DNA of 64,000 nucleotides, from positions 310,001 to 374,000 of the forward strand of contig JAPEUQ010000023.1 of NCBI GenBank assembly GCA_027946365.1, in the 5' to 3' direction. The notes beneath the pieces were generated by a model. That model saw nothing but the letters and a program-made list of their open reading frames with translations, had not been told where the DNA came from and did no database searches. A program made the position numbers and the translations under genes. The stretch comes from Kalmusia sp. IMI 367209 (taxonomy: Eukaryota; Ascomycota; Dothideomycetes; Pleosporales; Didymosphaeriaceae). Numbering within the stretch: position 1 is the first letter of the stretch; each line of letters starts with the position of its first letter. Below are positions 1 to 64,000 of this stretch, in pieces.

Positions 1-197
1 GCGACGAGAGCAGCGAAGACGAGAGCGACTTCGACGAGAACGCGAGCGACGAGATGAGCGACGAAGGCAGCGAGGACGACGTCACCGACGGCGAGGACTG
101 GGACGAGCTGGAGAAGAAGGCCGCGCGCAAGGATCGCGAGAGCGGCCTGAACGATGAAGAGGACAAGAAGGCCGCGCAGAAGAAGAGGAAGAGGTAG
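1..197 (+). CDS. SPT16: FACT complex subunit Spt16, C-terminal 64 residues (5' end outside window)
   Basis: The frame starting at base 3 runs to the TAG at 195-197. It encodes an extremely acidic stretch (runs of D/E/S, including SDFDENASDEMSDE) followed by GEDWDELEKKAARKDRE and a basic KKRKR end. This acidic tail, then W-D-E-L-E-x-K-A, then a basic terminus is the known signature of the C-terminus of Spt16. Spt16 is the large subunit of the FACT histone chaperone, which loosens and restores nucleosomes during transcription and replication in the nucleus. Only the tail is present, so the peptidase-like and middle domains cannot be checked. The match rests on the terminal motif alone. Another acidic chromatin protein is possible but less likely. 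Confidence 0.8.
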   Translation, partial: DESSEDESDFDENASDEMSDEGSEDDVTDGEDWDELEKKAARKDRESGLNDEEDKKAAQKKRKR

Positions 198-937
198 ATG
201 CTTCTTCCCCCCTTCCCCTTTGGCGACTGCGTGATCGGATGTCTCTACGGGGGTGGAATCAGCTCAATCGGCTGGCCCCTGGGGTCCCTCCGTGCACGCC
301 ATGCTAGGGGTTTTTTTTTCTAGAATAGCTTTCCTTCCATGGAAGACTGCCGGCTTTTCTTGCCGTCGGACATTTGGTATAGGTTCGTGGGTCTCGCTCT
401 TGTCTACCAGAGACGGAACGTTTGGAGTACGGTGCTCCATGGGTTGAGTTTAATCCATGACTTTGGCCTTTGAAATCAAAAAATAGCATTTCATCACGAC
501 ATTCTCACTTGCACATGCGTCCCCGTGAAAGTAGCAGTAGTAGTAACAGCAGCAGCAGCAGCAGCAGCTCGTAATGGAGAAGACTAAGAGCCTCGTAGCG
601 CGGACACGCTACTACGCCCACAAATATATTGATTATTATCGTTTATACAATAAGACTGGACGATGACGAAATGCAAAACGACTTTGCCGCCTATTTGGCC
701 CAAACCCAACTGCAGATATACAAAACACAACGCCGGACTGTCAACCTATAGCGACAGAAAAACGAAGACGCCTGACTGCGCCATGCAGCGTAACTTCGTG
801 GGTCGCATGTACAAAAAGCCCAAACGTCAACGATTAGCAGGCCGGAATGCAAGAGTTTAGATGTCGAAAAAAGGGATAGCGCTGAAAGGTACTAGGTACA
901 CGGGAATCGGACTCGGAAGGGCAGCGTAGATGGCGGA
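198..937. other. Intergenic, convergent gene ends; (CAG)n microsatellite
   Basis: This is the 3' flank of Spt16 and the 3' flank of the minus-strand membrane-protein gene. The only structure seen is a CAG/AGC trinucleotide run at about 547-568, preceded by degenerate AGT/AAC triplets. Short open frames here show no family resemblance. Confidence 0.6.
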
Positions 938-2316
938 TTATCGTGACGCAGGCGAAGTACCCCGCCCGTCGAGCGGTGTCGGCTCGGGCGTGATTTGTAT
1001 GCTGGGCAGCCGCTCCAGCGTCGGCAGCTGCGGCGCCCGTGTCGTGACGGGACTCTCGTATATCGGAGGATGCTCGTACGCCGGTGCATCTTCGTTCGGT
1101 ATCTCAATACTGGGCGTGGGCTGCGGTGTTGAGACTCTGCTCAGCGATCTCGAATGCGGGTGCGATAATGAGACGACTTCGAAGTCGTCGTTAGAGCCGT
1201 GGGTAGACGTGTGTATAGCGTCTGGGAAATCGAAGTCCTCGGAAGCGCGGGAGGACAAGGAGCGGACGGAAGAGGCGGATGGGCCGCGATGATGCGTGTT
1301 GAGGGTTGTGTTGCTGAGGCCGCGGGTTCGACCACCGCTTTGCCCTGAGATGGAGGCGGCGCCGTCGAGCAGAGGGCGGTTGTCACTGTCTGTGGAGTTT
1401 GCGCGGATGCGGGTGCCATCGTGGCGGGCGACGCCAAGGTCACCGTACTGAACCGAGGAGACGCGGCGTTCGCGGTTGGCAGTCTGGTGTGTTGCAATGA
1501 GCATCTGGGAGACAGACTCTTCGGCTGCCTGTTCGGCTCTTCTGCGGATTTCAGCGAGGGCTTCGTAGTCGCCTCTTTGGCGGGCTTCACGGCGTTGCTG
1601 GCGGCGCTCTTCTCGATCGCGTGCTTCGGCGCGGCGGGCGAGGCGGATCTGGTAGAGGGACTCCATCTCGCCTTCTCGGCGCGCTTCTTCTTCCCCGTCG
1701 TCTTCCGGAAATTCCACGACAGTATCGATGCCGGCTCTTTCACCTTCTCTTCCTAATACTTGTTCGTTTTCCCGCGGGGCCGGGGCATAAGCTGGTAATG
1801 TCATGACGCTACGTACTGATGTGTTTCGGTCCACGCCGGCATTGCTGTTCTGGTTCAACGACTGTCTCTCCGGATCGACTGCTGCCACGGTGCCGCTCAT
1901 CTCGCGATCGCGGCTCTCGCCCACGCTACTGTTCCTCCCCATATCATTGTCCTGCAAACTCGTCGAGTACTCATTCCGGCGAGGCCGTCTCCGAAAGTTC
2001 TTCCACGAGAAGAGCGAAGGTAGCTTGTCCTGGGGTTTGCGGGTCTGAGCGCCTTGTTGTCGGCGGAGCTTGATTGTGAGAAGGTACGTAAGGAGGAGGA
2101 TAAAGAATATGATGATGACGATGATTGCAATCTGCGCTTCCAATTAGCAGATGTTTGGAGATCAGGCGGGCCAGGTTCGCGAGGTAGAGGCGACCAGCCT
2201 GGTGGGAATGGGATGGAATGGAATGGGATGTGTCGTACCACCCAGAGACTTTTCTGCGACTTGCTCATCCGCTTCTCGAACGCGCCCTGCCGCGGCGCCA
2301 GCACAGGTAACCGCAT
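938..2316 (-). CDS. Conserved fungal one-TM protein with Arg/Glu-rich coiled region, function unknown
   Basis: Proposed exons are 2239-2316 and 938-2131 (423 aa). The long frame has no ATG at its 5' end: a TAA lies just upstream of a TTG. A 107-bp intron with donor GTACGA, a GCTAAT branch and a CGCAG acceptor joins it to a short ATG exon starting MRLPVLAPRQG. Right after the junction comes one hydrophobic helix (IAIIVIIIFFILLLTYLLT). The rest is cytosolic-looking and low in complexity: a conserved block SVMTLPAYAPAPRENEQVLG, then GIDTVVEFPE, then a charged helix rich in R and E (about residues 165-230), and a Ser/Pro tail with PPIYESP-like motifs. I recognise this layout as a recurrent uncharacterised ascomycete protein but know no function. 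The first exon is the least certain part. Confidence 0.65.
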
Positions 2317-3214
2317 AATCCTCCCTGCTGTGACGCGCCTGTCCTCCTCTTGTTGAGTGCCCGTTGCAAGTAATTGTTCTGTCTGCACCGGGGCGTTTGG
2401 AGCCGCACGAGACGTAAAGCCAGTTAGTTCCCTGTAGAATCGTGACGGCGCCCCAGACCCGCTAAACTCCGGAAGGCTTCCGCGCGCGTGGGCTGGGTTG
2501 CAGGGCTCGTGGCACAAGGTATGCAAGGACGCTCGAACCGCTCGTCCAGGGCGAATGCTCGGATTGTGGGACTCAGGGTAGGCATGCGCAAACAAGAAGC
2601 ATAAGCAGCAAAAGGTCTCGAGAGCTTCTTTCTCCACAGCGCTGGGGCTGAGGTGCCTTGCACAGGCGCCCTAAGTTGCCTTGGCGTGGCTCATAAGCAC
2701 GAGCAAGGATCGCGTCAGGGAAGTCCAAGCTGTGCGTGGCTGAAGGCGGCCGGCGGTTGGTGCTGCCGCGGGTCCTGCGTCACCGACTCGCAAATCTTCC
2801 GGCGGCGTGCACGCAGCCCAGGGTTGGCAGGGCGGTCAATTGATGCTTCTTGTGTGATGGCTGATGAGATTGCGAGGGGGCGAGGTCGAGTGTTGGATCT
2901 GGTCAGCAGTAATGACAGCCTACTAGCGCCGTTGAAAGCAGGCGTGCACGCTGGGGCCGTCGCCGTTCTGGGCAGGAACCGCCGCTCCAGGGCGCTGGCT
3001 GCTATTTCTGGGCGCTTAATTCTACACAGTGGTTTGCGCTTAGCGGGCGATCACATGCATCGGAGGTCACATTACAGCGCTGCGGGCAAGTCTTCTCATG
3101 TACGCTTGCGGCGGAGCTCGAAGCCATATTCGACTTTTTGCCAATTCATTCATCCACCTCGCCGGCTACATCGCCAAACATGCAAAAGCATCAAGAGAAA
3201 ATATGAACCCAGAA
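2317..3214. other. Intergenic region, no gene recognised
   Basis: This is the upstream region of the minus-strand membrane protein and the 3' flank of the next minus-strand gene. Frames in this GC-rich stretch (for example 2653-3507 on +) show no family resemblance and overlap the 3' end of the Pro-rich gene. They are taken as chance frames. Confidence 0.5.
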
Positions 3215-4708
3215 TTAGAGCCTCTTGTCCAGCTTCTTCAAAAACTTCCCAACCCCCTTCTCGACCTTTTCTGCTCGCTTGCCCATATTCGATGTTCGTG
3301 GCGCCGGAGGCGCGTTGTGGTCTTTGGTGCCAGCCTCTTGCTCCGTCGGCCTGTACAGCTGCTGGTGCAGCGCATACGGGTCTGTTCCGGGTGTTTGTTG
3401 CGTTGTGCTTCCATACTGATACTGCGTGTAACCCCCAGGGGGTGGTGACGCGAGCGGCTGATACTGCTGCGGTGCGTAGCCTGGAGAGGGCACGGGTGAG
3501 TGACTAGGAGCTCCCGGCGATTGCACGCCGGGTGGGAAACCGGGCGAGCCCGGATAGTTTGCATATTGTTGCACTGGCGCTTGACCTGGCGGGGGCCCCG
3601 CAGGTGGTGGTGCGAACGCCGGAGGACTCTGAGGCGGAGGTGGAATGGAACCCACTGTGTTAGTTCGCTGGATTCCCTGTGCTGGCGGGCCTGAGAAAGT
3701 TGATGTTCGTGATGGAGGCCCTGGCATGTATGGGCCCGATGTTGATTGAGGTGCAAAGGAGGTTTGTAGGGGGTTGCCGTATTGCTGCGTATGCTGATGA
3801 TCATTCATAGCGGCTGCTCCCAGTCCGGTTCCGTCTGCAGCATCGGGTGGCGGAGGTGTCTTTTCGCGATGCGCAATGGGCTCTGGGGCCGCTGGGGCAG
3901 CCGGGTTGTACGCCATCGGTGCGTAGTTGTTATTCACGTCCCCAGCGGGAGGGCTTGATGTAGGAGCTGGCGCTGTAGGTGGGCCCGGAAACGATTGCTG
4001 ATTGCTGTGGCTAGGGCTGCTTGAATGCGATATAGCTGCCCTTTCGAGCTTTGCGACCACAGGGTTCATCGCATCGCTCTTGTACTCGGACGGTGCCGGT
4101 GTAGCTTGAGGGTTCGGTGTTATGTGTAGCTGTTGGGGCTGGGTAACCCGCTTCACCGAATCCAAGAACAATCCAGCATCATCTGGCGTCCAAAAATACA
4201 GGTCCACTGCATGCAGTCTGTACATGTATTTCCCATTGTTGTTCGGATCAGGTGCAGGTAGGTGCCATTGTGACATGTCCTGTTGGGGGGTGGAGGACGC
4301 ACTTCCGTTCTGGCTACGGAATCCATCGACCGTGAGGGTGAACAAACACGGGTGCTTGTACGTCTGTTCGATTCTGACGGTGTCAAGACCTGTCCATGAC
4401 GAGGAGTAGTCAGCGATCTTGTGCCACATCCGACGAGTGACTTCCACCTACTACCAGCAAAGGCATCTTGATCTGGTGTTCCAGCATAGTTCGCAATTTC
4501 TATCCGCCCACGCTGTTGCATAGGGTTGTGGTATAGGTAGACATAGCTGCCTTTGTCAAAGCGATGGTGTGGGGTCTTGTATGTCGGAGGTGAAAAGTAG
4601 TAGTGTATATCTGCAAAGCTGTAGGACGGTCAGGTTCTATGGCGCTTTGTCATCGGATCATATTTCTCACAGTGTCAAAAGAGACACCTCTCCTTGTTGC
4701 GGCGGCAT
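3215..4708 (-). CDS. Proline-rich cytoplasmic protein with conserved N-terminal PH-like region, function unknown
   Basis: Three exons are proposed: 4671-4708, 4455-4618 and 3215-4389 (458 aa). Intron 1 (52 bp) has GTGAGA, a CCTGACC branch and CTACAG. Intron 2 (65 bp) has GTAGTA, a GCTGAC branch and GGACAG. Splicing gives a continuous conserved N-terminus: FADIHYYFSPP, then GSYVYLYHN, RGRIEIANYAGTPDQDAF, HPCLFTLTVDGF and KYMYRLHAVDLYFWTPDDA. This is an aromatic-rich, PH-like block of about 150 residues. The remaining 300 residues are Pro/Gln/Ser-rich and end in a basic amphipathic helix (KRAEKVEKGVGKFLKKLDKR). I have seen this architecture in ascomycetes without a named function; membrane or adaptor binding is only a guess. 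It is divergently arranged with the uS8m gene. Confidence 0.7.
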
Positions 4709-5233
4709 GGTACCTAGCGATATCGCTTCCGACGTGGGATGGCGGGCCTGGCCCAAAAGGTCTCACGATCACAAAGCGTGGAGGAAGTGTGAATGCATGT
4801 ACACAAAACGAAGTCAAGAGCAAAATATATACGTTCGAAGATGTAGTTGTGAGCAGACCAGACAAAGAGCCAACGGGAGGACAGTATGCTATTTTGATCT
4901 TGCTCGAAGCGCCCTCTTTCGTGGGGTCAGCGCCAACACGCGCGCCCAGAAGCTTTCCCATGTCACTTCGGCTGGTCCAAGCTCCTCTGCCGATCTGCCC
5001 AGTGCAAGGCTGGCGGACCTCCGAGAAATTTGGCCGCGAAGAAGACCAACTCGCACACGTCCGCCATCAACACCGCCAACCTCAATTGACGCCCCCGGCC
5101 AACCCTGCATCGCCGCCAACGTGTGTCGCTACGCCGCAGCCTCCTCCTACTCATTCGCGCGCCGCCCCCGCAGCTGCCCCTTGAGGGCGCAAATTCTCCG
5201 CCCCGTCTTCTCTGCGACCGTCGGCCCGTCACA
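4709..5233. promoter_or_regulatory. Divergent intergenic region between the Pro-rich gene and uS8m
   Basis: This 525-bp region separates the start codons of two divergent genes and so must hold both promoters. CT-rich and CA-rich tracts precede the uS8m start. No defined factor site or TATA box could be assigned with confidence. Confidence 0.4.
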
Positions 5234-5821
5234 ATGTCCCTCGTCAACCTTGCACACGTGTGCTCGCATCTCCAAAATGCATCAAAAGCGCGACTGGGGC
5301 TTACCTCGATACCGGTGTCGAAGATGCACGTCAACCTGATGCTGGGCCTTCAGCGTGAAGGCTTCATCTCTTCCGTGACCCTCGGCGGCGCCACACCACC
5401 CGAACCCTTCCTCTTGCAGACGACCATCGACCCCGAAGAGCAAGAAGATATGGCAGAAAAATTGGCAAAGGAGCCTTGGAGCGCATACCCGACCAAGGGA
5501 GGCAAACTGCTGGGCCCAGACATTTCCTACAAAGTCAAGGTCCCCCAGAATCCGGCACGGAGAAGGTTGTGGCTAGGGCTCAAGTATTGGAACAACGAGC
5601 CGGTGCTCAAGCATATGAACCTTGTGAGCAAGCCAACGAGGCGGATATGGTTGACGAGCGAAGACCTAGGGAGGATCACGCGGACGAGGGAGGCAGCATA
5701 CGTAAAGGGTCTCACGCATCCTGGGGAGTGCATGTTCTTGACCACGGACAGAGGCATCTTGGAGGCGCGAGAGTGTGTGGAGCGGAAGCTCGGAGGGATG
5801 GCCTTGTGCAGAGTATACTAG
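5234..5821 (+). CDS. MRPS8: Mitochondrial small-subunit ribosomal protein uS8m
   Basis: This is a single-exon gene of 195 aa. The ATG at 5234 (context CACAATGTCC) opens MSLVNLAHVCSHLQNASKA, as in fungal mitochondrial S8 proteins. The frame is open further upstream, but that part looks like 5' leader. The central part (MHVNLMLGLQREGFISSV) and the C-terminal block (RIWLTSEDLGRITRTREA, then HPGECMFLTTDRGILEARE, then GGMALCRVY) follow the S8 pattern of two alpha/beta domains, with the conserved G-[IV]-L-E/T-x-x-E-A region near the end. The protein binds the central domain of the small-subunit rRNA in mitochondria. Length and ending agree with the family. Confidence 0.92.
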   Translation: MSLVNLAHVCSHLQNASKARLGLTSIPVSKMHVNLMLGLQREGFISSVTLGGATPPEPFLLQTTIDPEEQEDMAEKLAKEPWSAYPTKGGKLLGPDISYKVKVPQNPARRRLWLGLKYWNNEPVLKHMNLVSKPTRRIWLTSEDLGRITRTREAAYVKGLTHPGECMFLTTDRGILEARECVERKLGGMALCRVY

Positions 5822-6269
5822 GGGTAAAATGGGAGTAACGTCCAAAGAAGAGGTGCAATGTCTGCATTGGTATAAACACATTCGCATTGGCATTGGGAAA
5901 ACGCAGCGATGATAGGGGCGTTTAGACATTGACTGTACGCATAGACTGTAGAGGTGCGCAGCCTCTCCACATGTAACAGTATGTACGATAGGACTTCCAC
6001 GTTCGACCTTTAGAATGGAATTGAACATCTTCATAACACCGACGAATGCCTCGAGACTTGAAGCATTGAAATGATCGCGTGTCCGTGGTCGGCGAGCGCG
6101 AAATGGTAACACAGGCTGGTACGCATCGGGATCGCCAAGCCGAGACGCGAAGATGCCTATGCCGTCACTAAACGTGGGGAGCTACCATCACCCCACCAGT
6201 AACTATACAGCGCAACCGATCACGCATTTCACACTAATACTCAGCCAGTCGATGTAAAGCTCAGGGAAC
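5822..6269. other. Intergenic region between uS8m and RTC5
   Basis: About 450 bp of 3' flank of uS8m and 5' flank of RTC5. Nothing coding was recognised. Confidence 0.5.
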
Positions 6270-8336
6270 ATGGGTCAAGGGGCCTCTGCAGAGGAGCCTC
6301 CACGTCTTACTGTTGGTGAGTTCATCGAAGAACTTCATTGTCGTCGACTAGTATTTCAGGCATCCACAGCCTTGTAGCTAAATAACACTCGACAGAGCAG
6401 CTCAGCCATACCCTCGTAAAACGCTTTGCGCAAAAGAGCTTTAGCCCACTCGAGCTCTATTGCTTCAATGACGTCTTTCGATCGCTTGCAGATACTGAAT
6501 CTGGTCTGAAGTACTGGAGCGAGTCTACACTGTGTACGCAAGGCCCCAGCACAAGGCGCATGTCCCTCAACCGAATTAAAAAAAGACCTCCTTTCGCGCG
6601 GCTAAGACGTACACCATGTATTAGATCGCACTCCTTGACTTGCACTGACTTTTGTTTTAGGCCGATTTCTTGAGCTTCCTGATTCGCTAGGCGTAGGCCC
6701 AGTCCTCTTTCAGATGACCAGCTATCTGGGTGCATTTCCATTCCCGAGTCAGGCACCTGCCATCCTCACCTACGAAGCGCTCTTGAAAGCCGTCACCATC
6801 TTCACACAGCGACACGGCGCCGTGATCAAGAAGAGAAAACGAGAAATTTGGCTGAAAGAGATATTTCGCAGTTTGGCCGTGCATGATCGAGGGCTCACTA
6901 CTGACGATACGGGGCAGGCCACGGAACCGCCAGCAATAGCTAGTGGCACTGGAAGTAGCCAGGGTTTTGCGATTGATGTTCCAGTAGAGGATGAAGCAGA
7001 AACTGAGGAAGACGAGGAGTTTGTTCTCGCAGCCCTGGATTCAATGGATGCTGTCGAAGTGTTCAAGCACGGCGAGCACTCAGACGTGCCGATGCATCAA
7101 TTGATCATCCCGACAGACAATTTTCTTAAACTTGTCGAGCTTCTACTTCTCGTCGCCCCAATGGATGCCCAAGAGAGTCTTTCTACGTTCGCCGGCCAAT
7201 TGACACACGGACATATCGAGGGTCTTAGGAACACAGCGAGTGCTATTATTTCCTCGTTCGGCGTGACCCTCCGGCCCGGTATCACCTGGCTTACATTCTA
7301 CGTTGTCATCTCATCGAGCCTTCCACATCTTTTCAACGGCTTGACCCCACTGTTCGAACACTTCCTCTTCGCAAAGGATTTCGACCTTTCGAAACGTAAG
7401 CCCGATACTGAAAGCCCAGCTATCCAAAAACACCCATTAATATCTCTGCCAAAACTCGCGGTGGAGCCTGTCCTTCGTGAACCTGGAGAGATACTGAACC
7501 AAACAGTGCTAAGCCAGCTGTCCTTTTTCCTCAATGGCAATGATCTATTCCGGCGACTGCGACCACTCTATAGTGGGAACAAGCATGGCTTTAGCATGGG
7601 CTCTTTCGAAAAACAAGTTTTTCACTGGCGTGCCGCAACTATTCTGCTAGTATCTGGACGCCTGCTCCCCCCTGAACCCTCCAACACCCGAGAGCGCGCA
7701 TTTGCAGACATGCTCCCGCCCAGACGATACCCCAGCAGCGTACCACCGGAGTTTTCCGACGTGACCCTCACATACGGCGCCTACATACCCGCCCAATGGA
7801 AACACACACACAAAGGCTGCTTCGGCGACAGAAGTACGGTTCTCTTCCAACTCTCCCCAGTTCACGAAATCTTCTCTGCCTCGCCCTTCAACTCTGATTT
7901 TGTCTACTTCAATCGCAGCCCAACGCATCCTGCTGGCCTTGGTTTGGGTACCCCCGTGCCTACGCAATCCTCTGCACACAGCACCCACGCCCACGATCCC
8001 CTCCGTCTAGGCCAGATATCCCTCCACCTTGACGACGCGCTCGAATTTGGCGTCTTCACGCATCTCGCCGAGGAAGGTGGCTCGTTTCACGCCTCCAAAT
8101 TACCTGGTCGGAAGGGCAAGGTCTGGCAGGATCGGTTCGAGATCGACAGCCTGGAGGTGTGGGGATGCGGCGGGGATGAGATTGCCGAGGCGCAGAGGAA
8201 AGAGTGGGCGTTCCAGGAGCGCGAGGCGGAGGCGCGGAGGAGGATCAATCTGGGGACGGGGGATTTGGATGCAGATCGAGAGTTGCTAAGGATGGCGGGG
8301 CTGATTGGGGGTGAAAGGAGTGGAGGAAGTGTGTGA
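6270..8336 (+). CDS. RTC5: Restriction of telomere capping protein 5 (Rtc5), TLDc-domain protein
   Basis: Three exons are proposed: 6270-6315, 6396-6533 and 6661-8336 (619 aa). Intron 1 uses GTGAGT and GACAG. Intron 2 (127 bp) uses GTACGC and TTTTAG. Splicing restores the family N-terminus: [10 protein letters not shown] (an N-myristoylation-like start), then [38 protein letters not shown] and [21 protein letters not shown] TLDc domain lies at about residues 345-575 ([19 protein letters not shown], then [28 protein letters not shown] and [16 protein letters not shown]), with a charged C-terminal helix. In yeast, Rtc5 is linked to vacuolar V-ATPase disassembly and was found in a telomere-capping screen. 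The remembered family match is strong along the whole length. Confidence 0.9.
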
Positions 8337-9183
8337 CGCGATATTGTGCAGGGAGGCTATATGATGATCAGGGTATTTTTGACTCCCGAACATCCTTCTA
8401 CGCTTGATTATCTCAGTGTTGGCTACGCAGTTTTCTAGTATTAGAGACCTGGCCTCACGGTGGCAAGACGTCTGGTAGTGATGTTTCCTATAGTATATAC
8501 ATTCTTTGACAAGTAACGGATTGAGCGGCTCTGTACCTATTTTTGAACCAGCTTTGCTGTTCCCCACCTGTACTATGATATCTCTCTCCTCATATCAGAT
8601 ACCGCCAATGACCACATCAGCCTCTAATTACCTGACCGGTTTTCTCAAAGTATGCGCTGTCTCGACAGTGCATGCCTAATACTAACCAATGCAGTCAGCT
8701 TTGACCGTGTGGTCATGTCTGAGCTTGTTCGTTAGACGCATCAGAATGCAAAAGGAGTACATCCGACCAAGGACAAGAAACTCAGCGTTGTCCGCCATTG
8801 CGAATGCTAAGACCTATCAAGTGGATGGCATCAGTGATCGAGGTAGTGTCTCCAAGACATCTTTGCTAGGGAGCTACCGGAGAGAGTTTTGAGTCAACTG
8901 CAGATACAAAGTTGGAGCTGCGTAAGGGCCGAGCACATTGCATGTCAGAGCACCGTGAAAATAGATCTGGAAGAAAAAGGAAGGGCAGGTCAGTCAATTG
9001 AAACCCGTTTCTCGACCCATCTGCTCATGCCCGCTCCACGGCGTGCGTGAGAAGACGTCCAGGATGAGAATGATACTAATACAATCATTATAGCCGAAAA
9101 GACAAAAGGAAACAAAAAGGTTACCCATAGACGCTTGCTCGCTCATCCACTGCCTATGCGCCATCCTCCTCCCCCGTTGCATC
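8337..9183. other. Intergenic region between convergent RTC5 and the Cys-rich membrane gene
   Basis: No coding signal was recognised. It contains 3' flanking sequence for both genes. Small frames at 8286-8567 (-) and 8689-8892 (+) are random-looking. Confidence 0.5.
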
Positions 9184-10290
9184 TCAGCCCGAGCTCCGCC
9201 TCGCCGTTTTCCACTTCCCCAACGCAGGCGCCGGCGGAGGCAATATGGGCACGGCGTGTCTGGCAGGCGACGCAGGCTCGCTGTGCAGCGGCGACACGGG
9301 TCCCCGCAGCGAGCCGTACGACTGCGGCGAGACGGGGCTCTCGAGCTCGAAGGCGCCGGGCGTCTCAGCGGGGAAGAGGCTTGAGGCATGTGGTCGATGC
9401 GAAGTCTTCCACACGTCGGGCAGGCTGGAATTCCTCTCTGGGAAGCCGAAGTCGTCGGCTGAGTAGTGCTTGTATCTGTACGGGACGCCACTGTCGATTG
9501 GGAAGTCGGTGTGGTAGGCTTGGTGCTCCGTTTGTCGTGCATGGACAGGCGATGCTGGGGAGAGACCCGGGTTAGGAACTTGTGCAACGAGAGCAGCCCA
9601 GTTCGGAGTGGCGTTACCTTGAGCCATTTCGAGATGGCGCGCCTGTGTCTTGCCTACCAGGCTTCTTCTGTCGCTGGAATCGGAGAGCCGGCGGTCGAAG
9701 CCTCGCTGGTGTTGGCGGCGCGATTTTCGCGTGTGCAGCCAGAAGAAGACGATTACGCCGATGAGGAGTGCGACGCAGAAACCTCCGCCTGCTGCTCCGC
9801 CTATGACGGCAATGTTCCTGTGGTTGGATGCTGAGGCTGTCGCGGTTGCTGACGGTGAAGCGGAAGAGGAGGTAGTTGAAATAGGACTGGGCGTATTCGT
9901 GACTGTGGTTGTAGCCGCCTGGCTCGTCGAAGCACTTGTAGCGAATGTCGATGTTTCCGCTCGTTGTGCAAGAAGTGCAGGCCCAAGTCTATCCTCTGAA
10001 CAGCGTGGGTTTCTGGTACATGGTTTCCATGTGCGGCGTCTCCAGAATGGCTTTGCTCCTTGCTTGCACGTGTATACCTCGACGGTGCCTTCGCAGGAGA
10101 CATCCGGGAAGGCCTCAATTCGAGAGGCCGAAATGGCTGCAGGTCGGAGGTCCTCGTTTGGACAACCATCGGAGCATGGGTCGCTCATGCAGCACCCCAC
10201 AAACCTGGGTCCAGAATCGCATGCGTGCCATGTGCCTCCGGACGGACAAGAAGGGGTGAGGTTACTGCGCTTGGACCAACGAGAGGACAT
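9184..10290 (-). CDS. Single-pass membrane protein with N-terminal Cys-rich extracellular module
   Basis: The first ATG in the long frame is at 10290; the frame beyond it has only a TTG. This gives 368 aa beginning MSSRWSKRSNL. Residues of about 13-40 hold a compact Cys-rich motif (CPSGGTWHACDSG, then FVGCCMSDPCSDGCPNEDL). A Ser/Thr-rich stalk follows, then one strong transmembrane helix (IAVIGGAAGGGFCVALLIGV, then IVFFWL) and a basic stop-transfer HTRKSRR. The cytoplasmic tail of about 170 residues is Ser/Pro/Tyr-rich. This is the layout of a large family of uncharacterised Pleosporalean sensor- or WSC-like proteins. No cleavable signal peptide is visible, which is usual for that family. A second Cys module looks degraded (see findings). 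Function unknown. Confidence 0.7.
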   Translation of the reverse strand: MSSRWSKRSNLTPSCPSGGTWHACDSGPRFVGCCMSDPCSDGCPNEDLRPAAISASRIEAFPDVSCEGTVEVYTCKQGAKPFWRRRTWKPCTRNPRCSEDRLGPALLAQRAETSTFATSASTSQAATTTVTNTPSPISTTSSSASPSATATASASNHRNIAVIGGAAGGGFCVALLIGVIVFFWLHTRKSRRQHQRGFDRRLSDSSDRRSLVGKTQARHLEMAQGNATPNWAALVAQVPNPGLSPASPVHARQTEHQAYHTDFPIDSGVPYRYKHYSADDFGFPERNSSLPDVWKTSHRPHASSLFPAETPGAFELESPVSPQSYGSLRGPVSPLHSEPASPARHAVPILPPPAPALGKWKTARRSSG

Positions 10291-12268
10291 GGTGATGAGT
10301 TTCCTGGAGTCCGGTTCTCGGATTTGAGGTCGCCTAGGGTATGTCGACGCAGGAGGCTCCGAATATTTAAACAGGCACCGCAACTCAGCCCTAGCGGCTC
10401 GACGACGCCTCCTCGCCCGATTAGAATCAGCTCATGACTTGTGGATTCTCGTACGCTGCCCAAAGCAGCAAACGAGCATTGGTGCAACGTCTGAGAGGAG
10501 CTCATGGCGCAATGGGGCCGGGGGCCGGCCGTGGGTCGCATGTTCAATCGTGGTACGCCTCGTGGGCGCTATGTCGAGATTCTGTGGCCATGCGCTGTCT
10601 GCCCCACTGAATACCAACGAAGATGAGTTAAGCGCTTGGAGCCTATTTGCGAGGTCTCGAGAGCGTCCTGAGGTTGAGGCCAAGCTTGCGAGGTCGCCTT
10701 AGCAGTTTTGCTGGACTTGGCTTAGCGCTCAGAAAGTCCGGTGAGCTGGCCGTAGAGGCTGAGTACGAAGAGAATGTGGAAATTACCACATCGTACTCGT
10801 AGCTTTTTTACGTACCAAGTGCAGCTTGTGTATGCGCTTTTTTTCATAAAAGAATATTCTTCTGGCAGTCAATTTTTCGACGTTCAAATACGTGAGGGTT
10901 GTGAACTGCATGCCCCTGAAAGTCGTGCACCATCATAGCGTACTTATCATTGTGTAGGATCTTAACCTGCTACTGCGTCTAACGATGCTCAGAAAATGCG
11001 CTCTGATGCTGAGTAGGCTATGGTTCTGAGTTGTAGACATTCTCTGACGTTGGCGCGACCCCTTCATTTCTTGCGTGGGGGCTGTGAACTCGGCCGATCT
11101 TGACCAAACACGTCAGCGAAGGACGCTAATCGCTACTAACAACGTACGTGATGACTAAACGGCCCCAGATGGCGACGACGTCTGATGTTTAGACTGCACT
11201 CTTTCCTTGCGGGCTTGAACATCGCGCTGAATCGATATGATATTCTGGCGCCAAAACCTTCTTTTGAGCGAGGTTTTGTCGTTCGAGCGCTCGAGTGGTG
11301 GCTGGTCTGCTGCAGAAGCGCTCACTGTGTCCAGAAGCCTCTCGAGAAGCCTCTCGAGAACAGACCTGCCCAATCTCAATGGCGGATCCATTGATGGGTA
11401 GCTACATTCTACTTCCACTAAGCGTACAGTATGTATCCACCTTGCTGCGGTGTATTTTCGTCGCAAGCGCTAAGCTCCACGCTTTCTCGCTTCTTGTTAC
11501 GCTCCACAATCGTTACACGCGCTGCCCACTCAATATTTCGCTCACAGCCTGGTGCCCAACAAGCCGCATTCTGCCCCGGCGGTTACTCGACTTTACGAGC
11601 GCCACCCGCATCAAGACTACCGCTGTAGCGCTAACACGCACGCATTGTTGTCGAACGAGTCCATCACAGCCTCTACTCATTGCTAACTAGCAGAAATACC
11701 AGCTGTGTAATCCTAAGACTAGATGTTAGATCAAGATCCCCGTGCCCATGTTGATGTTCACGTATCGAAGTTGGAATTTTGGCTATGCAAATGGACGGGT
11801 GGCCCGTTTCACCTGCATTGCACAGATAAATCACGTGGACCCAACGCGTCACCCAGAACCATGGCCACCGACGCAAGCTCCCACTAATCCGCCACCAATC
11901 ACAACTATCTACACGTCTTATATCTGTTGAGGTGAGTGCAACCATCCCCTTACCAACAAGAGCTAGGGTGTATTTACTGTAATCAGAATGCGCCCTGTGC
12001 TCGCAACTTGCGTGCCCAAGGTCTCCTTGTCTCTTTAATTGCGTGCACTGATTCGTGACGGCATACACAGTCACTGTGAGAGAACATGACAATTTTTTAC
12101 CCCTAGCCAGCTCACTTACCGTCAGACTTTCGAGCAAGCACACGGTTCTCAGTAACTAACTAGCCGGCGGTTCGTCTTATTGATATCGCGGTACTCCATG
12201 TTTTCAGCCCCCAAATGCGCCACGGCTACTTGCGCAATACAATAAAATGTCACCACATCAGGGTAACT
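10291..12268. other. Gene-poor stretch, nothing recognised
   Basis: About 2 kb with only short unconvincing frames. Several short inverted and direct motifs occur (for example the tandem CCTCTCGAGAA at 11338-11361), but nothing resembles an RNA gene or a conserved protein. It probably holds the promoter of the next plus-strand gene. Confidence 0.4.
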
Positions 12269-12961
12269 ATGGCGACCTCAACACTACTATCCCCCTCCAC
12301 AACGCCAGCGGTACAAGTAGCATCCATTATCCCGCGGTGGCAGCAATTACTACAATTCCTCGCCAAACGTATTTCTAAATTGGCACTTATGGCGTTGCCA
12401 CAGCCCAAGATATACGCTCGCATCGATTGCTCCCCATTTCTATCGCTCAGCGGAGGAGCCTTCTCCATCTCCGTTAGCGCATATGTCTCTGACACGGACG
12501 ATCAGACACTCACCATATACATGCCCTGTACCCTTTTAGATCCGCTCAACCGTCCTTTTGAGGCACACGGGTTCACCTTCACCGACGTAGAAACAGAAGA
12601 GCTCGTTGCTCGCCCTCTCGTCAATTACTTGAACGGATACCCTACGAGTGAGTGTCAAGTTCAACCCGGGTCTGCGCCAAACTTTGCGGAGCTTTACCCT
12701 GAGATAGGGCCCGCCTCGTACCGGACCGTGTTTAGCATCGAACGTGACGGATACGCAGGACCCCGGAATGGGTTCGTGGCTGGACGGACATATCGTATTG
12801 GCTTGGGGACAGAGTCTAACAAGATCGCCTGGTGGAAGGTAGGTCCAAGGCAGTGGGCTCTACAGGATGGGGAAGCGAAGAAGGAGCACGTCAACACTGT
12901 GGTGGGCGATAGGTCGGAGATGTTTATAACGGGACAGGCTATGTTCCAAGTGGTGGAGTAA
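12269..12961 (+). CDS. Hypothetical protein (about 230 aa), no recognised domain
   Basis: The open frame uses the ATG at 12269 (MATSTLLSPS); an in-frame ATG at 12215 would add 18 residues. The middle and C-terminus look protein-like: alternating beta-strand patterns (AFSISVSAYVSDTDDQTLTI), then DPLNRPFEAHGFTFTDVETE, then YRTVFSIERDGYAGPRNGFV and YRIGLGT, with the tryptophans of KIAWWKVGPRQWAL. This suggests a small all-beta domain. The N-terminal 50 residues are Ser/Thr/Leu-rich and might be an organelle presequence, but that is only inference. No family was recognised. Codon use is similar to neighbouring real genes, which supports coding. Confidence 0.6.
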   Translation: MATSTLLSPSTTPAVQVASIIPRWQQLLQFLAKRISKLALMALPQPKIYARIDCSPFLSLSGGAFSISVSAYVSDTDDQTLTIYMPCTLLDPLNRPFEAHGFTFTDVETEELVARPLVNYLNGYPTSECQVQPGSAPNFAELYPEIGPASYRTVFSIERDGYAGPRNGFVAGRTYRIGLGTESNKIAWWKVGPRQWALQDGEAKKEHVNTVVGDRSEMFITGQAMFQVVE

Positions 12962-15201
12962 GGCTTGGATCGGGTAGCGTACCTTCTGGCGACACCAATG
13001 GTCGTTACGTATCTACTCTTCGAAAAGCGTCGACATCAACAGTGACTTACGTTTGAAATTTCAGGGAACTACTTGAGATTCGACGAGAAAGACACAGAGA
13101 CAAGAGCCGCATGGATCAGTTTGAACGAGGGCAGAAAAACTATATCATTATGGAAATCATAGTATAGAGTGATGTGGATTTCGTCGGTAATATCTCCCAC
13201 ATTTAGTTCTGGCTAGTCCACAGTGAATCGTTGTAAGGATACTTTCATAGGAAGGTCTCAAGCTCACTAGTAGTCTAGGACGTAGTTGGGATGGAAAATA
13301 CTCCTAGATCGAATAGGCTTCAGTTTCCGAGCTAGATTATAAATCCTTACTGTTTCAGCTTGGAAGGTAGGGAAAAGATGGACAGTAATACAATGGTCGA
13401 ATTATATCTATCTATAGAGGATGATGGAGATGTATGCTCATCAGTCGAGCATTTCTAGAAAACTCAGGTGTCTACGTGATGACTCAAAAAAATAGTGGCT
13501 CACAGTAACTATACATAGCCTAGTTGATACAGCACAATAGTGTGGAGGTGAAGGTCTTCAAAGGCATGTTCTCATGATGTGCTTTGATGCACGAGGACAA
13601 TGACACGCATGACTCAAACATCTTCCATCTTGTATGCTGGACAGAGGGTGGCTTTGTGTGGGCTTGCGTCGACATTGACAAGGAGAAAGGGGATATCTTG
13701 GTAATCCTCGCTTCCCTGCTCAACGTGTTCTGGTTATGGTTTTGCGCGCATGTGTGGAGGATGCTTTACCCTGGGCTAATCACGGACTGGGATCTCTAAT
13801 AGACGTCATGTCGATATGGAGCAAGGAATCACACAAGTTCTTATTGTAAGCTTTCCGCCGTGGCGTTATTTCTGACGGCTGTACCCAACACTGCGGTCTA
13901 TGACGTCACCACGGTACGTCCGCGCGCTGGACCACCAGAAGAAAGGTGCAGCTGCGGAAAGAAAAAATGAGAGGTCGTCGACCAGTGCTTGGTACCCTTG
14001 AGCTGATCACAGCATCGATATAGCGATGACCCGAGCGACCAGATTTCCGACATCGATTGCCTAGCCTTGCATGACTCGCGACAGCCTCGCAACACCCTCG
14101 CAAATTATCGCTCACGATCTTCCGTCCTATAGCGCGTTCTGCATTTCCAATACGGCTGCCTATTTCATTCCGCGACGAGGACCAGCTGGCCTGAGAGTTT
14201 TCGGCGTCTCCCGCTGGCGAGGCGCTGTGGGCTGGCGGCGATACGGCTCAGGAAATTGGAGACGTACGCCCAAGGTTCCACGGCATTTAGACCGCCTTCT
14301 CGACCAAGTCGCAGGCTTCGACTCCCCGGATTCTGTCCAAGGGCGCGCCCACGAGGCGTTTGAACTTCGTATCCGTTTCAGGCGCCTCCATGATTCTTTC
14401 ATTGGTGCTCGGATGGCTACCCGGCTCGCGCGGTTGGTGTGCCCTCGCGTCCATCTCCGAGGCAGAGAAACCTTACTCCTCGTCGCTCTGCTCATTTTGC
14501 TTATTGCTCTGCTAATGCTTGCCACCCCCACAGCGCAGTCCATGCTCGATTAGGCGTGGCCCAGCACTGCCAGGCAGCGAATTGGGGGACATGGCCTCTT
14601 CTGCCGTGTGGTCCTCAATACTCCTGTCGTGTGGTCCTCGATGCTCCCCCGAGAATGCTCAGGCACATTTTCAAGGTCACACTTCCCAGCTCCACTGCAA
14701 GGAAAGGAACAGGCCTATCCTGCATAGATGCAGGCGAGCTGATTCGGTACTAATCTTCGTAGAAGATAGCGGATACGATTGGTACGAACCGCTGCGGATG
14801 GATGAAAAGCAAAAGTATGGTCAATGTGCAGTCGCAGCGCGGAAGCGGCCCAGGACTGGTGTTTCTGCAGAGCGACGCTACTTCTCGTGGGCGCGAGGGC
14901 AAGTCTACTGTTAGAGTTGGTTTGACAGGCGTCAAGCACCGCCCTCCACAAGCTTGGTCATCGTGCGAGATACGGTGCTTCGCTGGGAATCATCTCTTCT
15001 TTTCTTTCACCACTTAACTTGGTCTTCATGAATCTTCTGTGCTACCCCTTCATTCCTCACATCGTTCGTTACGAATCTACTTTTACGCACCTACAAGGCG
15101 CGTTCGTTGCGTATATTGTTTGCCGCGAATCTTCTACTCTGTCCTGTCCCTTCAATCCTCACGTCACAGCGTAATTGGTAGCGATTTGCTCCATAGCTGC
15201 T
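12962..15201. other. Intergenic region with weak ORFs only
   Basis: About 2.2 kb. The longest frame (14071-14553, +, 160 codons) ends in a Leu-rich hydrophobic run but has no recognisable domain. A frame on the other strand is almost as long, so it is not called. TC-rich pyrimidine tracts at about 15000-15150 probably belong to the promoter of the following gene. Confidence 0.4.
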
Positions 15202-17078
15202 ATGCCAAGGGCTCTGAGGCAGCGTAAGGAGCACAATGCACCGGTGAGTTCGCTTTGTGCCCAACCTGTAGTATCTGTGTCCTATCTACGATAGATACTG
15301 GTGGCGTATCGTATTTACTTTGTTGACAGTCAGTGAAGCAGACCAATTCTCCCTATGCGACGGACCGGGCCCTCAGATTCACGAACACTACCCGTGGCGA
15401 TGCGAGGCCTGTTGACGCTCCTATTGCAGGCTTCGGGCATGTGTCCGATGATCAAGCAACGGATCACCAGGTAACGGTGAATCGAGCGCAACAATTGGAT
15501 ATTTGCCCTGCAACCGTGGAAAGCACTAATCCCCAAAAGCCATGGGAGTCTACTGGTTGTGAAGAAGGATCACACCGCTTCTACATTGGTCATACCAAGG
15601 CACTGAAGAGTTTCTGGACTGCGCGGTTCAAGGAGCTTACTCTAGGACCACTACGCTGCATCTTGATTACTTGGGTAAAGAGACTAGTCCCTCAAAGCGA
15701 ACATGGTTTCTCTCAAGATGATCAGATGACACGCCTATTCTGGTGGCCCCGTACGGTACCTTATGTGGAGCCCTCTAACATGTCATTGCAGTGTAAGTAT
15801 TGGCAGCTACGCTGTGATTCCGCACCTGCTTACTTTTGACAGCTCTCATCCGCCTCGGGATCGACATTATGCTTGTGCATCGTCGTGTTGATCGATACAA
15901 GAGTCGGTGTGAGTCGTGGATCGAGCTGTTGCAAGAAGACGCGGAACACGCTATCAATTCTTTGGACATTTCCGAATTCTCCAAGTCCGAGAACCCAGAC
16001 TTTAACCTTGCGATGAAGAATCGTGCCGTAGAGGAGATATTCCCTAGGTACCACTCCCTATCGATATACCAGATACTCTGAGCTGATTCTTTCCAGCCTC
16101 TTCGAAGTTGCGAAGATCTATGAAAACCACGTCCATGAAAACAATCTCCATGGAGGCTCCGGCTACAGCGAATCCGGCCGCGGCAAGTACATCATATGGT
16201 TCCACATCCGCCGCCCTCCGAACAGAATGGGAACTTGGGTTCCAAGGCCTCTACCGATTCGATTGGCGTATTCTGCACGGTTCCTCATTGCGGAAACCAT
16301 CAGCAGAAACGATGCTCGAGCAGACAACGAGCTAATCGACTCTCCAGCCTCCGATGGCGATGCCCAAACGCCTCAAGTGAGTAGCTACATCCTCCGCGGC
16401 GACGCTCAGCAGTGCGCATTGATCACCTTCAAGAAACATGATCTGGACCACCCAAAGCGCGCGCATATCATAGGTACTTATGACGGAAGGCTACAAGTCC
16501 TTGATCCCGTGGCGCCGAATCCCCACTTCGCCTATGAAGAGAGTGCAACAGCGATGATGGAGAGGTGGGACCAGTCTCCGTTTCATCGACCTCTCCATGA
16601 TTCTACAGAGCTTCAACGCTCGCAGGACAACAACTGGGGTTCCTCATTCTCATCCGGCTCCAACGATGCCTCGTGGGCTGCGCAAGTCTACGACGACTAC
16701 GGCCTAGGAACGCTCCCGTACCCGTCGGATCCCCATGACTTCTCTCGGGATCCTATACACATGTTCGGTCCCGTCGATTCTTTGAGCTCATTTCTTCCGA
16801 CCGCGGCATCGGGCCTGTTGCACGGTGGCCAGGGAGAAGCTGAAGGCTTTATGAATAATGGTCTTCCGTATAGCTCTGCGGATATCCATCGTCTTCTGCG
16901 TGACCATACTGTCATTAAAGGTCTACCATCTGGCTATTCTGAGATTAATGGTCCTCCAGCTGGAACTCAGACTCATGGCCTTCCGTCGAGCTGGACTGAG
17001 ACTACGACCCATAGTCTTCAAGCTGGCTACACTGACACTGAGACCCATGCTCTTCAATCTAGTGATACCAAGCTTTGA
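15202..17078 (+). CDS. YDR124W-like helical bundle (DUF2841) domain protein
   Basis: Four exons are proposed: 15202-15243, 15330-15792, 15843-16047 and 16097-17078 (563 aa). Introns have clean signals (GTGAGT/GACAG, GTAAGT/GACAG, GTACCA/CCAG) and keep frame. The domain (about residues 85-220) shows the family pattern: FYIGHTKALKSFWTARFKEL, then a segment PLRCILITWVKRLVPQ, then WWPRTVPYVEP, then LIRLGIDIMLVHRRVDRYKS. This matches the WWP-x-x-V-x-x-x-E-P pattern of DUF2841, a helical bundle found in yeast YDR124W and in an Aspergillus hrmA-associated cluster protein. The remaining 340 residues are acidic and Ser/Gly-rich. The last 60 residues contain four to five loose repeats of the type GLPSGYSEIN / GLPSSWTETT. 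The molecular role is unknown; regulatory or nuclear functions have been suggested for relatives. Confidence 0.78.
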
Positions 17079-18592
17079 TTAGCTCTTCTCCGATGCTCTA
17101 TAACTACGTTACCTTGTCCCTCCTTTAAACTTTGGCGCTTCGATATCGTTTTTTCGGATATTCGGAGGCAAAATTTTTTTTTCTGTCTCATCTGTTTCGC
17201 ACCTTAATGTGACCGTGTATGGGCATTACATGGACTTATAAAACGCTGAGTCAGGAGGCGGAGAGTGCGTCACGACAGATTTTACGGCTTCACATTTATT
17301 AGCAACATCATTGTTCTCTTAGCTTATATAGTAGGTAATTCCTATAAAATTGGGTCCTTTGCTTTGCGAGTGCAGGCTTCACCATGATCACTTTTCGTAC
17401 ATGTAAATTGAATGAATCGTGAAAACCCACAGTGAGCAGTGCGGTGCGCCAAGAACTTGAAGGGCCTTTGTTGAGGTCGGCTTGGGGCACGCTAATGAAC
17501 ATCTCGATTGGATCGTGTACCGACCGGAGGCGGGGAAGCGGGAAACGCTTGGATTGGTAAACCTCCACTACAATGCAAATGCACCAGAACATCGCGTTAT
17601 TGAGCAAATAATGCCGCATTCGTTTACGACCCTCCCATTGCATTTGAACTTCATGTCTACGCAATTGGCTTTTTCTTTTGGCGCCCGACGTTCTGGGTAG
17701 TCGTCCATTGCGCCCACCAGACTTTGTAATTGGACCTTTGTTAGCCCTCAGTGCCACTGTTGGCCGAACAATTCCGAAAGTTGGCGACTCTTCTTTCTCA
17801 GCCACCAGGTGCACCTTCTCTCCCGCCTGATCATACGACTGGGTGAGAATCTCGGTCACTCTAACCGGAATTGATCGTCAACCGCTACACCTGTGCATCC
17901 CATCGCGGGCCGTGTCTAGGCGTGGGCGCCTGCAGGATGACCTATTTAGAAGGCCTTCTTCCCCCGAACGCTTTCGAAGTCTTCATAATTTGGGCTGTAC
18001 ATCACTCTGCCGTCCTAGTACAGGGGTATCCTCGCTTGGTCGGCGCAGGATTTCTGTAATCTATGGTCAGCGTAGTAATGCGCACGTCATTGAAAGCGGT
18101 ACAGCCTTCTAGCTGGCTAACTAATACTGATGGAAATGCAAGATCCTACGCCCTCGTATGAGATGCTTTGGAGATCGGGCTTGTTTCTACGCCGTATGTG
18201 AACCGAGATCGAGTATGTCCGAAGCAGTAAGCAGCGGATCCGGCTTGATCGTTCATTGCATATCCACAAGTGACCATGGGTGCTTTCCCAAACTCAAGAC
18301 TGGGCGTATGGCGACAGCAAGGTATCGAGGTTGGAGTGAATTTTTTAAGCACGAGCGCGTTTAGATATATAAACACAGCATTGTAAGGGGTTCAAAATTA
18401 ACTCACCCACAATTCTCACATCCTAGAGGTGTCTCCCTTGCCCAAATCACACTCTGCTCCCGAGGGCGTTCTTGGACTTACCGGCTCACTCGTATGTTCG
18501 TTAAATCAGCCTTAGTGTTTCTTATACTCGTCGTTAAAAATTCTCTTTGCATCGAGAATTTGAGAGCCACTGCACCAGCATCGGTTGCATCA
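17079..18592. other. Intergenic region containing a doubtful minus-strand ORF
   Basis: A minus-strand frame at 17308-17859 (183 codons, GTG at its 5' end, no upstream ATG) has a plausible basic middle segment (VALRANKGPITKSGGRNGRL, then RKSQLRRHEVQMQWEGRKRM). Its C-terminal half looks random and no start or splice site was found. It may be a gene remnant. Nothing else was recognised. Confidence 0.35.
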
Positions 18593-19779
18593 ATGCAAGA
18601 ACGGTATACCCCTTTGCCAGCTCTCAATCAGCATTGGTATGTTACACCACCGGTGAGAAAAGGGCTTCATGTCAGTCACTAACGCAGGACAGTATCCAAG
18701 CCCAATGCAATCTCAACTTCCAGTACCATTCGCCCCCTGCTATCGCACCTCTTTTCGTTCCCCTTTCAGCCTCAAATCCTTACTTTTGCGTCTACTGCTA
18801 CGAACGGGGCCATGTAAAGACCTTCTTCAATAAAGATGCCTGGATCCTCCACCAAGAGGATGAACATGAAGAGTTAGGGCTGGTCTGGAAGTGCACGATC
18901 TCTCAGTGCTCTCGAGCCTTTGGCAACGCCTCTCAATGGAAGGAACACAACGATGTGAATCATGACGGTTGGAGCGAAGCCGAACTCTCTGACGCTAAGC
19001 ACATCTATGCTTGTGGTTTCAAGCATTGCCGTCGGCGGAGCCCTACTCGCTATCATCATTATCAACACTTAGCGTCACATATGCTGCAAGGACACCGAAC
19101 ATGGGACTATAGGGCCACGGTGCACAACGTACTTGAGGATCCTTATATTGCTGGACCTTGGCAGGCAACGTGCAGGGAGCTATACCCCAAGTTCGCGGTC
19201 GCTCCCGGCAAGCTCCAATGGAACCCTGACTTCAGCTGGCTTAGGTTAAAGCTGGAGACGTACGACTTCGGATTCGACGTTCCCGATATCCTGGGACAGC
19301 TCTACTTGTCCGGCGTTCCATCATTTCTGCAGCAAGGAAAGCCTATGCTCCCGATTCCCCCTACTCAGTTGTGTTCGTGTCTCCAGCAAGAGCCTACTAA
19401 GCAACAGAGCGCCGAGTGGTCGTCTTTGACGCTCTCACCCATCCAGCCCGAAAACCGCAAGGGACGATCCGAGAACCTCCCAATCAACAAGAAATGGCGC
19501 CCTTCCCAGCCAAAGTCTGCTTGCGGCAGCCGCCGGCCGGTCACTCGATGGTCCACTGACCGCGACATGGTGCTGCTCAAAACTAGAGCTAGATCTCCGC
19601 GATCGTACACTGATCCTGCTGTGCGGGCGCTCGAAGTAGCGTACCCAGGTCAAACGTTCACGCACGATGCCGTTGAATATAGGTGGCGCCAGCTCAAGGC
19701 ACAGTTCAAGCAGGGTAAGATTCAGGATAGACGTGCGCCGTTGATTCAGCAGATGTTGCTTCGGAAGATGCCTTTCTAA
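18593..19779 (+). CDS. C2H2-type zinc-finger protein, putative DNA-binding
   Basis: Two exons are proposed, 18593-18636 and 18693-19779 (376 aa). The 56-bp intron has GTATGT, a CACTAAC branch and GACAG, and splicing yields MQERYTPLPALNQHC at the N-terminus. Three C2H2-like units follow at about residues 44-145: YFCVYCYERGH with H-Q-E-D-E-H; WKCTISQCSRAFGNASQWKE with H-N-D-V-N-H; and YACGFKHCRRRSPTRYHHYQ with H-L-A-S-H. The last 80 residues (RWSTDRDMVLLKTRAR, then AYPGQTFTHDAVEYRWRQLK) resemble a Myb/trihelix-like helical unit, so two DNA-contact regions may exist. This class of widely spaced fungal C2H2 proteins is mostly uncharacterised. An additional upstream exon cannot be excluded because the ATG context is only fair. 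Confidence 0.7.
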
Positions 19780-21650
19780 GAGCTCGATTGAACCTGTATG
19801 GGTTCGTCTTTCGTTTCCTTTGAGTGTCCCGTCGAGTAGGGATGCGTCCTGAGTCGGACGTGTGCAGCGCGTGCTCGACGCACAGGAACAAAAATTTTAT
19901 AGTTGTCGTTTTATTTACCTATATGTCGTTCATTCCTTATCCACCCTGTCATTCGTTCGTTTACCACCGTGTTGATGTCTCACTTCCCTCGTTGCTGTTG
20001 TTTCATTCACCTCTGCTGTTGCGCAATGCTACTCTGTCCTTCGAAAGGACAAAGGAAAACCGAGAAATCAAGGACCCTTCCTTCCACGCTCTTTTACTCT
20101 GCGAATTCATAGTGCGAATTCATAGTGCGTATTCAAAGTATCCACTATCTTACGAATTAATGACACTTTGAATCTCGTAAAATATTACAGAACCATGCAT
20201 TCGCGTGATGCGCTCCACTAGATGCAGTACATCCTCGTCAGGAAACATCCACCCACATTGCAGAAGAAGACTGTCGTTCGATGGGCTACTGTTGTGTGAA
20301 CAAGCGAGATTTACACCCACGTGAAACGATTCGCAAACTCCTCCTGCGCTCATCGAACTTCAGCAGTGTTGGTTCTAAGTACCTCGCGAATATATGGTCA
20401 TCTCATAGGTTGTTCGGACAGTTCGTTCGCGGGACCAGGCTGAATCCGCCTCTAGGCAAAGTCCAGACGGAGATCTACGTGTTCAAGACAGCAATAGCAG
20501 GAGACATGCTCAAACCATGATCAGCAGTCTAGTTTGAGCCGAATGGCCTGGCTCGAGCACTGTCTGAAAGATAGCTGGAGTCAGACGTGTCCGAGACTTT
20601 ACCTACGTTCCAGTACCCCAGCGATGCTCGATTCCGGCACACAGCTCTGGAAGGGGTAGGATTCCAGTTCGACCCCGCTTTCCAGAGCCCATGTACCTGG
20701 GTACGAAACTCGGCTAGGCGCAAGGGCGAGCGGGCCCATCCGCCGTGGCTTCGTGTAGAAGACCGCAATGAGCAGGCTGCATACACCATTCATTCAGCCA
20801 GCCACGATTGATGCCTTCTCCTAGAATCTTTGCCCGCCAGTGTACACATACCGATCGGCGATCGACTGGATATCTATCCGCAAGCCTATCGCAAGCATAG
20901 CAAGGCGCCTCTCGGCTTAGGGCAATCGCTAGGCACGGTTGCCTCGATTCGAGGCACGTATGCGGGGTCTGGTCGATACCTATGCCAGTTGCTAGGATCG
21001 TGTGTCTCGCGTAGAAGTCTACGATGGACATCGGTCAGTTGGTCTTCAAGCTTGTAGGCTTACACTTCAGTGAAATGCAAGCTCGCATTGGATTCAAGAA
21101 AGCGAACTGATCGCACGTTTGAGCTTGATGCTACGCGTTACTTTACTACGTGATCTGGCTCTCGAGCCGCCATCCCTGGAAATTGACAACGACGGCCTTG
21201 ATGCAAGATCTTGATTATTTAGAATCTGCACGGCAGATGCTGTTCCTGGCACCACACGAGATGGCCTCACCTTCGCTACTGACCAATCACAGCCGAGTCA
21301 GGGTTCAGCGCGGCCGATCTCAAAGTCTGCGAGCAGCCTGGCAAGTGCCCCCAGCAGAATTGCGCAATCAATTGGGAGGCTTTTTCTTTATATATGCCGC
21401 TATGAGAGAACACCAGGCACCTTCCGAAAGCAATTGCATGTTCGGCTTGGTGGCACTCGATGGTGGGCGCCCAATTCAAAGGGTTGCTGACGAAAGCAAG
21501 GATGCATGCAGGTCCTGGTGGCTTCTTCCTTTGCATGCGGCTTGGATTCCTTTTTAGTAGATCTGGACTCGACATCTGGTGGCTACGTCCCTGCCGTGTC
21601 ATCATAAGGTCATGGAGTGTGCATTCAGGAACCTCAGCGGCTCTACCTAC
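19780..21650. other. Start of gene-poor island, no gene recognised
   Basis: About 1.9 kb with no family-like frames. A short direct repeat (GCGAATTCATAGT) occurs at about 20101-20125. Base composition is still near 50% GC, unlike the AT-rich RIP tracts further on. Confidence 0.4.
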
Positions 21651-21689
21651 TCTAATATATAATGATCATTCTTGTACTAAGTACCTCAA

Positions 21690-21926
21690 TTGAATGCCGT
21701 TATATCGCTCTATAAGGTACAGCCAAAAAAAAGCCCTACAGAATGCGCACACCAGTAGGGGTGCTTGCCAACATGAATCGTGCACGGATCAGCTCGCCTC
21801 TGTTAGCGTTGCATGCAATTCTGAAGCACACCCAGGGCAAAACTAAGTCTGCCGATTGTAGCTCTCAGCTAAAAAAAAAAAAAAAAATTAGCTAGACGAA
21901 GACACTAGAGATGGAAACATACAAAA
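21690..21926. repeat. Dispersed repeat R3 (3' flank of a 5S gene), copy 1
   Basis: This segment shares long stretches with 22092-22308, 27765-28224 and 34955-35597. Shared landmarks include GCCGTTATATCGCTC, AAGCCCTACAGAATGCGCA, GCACGGATCAGCTCGC and a final TCTCAGC followed by an A-run. It lies immediately 3' (in 5S orientation) of a full-length 5S rRNA gene. Copies differ mainly by C/T and G/A changes, as expected of RIP. Confidence 0.65.
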
Positions 21927-22045
21927 ACATACAACAGCGGGTATTCGCTAGTGGTCACCCACCTAACTACTAATCCGCCGGTATCTTGCTTAAATAGGGC
22001 TGAGCGAACGGGAAGCCTTGTTCTCAAGATCCTATGGCCGTATGT
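21927..22045 (-). rRNA. 5S ribosomal RNA gene (full length)
   Basis: Read on the minus strand the sequence begins ACATACGGCCATAGGATCTT, contains GGCTTCCCGTTCGCTCAG (box A/intermediate region), GGCGGATTAGTAGTTAGGTG and GGTGACCACTAGCGAATACC (box C), and ends GCTGTTGTATGT. This is the typical dispersed 5S rRNA of filamentous ascomycetes, 119 nt long. A T5 run follows directly and could stop RNA polymerase III. Relative to the copy at 35598-35716 it has a few transitions (for example GATCTTG for GACCTTG). It may therefore be a mildly mutated copy rather than an expressed gene. Confidence 0.85.
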
Positions 22046-22091
22046 GATGATAGACGAAAGAGTCGATAGTCATATAGCCTATCTATTTGGG

Positions 22092-22366
22092 TAGCCCAAT
22101 CACACTTGTAGCGGTGCTTACTAATATGGATCATGTATAGATTAGCTTATACTTATTAACGTTAATTCTATTCTAAGGTATATCTAGAGTAATTTTATTT
22201 AGTTCATATCTCTATAAATAAGGGGTAAAATTCGGTCTACTCGATTATATCTCTCAGCCTGTAAAAGAAAAGATAGTAGCTGGATGGGAGACAAAGATAA
22301 GAATAAAAAACATATTACAGCGGGTATTCACTAGTAGTCACCTACCTAACTACTAATCCATGGGCT
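22092..22366 (-). pseudogene. RIP-mutated R3 repeat with truncated 5S rRNA
   Basis: This is a second, strongly AT-biased R3 copy (for example TAGCGGTGCTTACTAATATG) ending in a partial 5S sequence at about 22309-22362. The 5S 3' half (ACATATTACAGCGGGTATTC, then ACTACTAATCC) is present with many G-to-A/C-to-T changes. The 5S 5' half is missing. It lies 260 bp from the full-length copy, so the pair looks like a tandem or nested duplication. Confidence 0.7.
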
Positions 22367-23645
22367 TCTCTGCATTCGTCATCGCCATGTTTCGTTCGCA
22401 GCCGCAGCCATCATCAGCATGTGCGAAAACATCAGAGTCCGTCTCCTGAAAACACGTCGATTCGCTTACTAAGTCAAACCAATCTTTGGTTCTACGTGAG
22501 GACACTCGTTGAAGGGCTATGCGTGCCGCTTCCCTGGCCACAGGCAGCTTGGATTCAAAATATATAACGTGCGCTATATGCTAAGCGTATTCTTCCTAGT
22601 TTTAGACACTTGTTTGACCCATTTCCCTTCCATTAAGATATCGATCTTGTTTATAAATCGCTACGTGGATAGTCTTGTTGCCGCAGGTGCTTGATCTGTT
22701 AAAGACCGTTTTTCAGCTTGTCTTGGTGCTCAATCTGCTACAGCATGGTCAGTTACAGATGCTCCGTTGTCCACAGTCTGATCTGGTGCGTCTGGTGTGG
22801 GCCGGGTAGGTCGGGAGTTTCCATGGGTTACGTCAGCGCTTGGAGGGGCGAGTGGAGCGTGTTGAGCGTGTGGAGCCTGTGGAGCCTGTAGCGCTATTAG
22901 AGCGGTCGGAGGGATTGCATGTGGGATAGTTATGGGTTGAGCGTTTTTGTTGCCGTTGCGGGCGGCGCCTTGAGGGTTCCTGTTATGTATGTTAGAAGTA
23001 CATAAATAAAAGTCAAGAGTCTACGTACACTATAAATTAACGTATAAGATAATAGATTGCGTTAAAAGCATACCCAAGTAGTCTACTGCTGTCGGTAGGT
23101 ACCTTAAAAAAGACGTCCGCAAGTATATGTGCTTCATAAAATACTGAGTGGGTCGCATAATTTCCTTTGGAGTTTGCCTAGCTTAATAAACATCTTCTAG
23201 AACTTAGGATATAGGAAATGATAGGAGTCCTGATGTGGAGTTGTTCGAAGACCAAGCTCAACCCCCTCGATTCTGTGAGTGAACAGCAGAGATAGAGAGA
23301 GAAGGGAATTACTGAGGCAACAGGGTGGTATTGCTACTTGAGTGGTGTGTCTCCTAAGTAGACTACGTAGAGAACTTGTCGAAATAGCATATACGTAGCT
23401 GAGACATTGGCGTTCCATATACAACCAAGTTTTTTTCCCCTTCTCTATTCCTACAGTAATTTAGGTGCATCCAGAGACAGCAATTTGGAAACCGACCAAG
23501 TATCATTATACTATGTAGCACACAAGGTTGTGTCCAAGGAAGGTGATAAACACAAACAGGGGTAGTAGTAGTAACCCCACGCCTGCTATAAAAAAACAAA
23601 AGACGTTGTCAGGATCCTGATAGGAGGTTTTGCGCTACCTGCCAC
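22367..23645. other. AT-rich gene-free stretch with GTGGAGCCT-type short tandem repeats
   Basis: About 1.3 kb with no convincing gene. A short tandem array of GAGC/GTGGAGCCT-like units occurs at about 22845-22892. Other frames are short. Confidence 0.4.
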
Positions 23646-24701
23646 TTATCCTCCCATCGAACAGACGAAGTATGGGCCCAATGGTCCCTCATCGCCTTCA
23701 CGGAACCAGTACCCGTTGCTTTCCACGGTGTCGTCTTCACCATCCTGTAGCGGCAGCTTAAGCGGCGGATGCGGGTAGCGCTCGCAGGACCTATACTGAA
23801 CTGTTGGCTCCTCGCCATCCAAGCACCTCCAAAGAGCTCTTCTGTTCCACTCCTTAGCGGGCGCCTCGTGCGGGTGGTCCATCATCTTCCAATCATTCGC
23901 CTGCTTATATGCCTCAGCGGGCAGCTCAACTCTCATGTCCCGTAGCAGCTTGGAACGGTAGAATGCGTCGACCATGGGCAACGCTAGGCCATCGAGAATC
24001 TCGCACGCACGGTCATACTTGTCGCTGGCGCCTAAGAAAGCTAGGCAGAAGCTGCGCAGGCTGTGACAGTGCGTGACGATGTTGTCCAAAATAGGCTGCA
24101 AGTGGTCCAGGTTGAGGATTGGCTCTTCGTTGTTCCGTTTGATCCAATGCACCCTGATGACTATCTCAAGAGAGGTCATGGACGTGAGTCGATTGGTTGC
24201 AATGATCCGGGGGAGGTTCAGTAGCAGAGGCTCGCTCTGAATATTGATGCAATTGGCAGAGTACAGGAAATCAATGCCTTCAGTATACGCCTGTCTGCAC
24301 GACAGCAAAAAGCCCATGACGCCGACTTTGTCTTCCGGGAACTTTTTTTGGCTCTCATGATGCAAGCATGGGTCGTTCCAAACGTGCGGATCAGACCAAG
24401 GATTAAGCGGAGAAGGCTGAGATCCATGGTCATTCTGATAGCAGACGAGACCTCTCCATTGCCAGGCTTCGTCTCGACGCACAAGGTCCATGTGGAGAGT
24501 TCGACTACCAAAGGCGATCGAGAGGATTATACTCCGAACGTCCCAGGGCAACTGGAAGAGTAAGCATGCAGCTGTAGCGAATGACTCTTGCGTGATAGGA
24601 CGGCGTGGCGAAGGAAGCACTGGTAGCGCATCTTTGGAACGCTTTTTGGGACCAGGTTTGAGACTCAGGTGTTTCTTCACCCATGCGCTGAATTTGGGCA
24701 T
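23646..24701 (-). CDS. DUF7730-type protein
   Basis: A single exon of 351 aa starts at the ATG at 24701 (MPKFSAWVKKHLSLKPGPKK); the frame 5' of it has only a GTG. The family layout is clear. A basic N-terminus is followed by the F-box-like line LLFQLPWDVRSIILSIAFGS at about residue 47, a long loop with CYQNDHGSQPSP and WNDPCLHH, then GFLLSCRQAYTEGIDFLYSA with N, the conserved L-x-C-R-x-x-Y-x-E-x-[IL]-x-x-L-Y-x-x-N motif. Helical/LRR-like segments follow. DUF7730 proteins are abundant, fast-evolving ascomycete proteins without known function; some are thought to be F-box-like adaptors. This gene is intact although it stands inside the accessory island. Confidence 0.75.
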   Translation of the reverse strand: MPKFSAWVKKHLSLKPGPKKRSKDALPVLPSPRRPITQESFATAACLLFQLPWDVRSIILSIAFGSRTLHMDLVRRDEAWQWRGLVCYQNDHGSQPSPLNPWSDPHVWNDPCLHHESQKKFPEDKVGVMGFLLSCRQAYTEGIDFLYSANCINIQSEPLLLNLPRIIATNRLTSMTSLEIVIRVHWIKRNNEEPILNLDHLQPILDNIVTHCHSLRSFCLAFLGASDKYDRACEILDGLALPMVDAFYRSKLLRDMRVELPAEAYKQANDWKMMDHPHEAPAKEWNRRALWRCLDGEEPTVQYRSCERYPHPPLKLPLQDGEDDTVESNGYWFREGDEGPLGPYFVCSMGG

Positions 24702-24984
24702 TGTCGTGAGGTAGATGTTCTTCACGAAGGAGAAAAGGTCAATAGGTAGGTGGTCAGTCGGTATACACAGGTCCGGTCACATTGCCAAGGTGATTGAAGC
24801 GGAGCAAGGTAACTTGTTCAAATGCGATGTCTTTGGCTATCTAAATACATATGCCGAGCCGTGGTGACTGATTCAGAAGGCGTTATCGCCTTGTAACGGA
24901 GCAGCCGCTGATGGGACTCGCAATCTGAACATCTCACCGATGCCAAGGAGCTACCGTAAAGGAGGCTGAGCTACGCTAGTCTGA
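24702..24984. other. Intergenic region between the DUF7730 gene and the SGNH pseudogene
   Basis: Under 300 bp; nothing recognised. Confidence 0.4.
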
Positions 24985-26912
24985 ATACGTAAGGCAGTTG
25001 ATTCTCGGTATGATATGGCATATCCAAGAGTTATCGAGGCGCAGTTTGGTGCCCACGTCGAGAAAGATGGCGGCTTCTAGTATCTCGCTTGCAGCGGCGA
25101 TCGTTCTGAACAGATATTCCAGCAGGCTAAGGCCCTGAAGGGGAAGCTCGACTTTGTCACATTTACGTCTGGTGGGAACGATCTATGTCTGGCCGGAATT
25201 TTCAAGGACTGCATTATGGTACCTTACTTTAAGAACAGCGCCTGTGAAACGGTTATCGCAAAAGCTCAAGAGAATGTCAAATCCATCATCACGGCTAACA
25301 TTAAGCAGATTCTGGGCGCGCTCAATGACAAGGTGAACAAAGACGGCCTAGTTGTAGTCAACGGCTACGCTCAATTTTTCGACACGTCGTCGAACAACTG
25401 TGAAAAGCAGTCGTGTGACTTCCTCTGGCTGTAAGCGTGCTTCCATAGGGTGGATGTGGGACTAAACTGACTCCATCTTCAGCCTTCCGTTAGGCGCCTC
25501 ATATCAGGCACTCACGATCTCTCGTCGTAAGACATTCAACCAGCTGGTGCTAGAAATCAATAAAGCCATTCGAGATGCTGTAGATGAGGCTGCAAAAGAC
25601 GATGATATCAAGTACATGGTCGGTTACTCCGAGTGGGACCACTAGGTTGCGGAAGAGCTCGATGCCCAGATGTGTTCGCCAAGTAGCAACGGCGACTACC
25701 CAGACAAGAACCAGCCGGACATGCACTTAATCAAGCTAGACACACATACCTGTGGAATTGGGGACATGATGTCGGCAGAGACGAGCTGCGCAAGCGTGAC
25801 ATGGATCTTGAGGAATAAATGAGCTCGACTAGGCTTTCCGACTCACAGAAACGCCAAGTCAACCGCCTTAAAGCTGTCAGGAAGGCCCGTGATAGGAACA
25901 TCGAGGCCACGCTCTACGACTCGATTCTCTACAAGTCACCCAGTCCCAATGCTGCCGTCAAGCACAAGTTCAATCCCCGAGATCCCGCACCGCCAGGCTG
26001 CCCAGGAGATGGCGGCGCGGACATGACTTTTGGCCTGGGCATGCCAGACCATATAGGAGAAAACGTGAGCATCTCTTACCCCCAAGCACCACATCTTCGG
26101 TTCATTCTAGCTCACACCCGCAGTTCCACCCCAATGAAGCCGGCCACCTAAGTATAGCATCCTTCGCGCTCGCTGAACTTATGGACCTACGTTCCATCAA
26201 GCTTGGCGTCGACTCACCGTCCTGCGCCATTAAAGACGAGTTTGCATGTTTCTCCGGCACCGGCAGCAAGTACTACGTCAGCGGTAACCGCACCAACGAG
26301 AACTACAAGGAGTTTTGCCAAGAGGTCGCTGACAAGCACCCCTCCAATACAATCAATTGGAGTTACAGCACGCCTTATGACAAAGGTACTCCCGAGGAGC
26401 ACGACTACGTCGTCACGCTCGGCAACGGCATCTCGTCATTTGATAAGGATCAATGTGAGGAGAGCATGAAGAAGATTATCAATTCGTGCGACACGTCTGA
26501 TAACCCGATGAACTGGAAAGGCGGGGGCCGTTACATCCGTAACGAAGGAGACTACAAGTACGAGCTCAACCCTCGACGCTCCAATCGTCCTTGGCCACCG
26601 CCCAAGAACCCATACGGCCGCTGTGAGGGTTGGTACAAATTCTTCTATTCCCATTACGAGGTCGAGGGCGCCGGCTTCTCTACGCTAGACTATGCGCAGA
26701 AGTCCATGAGGCCAAATATGGATAGCTGCTATGGGTTGGGGACGACGGCGTGGAAGTTTGATTACCATGATAATCCGGGGGATCATAACGGGTATGAGTG
26801 GAAGGCATCCTTCAATACGCCGATCTGGGTGAGGGCAAGGTGTTGGAAGAATAATAAGGTTGTTCAGGCGGCAGGTGGGTGGACGGCTGGATGCGGGGGG
26901 AATGATGCGTAG
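24985..26912 (+). pseudogene. Decayed secreted SGNH/GDSL-type hydrolase with extra C-terminal domain
   Basis: Conserved pieces appear in order: YDMAYPRVIEAQFG, YLACSGDRSEQIF, LDFVTFTSGGNDLCLAGIF (block III with G-G-N-D), VNGYAQFFDTSSNNC, then a 52-bp intron (25431-25482), then LPLGASYQALTISRRKTF. A second intron (26065-26123) precedes FHPNEAGHLS, the catalytic His block. The last exon (26124-26912) is fully open and encodes a Cys-containing extra domain (ISSFDKDQCEESMKKIINSC, then NPMNWKGGGRY, then GTTAWKFDYHDNPG). The gene is broken by TAG at 25078-25080, TAG at 25643-25645, a frameshift near 25750-25770 and TAA at 25816-25818. The N-terminal signal peptide and GDS block are not recognisable. 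The breaks are not mainly C-to-T, so simple decay rather than RIP is likely. Confidence 0.75.
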
Positions 26913-26994
26913 GAGAGGTTTGGGGGCGAATGGTAAGAGTATATACAGTAAATTTGCTAGCCGTAACGTCGAGTGTGGCTGACTTTGGGTATAG

Positions 26995-27185
26995 TAGGTA
27001 GATGTCAGCAGCAATAACAGTACTGTGTGCAAAGTTCCAACAACGCCTTCATTACCGCTTCCTACGAAATGCTTGGAAAATACTGAACTAGTAGGGGACG
27101 AAAGCTAAGGGCTTCACGAATGTGAAGGGGTGACTATCTGCTGAAGGTATATAGAATTGGCTCAATTGAGCCTCCTTCCGGATCG
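26995..27185. repeat. Dispersed repeat R2, copy 1
   Basis: About 190 bp shared with 34772-34950. Shared landmarks are AGTAGATGTCAGCAGCAATA versus its AT-shifted counterpart, AAGCTAAGGGCTTCACGAAT, GGGGTGACTATCTGCTGAAG and TTGAGCCTCCTTCCGG. The second copy differs mostly by C-to-T and G-to-A. This copy starts about 80 bp after the stop codon of the SGNH pseudogene. Confidence 0.7.
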
Positions 27186-27764
27186 GATGACCTCGTATTT
27201 GCACAGCGTGCCTATTGGTTCGCTCAGCCCCCAATATGAGTACCTATCTAGATAGTTTGGTAGTAGTACCAGGCGCGATAGCAAGCACAACGACAGTGAT
27301 CCTTCCAAATAGTATGACCTCGCTAGGCTAAAGATTGAATCTGCTGCAAGCGCAAGTCAACAGCGAGCGAGTAGCGATGGACACGAAGCACCGGCGACTC
27401 CAATTCCATACTCAGATGACGACCCAGAGACTTCTGAAAAAATAGGAGCAACATTGCTTTGTGCCTGAGGGTAAGATTAAGGCGCTCTTAGACGAAATTG
27501 AGAAGAAGGACGCTTCGATTGCCCAGTTGGTTAAGGAGGCCCAGCAGTTGAAGCATGTCGAATGCGCAATCACGCTATTCCATATGGCGGACGAAGGAGA
27601 AGCGCTAGATGCATATAATAGTAATGAACGGGTTCTCGGGATTCTTCTTATTGCTGCGCAAAATTTCCTTTTGCGGTAAACCTCACTACCCTGTGCGTTT
27701 TGGGCGCCTACTGATTGTGGTCTTTACTTGATTACCGCAGAACAGAAGGATGCGGCAGAGTATC
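27186..27764 (+). other. Segment inserted between R2 and R3, with a coiled-coil ORF remnant
   Basis: In the 34.9 kb copy, R2 joins directly to R3. Here 580 bp intervene. The segment holds an open stretch at 27461-27679 (VPEGKIKALLDEIEKKDASI, then AQLVKEAQQLKHVECAITLF) that reads like the end of a charged coiled-coil protein, with a stop (TAG at about 27446) just upstream. No family was recognised. It could be an insertion here or a deletion in the other copy. Confidence 0.4.
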
Positions 27765-28224
27765 TCGCACGGTCATTTTCCCCTCCTTCGCGCCAGTAAC
27801 GATGCGGCAAAGCAGCCTACGCGGTTATCTATCTCTCATTCGCGTTAGTAAACCTACGTGGTTAAGAAGAATATAGCAAAGTATTGCGTACGGTCGTTTA
27901 CCCCTCTTTTACGCTACTTTAACGCGGTGTTAAGTCCCTAGTAAGAGGCCTCCATATTGAATGCAGTCATATCGCTCGATAAGGCATAGCTAAAAAAAAA
28001 GCTCCTACAGAATGCGCATACGTACCTGTAGCGGTGCTGCTAATATGGGTTACGCACGGATTAGCTTATACCTTTTAGCGTAGAGTTCATCCTAAAGCAT
28101 ACCTAGAGTAGTTGCTTTCTAGTTTATAAGTCCATGAATGAGGGGCAAAACTTGGTCTGCTCGATTGTGGCTCTCAGCCCATAAAAAAAATAGTAGCTGA
28201 ATGGGAGACAGATGAGAAGAAAAA
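27765..28224. repeat. Dispersed repeat R3, copy 3
   Basis: This is the R3 copy with relatively little RIP: TCCCCTCCTTCGCGCCAGTA, GCGGTTATCTATCTCTCATT, TCCCTAGTAAGAGGCCTCC, GCACGGATTAGCTTATACC, then CTCGATTGTGGCTCTCAGCC and an A-run. It leads directly into a truncated 5S sequence. It aligns by eye with 34955-35597. Confidence 0.7.
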
Positions 28225-28315
28225 ACATACAACAGCGGGTATTCGCTAGTGGTCACCCACCTAACTACTAATCCGCCGGTACCTTGCTTATGAGAGAACG
28301 GGAAGCCAGTTCTCT
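28225..28315 (-). pseudogene. Truncated 5S rRNA pseudogene
   Basis: The 5S 3' half (plus-strand view ACATACAACAGCGGGTATTC through CCGCCGGTACCTTGCTTA) is intact. The region of the 5S 5' half has lost the AAATAGGGCTGAGC segment and ends after GAACGGGAAGCC. Internal promoter box A is disrupted, so it is unlikely to be transcribed. It carries the same R3 flank and T-run as the full copy. Confidence 0.75.
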
Positions 28316-29239
28316 ATGCATCACTCGCCACGCAGACCGCTAAAATAACCGTTCTCGGAAACCAGAGAAACCTCTCTCGTCCCCATATACTAAATACACC
28401 GAATGCAGTAATCGGACGAACGATATAATAGGTAAGCTCAAGATTTTTCGTCCGCGCTAGTAGCAACATTTATAGTAAAACACCCACTTTCCGTCAAAAA
28501 AATTTGAAAATTTATCTAAAATACTGTACTCTAGAGCATTATATTTATACTACACCTCCTTTTTAGGTATGAAACAGGTCAGAGAAGGAGATGTTAGGCG
28601 CTAAAGTTAATTTGGCGCATTACATGATAGAAGGACTTCTTAAGCTTGCCCATTATATGTCTTAAAGTAGTAGCAGGTTTGATTAATGCTCAATGTCTGT
28701 GGCGTGGCAGCCTATGCCCTAATTTCACACGACTGGGCGCTTAATTAACTAAGGAGCACTAACTGTTCTTGCTGCCTACATGCACTACGTAAAACCAGTC
28801 TGACCCACGCGCCTAACCCACTATATGCCTTAACACTCGCTGCCTCACCCACCAGCTGCGTCGTGCTGGTACTGGCCAGCCCTCCGCATCACACGCTTGT
28901 CCTCCTGCCTCTGCTTTCACGATATGTCATCTTCGGAGGTTGAGGCTCTACAGTCCGCGCTGTAAACAATAAACGAAACCTAATCAAATCAAGACAGCAG
29001 GGTACATGGTCATGACAGAACAAAAATCACACAAACACACACACAGAGAGAGAGAAAGCCGAGCGAAGGGAGCAGACGGCTACATTCTTGATGTCGCATT
29101 CATCTGTAAAGCGCTAATCGATCCCTTCTACAAAATTTTTATTTCTATAGAAGCTGTTGGTGAAGGCCGGGCCCAGCCAGTGACCTCTCACTCCAGTGAT
29201 TCAAGACGAGGCGTAAGCGGTAACCGATAGCTCTGGTCT
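28316..29239. other. AT-rich gene-free stretch
   Basis: No gene recognised. A CA/GA microsatellite-like run occurs at about 29030-29057. Composition is strongly AT-biased around 28,400-28,700. Confidence 0.4.
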
Positions 29240-29739
29240 CTAAATCCTTTTAGGCGCACTTTCTAGGACTGTGCGGCAACTGCTTGCAATATATCCGTCG
29301 ACAATAAGCCTCTCAACGAGATTCACTATCCAGTTCTGGCAGTTAGGGGCCTGTAGAAAGAGTTAGTAGCGGTAAATTCTGTATTGCTAGATGATCTCAC
29401 CGCTGGATCAAATGGGTTAGCACTGCGACCCGGAGGCGTCCCGATAGTGGCCGTTGATTCAAGACGGTCGCGGGCTGTTGTATCTACCATTACCGTCGTT
29501 CCTGGAGTATCGATGACGTATCGGTCGTTGACTTGCGCTAAGGCTAAGATTTGATAACCACGATTTGTCGATCTAATGTCATAGTTGCGCTTAAATTATA
29601 GGTAAAACCCAGTAGCCGGGTTTTCAGTAACATGAAGCAGCTTTCCCACATACTGCTCCCCTAGTGAGGGAATCCAGATAGCCCAATGGGCGGGTTTCGT
29701 ACCATTCGAGAAGACCGCCAAGTAGATCGTTCGCGCCAT
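29240..29739 (-). pseudogene. Small conserved fungal protein gene carrying one nonsense codon
   Basis: Two exons, 29401-29739 and 29240-29350, are joined by a 50-bp intron with GTGAGA, a GCTACTAACTC branch and CTACAG. The frame reads MARTIYLAVFSNGTKPAHWA, then GKLLHVTENPATGF, then (after a stop) FKRNYDIRSTNRGYQI, ALAQVNDRYVIDT, TTARDRLESTATI, PPGRSANPFDP and, in exon 2, APNCQNWIVNLVERLIVDGY. I recognise this as a recurrent small Dothideomycete protein of about 150 aa with an N-C-Q-x-W motif; no function is known to me. The only break seen is TAA at 29596-29598 (codon 48), where relatives as I remember them have a Glu codon. The reading frame and splice sites are otherwise intact, so the loss is recent or an assembly error. 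Confidence 0.7.
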
Positions 29740-31505
29740 TTTTTCCAGAAAAGAACCGGCCGATATGCAAGAAAAGATACGATATAACACAGACAAGTAG
29801 ATAATGGGACAATGCGAAGTATAGCAGATAGAGACGTAGACCTCTAAGTTTAAGACGACGGACAATAATCAAATATATAAACTGTCCTAGGAGCTTTATG
29901 TATTTCCAAGATTCTTGACTTCCTCAAAGGCTAGCCAGTGGGAAAGCGACGTATTGCGCGCGTCAACTTAGAAACCGAATAAGGCCAGTTTTACTTGCGG
30001 CACAGTGTGGACAGTGGAGACTTGTTGATGCTATCTTAGACTTGAGCTGCTCTCCACCAGCCGAACAGAAGCTCTTGCTGTGCCTCAACTATACTCTACA
30101 GTTACTTAACCGAAGCGCGTGCCGTAGCTCATCGTAGATCGAACTCGGTCAGTACTATGCCGTTCATTTCACTTTGCCAAGCCTTAACAATTTGCTGTGC
30201 CTCACAGGGGCAAACTCTATCGTTATCATCACTCATACTACTACTCGAACAAGCGCGTTCGTTGGATATCAGCTCCTCCTACTATACCAAAGTGCTTGCT
30301 GTGCCTCCTGACAATATATATAATCTCTATCACAAGTTTAGCAGTGGGCCAATTATATACCCTTTCTTAGACAATAAGAAGCGATTGCTAAGTTTTTGAC
30401 TCGATTTGATCTCGTATTCTAAGAGCACTTAGGCGGTCGTCATCAGAAGGCACGAGGCTGAGCGCTTCAAACATCGATAGGTCGCCAGTTGGTGGCACTT
30501 AGCGGACGCGCCCATCTCTATTCAAGCGGTGGCGTAGGTGTACGCCTACGGTAACGAGGATTAATCTCACTTACGTGCCGTCCATTCCTAAAACTCTAAT
30601 TGGAGTTGAAAGTAGTGCTGTACTGCTACGACGAGTAAACGATCATTGGGCGCGTACACAGTACAGCGGTCACTATGATGGGCCTTAGCTAAAGATATAC
30701 GCCTGTGGTAAAACCGTACCGCATCACTTTGCTAAAGCCAAAGCGATATTCATACTATGACGTTTCTAACTTAGCCTCTCACTAACCATGCTAGAAAAAG
30801 CAATCACGGCATTACTGTACTATATAATCCTCCTAGAAAGGCCATAGCTGGCGACCAGCAGCGTTCAAATCCTCCCGTCACTTTTGAATCAGCAGCGGAT
30901 CAAGCTATCCAATTAGTGGATTAAACTCACACAGTCTAGTCGCTATCCCCGGTCTTAACATAGATCCGATGGGAATATCGACCCATAAAACAAGCGGAAC
31001 ACTGTGGCTCCGAGATCTGCTGCCGAAGATTCTTCCTCAAGTACGGATTGTGGTCTTTGGGTGCACTTTATTGCATGACAAGATCCACGTAGTATCCCAT
31101 CAAAATTGCTCGGAGAGCTGAGTTCAATCTTTAATTATCGTGTAATGATATGTACCAAGGTGATAGATCCGTATGATCCATGGCGAACGGTGCGTCGTCT
31201 AGTTTAGGTTCAGGAATGAGTGATAAGGGATATCACGTGATGTTTTGATTCAGCCTAGCGTCTCGGTGTACGTAAGGCGCATTAGTTTTATACCTGTCCT
31301 ATCAATAGTACTTGGCATGGCTCGTGCCTCACGACACTTTACCCTCATTCGTTCCATCACAACGTCGTCACTCCCCCTTACGAAACTCCTGACCTGACTT
31401 TAGCTTGTGCTCATGCACCACTGCTTTTGACCACTTCCCTAATCATCGGCTCGCATAGCATAAACCCGCCCTTTAAACGCTGGGTATCCAGCCTCGGGAT
31501 CCGTC
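29740..31505. other. Gene-free stretch with short dispersed repeats
   Basis: No gene recognised. A TTGCTGTGCCTC dodecamer (with small variation) recurs at about 30073, 30191 and 30295, spaced roughly 110 bp. A GTGTACGCC/GTAGGCGT palindrome lies near 30535. This may be relic repeat DNA. Confidence 0.4.
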
Positions 31506-32563
31506 ATGAGCTCCGTTTACGCGCTCCAAGGTACGTCCTCTCGAACTCTCCACGACATCTGTCAACGAAGCTCGTCTCATGAACAGTTCCAATAGTCCCT
31601 AATGACGCGAACTTCGATGTTCGAAGCTCATCTTTTTTCCGGCATTATAAGCAGTTGCCATCGCCGGATGAAGTCCGCTCACAAGCACGTGCCCAATATC
31701 TTACTGGCACTAATTGGGGAGACAAGAGGAGAGGCGTCTCTACTAACTATAATGCACGGCCATCACCTGCTGTGTTTGAGTCCATGGGTCTATTTGTCAA
31801 ATGGGGAAGCGACATGAGAATTGCAGAAGGTCAATCTCTTTACGCGATTCGACACCACCTGAGAGACGCCGTACTAGTTCCCGAACTCTACGGATGGCGT
31901 ACCGATGGGAACGAATTTTTTCTTTACATGGAAGCAATTCGTGGTAGAAGTTTAGAACAATCTTGGCAAGAGATCGAAGAAAATAACCGCTTGCGTATTT
32001 GCGGCGAGCTTCGGGCAATTTTCGATACAGTACGCCAGCTCAAGCAAGATCCCACTGACAAGTTTATTGGTGAGTAAGCCAAAATCTCCATATCTAGTAA
32101 TATAACCCTAAGCATCCACATAAATTGCGCAGGCAGCATCGCACGCGGTCCTCTCTACGATAGAGCTATCAGCCCTCAATACATGGCGGAAGCCGGGCCA
32201 TTCACCTCCGTTACGGAATTTCACAATTGGTTCACATCCCTATACAAGCGACCGATGCCTGACCCTCATGATGTACCGGATCCCTTCCGCCAAGATCTTC
32301 CTGATGATAGCGAAGTTGTATTCACACATGGAGATCTCCATCCAAGCAATATAATACTATCAGCATCTAATCCGTCTCGAGTTATTGCAATTATAGACTG
32401 GGAACAAGCAGGCTGGCTACCGGCCTACTGGGAAGATCGCAAGGCTCACTACACGTGCGACTATTTCGGCGAATGGTCTGAGAAATACCTACCACTGATT
32501 TTAGATCAATATAAGAACACCTGGGATCCATGGGACTACTACACGACGTCTATGGGCTGTTGA
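31506..32563 (+). CDS. Aminoglycoside phosphotransferase (APH)-family protein
   Basis: Three exons are proposed: 31506-31530, 31587-32069 and 32133-32563 (312 aa). Introns of 56 and 63 bp use GTACGT/AACAG and GTGAGT/GCGCAG. The protein has a kinase-like N-lobe (LFVKWGSDMRIAEGQSLYAI, giving the Lys and Glu), a hinge (EFFLYMEAIRGRSLEQSW) and a catalytic core VVFTHGDLHPSNIIL at about residues 231-245 (catalytic Asp in HGDLHPSN). The metal-binding motif VIAIIDWEQAGWLPAYWE follows, with Asp at about 258. Fungal members of this family are numerous and their small-molecule substrates are mostly unknown; antibiotic resistance should not be assumed. All key residues are present and the gene is intact although it is surrounded by decayed DNA. 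Confidence 0.85.
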
Positions 32564-34249
32564 TTTGCCACGAGCAGGCAGCATTGACTCGGGTTCTGTT
32601 CTATTCCCCGGCCCTCGGCGATCGCAGATGCCTACTATGACGTCGTGTAATTCATATATATGGCGTATATCGCATATATTGTTAGATTTAGTTGATAGAG
32701 ATTGAGAAACCGGATGAAGTCTGAGGCTATGATGGTTTTTGCTAGTCCATTGAGGCCAGCACTGTCTCACCATAGCTTGGCTCCACCCTCTCTTGAAGGC
32801 TGGCACCTCAAATAGCAACCGTTGCTCTCTGTTTGAAATGGATTCGGTACACTCCGATAGCTTCCACACACAGGACGTGACCAAAAGCTGTCCCAATCTA
32901 TGTTATCTAAGCTAGTCCCACATGATCTAGCTCTAGTCGGACGTGCCGACGCAAGGACAGCTCTGAATTGTCCTCTCCCGAGCTCAACTCTGCTCTGCGC
33001 TACCCCGTTGGTCCGTCGAGGCTGATAGTGTCTCACCATCATTCGTGTCCAACCGCAACCGTTGCTCTTTATTCGGTATGGATTGTCCACCGTTCGCTTA
33101 TTCCTCGGCGGATGATGACTGCTCCATCAATCCCCGCGGTCTTAGATTCTCTTCGTGACAGCCGATGGCTACCGCCGAGCTGGCATAGTCCCATACTGCT
33201 CCATTGCCCTCTACCTATGTGTGTCTAGCACAAAATGGTAAGGTCTCCTCTGTAAATTCATCTATACCGAACACCGAGGGCCCTTTCGGAAAATAGGCGT
33301 GTCCGCCGTGCCAATGTTCCTGCATCACCTCTCCATCACTCCAAGACCTGCTGTCTGGGATCTTGCAAATCAAAAAAATACCTTATGGGCCTCCCACCTA
33401 CCACTGTCTAACCGGATTCGAAGCCTGCACCGCGCCACGTAGGCAGCGAAGACCATGGTGGTTTGACAGGACTACTCAGCCCAATCATCTCGCCGATGCC
33501 CAGCCATTTCTTCCGGCCAGCTCTTCCGCGGCTGAAGCCTGCGCCCTGCTTTGGTCAGCGTAACCATGAATACTGGAAGGGCTTGCGACCATACACCTTG
33601 TCCTTCGTCAGTCCGAGACTGCGTTGCTCCCGCCGGGAAATAGCTTCGCATCGCATGATTTACCTCGCTGAAGACCTGTGGCATTTCATGCTCCTGCCCG
33701 GGCTGCAGCTCCATCATTAATCCCTTGACCTTCCTAAGACTTCTCCTTCCAATCGGCGATATTGCCTCTCTTCTACAAGTGCCGGCATGAAGCTTGAGCC
33801 CGTACAATGAATGCTGACTAGGTATACCCCGAAACCCACAAGGCTAATGCTCGTATGAATCTTGTGTGGCCAGTCCGCAGCGGGTCCAGTGTTCTCTTGA
33901 AGCCCTTACCCTCATTGAATATGAGGATATGACTATCACTATCCAATGGAAGTATGGAGGCATACGACGCAAGGTCTGAGCCATGTTTACAAGGATTCTG
34001 CGCCGCCATACCAGTCGTTTAAGCGACACAGGCTATGTAGGGCTGCATAGTGCTTGGTGAATGACGGCAACGCCCTTTGACGAATAACGCGTGTCTTTGG
34101 ACTGAGTCAACGGCACAGAATTCATACTGAGCGAAGAGCAGCTTTTGGCTGTGATGAGACATTACTAGTTCTGTTGGAGACTGTCGCTCAATTTTGGGGT
34201 AGAGTGGGACTATGGTACTCCCTTGCCAAGGGGCTTGCCGTTGAGTCGC
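32564..34249. other. Gene-free stretch; two diverged copies of a ~100-bp motif
   Basis: No gene recognised. Segments near 32740-32860 and 33010-33095 share GTCTCACCAT, AACCGTTGCTCT and ATGGATT in the same order, suggesting an old local duplication. The rest has no coding signal. Confidence 0.35.
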
Positions 34250-34640
34250 CTGTTAATCGTTTCCTGTCTCGCCTTTTTGGTTACGGTCCCTCAACAAATG
34301 GCAAGGTAGGAATGAAAACTTGTTCTCAAGGTCCTATGGTCGTATGTGACATAAATGGAATCTTTATGAACTATAATCTTTGTTAATATCAGTGTTTCAT
34401 TTCATATCGTGGGTTCACCTATATGTTTTTTTTAAATATTATAAGATGTAATTCATCATTAGCTCTACATCTTAATAGTATTTAGTAGCTTTCTTATATT
34501 TACGTATTTATATTTTCGTACATTTAACTGTTTACAGAAGTGTGAGATAGGTAAGTAATATAATTACGTAGTACTAAGTAGGTCTTCACCTCTATATTTA
34601 GTATCCTATAAGTCTTCCTTACCCAGCATTTACTAACCCC
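34250..34640. repeat. Dispersed repeat R1, copy 1, with a 5S rRNA 5' fragment
   Basis: About 390 bp shared with 37886-38215 and 47765-48128. It starts with a GGTCCCTCAACAAATGGC region (shared with copy 3). It contains the first about 30 nt of a minus-strand 5S rRNA (plus-strand CTTGTTCTCAAGGTCCTATG, then GTCGTATGT, at 34321-34348). It then continues with GTGGGTTCACCTATATGTTT, AATTCATCATTAGCTCTACA and ACTAAGTAGGTCTTCACCTC. This copy shows heavy C-to-T and G-to-A change relative to the copy near 47.9 kb. Confidence 0.75.
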
Positions 34641-34642
34641 CT

Positions 34643-34769
34643 TCACGTTGGCCGGTTTTCTTCCCACGGCTTCCCACGGCTTCCCACGGCTTCTCATCTC
34701 TAGTCTTAATAATCCTATATTTTATATTCATTCCCTTAAAGATTTACTTAATCGGTTTATAACTTTTAG
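34643..34769. pseudogene. RIP-mutated copy of the F-box gene 3' end
   Basis: This 127-bp segment aligns by eye with 48130-48245, the last about 30 codons of the F-box gene at 48149-49615. The shared core is CCCACGGCTTCTC[AG]TC[TC]C[TC]AG, then TTGATAATCTTATATCTCAC with its AT-shifted counterpart, then AGATTT[AG]CTTAATCGGTT. Nearly all differences are C-to-T or G-to-A. The 11-bp unit CTTCCCACGGC is present three times here and about twice in the gene. It directly follows R1, as it does at the F-box locus. Confidence 0.75.
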
Positions 34770-34771
34770 TA

Positions 34772-34950
34772 AGTAGATGTTAGTAGTAATAATACTACTA
34801 TATATAAAGTTCTAATAACGTTATTACCGCTTTCTATAAAATGCTTAAAAAAACTAAACTGATAGAGGATGGAAGCTAAGGGCTTTACGAATGTAAAGGA
34901 GTGACTATCTACTAAAGGCATATAGGGTTGGCTTAATTAAGCCTCCTTCC
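34772..34950. repeat. Dispersed repeat R2, copy 2 (RIP-mutated)
   Basis: AT-shifted version of 26995-27185 (TAGTAGTAATAATACTACTA in place of CAGCAGCAATAACAGTACTG). It ends at TAAGCCTCCTTCCGG and runs straight into R3. Confidence 0.7.
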
Positions 34951-34954
34951 GGTT

Positions 34955-35597
34955 ATTCTCCCCTCCTTCGCGCCAGTGACGATGTGGCAAAGCAGCCCAT
35001 ATAGTTATTTATCTCTTATTCACGCTAGTAAACCTGCGTGGTTAGGAAGAATATAGTAAAGTATCCTATACGGTCATTTATATTAAGTCTCTAGTAAGAG
35101 GCCTCTAAATTAAATGCCGTTATATTACTTAATAAGGCATAGCTAAAAAAAAGCCTTATAGAATATGTATACCTACCTATAGCGGTGCTTACTAATATAG
35201 ATTACGTACGGATTAGCTTATATCTGTTAGCATTGATTCCATCCTGAAGCACACCTAGAATAATTTTTTTCTAGTTCATGTCTCTATGAATGAGGGGCAA
35301 AACTTGGTCTGTGAAAGGTCTAGTTATAGGCAATAGTATATGCTTCACACTAGGATTGATAGTGAAAGGATGACTCTGGTTGTATTGAGTGAATAATACT
35401 TGACTTCCCTAAAGCAAGCGCGCAGCGCAGGTTTTGCGCAGCTCATTCGCTTAGCTTTCTTGGCGTAGTAGACCCTATTGATCCTAGCGCAATACGCCTC
35501 AACACCATAGCGACTTCACGATGTCCTCGTTACAGTCTGCTCGATTGTGGCTCTCAGCCCATAAAACAAAAAAGGATGGGAGACAGATGAGAAAAAA
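34955..35597. repeat. Dispersed repeat R3, copy 4, interrupted by a 224-bp insertion
   Basis: RIP-biased R3 copy with the same landmarks as 27765-28224. It is interrupted at 35312-35535. It leads directly into a full-length 5S rRNA gene, with an A7 run (T7 on the 5S strand) at the junction. Confidence 0.7.
35312..35535. mobile_element. Small insertion (224 bp) with 4-bp target duplication
   Basis: The uninterrupted R3 copy reads CTTGGTCTGCTCGATTGTGG. Here CTTGGTCTG is followed by 224 foreign bases and then TCTGCTCGATTGTGG, so TCTG is duplicated. Insert ends are TGAAAGGTCTAG and CTCGTTACAG; including the duplicated CTG, the ends CTGTGAAAGG and CTGTAACGAGG are weakly inverted. An internal AGTGAAAGG repeats the left end. 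No coding capacity. It looks like a MITE or similar short non-autonomous element. Confidence 0.55.
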
Positions 35598-35716
35598 ACA
35601 TACAACAGCGGGTATTCGCTAGTGGTCACCCACCTAACTACTAATCCGCCGGTACCTTGCTTAAATAGGGCTGAGCGAACGGGAAGCCTTGTTCTCAAGG
35701 TCCTATGGTCGTATGT
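35598..35716 (-). rRNA. 5S ribosomal RNA gene (full length)
   Basis: On the minus strand it runs from ACATACGACCATAGGACCTT to CAGCGGATT-type 3' sequences ending GCTGTTGTATGT, 119 nt. Box A/intermediate element (AAGGCTTCCCGTTCGCTCAG) and box C (GGTGACCACTAGCGAATACC) match the ascomycete 5S pattern. A T7 run follows the 3' end and could terminate Pol III. No RIP-type change is obvious in this copy even though its flank is heavily mutated, so it is the best candidate in the window for a functional 5S gene. Confidence 0.88.
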
Positions 35717-35982
35717 GAGAGTCCATGTTCAAAATTGCATTCATATAGCCATGAATCCTTCTGGAAGCGCTATCTTCACCGCGCGAAAGCATGCACCTAC
35801 AGCCCGGACACGAAATCGCCGTTGTCTCTCACTCACATCTTGCAGGACTCGTGTAAAGCTATATCATAACACCGACGATATCAAGGGAAGTCTTCGATGC
35901 GGCTAATGCGTCCATTTTTGGATCTTTTGTACTACAGTATGTAACTTGAGTAAACTTTCACAGCGACAGTCGTGAGTTTAGA

Positions 35983-37151
35983 TCATTTAGTTCTCAATGA
36001 GTCGGAATATTGTTCGACAGTTTCTTTACCTGAGCTCACACTGGCCATGGAGTGGTTGGTATCAGCACACAGCTCATGTGACGGCCTAAGACGGCCATCC
36101 TCAGCAGGTGCTTCATAGATTTGCGTAATTGGAAGCTCCTTGGGGGTCGATTCAGGTGCCTCATACACTTGACCTATGGGAGCTTTCGCTACTGTTGAAT
36201 CAAGATCCTCATGCTCACTTATATAAGATAGTCTACGACGGCGAAGGTATGACCAAAGAATTATGAGCCCTGTGATAACGAAAATCAGAGACACTCCAAT
36301 GCCGACACCTATTTTGACATTCCTGGAATTATCTATCGCTGGTGGCGGCGAAGTTCCCAATGGACCATTTGATGAGGAAGGTTGCAACACTGTCTGCGAA
36401 TTTCGGTCTTGTATATCGCCGGTAGTCGTTGCGGTCGAACCCACGGGGAGTATAATTGTGGCAGAGGCCAACAATTTTTCATCAGAGCTATGCCACCAGA
36501 TTTGAATGCCATCTCCCTAGACGATGGATGATACTGCATTTGTAGATGTGGATACTGGACTGCGAGAGAAGCCGTTCGCACCCTTGTTAATGGGTCGTAC
36601 GTAACGTACGACTTGATCCTGCGTGACAGTGGAACTACACTGATGACCAGACTGTGCTGACGACCAGCCACTTCACCCGTTAGCGTGTGTTGTTTGCCTT
36701 GAAGAGAACTTACGCTGGGCAGCGTACAGCTGCTGTGACTTGATCTCAGAGATACCCATGATGTGCCAAAGCCTGGTGCACTTGAGGACTACTGCACACC
36801 AGTTTTCCAGCCCACGGGACACACTGCTGGACTATCTATCTTCGCTCAGAATCGTCCAGTCAATGGATAGGTTGCAATTTTACAGTAGTACCAATCCCAA
36901 CCCGCTGAGTTTAGGCTTTGTGAAAGGGATCCCGTTAGGTAGCATGCACAATCCAAGTACGGGTCGGCAAGATGACCAAAGAGTAGATTATGATTGATTT
37001 TTTCTTGTTGAAATGTAAGGGTTGCAGTGCACGAGGCTGGTGGCGAAAACAAAGTGGTGATCGGGCCTCTGTTCGAGGAGTTGATAAGGTCGGATATAGT
37101 GACAATTGAAGACGGCACTGATGAGAGGTCCGTTGAGGTCTCCATGGCCAT
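35983..37151 (-). pseudogene. Decayed Pleosporalean receptor-like membrane protein
   Basis: On the minus strand from the ATG at 37151 (or 37145) the frame encodes VPSSIVTISDLINSSNRGPI, then TTLFSPPASCTATLTF. A 48-bp intron (36836-36883) follows, then YYSPAVCPVGWKTG, a frameshifted stretch (DQVTAAVRCP), an apparent 72-bp intron (36652-36723), GHQCSSTVTQDQVV and GDGIQIWWHSSDE. Next come a TM helix (IGVGIGVSLIFVITGLIILW) with RRRR stop-transfer and a Pro/Tyr tail with YEAPEST and YEAPAED repeats. This is a common Cys-rich-ectodomain, one-TM architecture in Pleosporales. Breaks are TAG after GVQ, a frameshift before the CP motif, a lost Cys in the usual C-C-P, and TAG at 36517-36519. It could still yield a short protein from a downstream start. 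Confidence 0.65.
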
Positions 37152-37885
37152 ATTGAAGGCGAATACTGGAAGAAGTGGGTCTTTGAAGGCGTGATCGAAG
37201 AGCGAGAGACTGAAATCCTCACTTATGTTACTTTAGGTCGATACAACACAACAAGGCTGAGAAACTGGCGGGGGCCGTATGGCTTTTCGAGCCTCCGAAT
37301 TGGTCACTTACCTTGGACTTAGAGCAGCAACCAATTACGCTTTGCGCGCGGCAACGAACTAGGATGTATTCGGAGGTCATTTCCAAAATTAGTACTCTAT
37401 GCATATTTTGATAGTTTATTTATAAGATAGGTGCGGGGGCGAGACTTTGGAGTTCATGGAAATGAAACAAAGTAGACTTAATTGGTGAGGCAGAATGCCA
37501 CAACGGCAAGGCTGAATTCACAACAGCAAGACTGAGACATTGGACAACGAAAAGGACAGCACGATAGATATCCATCAAGACGCATCGTTCGCATGGTTTG
37601 AGAGATCGTGGAGGGAGGAACAAGCTACCACATCCTAATGTAGGGCAAGCTCGCGAACGAATAAAGCCACGGCGCCACCATACGGGTGCGGAGCATGTGT
37701 GATTAGGGGCGCATAATAGCGGACTCTCGTATTACTGCTGCTTTGACAGAGCCGAATTTGAGCGGCCAACCCACCAGTCCTGGCTTCGGTAGCCCAGAGC
37801 TGGTTTAGGAAGCTAATATACCATTTGCGGTCATGCCAGGGTACTAGAAGAACAGTTTGCGGTCTCATTGGATTGGCGGTGCGGC
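37152..37885. other. Intergenic region, no gene recognised
   Basis: About 730 bp upstream of the membrane-protein pseudogene. It contains no convincing frame. Confidence 0.4.
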
Positions 37886-38215
37886 AAGGAAAACTTGTTC
37901 TCAAGGCCCTCTGGTCGTATATGACATGAATGGAATTTCTATGAACTATATTCTTTGTTGATGACAAGGCAGTGTTTTATTTCATACTATAGGTTCACCT
38001 ATATATTTCTTTAAGTACTATAAGATGTAATTCATCATTAGCTCTATATCTTAATAGTATTTAGTAGCTTTCTCATGTTCGTGTGCCCACATTTCGTGCA
38101 TTCAACTGTTTGCAGATGTGTGAGATAGGTAAGTAGTATAATTACGTAGCGCTAAGTAGGCCTTCACCTCTATATTTAGCATCCTGTAAGTCTTCCTTAC
38201 CCAGCGTTTACTTTT
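37886..38215. repeat. Dispersed repeat R1, copy 2, with 5S rRNA 5' fragment
   Basis: Begins GGCAAGGAAAACTTGTTCTC with the 5S 5' fragment (to GTCGTATATGA at about 37922), then the common R1 body (AGGTTCACCTATATATTTCT, ATTCATCATTAGCTCTATAT, GCGCTAAGTAGGCCTTCACC). It ends at CTTACCCAGCGTTTACT. It shares less upstream sequence than copies 1 and 3 and has no F-box tail. Confidence 0.7.
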
Positions 38216-38744
38216 GTCCTAATTATGAGTATAGCATTGTTGTTCCTATTTAGCTTCTTTAGTGGGATATTTGAAGGGAAGATTGTAATGGGCTATGCCC
38301 TGGTAGAAGCCTCGGGCCTTAAGCCCTTAGCCCTCCAAGCACCAGTAATTAAACTCCAAAGGTTAGAAGCACAACTTCGGACCATTATCGAGTTCATAAG
38401 TTTTCCTCTGGCGTATTTTGGTCCCTCGGACCGCAGCCCGTAACAAAGATTATTAGCAGGCCGTGGCGTCACATAGTGTACGGTATCGGCAAGAGATAGT
38501 GGACGTATAGGAGGGCGAAAGGTAAGACGTTCTGAAAAGGCTAAAGCAAAGAGGTCGGAGAGAGACAAGGTGGGGGAATCGATGATCGCGAGACGCTATA
38601 CAGCGAACCCTATACATATGCACAGGTCGACTTGTAAGGTATCACCCATGTTTGAGTATACATTCTCGAAAATGCCGCTAAAGATACATACAGAACCAAA
38701 AATAAACCGAGAATGTTACGCTCAATCACCCAGAAGCTATCCCT
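38216..38744. other. 3' flank of the secreted-protein gene, nothing recognised
   Basis: About 530 bp with no gene recognised; short frames only. Confidence 0.4.
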
Positions 38745-39864
38745 TTACACCGTCTTCCCCTTTGTAGCCTTGCCACCCGTGGCCTTGCCACCCTTCGCCC
38801 CAAGCTTTTCAATGCACGTTTCATAAAACTCAGCCGAGCCAGGCTCTCGCTCAACCGTCTTGACGTAGTTGTACTTGGCGTCGAGGATGATGTAGTTGAC
38901 CTCGGTCATCATACCAGCTGAGTTCGAATTAGCGTTAGGGCTATGGTAAAAAGAGATGGAGGGAACTCACGCTTCCAGACGCCCTTCGTGAGGAGGGGCA
39001 ACATGTATACGCCCTTTCCGGGCTTGACGGGCTTGCTGTTTGGGCACTTAGCGGGACACTTGCCACCGTTCTTCTTCTTCTCGGCGGCTGTGCAGGTGGC
39101 CTTTGCTGGGCACTTTCCTCCGTTTGCCTTTTTTTGCGCGGCACTGCACTTGACGGCCCCCTTCTTCGCGGGACACTTTCCGCCGTTTGCCTTCTTTTGA
39201 GCAGGTGTACAAGTCGGCTTCTTGAACGGTTTCTTCGTAGGTTTCTTAACCGGTTTCTTCGTAGGTTTCGCTGGTCGTTTCTTCGCTGGTCGAGACTTGC
39301 GCGCAGGTTTCGGTCTGGCTCTGGATGCCCGAGATCCTCCAGCCCTACTACGGCGTCCTCGAGAATGTTCAGGTGCTCTTCTTCAACTTCGCGTGCCTCG
39401 AGGGCAAGATTAACCCACTCTTCCTGCTCGTTCTCATCTCGCGACTCGAGAAAGCTCAAAGAGTCTTCTTCGTCTTCCTCCTCGTCTTCATATCTCTTCA
39501 CGGCCTTGCTAGTTTTGCCCTTCACGCCTTTGGCCGCTCCCTTGGCCTTCGTCTCCTGCTTTGGCTTGTACCTAGCCGGGAAGTGAAGGCCCTTGCCCGT
39601 CTTGCCCTTGAGCTTCATAGCATTCGCCTGTTTGACCGTCTTGGTGATCTGCGCCGCAGTGAACTTATCACGAGGGCAAGTCACAGGGCCCTGGACGGGA
39701 GTTTGATCCTTGCACTGAGCGGCGCCTTTGGCCTTGATACCGCCAGTCTTGCCTCCAACAGCGGTACCTGCACCGGCGTCGGTTTTGCCGGCTCTAGCAT
39801 CGAGGATGGGGTTCGCAGCCGTGAGGACTGCGAGGCCCAAGAAAAGGATGTTCTTCAGAAGCAT
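38745..39864 (-). CDS. Secreted protein with RNase-fold-like ends and a Lys/Cys-rich repeat insert; apparent frameshift
   Basis: The ATG at 39864 opens a signal peptide (MLLKNILFLGLAVLTAANP). A CPRDKFTAAQITKTVKQANA helix and a GLHFPARYKP segment follow. After an acidic stretch (DEEEDEEDSLSF) comes a Lys-rich insert with KKPTKKP repeats and three Cys units of the type CTAAEKKKNGGKCPAK. The end, GKGVYMLPLLTKGVWK, splices (38918-38970, GTGAGT/CTCAG) to GMMTEVNYIILDAKYNYVKT and a last Cys. Order and spacing of the first and last parts recall small fungal secreted proteins of the RNase N1/T1-like fold. Catalytic residues are not evident, so an enzymatic role is doubtful. Exon 1 changes frame near 39375-39400: an indel or an unrecognised intron. 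Family assignment is inference. Confidence 0.55.
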
Positions 39865-40691
39865 GACGATGGAGACCTGCCCCTCTGGACGTTATGTAGA
39901 GAACTGAAACTCTGAACGGTGGATCGATTGAATAAAAAACGAAGAGCTAAGTCAAGAAACGAGTAGTTGTAATAACAGTAGTAAAAGAGTGACAATGCTT
40001 CGATCACACGATTCGATACCACATCAACAGGAAGTGTCCTTCGCCGAGCCGACCAGATATTTACGTCGCATCAGACTGTACCGCTGAATTATATTCCCGA
40101 AATTGCATTGAATTGCCTACGCTAGCGATCCCGATGTTTCAGGCGACCTTCTTACCCACCATTCACCGATGTTCGTTGTCCGGAGTTTAGAGCCCATGAG
40201 CAGGGCAGTCAACGCAGCTTAATCCGTAACAAACTAGGTCCGAGTAAAGTAGCCCGCGCGGTTATCTATCTCTCATTCGCGCCAGTAAACCTGCGTGGTC
40301 AAGAAGAATGCAGCAAAGTATCCCGTACGCGTGCCTGTTGCCTCATTGCCAGCCCATGCTCATTGCCTACCCTCCTTGCTCGCCTGCTTTCCTTGCTCGC
40401 CTGCCCTCCTCGCCCATCTTCCTCCCTCTCCCTCCTCGCTCGCCTGCACTACTTCGTCTGCCTTGTTTACCTATCTATTTAGTCACGTCGCTAGCTATGA
40501 ATAATCTACGGGACGTGCTGACGGCTACCTGGGTGAGGACGAGCACGGTCTCCTGCATCTAGGGTAGTAGGTGAGGTAAGTAAGCTCTATTTCAGCTACA
40601 CTAAGATGAGGATACAAGAGGCAGCTACGCCTGAACGCGTAATCGCGCCTAAGCGCGAGGTCATGTGACCTGGCGTGCCAGGCCGTCACAG
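39865..40691. other. Intergenic region with an R3 fragment
   Basis: This is the promoter side of the secreted-protein gene. At 40250-40332 there is a short, little-mutated R3 fragment (GCGGTTATCTATCTCTCATT, then GCAGCAAAGTATCCCGTACG). A CTCGCCTGC-rich pyrimidine tract with repeated CTTGCTCGCCTGC/CCTCCTCGC lies at 40365-40455. Confidence 0.5.
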
Positions 40692-40811
40692 AGCATACAG
40701 CTCAGCCAACTGGTCAAAAAGCCAAGCCTACTGGTAGGGTCCGAGCTTCCTCGTGCCAAGCAGTAGGCTTGGCTTTCAAATTAACTAACCAGTCAGCTGA
40801 GCTTTACTAAT
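40692..40811 (+). repeat. Left terminal inverted repeat, internally palindromic
   Basis: 120 bp matching the reverse complement of 44202-44321. It is itself a foldback: AGCTCAGCCAACTGGT with AAAAGCCAAGCCTACT at its start is mirrored by AGTAGGCTTGGCTTT and ACCAGTCAGCTGAGCT at its end. Each TIR could therefore form its own hairpin. Confidence 0.85.
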
Positions 40812-40891
40812 CACGAGTCTTATGTAAAATACAAAAAAACAAGAGGATATAAATATATTCTTAGCGTATTTATATCCTATTCATCTCCTAA

Positions 40892-43800
40892 TTATAAACG
40901 CCTCCGTCTCTTAAGTAAATCTAGCTCCTTTTCCTTAATAGCTTACTACTCTACCTTTAGCTTAGTTTCTAATAGTTCTAATTTAATCTACTACCTTCGC
41001 TGATCTATTTCTTGCTGAGAAAATTGCCCAATAGTCCTAATAGAACATATTAGTAATATGTTCTAAACGGATTATAGAATATTTATAAGATATACCTAGT
41101 AGATGGCCTTTATAAGCTAGATCTTAAAGTTAAACTTTCTCGTAAGTTTTGCCGTAAGCCCCTACGCCGAATAATACCACTTAAGGATGCTCTAATAAGA
41201 AAAGAGTTAGGGTCAACAAAATTCTTAGGCTGTTCCTTAATAGCTAAAGTACGACGCTATTCTAAAATGTATTAAAAACACGTTTAGATCCTGTTTAGAA
41301 TGTTATAAAGTATTACCTACTTTCATAAGTATATAACTACTAAAATCAAGCTACTAGAGATGTATCTCTATCTATAAGATACTCTAAAGCTCTGGCGAGC
41401 ATTATACTAATCTACATTACGCCTATTAAGCCTTTCACCACTAGAACACCTTAGGAACATGCTTAGAACGAGTTAGGAATATCTTAAGAACTTACTTTAA
41501 GATTATAGCTAGTATCCTTTGCTTTTTACTAGTTATATTTGACTTATTTATACTTTACTTAACAGTATTCGTATAATGCCGTAACGTAGTAAAGATAATA
41601 GGGTTAATTAATAAATAAGCCTCATTAAGCCCACCTGTAATAAGTGGATGGCGCTTATATCTAACCTATTCTTTAATAGGAGCTTCTTCATACTCTATAA
41701 CGTGTTAGTAAGATGTTACAAATATATTCTAAATATAATAAATACTAATTAAAAGATCGCAAAGCTAATTATACTTAATAGTAGTTTAATAGATTAATAA
41801 AGATTTTATACGTAACTATAACTTATAGTTTATAGATACTAGAGTAGTTATACTTCTAAAGAAGTATATAAGATAGAATACTACTATCTTTTGTATATGC
41901 TATGCTAGTGGTCTAGCTTGTGGATTGATAGAATGGAGATATTACCTAAATCCTAGGAATATACTTAGAACATGTTTTGAATATGTTATGGCAGCTTACC
42001 TAGAAATTAGCCGCCATGCATATCAAGGGTAATTAACGTAAACGAACAATCTTCGCTAAAGGTAATATAGGACTAGGATAGCTTCTTATCCAACACGTTC
42101 TCAACGTGTTTGAAAAGCCTTTGGAATACCTTGAAATAGCTTTCTTAGTCCTGTTTCTCGATATATACTCTCGCGAGGGTGATAACTATTTAAGTCAATA
42201 ACCTATTCTGAACGTGTTCCAGACGTGTTTACTTTTACCATATTCCCTAAGGAATTTTCTAATTATCATTTCGTTCAGATTTCGCTGCTTAATTCGTTTA
42301 AAAGAGACATCAACTTCAAAATTCTCTTATATTAATAGAATCTAAGCTTGTCCTTTAGTAAAGCATATAATCTAAATCCCAGAGGTATTATTATATATAC
42401 CTTAGATATATCACTATATAATTACGTTAGTAACACCTTTGTAACGCGTTTAGAATACGTTTATATATATCTACTACCGTCCTATGTCTTTGCTCATATT
42501 TAAATACTACGCCTATAAAATCTCGTCCTTAAGGCTAATAGATAATTCGCTATTTACGTATAATTACTAATATTCGATTAAGGTTATTAAACGAAATATA
42601 GAGATCTTATAATATTTAAATATTATTCTGTTGATAGTATTGCTGAAGCAAGGGGCTCCGAAGAAATATACCTAGGGAAGGTTATTAACACGTTATAAAT
42701 GGCTTTTAAACATGTTCTAAACCTGTTGTCAACCCTAGGTCTCTTATAGATTTTATAAGCTCTATAATCTTATGGATAATAGATCCTGGCGGCTTATTTA
42801 GTGGCGGTGGTGGGTGTGTATGCTCTCCAATTAATATTAAAAGGATATATAGTATAGTAAGAAGGTCCTTAGGTATAAATAAATAGAAGACTATATTATA
42901 GGTTTTTATAAGAAGTTTTCTAGGGCCTTATAGATGATTAACACCTGTTAAATAGTTTAGAACACGTTTAAAACTTATTTTAAATAGTTTACTATAATTC
43001 TTTCTTCGACAGCTTCGTTGTTCTGTTATATAATAGCTAGTTAAAGAAGTAGTACTTTTCTTTATAGAGAATAGCAGTTCTTCTAGATAAGATATATTAT
43101 ATTTTATAATAGAGGATAATAGTTTTAGTAAATGAGGGTTCTTTGCTGTATCATATAATTCTCACAGCATAAGAAATACTAGGGTTAGTTATTAATATCC
43201 TAAGACGTTAGGAACGTGTTTATATTATGTTTATAATATAATTTTAAGGTAGTTATCTACATTATACCTTACTTTTCATAAACATAGTATATATATAGGT
43301 TATTAGTCTATATAGGTAATTCCTTGCTAGAATCGTCTTTGAAGACTTATGAATAGACTATTTATAGTAAGTATATTTATAACATATTTTAAATATGTTA
43401 TGAACGCGTTTATATCTTAGTAGATTAGGTTAGGATCTAAGTAATTAATAACCTACCGAAGCTCTTAGATTAATCTCTAGATAGAATTCTCTACTTTAGT
43501 ATATATTAACGTTTATAAGGTATTATGAATATATTCACAATATAATATACCTATATAACGTAACTTCTATTTCGTTCCTTAGGCGTCATTTAAGAAAGGT
43601 GAGGTTACTATAGTTACTTAATGGATTTGGCTCCAGCTATATTGCACCTATTAAAGCGCAATCATATTAGTATATATATAGAATACCTTATAAACATCTT
43701 AATAACGTATTTTCGTATAGTAGACGCTACTTTGTATAGGATTATGTTGAGAACATGTTAGGAACTACTTACTAATACCTGTTTAAGATCGAGGATATCA

Positions 43801-44156
43801 GTTATATTTATATAATATATATAGCCATCCTTATGTGTTTGTAGATATTCTAGTATATATAAAGCAAATTCGAGCTCTACAGTAATAAGGGGCTAAACTA
43901 TACTATAGTAAGTATAATAGGCGCCGTAGGTTCCTCCTAAAAGAATGTTAACGTGTTATAAACATATTTAGAATATTATAGTTTTAATCTACCTCTTTCT
44001 CTAATATAATAGTATTTGACTCTTTAATCTCTAGGTTAACTTACTGTAAAATACTATCCTCAATATTAGGTAGCTCGGAGATATCTATTTAGTAAGGAAT
44101 AGCCTTAGAACATGTTTAGAATATATTACCATAGGTTGCGATATGTAAAGAATCAT
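40892..44156 (-). pseudogene. RIP-killed multi-exon transposase-like gene of the MULE-like element
   Basis: Reading the minus strand, exons of about 60-200 bp alternate with intron-like segments of about 37-65 bp. Coding stretches include ISELPNIEDSILQ, LEFALYILEYLQTHKDG, QENFEVDVSFKRIK (an E-x-D region resembling the first catalytic segment of MULE DDE transposases), YLHSINPQARPLA, GLNEAYLLINPIIFTTLRHY, EQPKNFVDPNSFLIRAS and a charged end IKEKELDLLKRRRL before TAA at 40892-40894. Stops inside exons are almost all TAG or TAA where CAG or CAA would fit, the expected effect of RIP on Gln codons. The start is not fixed: the ATG at 44156 does not join the next exon in frame. The MULE assignment rests on TSD, TIR and these motifs. 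Confidence 0.7.
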
Positions 44157-44201
44157 AAAATATAAGGGTAAAAGAATACTATTATAAAGTGAAAATTTTT
44201 T

Positions 44202-44321
44202 ATTAGTAAAGCTCAGCCGACTAGTTGATTAATTTAAAAGCTAAGTCTACTGCTTAGCACGAGGAAGCTCGGACCCCACTAGTAGGCTTGGCTTTTTGAC
44301 CAGTCGGCTGAGCTGTATCCT
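44202..44321 (-). repeat. Right terminal inverted repeat
   Basis: 120 bp, inverted copy of 40692-40811 with about ten transitions (for example GGCTTGGC to GACTTAGC on the matched strand), consistent with RIP. It ends in GGCTGAGCTGTATCCT next to the right target duplication. Confidence 0.85.
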
Positions 44322-44332
44322 GGCCGTCACAG

Positions 44333-45267
44333 TGCTAGCTTCCTGAAGAGTACCGGTATTCCTTATAATTATAATACGGTCTTTAAGAATGACGCCAGGG
44401 ATGTTTTCTATTTGTTTGGATATGTACTAAGATTAGTAGGTGACTTAGTCTTGGACTTTGTGTTATCTGACTATTTGTGTAGTGCATTACTATAGCATAG
44501 GGATTGCGTCAGCTTAGGCTTTACTTGGCCAAGGTTTTCTGGACTCTTGACCTGGAGCTAGTGACAGGTCAAGAGCTCGATCTCGAACGGAATTCTCGGC
44601 TCTACGCGATGGTGGAGAAGCCTAATATCCGCGTGCGATTCCGTCCTGCGAAGGTTCATCGGAGGCGAAGCCCTTGATTTACAAGAGCCCCCTGCAGTGG
44701 AAGGATGCACGGTCAGAAGTCGGTTGATACGTGGACGGAAAGGATCATTTGTGGCATTCAATGATGGATACCTCGGTTCCCAGATCCGATCTCATACCGT
44801 TGCCTCGGTGCTGGAGTGTGAAAGATCGAACCGCATACTATCGAAATAGTGAGACACTTCTGGCAAAGCGTTCGAAGTGGATTGGATCGATTGGAGACAG
44901 AAACTTTCTGTATACAAAGGCTAGTTACGATATTTTCCCAGGAAGTTTTTAGATGATCGGGCAAAACCTCATAATCTTGTCATGTACAGTTTCATCCACT
45001 TCTGTTCGATACAGTACAGGACCACCCCATATACAGACCTCTTAGGCTTTCGAGCAAAGGAAATAAGGATCATGATTTTATTGGCTGAGACTTCCAATCC
45101 TGACGTACATTGTGGCACAGCATGATGCACTTCGCCCCACTTGGGATCAAATCCAGTTGACCGGTATACTGTTGCCTAAGAAACGAGTATACAGTCTATA
45201 GGCTTCAGTTCCTGCCTTCTCTCATATTTAAAAAGTCGTACCATTCTTTGTGCCATCATACCACAGC
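44333..45267. other. Intergenic region upstream of the HET gene
   Basis: About 930 bp, no gene recognised. It presumably includes the HET gene promoter; CTCATATTTAAAAAGTC near 45222 is a possible TATA-like site about 40 bp before the start codon. Confidence 0.4.
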
Positions 45268-47307
45268 ATGGCCGCTCCAACGTTACCTTATACGGAAGAT
45301 ACCCGTACCTTCATAGTCAGTTACAGTTGTTTGCCGCCGCTGGAATCAGTTGATTCGATACGCCTGATCAAGTTGAAGCCTGGGGTGTTCGGTAGCGATA
45401 TCTCTATGTCTATAGGCACCTACAGCCTGCTGAACCCTCCCGAGTATACCGCCCTTTCGTACACCTGGGGAGATCCCTTAGCACACGAATACGTGGCCAC
45501 AAAACCGTCAAGGATCGTATGGATTGATACACACCCTTTCCTGGTCACACCAAACCTCTACGATGCGCTAGAACAATGGCGCTTCTCGATTATAAGTATA
45601 GGAAATGGAAAGAATCTGCTATGGATCGATGGTATCTGCATCAATCAAGACGATATGAGCGAGCGCAGCCGTCGAGTAGGATTGATGGGCCAGATTTATT
45701 CAAAAGCATGTTGCGTTGTGTCTTGGTTGGGCCAATCGGATCTGGACACGTTAATTGCTATTAAACTTATACTCAGACTACAACCTCTCATCAACCTTTG
45801 GGCGTCCGACCCGTTAGGAGCAAAAGCTTCCCTTAATTGCGAAGAATTTTTCAAGAAAGCCGGAGTGAGCTTAGTTAAAAAGGAGGAATGGAAGGCCTTG
45901 CATTCCTTTTGTAACCGCCAGTATTTCAGTCGTGCATGGATTGTCCAAGAGATCGCATTGGCGAACCAAATGATCCTGATATGCGGTCACTACACCATTC
46001 CGTGGGTGCTACTAATAAACCTGTCTGAAATGATGGTTTCCAGCAACTGGATTCCGATCTTGAACCGCCAATTTGGAAGGCAAGCGAATGCAAGAATGCG
46101 TATCTATGGTTACTCGGCACCAGCAACATATATGCGCGTTCGGCACCAATTTGAAAAAGCCAAGTCAAGCCAGGACAGTCTCTCACAAGAGGCTACACAA
46201 CGCCTAGGCTCTAGGAATAGCTATCTTCTCCTCGAACTCTTGCTATATGAAACACGATACTTTCAGGCAACGGACGATCGTGATCACATATATGCAGTCT
46301 TGGCTATTGTCCGACACGTTTCAAACGCGAGCTTCAAAGGTATAGATATCCTGGAGCCAGACTATTGTTTGCCTGTCAACAAAGTGTTCATAAACTTCAC
46401 CCGCGAGATTGTTACCAAAACAGAGAACGTATCTATTCTCTCCTTAATCGATCACGACATAAAGCATATCTCTGATCTTCCGTCCTGGGTGCCGGACTAC
46501 AAACTTTCGGGACTACAAGCACTTGCATATTCGTGTCCACTGAAATCCTATTGGACTTTCGGACTAGCCCGACAGTCCCCCGAGCCGACGGTTATAGAAC
46601 ACGAGTTATTTCTCAACGCTATGCGTTGGGACACTATCACCAATGTCACAAAGTTAGGGGTACGTTCCTCACTGCGAGGGGAGATCAATCTTTGTTTGCA
46701 ACTTCCTAAACTCTATGTAAATGGTCAGACCAGACTCGAGGCCTTCTGGCGTACGCAGATTGCAGACACTGATGGTCACCATAGTCCAGCGCCTGACTGG
46801 ATGGGTAAATCTTTTCGCCAATATCTTTTCGCGACGATAGCATCAATTTCGTGCGATGCTCAAAAGAGCTTAGAGAGCCTAATGCTTGACATGGCCGAAC
46901 TTCATAGCTTGTACACTTTTGTCGGTAGTCACGACGACTGCCCAGGTTCATGGCTCCCAAGTATGGAAGAATTGGAGTCTTTTCAGAAAACTTCCAGGAC
47001 GTCAGAAGAAGTTGGGGAGTTCATCAGCAAATTGATGCAAGAAGGAGAACCTTTCGAATCGGCCAATAACAGTATCGCTGGTGGCAGAAGTTTGTTCAAA
47101 ACGTCGGATGATCTCATCGGTCTCGCTCCAAAGTCAGCTAAATCTAACGATACTGTCTGGTTCTTCCCGGGCTCCAAGGTTCCATTCGTCCTTCGTTATT
47201 GCGGTGAAAAGCAGTATGAGCTTATTGGCGAGGCATACCTACATGGTTACATGCATGGTGAACTCGAAGACGTTCATGGGCCGCTCGAACGAATATCGCT
47301 AGTCTGA
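45268..47307 (+). CDS. Heterokaryon incompatibility (HET) domain protein
   Basis: A single exon of 679 aa starts at the ATG at 45268 (MAAPTLPYTEDTRTF); the frame 5' of it has only a GTG. The HET domain spans about residues 60-215 with its three landmark blocks: YTALSYTWGD, NLLWIDGICINQDDMSERS with RRVGLMGQIYSKA, and FSRAWIVQEIALA. The C-terminal 400 residues are less conserved. They include DDRDHIYAVLAIVRH and PDYCLPVNKVFINFTREIV, also usual in this family, and LPSWVPDY. HET proteins mediate allorecognition and cell death after fusion of unlike hyphae; many have no known role. The gene is intact and lies between RIP-affected repeats. Confidence 0.92.
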   Translation: MAAPTLPYTEDTRTFIVSYSCLPPLESVDSIRLIKLKPGVFGSDISMSIGTYSLLNPPEYTALSYTWGDPLAHEYVATKPSRIVWIDTHPFLVTPNLYDALEQWRFSIISIGNGKNLLWIDGICINQDDMSERSRRVGLMGQIYSKACCVVSWLGQSDLDTLIAIKLILRLQPLINLWASDPLGAKASLNCEEFFKKAGVSLVKKEEWKALHSFCNRQYFSRAWIVQEIALANQMILICGHYTIPWVLLINLSEMMVSSNWIPILNRQFGRQANARMRIYGYSAPATYMRVRHQFEKAKSSQDSLSQEATQRLGSRNSYLLLELLLYETRYFQATDDRDHIYAVLAIVRHVSNASFKGIDILEPDYCLPVNKVFINFTREIVTKTENVSILSLIDHDIKHISDLPSWVPDYKLSGLQALAYSCPLKSYWTFGLARQSPEPTVIEHELFLNAMRWDTITNVTKLGVRSSLRGEINLCLQLPKLYVNGQTRLEAFWRTQIADTDGHHSPAPDWMGKSFRQYLFATIASISCDAQKSLESLMLDMAELHSLYTFVGSHDDCPGSWLPSMEELESFQKTSRTSEEVGEFISKLMQEGEPFESANNSIAGGRSLFKTSDDLIGLAPKSAKSNDTVWFFPGSKVPFVLRYCGEKQYELIGEAYLHGYMHGELEDVHGPLERISLV

Positions 47308-47632
47308 TGAGATGTTTCTAAAGCGTAAGCTCATTTCCGCGGAGCCCGGCTTTCTCGTTTCCTCATGCAGGGTAAAAGGAGGTCAGGTTCATCTACGTAG
47401 ATGCATAGATGACCCAGTCGTTATTTATGGTCAACACAATCAAGCTAAGTTCTTTACATAGTTTTTGGACCTCATTAGATATATATCTACAGTCTCTATC
47501 ATGCAATTGACTCCTGTTAGTTTGATGTTTACGCAAGATTGCTGTTCGGCCTGGGCCTGCGCCCGGCTCCACATCGCTCCGAACACAGCTGGGGCTCTAC
47601 TTTCCACGTGAGCCAGAAAATAAAATGGCAAA
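47308..47632. other. 3' flank of the HET gene
   Basis: About 325 bp with nothing recognised. Confidence 0.4.
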
Positions 47633-47735
47633 AACATACGATAGCGGGGATTCCGCGGTTCTCACGAATCCGAGTACTGATCCGCCGGTACATTGCCTAT
47701 ATATGGCTGAGCGGACGGGAAGCCTGGTCACGCTG
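47633..47735 (-). pseudogene. Diverged 5S rRNA pseudogene
   Basis: The plus-strand view ACATACGATAGCGGGGATTC, then TACTGATCCGCCGGTACATT, then GGCTGAGCGGACGGGAAGCC follows the 5S 3'-to-5' order. It has a deletion and many changes in the box C region (the ACCCACCTAACT part is lost) and lacks the 5S 5' 30 nt. Those missing 30 nt occur about 90 bp further on, inside R1 (47829-47862), in the same orientation. The 5S may therefore have been split by an insertion or rearrangement. Confidence 0.65.
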
Positions 47736-47764
47736 ACTGGTGCGGCGCAGTTATGCTGCTAATA

Positions 47765-48128
47765 TACCCCGATTAATCTGTTTCCTGTTCCCCGTTCCGG
47801 TCCCTCAACAGATGGCGAGGTGGGCAGGAAAACTTGTTCTCAAGGTCCTATGGTCGTATGTGAAATGAATGGGATTTTCACAATCTATATTCTCTGTCGA
47901 TAATAAGGTAGTGTTTTGTCTCATATCGTGAGTTCACCTTCATGTTTCTCTAAGTATTATAAGGTGTAATTCATCATTAGCTCTGCACCTTGATAGTATT
48001 CATAGCTTTCTTATGTCCGCGTGCCCATATTTTCGTGCATTCAACTGTTTGCAGATGTGCGAGATAGGTAAGTAGTATAATTATATGGCGCTAAGTAGGC
48101 CTTCGCCTCTACATTTAGCATCCTGTAA
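47765..48128. repeat. Dispersed repeat R1, copy 3, with 5S 5' fragment
   Basis: Least RIP-mutated R1 copy: GGTCCCTCAACAGATGGCGA, the 5S fragment CTTGTTCTCAAGGTCCTATG with GTCGTATGTGA, then TCGTGAGTTCACCTTCATGT, GTGTAATTCATCATTAGCTC and GCGCTAAGTAGGCCTTCGCC. It abuts the 3' end of the F-box gene, as copy 1 abuts the F-box tail fragment. Confidence 0.75.
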
Positions 48129-48148
48129 GTCACGTTCCCCGGCTTTCT

Positions 48149-49615
48149 TCACACGGCTTCCCACGGCTTCTCGTCCCCAGCCTTGATAATCTTATATCTC
48201 ACGTTCGTTCCCTCAAAGATTTGCTTAATCGGTTCGTAACTCTTTTCCTCAAACTCAGAAGCATTGCGATCAAGATAATAACACACCTCCTTAAGCCGTG
48301 GCGTCCTCGTCGATGCAGTCTCGAGGAGCCAGGCTCGGACGAAGTCCAATTCCTCATATTCGTCGTATGCATAATAATCTGACACGAACGCATCCGTGAC
48401 TGTCACTACCTCAACATTGCGAGGCAAGCTATCTTCTAGTCGTCTGTTCGGATCTGCCCCGGCATTCCAGTCCCAGTCAGGGAGCAATACCCCGAGAGGG
48501 GCTTGGAATCGCTTGATGTTGGTGAAGCCCTCGAGGCCGTGCAAAGTTCCCAAGGCTTTCATCATCCCGGGTTCAACACCACCCCAAGACATGTCATCGA
48601 ACTCAAAACCAATGGTGAGGTCCTCGAGAGTATCCCGAATGGGTTGCACCGCTTCGACAAATCTATTGAGATCGATCGTATCGGTGTTCAGAGGATGAGT
48701 ATCCTGTATCCATTTCCACTTCCAGCATAGGGTCTGAAGAGCTCGAGTCCTTGCTAAGATCTGTGCTAAGAAGTCGACATGGACGTATGAGAGAGTCAGT
48801 GATGTGAGGTGAACTGGATCTGGAGGGTCTGTAGGCCAAGTGAATGGTAACGAGCTGGGGTTCCAACACCAGCCCCGGATACTGCGTATCGATGGAAGAC
48901 TAAGAAGAGCCACCATATCACAGGGATTACAAAAGTCGGGATTCCTGCCAGGATCGACGCTTATCGGTCCAGGGAATGATATCTCTTCCAATTGTCGGAA
49001 CTGAGAGAGTTCATGGTTAGATGTATTGAACACAGCGGACTGGAACAGTTTACCAAGAAACTGGTTCTCGCCTGTGATGCTTGGGGGGTTCCTTTGACCT
49101 GACCTCCCAACATAGGGTACGACTGCTGCGTATCCGATGCGAAAGCTCTTAAGGTTAGGCAATCGTGACAGTAGTAGTGCGACAAAAGCGTTGAAGTCGG
49201 CTATGCGCAATTTATCTATCCAAAGATGGGCATACCACAGACCCGTCTTCTTGATGAATTGAATAAATTTTGGCATGCCATCCTCGTCTGTCGGTCGCGG
49301 GGGAGAGACCTCGGGAACACTTTCGTCGTAAGAACATCCTCTGTAAAGTTTTTGAATCTTCTCATCGCCATCGCGTAAACGCACAGATTTGACATGTTTC
49401 GAAAGCTCAGGGTTATTGAAAATGCTCCGAGTAAGGTGTATTATAGGGCGCGGGTTCCCACGATGGATGCTGAGGTCAATGGACGAGTAAAGCTGCGGTG
49501 TTGCGAATTCATATAGCTTCTTGCTCGCAAGGCTCAGAGCGGCAAGATCACGGAACGACACTCGCTCGAGGATGGTATCTATGAGTTCGGTAGGACAGTT
49601 AAGAAAAGCCGCCAT
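48149..49615 (-). CDS. F-box protein with leucine-rich-like repeats
   Basis: A single exon of 488 aa has its ATG at 49615. The F-box lies at residues 5-50 (NCPTELIDTILERVSFRDLA, then ALSLASKKLYEFATPQLYSS). The remainder has irregular leucine-rich-like elements (LLLSRLPNLKSFRIGYAAVV, LPSIRSIRGW, HLTSLTLSYVHVDFLAQILA, TLEDLTIGFEF), the common architecture of substrate-receptor subunits of SCF ubiquitin ligases. Such proteins bind Skp1 through the F-box; the substrate is unknown. The last 30 codons are repeated in RIP-mutated form at 34643-34769. The gene body itself shows no stops and normal GC content. Confidence 0.85.
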   Translation of the reverse strand: MAAFLNCPTELIDTILERVSFRDLAALSLASKKLYEFATPQLYSSIDLSIHRGNPRPIIHLTRSIFNNPELSKHVKSVRLRDGDEKIQKLYRGCSYDESVPEVSPPRPTDEDGMPKFIQFIKKTGLWYAHLWIDKLRIADFNAFVALLLSRLPNLKSFRIGYAAVVPYVGRSGQRNPPSITGENQFLGKLFQSAVFNTSNHELSQFRQLEEISFPGPISVDPGRNPDFCNPCDMVALLSLPSIRSIRGWCWNPSSLPFTWPTDPPDPVHLTSLTLSYVHVDFLAQILARTRALQTLCWKWKWIQDTHPLNTDTIDLNRFVEAVQPIRDTLEDLTIGFEFDDMSWGGVEPGMMKALGTLHGLEGFTNIKRFQAPLGVLLPDWDWNAGADPNRRLEDSLPRNVEVVTVTDAFVSDYYAYDEYEELDFVRAWLLETASTRTPRLKEVCYYLDRNASEFEEKSYEPIKQIFEGTNVRYKIIKAGDEKPWEAV

Positions 49616-52253
49616 GTTGTTATTGAGGTTGGCGGTGAAGCTAATGGTATGGAGACGATGTTATAACGCGCCAGGTGTGGTGCCCTTTCCTGAATGGTCA
49701 GTGCAGGCAAAGACGTCAACCGGAGAACTGCTGCCACATGTGCACTTTCGGGGATTGATCAATGAGGTGCACTGTTTCAGGGTGGTCGCAGCCCTCAAAT
49801 CCACCTCCATTTACATTGCCATGTCCGAAGGTCTGGCGCTATACCGCTTTGGGCTGGCCTACAGAAGCCCCAAAGATGACGTAGACGTTCACTAGCTACG
49901 AGTACTATGTATATCGCCTCGCCATCTTACACACTCGCGCTATATACTTACTTTTGATTCTATGTGTACGCAATGGTAGATATAATAGAGCATCGTTGAA
50001 TATCGCGATTTTACTGTAGGTAGTCGGGTTTAGTGGGGTGATCAATTACTTCTAGAATCTCGGAGATACCCCCCGACCACGGCACCCTTGTTGGGGTTGG
50101 AAAGAAGCAATTGGGGATGGGCAGCCACTACCATAGGGTCCTTTCCATTGGAATTTCACATACTAGGCCATTAGGATTGGACAATCTAGCGTTGTCTTCG
50201 GCGTCTGATCTCACTACGTGCATCATATTGATCATCCTACACGTTGTCGGAGTAGGGCAGGTAACGCCCATTGAGCCCCGAAAGTGTTCTCGTTTGCTGA
50301 AGTGCGTAGAGCGATGAAGTATGTTCGTATGGGCACGCACATAGACATAGCATCATCTGAGGCTGAAATCCCAACGATGGAGGTCTCGGAGAGGTTAGGT
50401 TAGAGTGCGCTTGGCCGGATTGGGGTCGGAAGCGTTGTGCGGCGGCGGCGGCGATTGCCTCTTGGCGGGGCGGGCTAAGAGCCCTGTCCGCTGATGGTGC
50501 ATGGAGCGGAGAGACCGCCCCCTGAACGGCGGAATGGTTCTCGTTCGCTTTCCCGCAGAGCCCAGCAAATTCCCCATTCCCAAGGATCACCGGCTCCGGC
50601 TCTCCTGATCAACATATCAATTTGTAAAGAGACAACAATGGGTCTCCCTTTTCAGAAAATCCGCGAAGGATTGAGGTGCGTGTTGTTATTAGTGGTAGTT
50701 CAAAGATGAGCTGCGTTGAGTTGTTCCACAGCGCCACTCTGAGGTCTGCTCTTCAACGATAATGCACTTCATGGTATAGCGCGTACCGATCAGTGCTGTA
50801 CTTCGGCGTTGTGTTTCGCTTACGAGCGCCACCAAACGTGGAGAGATCCGTAAACAGACTTCAATAACGCGATCCACATGTCTCCTGATCGAAGAAGAAA
50901 GCTCCCAGCCTATAACGTTGCATGAGGCCTGGCTCCCGAACAGCATCTGGGACAAACAATAAACTAGCCACCAGCTATCGTATCCGTCAGTTTGTTCTTG
51001 CAATTAAGAGGTGTGCATCTGCATAAAGTCGGAAGCAGGTGCATCGTTATCGGGTGGCTTCGTTTATCCTCATACCGATCGGTGCCTCCGGAAAGGCTAC
51101 CGCATACCCGCCCGTTGTTGTTTTTTCTATTCTTCACTGCATGGCATGCGCCACTGGCTTGGTAAAGCGAAAGCGAGAACAACATCAGATGCCGACCAAT
51201 CCAGATGATGCCACTTTCAATGTTGTACAGCAGGAGGCGTCCCGTCACAGCCGTCTCAAATGATGGGGGGTCATGTCAATGCCGATTAAACTATACAGCC
51301 ATGGCACGCATGGTCCACACCATTTTCCACTCCGACTCGCCGGAAGCGAACTATGCTTGTTGTTCCCCAGAGTTTCACGGTCATCGACTTCGTTGTCGAC
51401 TTTGTCGACGAAGTTCGGACATTCAGTGACGTTGGTGTTACACGGTGCTGGTCGGTCACGCTTACTCTGCAGCTGCTGTGACACCAAAACGCAACGATGC
51501 TCGGCGATCGAGATAATAAACACCCCTGGAGAATCAAGGACGATGAGCCGTCCCTAGTACTGGGTTCTTGGTGGCACCTAAAAGCCTCAATTCCTTGATA
51601 CACACCTTACCTAGCGGTTCCAGGAAAATTACCGCGGCGACCAATCGCTTCCTAGCTCCGATATACAGAGGGTACACTGCAGGCGTTGAGTTCTGTGCGG
51701 ATCGGGGATTTGATCCTAGCTTATCATACCCACAACCCCAGATCCGACCTATAAACTACCCATGCTCCATGTTGTATACCTACGTTGTACACTCCCAATA
51801 TTCACATCCAAGACGTACGATTGCTCCGTATCTATCCCGTTAACTCAACATTTCACGACGACAACTATGCTGCGTATATACACCCTGGGGTCTGTCGATG
51901 CCAACGCACCAGTATATCGTCTAACAGTTGCTTTCTCGGCTTGTAATTACCAGGGTATATTTTCACTCTGACGAGCGTTGTGTGATCTCAAATCCGACAC
52001 GCAACCGTAAAAAACGCGACGTATCAAAGCTATTGGGTGTGAGATCTTCCAGAGCGAACACCATACTTGTAGGTCTAATCACACCACACTGCTCTATCGG
52101 TAGCCTCTTCCGTGTAACCTCGAGCCTGGAAATTCCATGTTAAAGTGACCCACCCCCATCCCTTTGACCCCAGCCGTGAGATTGCCATCCCAAAGCAAAC
52201 TCCCCGCGCTCTACCCTCTACTTTCACGCTAACACACCCGTCAGATCAACAAA
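49616..52253. other. Long intergenic region, no gene recognised
   Basis: About 2.6 kb. All frames are short and unconvincing. A hairpin-capable sequence (CTTCGTTGTCGAC then GTCGACGAAG) occurs at about 51387-51416. The region supplies the promoters of the F-box gene (-) and the SDR gene (+). Confidence 0.4.
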
Positions 52254-53498
52254 ATGCTGTCAACAGCAAAGCGTCTTTCAGCAAAATCCTCGCAATTCCC
52301 CTCGCGCCTCAAACCTCTGTTGCCCACGAAGCGTTTGCCCGCACTGAACTCACAATTCACTCCGAACGGCAGACTTCCGTTGCCCACAAATCGTTTCTCC
52401 GCACCGTATTCGCAATTTCAATCCACCCGCACACCCCGTGTACCGATCAATGAAGAAAGCCTCGGGCCCCAATCGCAAAAGGGCAAAGTGTTCGCAGTGA
52501 CAGGAGGAACCCGCAACGCCAGTTACGAGCTCTCGCGGATCCTCTATGGCGCCGGTGCGAGGGTCTACATCATGGGACCATCGAAAGCCGAAGCCGAAGC
52601 CGCAATCCAGCAAATAGAAGACAAGTACGCTTTTCGTGCCGACAAAGACGTTGGCTCTGTGCACTTCATCCCCCTCCGTCTAGAGGACCTCGAAAGCGTG
52701 CAGAGCGCCGCGATGGCGTTGGAATCCAAAGAAGACCGGCTCGACGGATTGTTCTGCAACGCCAGCACGCCGATCATCCCAGGCCCTGCGCAGACCGAAC
52801 AAGGGTTCGAGTGGCACCTCGGGGTGAACTGCATCGGCCATGTGCTGCTCGAAAACCTGCTCCGCACAATCCTCAGCGACACCGCGCAAACAGCCCCACA
52901 AGACAGCGTCCGCGTGCTATGGTCCTCGGACATCCTCGTCCCGCGGGGGCCTCCCCCGGGCGGCATCACCCTCGCCCGGCTGAACAAGCAGACCAAGTAC
53001 CCCTGGAACACGCACCCTGCGTCCAAGGCGGGTATGAGACATGCGTATGAGAACTACGCCATCTCCAAGGCGGCGATGTGGTTCGCTGCATCCCAGCTGA
53101 GCAAGCGCTGGGCAAAGGACACGGGCGTTCTCAACGTCGCGGCCGAGCCTGGGACATGTCTGTCCCTCTACGACGAACCCACCTTAGACTTCGGATACCA
53201 TCCCGGCCTCGACAGGGCGGACCCGAACGTCGGCGCTTTGAAGTTGTGGATGGGCCTGTCCAAGGACGTGACCATGGACGACGCGGTGCAGGGACGGTAT
53301 GCAGTGCGCCCTGGAGCATGGGAGCGACACCCGAGACAGGATCTCGTGTTGGCTCAGAAAGGAGAGGAGGAAGGCGGAACGGGTAAGGCCAAGGCCTTCA
53401 TGGACTGGGTCGAGAGCATGCTCGCGCCTTATACATGCCGCTGCGATGGTGCTGCTGTTGCTTGGTCTCGAGTCGACCATAGGCTTGGTCTCTGGTAG
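52254..53498 (+). CDS. Short-chain dehydrogenase/reductase-like protein with N-terminal 20-residue repeats
   Basis: A single exon of 414 aa starts at the ATG at 52254. The first 70 residues are basic and Ser/Pro-rich, with three tandem 20-residue units each starting [SNY]SQF (SQFPSRLKPLLPTKRLPALN, SQFTPNGRLPLPTNRFSAPY, then SQFQSTRTPRVP). A Rossmann fold follows: VFAVTGGTRNASYELSRILY with GAGARVYIMG (cofactor loop, unusual for lacking the usual G-x-G-x-x-G), LDGLFCNAS (NAG-like), LGVNCIGHVLL, a VRVLWSSD strand and a YAISK active site (Y-x-x-x-K). The last 20 residues (CRCDGAAVAWSRVD) look atypical, so the C-terminus may be run-on. The N-terminus could be a mitochondrial presequence. The substrate is unknown. 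Confidence 0.78.
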   Translation: MLSTAKRLSAKSSQFPSRLKPLLPTKRLPALNSQFTPNGRLPLPTNRFSAPYSQFQSTRTPRVPINEESLGPQSQKGKVFAVTGGTRNASYELSRILYGAGARVYIMGPSKAEAEAAIQQIEDKYAFRADKDVGSVHFIPLRLEDLESVQSAAMALESKEDRLDGLFCNASTPIIPGPAQTEQGFEWHLGVNCIGHVLLENLLRTILSDTAQTAPQDSVRVLWSSDILVPRGPPPGGITLARLNKQTKYPWNTHPASKAGMRHAYENYAISKAAMWFAASQLSKRWAKDTGVLNVAAEPGTCLSLYDEPTLDFGYHPGLDRADPNVGALKLWMGLSKDVTMDDAVQGRYAVRPGAWERHPRQDLVLAQKGEEEGGTGKAKAFMDWVESMLAPYTCRCDGAAVAWSRVDHRLGLW

Positions 53499-54249
53499 CC
53501 TAAGCGCCTTTTTTCATTGGGGGTTTCGTTGCATCTTCGCTGGTTCTTCGGTACGCTATGAAGGGACACTCATTGGACATCCGTTGCGCTTACATACACA
53601 GGCACGTTGGCACGATAATGGAGAGGGACCATTTCACTGAGGTTCGTGGGGCTAGAAAGCACCAAGTAGCCACCACGAAGTAATCAACATGAATATCATA
53701 ACGTGAAAGTCATGCCATATCCTTCGTGAATGACCTGGCTCGAGCCGGCTGAGCAACGTTTGCCTTCAGCCCACTGACTTCCCTGCGCTCGCCACACGCT
53801 AGGAAAATCAGACAAGGCTCCGCATGATCTGCACCCCACTCTGAGGTCTAACAACACTTCAACGCATGTCTTTGCATCACGCAAGTCCATAAAAAGTAGG
53901 CTCTATGCGATACCCTTTTGTCTTCATACATCTCTCCCTATTGCAACGATGAGCACGTGATCCAAGGGGCTCTATAGATACTAACATGAAAGTGTTTCTT
54001 TCCGGCCAATATGCAGCTCACACGACGTATAATTTGATTCACTCATTGTAGACAATCGCGGTTGTCGCTCGAAAGTAATGCTTTATATTGCTCATTCGAC
54101 CTTTTGCGCGTCGGTAGTCTATCCGGTTTCTCAGAAGCCTCTACCCGACCGTTCAAGACCAAGACCACCTTCTAGAACCAGCGAGATATGCTGTAAACAT
54201 AATATTGTGACGGAAGAAATAGACCTCTACCTCTGTGACTCCCAATTCA
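53499..54249. other. Intergenic region between convergent SDR and permease genes
   Basis: About 750 bp with nothing coding recognised. Confidence 0.45.
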
Positions 54250-56326
54250 TCAGCAAAGGAAATTCCACACCTTCTTCCACTTGGGCCACTGCGCCTGCTC
54301 CGCTCTCTCCTCTGCAAGTATAGCGGGGAGATCCATCTCCCTCCTTCCACTGTAGATGTCGATCTCATCGATCCTCTTGAACCTCGTCTTCATGACGATC
54401 TTGAACACGATGTAGCAAAGCGCCACGATGGGGAACGCGAGGTACGCCTTGAAGAAGCTCTCGACGAGTTCCGTGGCAGACATCTCACCGTACCCTACCG
54501 GTGCAAAGCCCGTCCAGAATTGCGCGACGAGCACGAGGCCGTTGAAGATGAGGCCAGCCCAGGAACCCCATACGGTGGCCTGAGAGCGGAAGGCAAGTTC
54601 GTCGAGGGTGTGGCCTCTGTAGGCCCACGCTTGTCGGAAGCGAATGTGGCAGAGACAGATGGAACCCCAGTTGAAGATGGCACTCAGGCCCGAAATGGCC
54701 ATCATCCATGAGAAGGCTTTGTCGCTGGTGTCGGAACCTGCAGCCACGATGTACGATATGAAGCCAAACATGGACGAGAACAGGATGGCGACCAGGGGTC
54801 GGCCCGAGCGGTCGATGTAGCCAAAGATCTTCGGTGCTTGTCCGCGGTCTGCAAGCGCGGCGATGGTACGGGATGAGCCGTAGATGGATGAATTGCCAAC
54901 CGACAAAACGGCGATCAGGATGACGACGTTCATGATGGATGGAACAACCTTTATTCCAGCGTTGCGTACGGCAATGACGAAGGGCGAGGCGTTGGCATCG
55001 GTGGATGCACCAAGGAGGTGCTCGTCGTCGTAGGGAACCAAACAGCCGACGATTGTTAGTGAGACCATGTAGAACTACAACTTGTAAGCTCCTGACAAGA
55101 TTTCGTGTTCGTGTCCACGTACCAAAGTAATTCTCCAAAAGACCTGTTTCACAGCCTTTGGCAGCGTCTTGCGTGGGTTTTCTGTTTCGGCAGCGCACAA
55201 TCCGACGAGTTCGGTTCCTTGGAAAGAAAAGGCGGCAGTCACGAAGACAGAGCATAGCCCTTTGAAGCCATTATTGAATGCGCCGGGGTGGTACCTAAGA
55301 CAATGAGCTTCAATCATCGAGGACTCCGTTGGTCTGCTGCTGCTCACCAATACTTTGCTCCCATGTAGCCCTGGCCAGGAACGCCTCCAGTATCGATGAT
55401 GATGCCAAGAATTATGAATCCTAGGACAGCCGTAATTTTGATGATGGAGAAGACAAATTCCGCTTCTCCATAACCTTTGACACCAAACAGATTGATGGAG
55501 ATGATGACGAAGAGGAAGATGGTGACCCACGCAGCTGGGTTCGTCTCTTTAGCGCCGCTCCAAAAGTTCCTGTGGTGCGGATTCGGTGTCAGTGCAAGTT
55601 AAGAAGTGGGGGGTTAATACATTGTCAATGTCGCATAAGAGAACACGAACACGTTGTACTTGGGTCTTGGCTTACAATGTTATGGACGCAGCAACGATTT
55701 CGAGCGGGAGGGTCACAAGCCAGGAAAGTGCATAACTATGTGACGTTAGTGATGTGATGGAGCAAGGTCCCACCAGAACACATACTTCCATGCCATTGCG
55801 AAACCCCACGCCGGGTCCAGAAAACGCGAAGCATACACTGCAAACGACCCAGCTACCGGGAATGCCACTGCAAGCTCACCAAGAGCTTGCACGGTGCAGA
55901 AGAGCATCATGCCGATGAGGCCGTAGGCGAGAATCAGGGACGCGGGACCACCGCTCGATAGCGCAGAACCCGAACCGACAAACAGACCCGTGCCTTGAGA
56001 TGATTTGTCAGATCCGATATGGCGCTCTGCACGGTAGAAATCTTACCGATGGAACCTCCGATGGCAATCATCTGGAGGTGACGGTCTTTGAGCTTCATGC
56101 TCAGCGCCGGTTCGGCAGGAGGCTGGTCAGGTAACGGCACCCCATTGTCGTCGACGGCCTCCGTCACCACCCTCGCATTCGGATTCCTCTTGAAGCTGTC
56201 CCTGAAGTTTTCCCACTTGTTCCCTTTCGCGGTCTCGGTTTCGCCGTAGCCATGTTGACCGGAGCCGAAGGAGGGCGGCGAGCCATAGCCCTTCTCTTGC
56301 CCGCTTTCCAGATCGGCGTCTGCCAT
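54250..56326 (-). CDS. YAT-family (GAP1-like) amino-acid permease
   Basis: Six exons are proposed: 56047-56326, 55786-55993, 55676-55735, 55348-55569, 55123-55294 and 54250-55074 (588 aa). All five introns (48-106 bp) have canonical ends and keep frame. The hydrophilic N-terminus ([15 protein letters not shown]) is followed by [20 protein letters not shown], the hallmark of TM1 in fungal amino-acid permeases. Further landmarks are [35 protein letters not shown], the [20 protein letters not shown] region, [20 protein letters not shown] and [20 protein letters not shown], then the remaining TM helices and a polar tail. It should import amino acids across the plasma membrane with protons; specificity cannot be read from sequence. 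The ATG at 56326 is the first in frame after an upstream stop-rich region. Confidence 0.93.
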
Positions 56327-58134
56327 GTCGACTGGACAACGACTGCTGTGTCCAAAGATTAGGAAGCGTGGGTGCAAGATGCGCACATCAAAAAGAGGGT
56401 CGACGAAGGAGATGCGACGTTTATTTTGAACTGTCGCAAGGTAGGCGCTGGCTGCAATGAACCCGCAAATCGCCGCCTGATAAGGGTTCCACGCACGAAC
56501 AGCTCCACTCACGCGACCGGGCTCCCATCTTTTATAAGAACGGGTTATGGCGGTGCGTTTTCCGGACCGCTGGTAAGGAATCACAGGCAGTCGGCTGGCC
56601 GCCCCCGACGTCAGGCCGTCCCCAACCCCAGCTCAAGGGCGCACGAGACGGGCGACGATCGCCCTTCTTCTGGAGCCGCGTTATCAAGGCGTTGGCGCAA
56701 GCTCGTGCTAGGTGGAGCAGCCATCAAAGCGCGCATGGCGACGGTTGCGGCGTGATTGGAGAAAGGCGCCGCTCCCCACACGCTTGGTCAAGCTTTGACC
56801 AAGCTGCACAAGCTTCGCCGGCGCGGCGTTACGAAGACGAATTGACACCCCCTGCGATAAGCCGGGTGGGCGTGTCGAGCAAATGGGCCATGCCTTCGCC
56901 TGCACATGGAAGGTGAGATTGCATTCGTGGGTAATGTTGCAACGGGAAGGCCGAAAGCTGACGTCAGAGAACGTGCGTCGTGAGACATTTCCCCAGCACC
57001 GCGCGCTGTGCTGCCCCGTCAGCTTCTGCTCATTGGCGAAGAGAATAGATGAGGCAACAATATAAAGTACCCTCTTGTTCCCGCCGCCATCTTCCTTATC
57101 AACGCCGTCGCGACGTCGACTTGTGTTGAGCTCTAGCTTAACGACTACGGCCACGGTCATCGTCTCATACCGAGTTCCGCGTTGCATAAGTGAGGACGGT
57201 CAAGACAATAGCCACTGGCAACGACCAAGCATCGCCAAGTTCCCTAGCTGCCTTGGCCTGGAGTCGTTGGGAAACACGCACCGAGCATCTTGCACGAAAC
57301 AACCCCAAATCCGTCCTTCCTTTTCATCCCAGATCACCGCATTTGCCCCTGAAAGCATACGCCTGAGTTTGATCTGCGGTCCGGTTGGCTACGGTCCGAG
57401 CGGACCGAGGCATCACCTGCGCTAAGCTACAATGGTCAAGAAGAGATGTTTTGCTAGGGTCCCCTGTTACAACAAAATATTCCGTGCTCGTCTCCTCCTT
57501 GTGAACTGTTCCTCTTTACCTTCGTTGCCGAAAACGACGGCATATGGTCTGTTCCATCGTGGCTAGTCCTATCCACTACTAGCTGTGCTATGTATACTGG
57601 CCCATGTCCATGTATTCGCACCGGCTTAGTGGAAATGATACTGGTCGTTGCAACCAAGACTGAATGTGGATTTTTCAGATTGTAAACCTACCACAATCTT
57701 ACACTTTGAAGTCAGTACAATCAAAAGAGTTTGAATTTGTTTGAACTATCAACTAATGTTACTAACCTAATCATGTCAATTGCAGTTGAAACCATGACCG
57801 TGCTTCATCTAAATCGAAAACCCCGAATCTGCCACTTCACTATTGTTTCCTCCAACCTTTAGGTATCAACAGGCTATACGTAAATTTGCGCGTCTTTGTC
57901 CGCATCGTGAGGCTGACCGGTGCTGCCAAGCTCCGCCTGTTCTCCCACGCCTGTATTGCTTCCGTGTATTGAGTGCAAGTGAGGCTTGGCGTCATACTGG
58001 TACAGGACTCTTGATCGGAGACTGGCTGCATGGGGGTCTTGCGTCCGGGTAAGGGGATGTCACGGTCCCATGTTTCCCTGCAGAAAGGGCATGAGTATGT
58101 GCCCCGAAAAATTCAATTGAAGATCAAGGTGAAC
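56327..58134. other. Intergenic region; permease promoter and 3' flank of the RhoGAP gene
   Basis: About 1.8 kb. GC-rich near the permease start (GATAA-type sites such as CTGATAAGG at about 56478 and GCGATAAGCC at about 56856 could bind a GATA nitrogen regulator; this is inference). No gene recognised. Confidence 0.45.
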
Positions 58135-60392
58135 TTAATCTTCATCGAAGATCTGGAGAACGTTATCCAGTATTGTGATGATGACACGAGCTTGAAGCCC
58201 GGCATCTGCCATATTGTTCCCCTTGTGAGGGCCCATGATAGAAGGTCTGAGTATGTCAGCTAAATCGGAGTAGCCACAGGGACGGATGCTTACGCCCAAC
58301 AGATGCCAAGATTGGCGGTGCTCATGCGATTGACCTCCGATGATTGCTCTACACGACGGAGATGAAGCATGAGCGCTCGAAGCGTGGCGTAATTGGGATC
58401 CGGAAGTGCATTGATCAAAGCATGCATAGAATCTCGCCGCATCGTGTCATCGTCGATGCGTGCTGCATCGATAAATTTTGAGTAAAAGTCCCGGGTCAGA
58501 AGAGGGTCGGGCAGTTCCCGGAAGAATTGTTTCAACAGACCAGCAACACTATTGACGTCGTGTTTGAATGCCTCCGGGTTGCGGAAATCGACCTGAGTGG
58601 CATCTGCGTAATTGTCAGCGAACGAGTGCAATCTGTCAGGCGGATGACATACCGCTATCAAACAAAGCTTTCATAGCTTGAATATGAGAGGAAGTCCCAG
58701 GAATGCGGTAGATGCCTTCGACTTCTAAACCATAGAGATCGACGGCTTGGACGCACTGATATACGACAAGAGGTACGGGGGAGCCATCCCTAGCAAAGAG
58801 CTGGTCCAAGGTCACGCCGAATACAGGGTTTGTTGGAGGACTCATATTGTGTGATACTACCCCGCTAGTCTGCTGTGCTGTTGCTTGCCCTGCGGGGCCT
58901 CTAGGATAGTCAGGATGGGAATACGGGTTCTGTGTGATGGGAGAGTAGCCAGAAGCACTGAATTGTGGTTGTTGCTGTTGCGCTTGTTGAGGCGGCTGTT
59001 GATAGCCTGAGGCGTAATTCTGGTAGTTGGGCTGTTGAGAAGGCTCGGGAGGTTGAGACGCTGGCTGAAATTGCGCAGGCGGAGGAGCGGAATCGGGTTG
59101 TAGGGGAAACGAGGGAGGAGGCTGGTTCTGGATTTGCATCGACGTTCGACGACCTCCGCCAGTGGCAGGAGGAGGAGTCGGGTGGGCGTGGGAAGAGGCT
59201 TGCGTAGGATGCTTAACGTATTGCAAGTCTGAGCGTATGGAGGGCACTTTGGATGCGTGCTTCAAGACGTAGTCATCAAAATCCCTATCGTTGTTGATCT
59301 GGTAGATGAGATGATTTATGCTCGGAGGCGGCGGAGCGGTACCGCCTTTGAGGGGCTGAGGGCTCACAACCTGGCCATTGTTGACGACTAGCTTTTCGTT
59401 GAATGAAGCTGGTAGAGTAAGTATACGATAGTCTGCGGGTGAAGATTGGCTTACCGTATTTCTGCATTTCCATGGTTAGCGCTGCATCGATCTCCTTGAT
59501 GAGATCGACCATCGCCGAGACAGCCTGGGGACGCGTAGTAGAAATCAGCTCTTTCCGGTACGACTGAGCGGTCTGAATCTTGGCCAAATAGTCTTGGTCG
59601 GCAGCCTGAACTTTGCGTTGCAGGTCCTCCTCATGCTGGGCAGCCGACTTAGGCCCTTTGAGGCCAAATTTCCTGCCTGCACCCGTATCGCCCGTCTTGA
59701 CGCGATCCAAATCCTCTGCAAGCTGGTCGTATTTGGTCTTGGCCTTCTCGGCGAGCTTTTCGGCATCCTGCACCTTTTGCTCTGCGGCCAGGCCCTGCTG
59801 CTTCCACGTCTTCCTGCTGCCGTCCATTTTGATAGCCAGCTGGAGTAGGTTTTCGTGCATGGCATGGAGGGCAAGGCCGAATTGTGTGCCGTTGTCGCCG
59901 ATGCGCTCGTTGGCGTGCAGGACGTGCTCGAATTGCGTCTGGTAGCTCTCGTGGCGGCCGTCTGCCTTGCGGATGTTGTCGAGCGTGGAGCGGCTGAGCT
60001 TCTTCAAACTGTTGGCGTGCTCCTCTTCCATTGCGCCACGGCGCTTCAAGAAGCTGGCGAAGTCCTGCAATGTCAGCATATTCCTGAGTAGCCCGCATAA
60101 CAGTACGCACTCGAGCGCTAGCAATGCTCGCCTTGAGGCGATTTAGCAGCGTGTTGACACCGATGTCGGAATGCAGCACATCGTGGACTTTCTGCTGCAG
60201 CTGAGCATCTGGGGCATCATGTTTCTGCTCCTGCCCTTGAATGGGGTGCGCTGCCAGGCCGTCGACTGGCGATGCTGGCGTGGCGTCTGCAGGAGGGCCA
60301 TTGGTGTCGGCGGCGGCGGCGCCGCCGGTGTTGAAGTCTGGATTGAAGCTCTCGGTGCTCTCCATAGGGGGCAGCGTGGGCGGGGCGGCCAT
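58135..60392 (-). CDS. RGD1: F-BAR and RhoGAP domain protein (Rgd1-like)
   Basis: Five exons are proposed: 60111-60392, 59455-60064, 58653-59408, 58294-58603 and 58135-58246 (689 aa). Introns are 46-49 bp with clean signals and correct phase. An acidic/Ala-Pro N-terminus leads into an F-BAR coiled coil (about residues 65-300: DFASFLKRRGAMEEEHANSL, YDQLAEDLDRVK, SYRKELISTTRPQAVSAMVD). A Pro/Gln-rich linker follows, then a RhoGAP domain (about 490-685: FGVTLDQLFARDG, EVEGIYRIPGTSSHIQAMKA with the arginine finger in YRIPG, LLKQFFRELPDPLL, STANLGICWAPSIMG). This order is that of yeast Rgd1, a GTPase activator for Rho3/Rho4 that bends membranes at growth sites. The catalytic Arg and the NLGICWAP block are present. 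Confidence 0.9.
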
Positions 60393-60689
60393 GTTGACAG
60401 ATGGAAACGTGAAGCTTGGGAGGAAAAGTGGGCGGTTGTGGAACGATGAGATGCCGTCGTGGCGGTGCAGCCGAACCACTGCGGTGGACTACAAGCACCA
60501 GCGTCATCATTGCCAAGCACCCATCAACGCTATACCCAATATAGATTAGTCTTCGCATACCCACGACTTCCAGTACCAGTGGTAGTCAGTCATGTCCTCC
60601 AATGGGCATCATCGTATATATATGACGGGGTCTACAGCGGGATTGCCTCCAGCGTGATTTACTAACGTAGTCAGCTTCGAGTAGATACT
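60393..60689. promoter_or_regulatory. 5' region of the F-BAR/RhoGAP gene
   Basis: About 300 bp upstream of the ATG at 60392. No defined site was recognised. Confidence 0.35.
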
Positions 60690-60960
60690 CACCGACCGGG
60701 ACTTAACGCACTTCTTGTCCCACAGCTCATTCATCTTATCAATGGCATCCTTGGACGACACATCAAACACCTACGCCTCATCGACATCGAATGCGGTATT
60801 GTTGAGAGCATAGAACTTCGAGCGGTTCCCTCATCGAAAACTTGCCTTTGGTAGATTCTCATTTCTCCTGGCTCGCACGTTCCTCGTATTACCCATGGGC
60901 TGCTTCTCTGCATCCTTGGTCTCTTCACACACCTGATCGAAAATTAGTTTTTCGATCTTA
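60690..60960 (-). pseudogene. Remnant of an unidentified gene
   Basis: The minus strand reads SKFYALNNTAFDVDEA, TAG, VFDVSSKDAIDKMNELWDKK with C-V-K, followed by a plausible donor (GTGAGT). Upstream, a TGA interrupts the same frame before RSKFY. The composition is protein-like but I recognise no family. It may be a decayed last-but-one exon of a lost gene. On the plus strand, 61124-61259 (MRNSITAFEKWFKAVRQDAK, then a GTGAGT donor) may be another fragment. Confidence 0.35.
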
Positions 60961-61640
60961 TTCGACGACTGAGCTCCAAAATGTCCGTGCGTCTGACCCC
61001 CCCCTCACGTATTTCACCCAGGATTTCCTCTAATCCTCAGGTCTTCGACAAAAGATACATTGTTAAGCTTTCGAAGAATGTCAGAAGGCGCTTAGAGTAG
61101 AACGCCGACATCTTTGATTGACATTATGAGGAATTCAATTACGGCCTTCGAGAAGTGGTTCAAGGCCGTTCGGCAGGATGCTAAAGCTATACCATTTAGT
61201 TTGCACTTGTGGATAAGAGTCACCAAATTTGTAAACTGCATCGATACTCTGCAATCACTGGTGAGTAGTTCCGCATAGCTTGTATGTCATTCTTAGAAAT
61301 TGCATAGCGGGATGGTCGCATCGGGCAAGGACGGTAACCCATTCAAGCAAATGTGTGAGCCGAAGCTAGCATTCAATATTATCTTGTGGTGTACAACATG
61401 CACACATTTCTTGTGAGATATTCAACATCAGCCTTCCGTACAGGCTCACAAGCCCTCTTCAACAACGTCACCGAGTGCAATACTCTTCCAACAAGAAAAA
61501 TAACGAAAATGGTGGGCGGCATCATGAGTAAACCCATGCGAAGAGGTGTTCGAGAGGCGAAACTAAAATCGTCAAAGATTCCTTATGTTAAGGAGTGTTC
61601 GACAAGGGTAAATGGGTCTGTCGTAACTAGCGATGGCCAC
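60961..61640. other. Intergenic region, 3' flank of the Est1-domain gene
   Basis: About 680 bp. Apart from the possible fragment at 61124-61259 nothing was recognised. Confidence 0.4.
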
Positions 61641-64000
61641 CTAGGCTGCCTTGCGCTTACGGAAGACGCCCAAGATCCACGCCCCAAAACGCTTGGCTAG
61701 GGGGGCCTTTCGCTGCGTCCCGGAACTTTCATTATCGGAAATCCAGATCGAGTTGATTTCCTCAGCGTCGCTATCCACGTATAGGTTGCGGAACCGCCCC
61801 ATAGACATATCCTGGAGGTCGAACGCAGTTGATCCGCTAGCCTCTACCTGCGAGAGCTCAGAAAACCTAGCGGTCTCCTCTTCCTTTTCCTCGTGGCGAT
61901 TGACAGCCCTAGCAATGTTCAACACCAAGTCACATAGGAAGAAGCTCAATGGCATTGTCAATGATAAGGCAAGGATCGGACTCAAGCCAGTGAGTGATTT
62001 CCAGTGCTCACTAGAGCCGGGTAACGCCATGAAGATGATGGCGATGATAATGCTGAGCAATACCGCAATAGTGCAGAATATCCTGCTGTGATTTCGGCTC
62101 TTTCTTTCTGAGTTTGAGGCTTTCTTGTGTTTCGGCTGCATCACAACAACACGACAATACGCAAGCATGAGCATTAAATATCCCAGGCCGACCGCCAGCC
62201 GTACGTAGCGATCACTCTCCTTGGTAGTAGAGTCCGCATTGGGGCGTATTGCTGTAAATATGATGGCTGTGATCAACATGAAAACGCCTAGGGTTCCTTC
62301 CGCCTCAGCCCAGAGCAGAGCGGCAGCAAGGCCAACAAATATCACCAGGATGATCATAGGTGCCACTAACACAGCGCTCGCGACAAGTATGTCGGAGAGC
62401 GTATCAGTAGCGGGCTGTCTCCAGTTCGGATTGGTGGCAGTATCTGCGCTTTGAGCCGCTGCTCCGGGAACGAGCATGTTAAGGGCCAATGGCATGGACA
62501 TGAATCCAAGCGACGCATTATGTCTCCGTTTCGTTGACAACGATGAGATTTTCAAGGCGAAAGATCTCGCGGGCTCATATAACTTTTGGAGCGCGTTCGA
62601 TTGAGTGAGGATCGCTATACGTTGGAGGATCCGTTTGGTTCGGGACTTGATGGTTGACACGAGCTCGAAGTAACGCTCTTTCTCGTCATGCCCATCTGCA
62701 AACCAGTTCTCCTGGAAGTACCATTGGCTCCATAGTTGCCCGCGGATGAGGTAGTCTTCAGGCAGGGGCAGGTTGTCAGGCTGGCCATTTGGGAAAACAG
62801 GCCCTTCCATAAGTTTGGGTCGTTCGGCCTTGAGTAGCGTGTTTGAGAAAATGACTACTGCAGACCAGGGAGTGTCATCAACCAGGTGAGAAGCGTATTG
62901 AATGGGTGCAAAACTAGCAAGGAAGGAAAGCAGAACATGGACGTGAGGAAGAACGTTTTTGTCGCCTGTGCGCTTATGAACTAGAGACAATGTCGACATG
63001 GCGAGAAGATACGCTTTAGAGAAAGTGAAATCGTCGGCTGAGATGTCTAACTTAGATGGAAGTTTTGTCTCGGTGATGATAGGCAAGCTAGAATCGGCGG
63101 GACTGAAGCTTTGGCTAGGCTCTTCCTCGGCTGGAGATGATAACTGACTGGAGTTACGATTACGGGAGTCGCTTTTAGCGAGCAGGATCAGGGCTGAATT
63201 GTGTGCGCTATGATTAAACAGCTTAGATATGTTGGTGATAGCGATGTAAACTCCTTGCTCTTTCCATTTGGCGGTTACACGTCCAATAGGATTATCTAGT
63301 TGTCTTTGAAAGGCAATCGCGGCCTCCTCAAAAGCAGCGAGTGACAGTTTCTCGAAAAGAACGCTGTGTGCTTGGATGAAGCTTATGTCGATAGGCAGGG
63401 CGTGCGATGCTGTCGGTCGGCCGAGGATAGGGTCTAGCAATGTCAAGATGGACTCCCTTGCGCTAGGGAACGGCTTAACGCAGCTCAGCGACCTCGCATA
63501 GTAGTCCAACTGCTGGAGGGAATGTGGTCGAGCGAGAATCGCCAAATGGTGACATAGTCGGCCCACAGACGGACTTTTGTCAGCAGCTTTATTATACCAC
63601 GACCTAGCTACGCCAGCCCAGAGCTCACGGTCGCGTAGGTCCTCATCTTCAATAGCCATTCGATAACGGCCAAGATCTCCTAAGCACTCAATCCATGTGT
63701 CTTCAAATTGAGGTACACTTTCGTATAAGAGTGCCATCATCTGGTAAGCTAGATAAATAAAAGCGAGCATGTAATCGATGTTTTCAGGGAGTCGGCGACG
63801 TAAAAGCTCGAGAAAAGAATGTATCCCGTGCTTCCACATACGTGCTGGTATTGCATACTTCGATGCAAGACGACGTAGGGCAGGAGACGCTGAGGGGTGT
63901 TGCGATGCAAGGAAAAAGTCATGGTGCTCATGTAGAAGAGTTCTGTGAAGGGCAATGAGGGCCTGCCAATTGCTATCCGCTACAGCAGAATTTTGCGCTT
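61641..64000 (-). CDS. Est1/SMG7-type domain protein with C-terminal transmembrane segments (5' end outside window)
   Basis: The frame is open from the window edge (first full codon at 63998) to TAG at 61641-61643, at least 786 codons. The edge part reads NWQALIALHRTLLHEHHDFF, IPARMWKHGIHSFLELLRRR, WIECLGDLGRYRMAIEDEDL and VGRLCHHLAILARPHSLQQL. That is the tetratricopeptide-like and helical pattern of the Est1 DNA/RNA-binding region shared with telomerase factor Est1 and SMG5-7. The C-terminal third is different: four to five hydrophobic helices at about 61915-62400 (for example VGLGYLMLMLAYCRVVV and FCTIAVLLSIIIAIIFMALP) and an acidic tail. Est1-domain proteins with such TM ends recur in Dothideomycetes and their role is unknown. 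A telomerase role should not be assumed. Confidence 0.75.
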   Translation of the reverse strand, partial: AQNSAVADSNWQALIALHRTLLHEHHDFFLASQHPSASPALRRLASKYAIPARMWKHGIHSFLELLRRRLPENIDYMLAFIYLAYQMMALLYESVPQFEDTWIECLGDLGRYRMAIEDEDLRDRELWAGVARSWYNKAADKSPSVGRLCHHLAILARPHSLQQLDYYARSLSCVKPFPSARESILTLLDPILGRPTASHALPIDISFIQAHSVLFEKLSLAAFEEAAIAFQRQLDNPIGRVTAKWKEQGVYIAITNISKLFNHSAHNSALILLAKSDSRNRNSSQLSSPAEEEPSQSFSPADSSLPIITETKLPSKLDISADDFTFSKAYLLAMSTLSLVHKRTGDKNVLPHVHVLLSFLASFAPIQYASHLVDDTPWSAVVIFSNTLLKAERPKLMEGPVFPNGQPDNLPLPEDYLIRGQLWSQWYFQENWFADGHDEKERYFELVSTIKSRTKRILQRIAILTQSNALQKLYEPARSFALKISSLSTKRRHNASLGFMSMPLALNMLVPGAAAQSADTATNPNWRQPATDTLSDILVASAVLVAPMIILVIFVGLAAALLWAEAEGTLGVFMLITAIIFTAIRPNADSTTKESDRYVRLAVGLGYLMLMLAYCRVVVMQPKHKKASNSERKSRNHSRIFCTIAVLLSIIIAIIFMALPGSSEHWKSLTGLSPILALSLTMPLSFFLCDLVLNIARAVNRHEEKEEETARFSELSQVEASGSTAFDLQDMSMGRFRNLYVDSDAEEINSIWISDNESSGTQRKAPLAKRFGAWILGVFRKRKAA

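Follow-up and report, generated by a model that had tools for sequence, protein, structure and literature searches.

Why do the introns of one decayed transposon gene look alike, when unrelated introns are expected to share splice signals only? The question arises in 64,000 nucleotides of Kalmusia sp. IMI 367209 DNA (contig JAPEUQ010000023.1, positions 310,001 to 374,000; hereafter the window), which hold a RIP-broken copy of a Mutator-like DNA transposon, family M1 (Table 1). A sequence-only reading had proposed that this gene, with 17 intron-like segments, was seeded by a single family of introner-like introns. We find that the likeness probably comes from an array with AAC every 11 nucleotides, not from one intron copying itself into the gene.

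M1 has about 12 insertions in the genome, and nine further long copies are 88-94% identical to the one in the window. Its ends are those of a long-TIR Mutator-like element (MULE), with terminal inverted repeats (TIRs) of about 120 bp that are 90% complementary and a target site duplication (TSD) of 9 bp, within the 8-11 bp of MULEs. The duplication was identical by script at nine of the ten two-ended insertions and matches at the tenth (C25a) once the boundary is shifted by one base. All ten long copies are broken, one exon having stops in each of its frames (10/10), and their RIP load is heavy (transitions make up 2020 of the 2045 minority changes). The M1 read-through had no Pfam match and, among 2418 candidates from a large protein set, none at E<=0.001; the joined M2 protein had no Pfam match above the cut-off, and a search of the genome itself with PF10551 found nothing. 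By eye, the order D..D..CxxH..E of the MULE transposase motif can be read in M2 (FQIDVSF, TADMDG, CSHH, NHVEQ). M1, M2 and M3 are mutually related Mutator-like families of one genome, with a protein identity of roughly 25-50% depending on the block compared. The M2 family, which is not RIPed, carries two genes, the second in antisense and encoding a protein that looks unrelated to the transposase. As a separate observation, M1 insertion sites have CACGTG or a one-transition form of it 14 bp away (13-15 over the two-ended insertions); in those parts of the open-licence PubMed Central literature available to us, we met no report of CACGTG-spaced Mutator insertion.

Exons and introns were called by reading M1 against M2 and M3 of the same genome in a manual protein alignment. 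Intron sequences are those of copy C26 for M1 unless stated, of L073/L074 for M2 and of L078 for M3, the GC-richest copy, which also supplied the M3 counts. Thirteen M1 segments, with GT-AG ends in at least one copy, are predicted to be spliceosomal introns. As the sequence-only reading had it, RIP-decayed minus-strand exons alternate with GT...AG segments that share AACRYGTT and TTCTAA units, and 14 of its 17 segments fall within these 13 introns. Two others are exonic in the gapless manual alignment to M2 and M3, the last (44085-44130) may be exon or intron, and two listed as separate lie inside one 125-nt interval, possibly two introns. The segment at 43365-43435 was first read as exon and was revised to intron L on re-reading M3 and M2: the M3 homologue is a GT-AG segment with stops in 4/4 copies, and the M2 counterpart is a GT-AG segment of 45 nt, yet open in frame. 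By manual alignment, eleven intron positions (B to E and G to M) are common to M1, M2 and M3; no intron was seen in M2 at the position of intron A.

Table 1. Features of the window copy of M1 and its predicted introns. Positions are those of the window; AAC or AAT offsets are 0-based, in copy C26.
Feature	Position	Strand	Segment in sequence-only reading	Basis or content
CATGTG (CACGTG with one transition)	40662..40667	.		14 bp outside TSD of window copy
TSD, 9 bp, left	40682..40690	.		ends compared among insertions
Mutator-like DNA transposon, family M1	40691..44322	-		3632 bp; RIP-broken copy; minus is the coding strand
TIR, 3' end of gene	40691..40811	.		90% complementary over 120 nt; end moved by one base
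3' UTR	40814..40881	-		AAC pair 11 apart (copy C26); lag-11 z 3.2
Intron A	41037..41095	-	41040-41100	AAC/AAT at 22, 33, 44; GT-AG and frame change in M1
Intron B	41262..41320	-	41255-41315	AAC at 25, 36, 47 (and 16)
Intron C	41441..41495	-	41436-41494	by eye, run of 11-nt units TTCYTAASRYG
Intron D	41695..41745	-	41697-41748	AAC at 17, 28, 39
Intron E	41953..41999	-	41950-41998	AAC at 12, 23
Exon, SYFKAFQRLFK...W.HI conserved	42085..42135	-	42085-42135	gapless alignment to M2, M3
Intron G	42186..42232	-	42200-42240	AAC/AAT at 3, 14, 25
Intron H	42414..42468	-	42405-42475	AAC/AAT at 7, 18, 40
Intron I	42672..42722	-	42665-42735	AAC at 6, 28, 39
Intron J	42945..42992	-	42935-42990	AAC at 13, 24, 35 (and 43)
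Intron K	43200..43256	-	43170-43250	AAC at 25, 36, 47
Intron L, likely	43358..43405	-	43365-43435	homologous M3 GT-AG segment
Exon, YIG(V/I)..YYKY(I/L).NTL.T conserved	43510..43560	-	43510-43560	gapless by-eye alignment to M2, M3
Intron M (125 nt; alternatively a micro-exon flanked by two introns)	43648..43772	-	43680-43720 and 43735-43790	same position in M2, M3
Intron N	43937..43992	-	43930-43990	GT-AG and frame change in M1
5' segment, start codon region, 26 nt as read	44104..44129	-	within 44085-44130	AAC pair 11 apart (copy C26); may be exon or intron
TIR, 5' end of gene	44202..44322	.		TIR pair comparison
TSD, 9 bp, right	44323..44331	.		ends compared among insertions

The claim that these introns share sequence beyond their splice signals held. 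In the window copy, the 758 bp of intron contain AACRYGTT 11 times, spread over 10 of the 13 introns, and the 2464 bp of exon contain it twice; both exonic copies lie in the segment at 42085-42135, and the statement that exons lack such units was thus nearly right. The rest of the window has 2 in 60,201 bp. TTCYTAA was found 11 times in introns against once in exons. A motif learned blind with one intron left out at a time (copy C26, 12 introns, 300 dinucleotide shuffles, intron L then still counted as exon) recognised 10 of the 12 held-out introns at 4/300 shuffles or fewer; the weakest, H and G, were reached by 12/300 and 31/300. Trained on M1, the motif placed 5/10 M2 and 7/10 M3 introns above the exon 95th percentile, a test that leans toward introns because an intron's score is the best of several windows. 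Apart from a C-run, de novo search yielded no clear motif in the M2 introns.

Such likeness could reflect one mobile intron copied many times into the gene, and within M1 71% of the 66 intron pairs (intron L again counted as exon) do exceed the shuffled 95th percentile, against 5.6% of 396 exon segment pairs. The positions speak otherwise. The introns appear old because most positions are common to three diverged families in the manual alignment, and their likeness, which sits in an 11-nt unit, hardly tracks orthology: mean local scores for same-position versus different-position introns are 25.2 versus 23.2 (M1 x M3) and 19.0 versus 17.6 (M1 x M2). M1 does not contain near-identical introns at newly gained positions, as introner-like elements (ILEs) would be. 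Fungal ILEs also have excess RNA secondary structure; here the mean folding z is 0.03 for the 13 M1 introns, with further means of -0.10 and -0.15, and RNA structure was rejected as the feature common to the introns (L and K of M1 are singly lower, at -2.3 and -2.7). A genome search for two GTTCTAA 11 bases apart, with up to one mismatch, found 47 places against 24 for the reversed pattern used as control. These lie mostly in M1 copies (14), in or near M3 (4), in or within 130 bp of M4, a fourth family (8), or in one unrelated repeat, TTTCTAAAATAGTTCTAA (11), with 10 elsewhere. Seeding by an introner-like family is therefore largely refuted already, and we consider it very improbable. The old positions are a warning that introns sharing sequence are not by themselves proof of introner gain.

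What underlies the likeness is an exact 11-nt repeat of AAC(NNNTT). Identity at lag 11 exceeds that of shuffled sequence with z 12.6 in the 13 M1 introns, 6.9 in 11 M3 introns, 7.7 in 11 introns of M2 gene 1 and 8.7 in the 5 introns from its gene 2, and lag 22 gives 5.8, 3.3 and 5.5 in M1, M3 and M2 gene 1. Transposase exons reach 1.2, 0.4 and 1.6 at lag 11, and the exons of M2 gene 2 have autocorrelation peaks of their own at lags 12, 9, 27 and 6, none at 11. AAC pairs at multiples of 11 number 18 in M1 introns (expected 2.4; maximum 8 in 2000 draws), 8 in M3 (expected 0.6; maximum 5), 8 in M2 (expected 1.1; maximum 6) and 10 in M2 gene 2 (expected 1.0; maximum 6). Over 41 introns, 27 AAC pairs and 20 GTT pairs fall at lag 11, against means of 0.8 and 0.6 at lags 7-10 and 12-15. 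The spacing of 11-16 bp proposed earlier is thus 11: AAYNNNTT pairs in the M1 introns of C26 lie 11 (12 pairs), 22 (4) or 30 (1) apart. Arrays are short (2-4 units), and in M1 the unit often consists of AACRYGTT, which is nearly palindromic, and 3 nt of free spacer. When 26 M1 units are lined up by their in-register AACs, a procedure that itself fixes AAC, the two T's are kept in 22 and 25 and the three spacer letters are mixed; the T's are kept in 15 and 14 of 15 units in M3 and, less well, in 6 and 9 of 14 in M2.

The heavy RIP load of the ten long M1 copies invites the suspicion that RIP and AT-richness made this pattern. The pitch is, however, equal in M2, a family that is not RIPed, so RIP is not the source of the pattern; in the RIPed copies that show it the exons are without it, and shuffles and exon windows mostly fail to reproduce it. 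An artefact of this kind is refuted by M2 and barely conceivable. M4, itself RIPed, has a spacing of mainly 11/22, and the more RIPed M3 copy L079 has no AAC pair at lag 11 left.

The unit is also present in both M1 UTRs, as read by eye, and in M2 intergenic DNA. Pairs of AAC and GTT at lag 11 per kb of M2 amount to 16.3 in introns, 13.1 in the spacer, 12.2 in 5' non-coding DNA and 1.5 in exons, the non-intronic stretches being short (382 and 164 bp in M2, 68 and 96 bp in M1) and the 164-bp one having been chosen after arrays were seen there. The M1 5' UTR alone gives a lag-11 z of 1.3, and the TIR shows no array (z -0.8). Some of these UTR and spacer stretches may be unrecognised UTR introns. 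As far as tested, no other gene of the window has such introns, in agreement with the sequence-only reading: one of 11 lag-11-rich 44-mers lies outside the element, at 27890. Among predicted host introns, a small control, lag 11 was the top lag (z 2.9) in a first set of 10 from one predictor, and a second predictor under three settings (16, 12 and 7 introns) gave z 1.0, 1.5 and 1.0. No AAC pair at a multiple of 11 was found in the 12 introns of the second-predictor set, and AACRYGTT occurred in 0/10 predicted host introns. U2 snRNA genes were also located in the genome.

An AAC stands 8-13 nt before the AG in 8/13 M1 introns and in 23/40 introns in all, and in 16/24 introns (2.8 expected; this count includes one intron more than the 23) the AAC at the branch position follows another AAC at a distance that is a multiple of 11. 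Both observations, and TACTAAC occurring twice, 11 nt apart, in M2 intron K, favour a splicing device in which the unit is a branch-site module (YUAAC then UU) that offers serial branch sites to the branch-point-binding protein. There is a precedent in the tandem UACUAAC repeats of Gomafu RNA, which bind SF1 (PMC3116199). The YT counts speak against serial branch sites: YT precedes 8 of 57 upstream AACs (5 of 43 in register) versus 18 of 23 at the branch position (Fisher p 7.5e-8). Most upstream units are therefore not branch sites. The GTT-oriented arrays of some M2 introns and the arrays outside recognised introns also count against such a device, and we hold it unlikely.

We favour, at about an even chance, a phased array that is a feature of the non-coding DNA of these Mutator-like elements, putatively kept as a multivalent contact surface. 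On this reading the introns resemble each other because the elements' non-coding DNA carries the 11-bp-phased array. It runs through introns and, in the stretches tested, UTRs and the inter-gene spacer as AAC, usually with NNNTT behind, and where it reaches the branch site, that site is usually one in-register unit changed to YTAAC. The surface is likelier to be one of DNA than of RNA because unit and pitch persist amid varying spacer letters, and because GTT-oriented and non-intronic arrays exist and folding excess is absent; candidate partners are a protein or DNA-DNA contacts. Counting against this reading, M2 sense introns hold 10 AAC pairs versus 5 GTT pairs at lag 11, an imbalance not expected if the role were purely double-stranded. 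The pitch of 11 bp also differs from the 10.5 bp of relaxed B-DNA. Unfavourable as well are the shortness of the arrays and of the non-intronic stretches, the lack of an array in the TIR, the low z of the M1 5' UTR by itself, the loss of lag-11 AAC pairs from L079, the z of 2.9 in the first host-intron set and the autocorrelation peaks of the M2 gene-2 exons, although these are not at 11.

Possible but doubtful is a neutral origin, in which the non-coding gaps of an ancestral element were once colonised by an 11-bp minisatellite whose remains have yet to decay. Neighbouring units are indeed sometimes near-identical, such as TACTAACTAGT TACTAACTAGA in M2 intron K, gene-2 intron g3 holds CAACCCGTTGC-like units, and coding constraint would keep exons free of a minisatellite. 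Plain decay would hit all letters alike, whereas TT is kept and the spacer mixed in M1 and M3 units (less so in M2); the pitch is kept although the family proteins differ strongly, and neither the introns of the ten M1 copies (which vary by 1-3 bp only) nor the listed M2 intron variants show an 11-bp length change. The tandem unit that the sequence-only reading had offered as its alternative comes close to the observed unit on an 11-nt pitch; its copying into each intron is a rival only.

A quite improbable proposal is that the elements' non-coding DNA is in the format read by the RIP homology search, one triplet per 11-bp turn, with introns acting as decoy or mis-register contacts against recombination-independent homology sensing or shaped by host homology sensing. 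Earlier experiments in Neurospora had this recombination-independent search detecting base-pair triplets matched every 11 or 12 bp; a newer set-up worked with periods of 8-10 and gave little with 11-15, a result its authors put down to base composition, with GAC as the favoured triplet (PMC4858203). If the proposal is true, any array could match up in phase with any other, whether within one element or between elements, and introns would amount to a naturally occurring sequence code by which intact double helices pair. A triplet on an 11-nt pitch is common to introns from two different genes and several diverged families, RIPed and un-RIPed. Either a sequence-specific factor would read the array, or something acting once per 11 bp would shape non-coding transposon DNA; the latter, if true, touches how intact double helices recognise homology in RIP-practising fungi.

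We met no report of 11-nt phased transposon introns in the accessible parts of the open-licence PubMed Central literature, and the known systems compare as follows. M1 resembles the ascomycete MULEs of the Hop group and Mutyl in its long TIRs and 9-bp duplication, and M2 in its antisense second gene; Mutyl has an antisense second ORF and 9-10-bp duplications, other Ascomycota subgroups have TIRs of 51-99 bp, and the text consulted has no mention of intron arrays or the word intron (PMC6446971). Dothideomycete introner-like elements (PMC4457414) and Introners (PMC9860276) likewise comprise several introns that share sequence beyond splice signals, whereas here the positions are old, the likeness lies in an 11-nt unit and not in whole introns, and the array was found mainly in transposon families, in non-intronic DNA too and with no folding excess. 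Sister stwintrons of Hypoxylaceae are also families of related, internally repetitive fungal introns, but they have terminal inverted repeats of 45-55 nt and integrate at novel positions, whereas the units found here are short, recur with an 11-nt pitch and sit at old positions (PMC8469720). In Gomafu, too, branch-site-like words recur in an RNA; the units described here have a fixed pitch and are for the most part not branch sites (PMC3116199). The interspersed homology of RIP shares a triplet periodicity, seen here as AAC at 11-bp intervals in elements targeted by RIP; the RIP code concerns a match between two segments over hundreds of base pairs, and the arrays described here are natural and few units long (PMC4858203).

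Using the read-through protein of M1, the transposon family with a copy in the window, as a query, we recovered from the same genome two related families, M2 and M3, with a between-family protein identity of roughly 25-50%, depending on the block. The five M2 copies at L073-L077 are 99.2-99.6% identical to each other, lie in fetched loci of 46-48% GC and are not RIPed; additional M2-like copies occur at C12, C1 and C28, the last of which is AT-rich and, by eye, RIPed. M3 (L039, L040, L078 and L079; 90-92% identity) is RIPed. Manual alignment of M1 with M2 and M3 gave 13 M1 introns (A-E and G-N), rather than the 17 intron-like segments of the sequence-only reading. Two of those segments (42085-42135 and 43510-43560) align without gaps to M2 and M3 and are coding. 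Segment 43365-43435 does hold an intron (L): in M3, the homologous GT-AG segment contains stops in 4/4 copies; the call is less sure in M2, because the 45-nt GT-AG segment there is also open in frame. Whether segment 44085-44130 is an intron is undecided, and the 125 nt of intron M may represent a pair of introns. All three families share the intron positions M, L, K, J, I, H, G, E, D, C and B; no intron was seen at the M2 counterpart of A, and N was left out of the M2 comparison. Given these common positions, the gene was probably not seeded with introns in recent times, contrary to the proposed seeding by one intron family.

The proposal that the M1 introns share sequence held by two measures. 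In leave-one-out motif learning (unsupervised, width 11, 12 M1 introns, the tested intron trimmed of its first six and last three bases), the observed score was reached by 0 of 300 dinucleotide shuffles for M, K, E, D, C, B and A, by 1 for N, 3 for J, 4 for I, 12 for H and 31 for G. In pairwise local alignment, with intron L counted among the exons, the 95th percentile of shuffled pairs was exceeded by 71% of the M1 intron pairs (n = 66), 60% of the M2 pairs (n = 45) and 27% of the M3 pairs (n = 45), compared with 5.6% of the exon-segment pairs (n = 396). Similarity was hardly higher between orthologous than between non-orthologous introns (mean local scores of 25.2 vs 23.2 for M1xM3, 19.0 vs 17.6 for M1xM2 and 16.8 vs 16.5 for M3xM2). 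Single orthologous pairs stand out, however (in M1xM3, scores of 48 for M and 42 for J; in M1xM2, a score of 36 for E), and some orthologous memory is therefore left.

The introns carry arrays of an AAC(NNNTT) unit at an 11-nt pitch. Identity at lag 11 exceeded shuffles with z-scores of 12.6 (M1), 6.9 (M3, with all figures taken from copy L078) and 7.7 (M2 gene 1) in introns, where lag 22 gave 5.8, 3.3 and 5.5, and of 1.2, 0.4 and 1.6 at lag 11 in exons. M2 has a second, antisense gene (spliced reading of 306 residues without a stop), whose product is by eye Cys/His-rich and RGG-rich and matched no Pfam family above the cut-off. Its five introns carry 11-nt arrays as well (z of 8.7 at lag 11 and 6.8 at lag 22), and in its exons the peaks fall at lags 12, 9, 27 and 6 instead of 11. 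AAC pairs at multiples of 11 numbered 18 (M1), 8 (M3), 8 (M2) and 10 (M2 gene 2), against 2.4, 0.6, 1.1 and 1.0 for random placement of equally many AACs (2000 draws; maxima of 8, 5, 6 and 6). Across 41 introns, AAC was the most 11-periodic of the 64 triplets (27 pairs, where eight other lags averaged 0.8), followed by GTT (20 vs 0.6). In M1 the unit is mostly NNN-AAC-RYG-TT and its spacer letters are mixed; the units of M2 gene 2 are CAACCCNTT-like. The more RIPed M3 copy L079 retains zero AAC pairs at lag 11. A fourth family, M4 (four copies), is weakly related (29% over 140 residues, E 2.5e-4); its units are mainly 11- and 22-nt spaced, on both strands.

Host introns formed a small control. 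Among 12 introns predicted in host genes of the window, none had AAC pairs spaced by multiples of 11; in a first set of 10, lag 11 ranked highest (z of 2.9), and with a second predictor, run at three settings, lag-11 z was 1.0, 1.5 and 1.0 (16, 12 and 7 introns). Outside the element, the window has 8 AAC pairs spaced at lag 11, a count that does not stand out from those at lags 7-15 (3-13). Two GTTCTAA at a distance of 11 bases (at most one mismatch) occur at 47 places in the genome, vs 24 for the reversed control pattern. M1 copies account for 14 of the 47; 4 fall inside M3 copies or just past them, 8 inside M4 copies or no more than 130 bp from the part that aligned, 11 in an unrelated repeat (TTTCTAAAATAGTTCTAA) and 10 elsewhere, nine of these with one mismatch.

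Coordinates of the elements, genes and sites described
Feature	Location	Remarks
M1 transposon	window 40691-44322	3632 bp; inverted repeats ~120 bp
One-transition form of CACGTG	window 40662-40667	flank of window M1 insertion
Lag-11-rich 44-mer	window 27890	sole one in window outside M1
Exact GTTCTAA-N4-GTTCTAA	G000 C7:200048-200065	outside known family copies
M1 pieces near two contig starts	G000 C10:9520-12976; C6:9822-10002	common 9-bp duplication, ATACGAGCG
Short, internally deleted M1 derivatives	L038 369-874; L041 772-878	with duplications; non-autonomous
M2 second gene	L074 5113-6321 (minus)	
M4 copies	L081 1098-3001; C29:705811; C23:954641; C1:74966	RIPed
0.5-kb repeat	L081 600-1098	~35 further places

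The genome (42.8 Mb, 30 contigs), judged from its RIP to be that of a filamentous ascomycete, holds ten long M1 copies, several interrupted by later insertions, and short derivatives. The 0.5-kb repeat, perhaps an LTR, adjoins several M1 pieces and an M4 copy. Across the ten copies, transitions make up 2020 of 2045 minority changes, a bias that we attribute to RIP; the exon that separates intron D from intron C has stops in every frame in 10/10 copies. The M1 protein had no homologue in the protein set searched and matched no Pfam family, and the PF10551 profile had zero matches in this genome. We call M1 Mutator-like because of its duplication length, its long inverted repeats and the motif order, judged by eye, in its un-RIPed relative M2. 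The 9-bp duplication is identical at 9 of 10 two-ended insertions (by script) and matches at the tenth, C25a, after a 1-base boundary shift. CACGTG adjoins the duplication in eight of these insertions and its one-transition form in two, five on each side, at a distance of 14 bp in eight, 13 in one and 15 in one (C25a; 14 before the shift). The chance per site of a 13-15 bp spacing on either side is ~0.003 (three hexamer forms, 32 in the 64-kb window). By eye, the one-ended C10 insertion and the short C5 derivative are also at 14 bp; the missing end of the former is probably the C6 piece, with its identical duplication, as if one insertion had been divided by translocation or an assembly join. 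The derivatives at L038 and L041 moved with the same CACGTG spacing, which was not seen by eye at the M2 and M3 insertions inspected. From its flanks, M1 looks like an element that integrates at a set spacing from an E-box, perhaps, as a guess, through a bound bHLH factor. Among the hits listed by our searches of open-licence PubMed Central papers, there was no report of CACGTG-spaced insertion.

Arrays extend beyond introns. In M2, lag-11 AAC+GTT pairs per kb number 16.3 in introns (15 in 919 bp), 13.1 in the spacer between the two genes (5 in 382 bp), 12.2 in a 5' non-coding stretch picked after arrays had been seen in it (2 in 164 bp) and 1.5 in exons (5 in 3326 bp). Lag-11 z was 3.7 for the M2 spacer, 4.5 for the M2 5' region (430 bp, one intron included), 3.2 and 1.3 for the M1 3' and 5' UTRs and -0.8 for the TIR. 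Some of these arrays may lie within unrecognised UTR introns. In one M2 5' intron, the array runs in the GTT orientation. The non-coding DNA of these elements carries a phased unit. AAC lies 8-13 nt before AG in 23/40 introns. With the M2 5' intron added, 24/41 have a branch-position AAC, and 16 of these 24 have an upstream AAC at a multiple of 11 (2.8 expected). YT precedes 18/23 branch-position AACs vs 8/57 upstream ones. Because in-register upstream AACs are common but YT is rare before them, the branch site is usually one array unit adapted to branching, and most other units are not spare branch sites. Intron folding showed on average no excess over dinucleotide shuffles.

We infer that the array most likely serves a role at the DNA level, because unit and pitch persist although the spacers vary, both array orientations exist and non-intronic stretches also carry arrays. 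The strongest rival, a neutral minisatellite remnant, sits poorly with the finding that no intron changed length by 11 bp across the ten M1 copies. The boldest reading would link the array to the triplet pattern with 11- or 12-bp periodicity that the RIP homology search detected in Neurospora (PMC4858203). Against the link, the arrays here are short, the favoured triplet in Neurospora was GAC where here it is AAC, and in the newer set-up of that paper periods of 8-10 were effective and 11-15 nearly not, a difference its authors attribute to base composition (PMC4858203). In favour of the link, the array matches the Neurospora pattern in both unit size and pitch, and the elements that carry it here are RIP targets.
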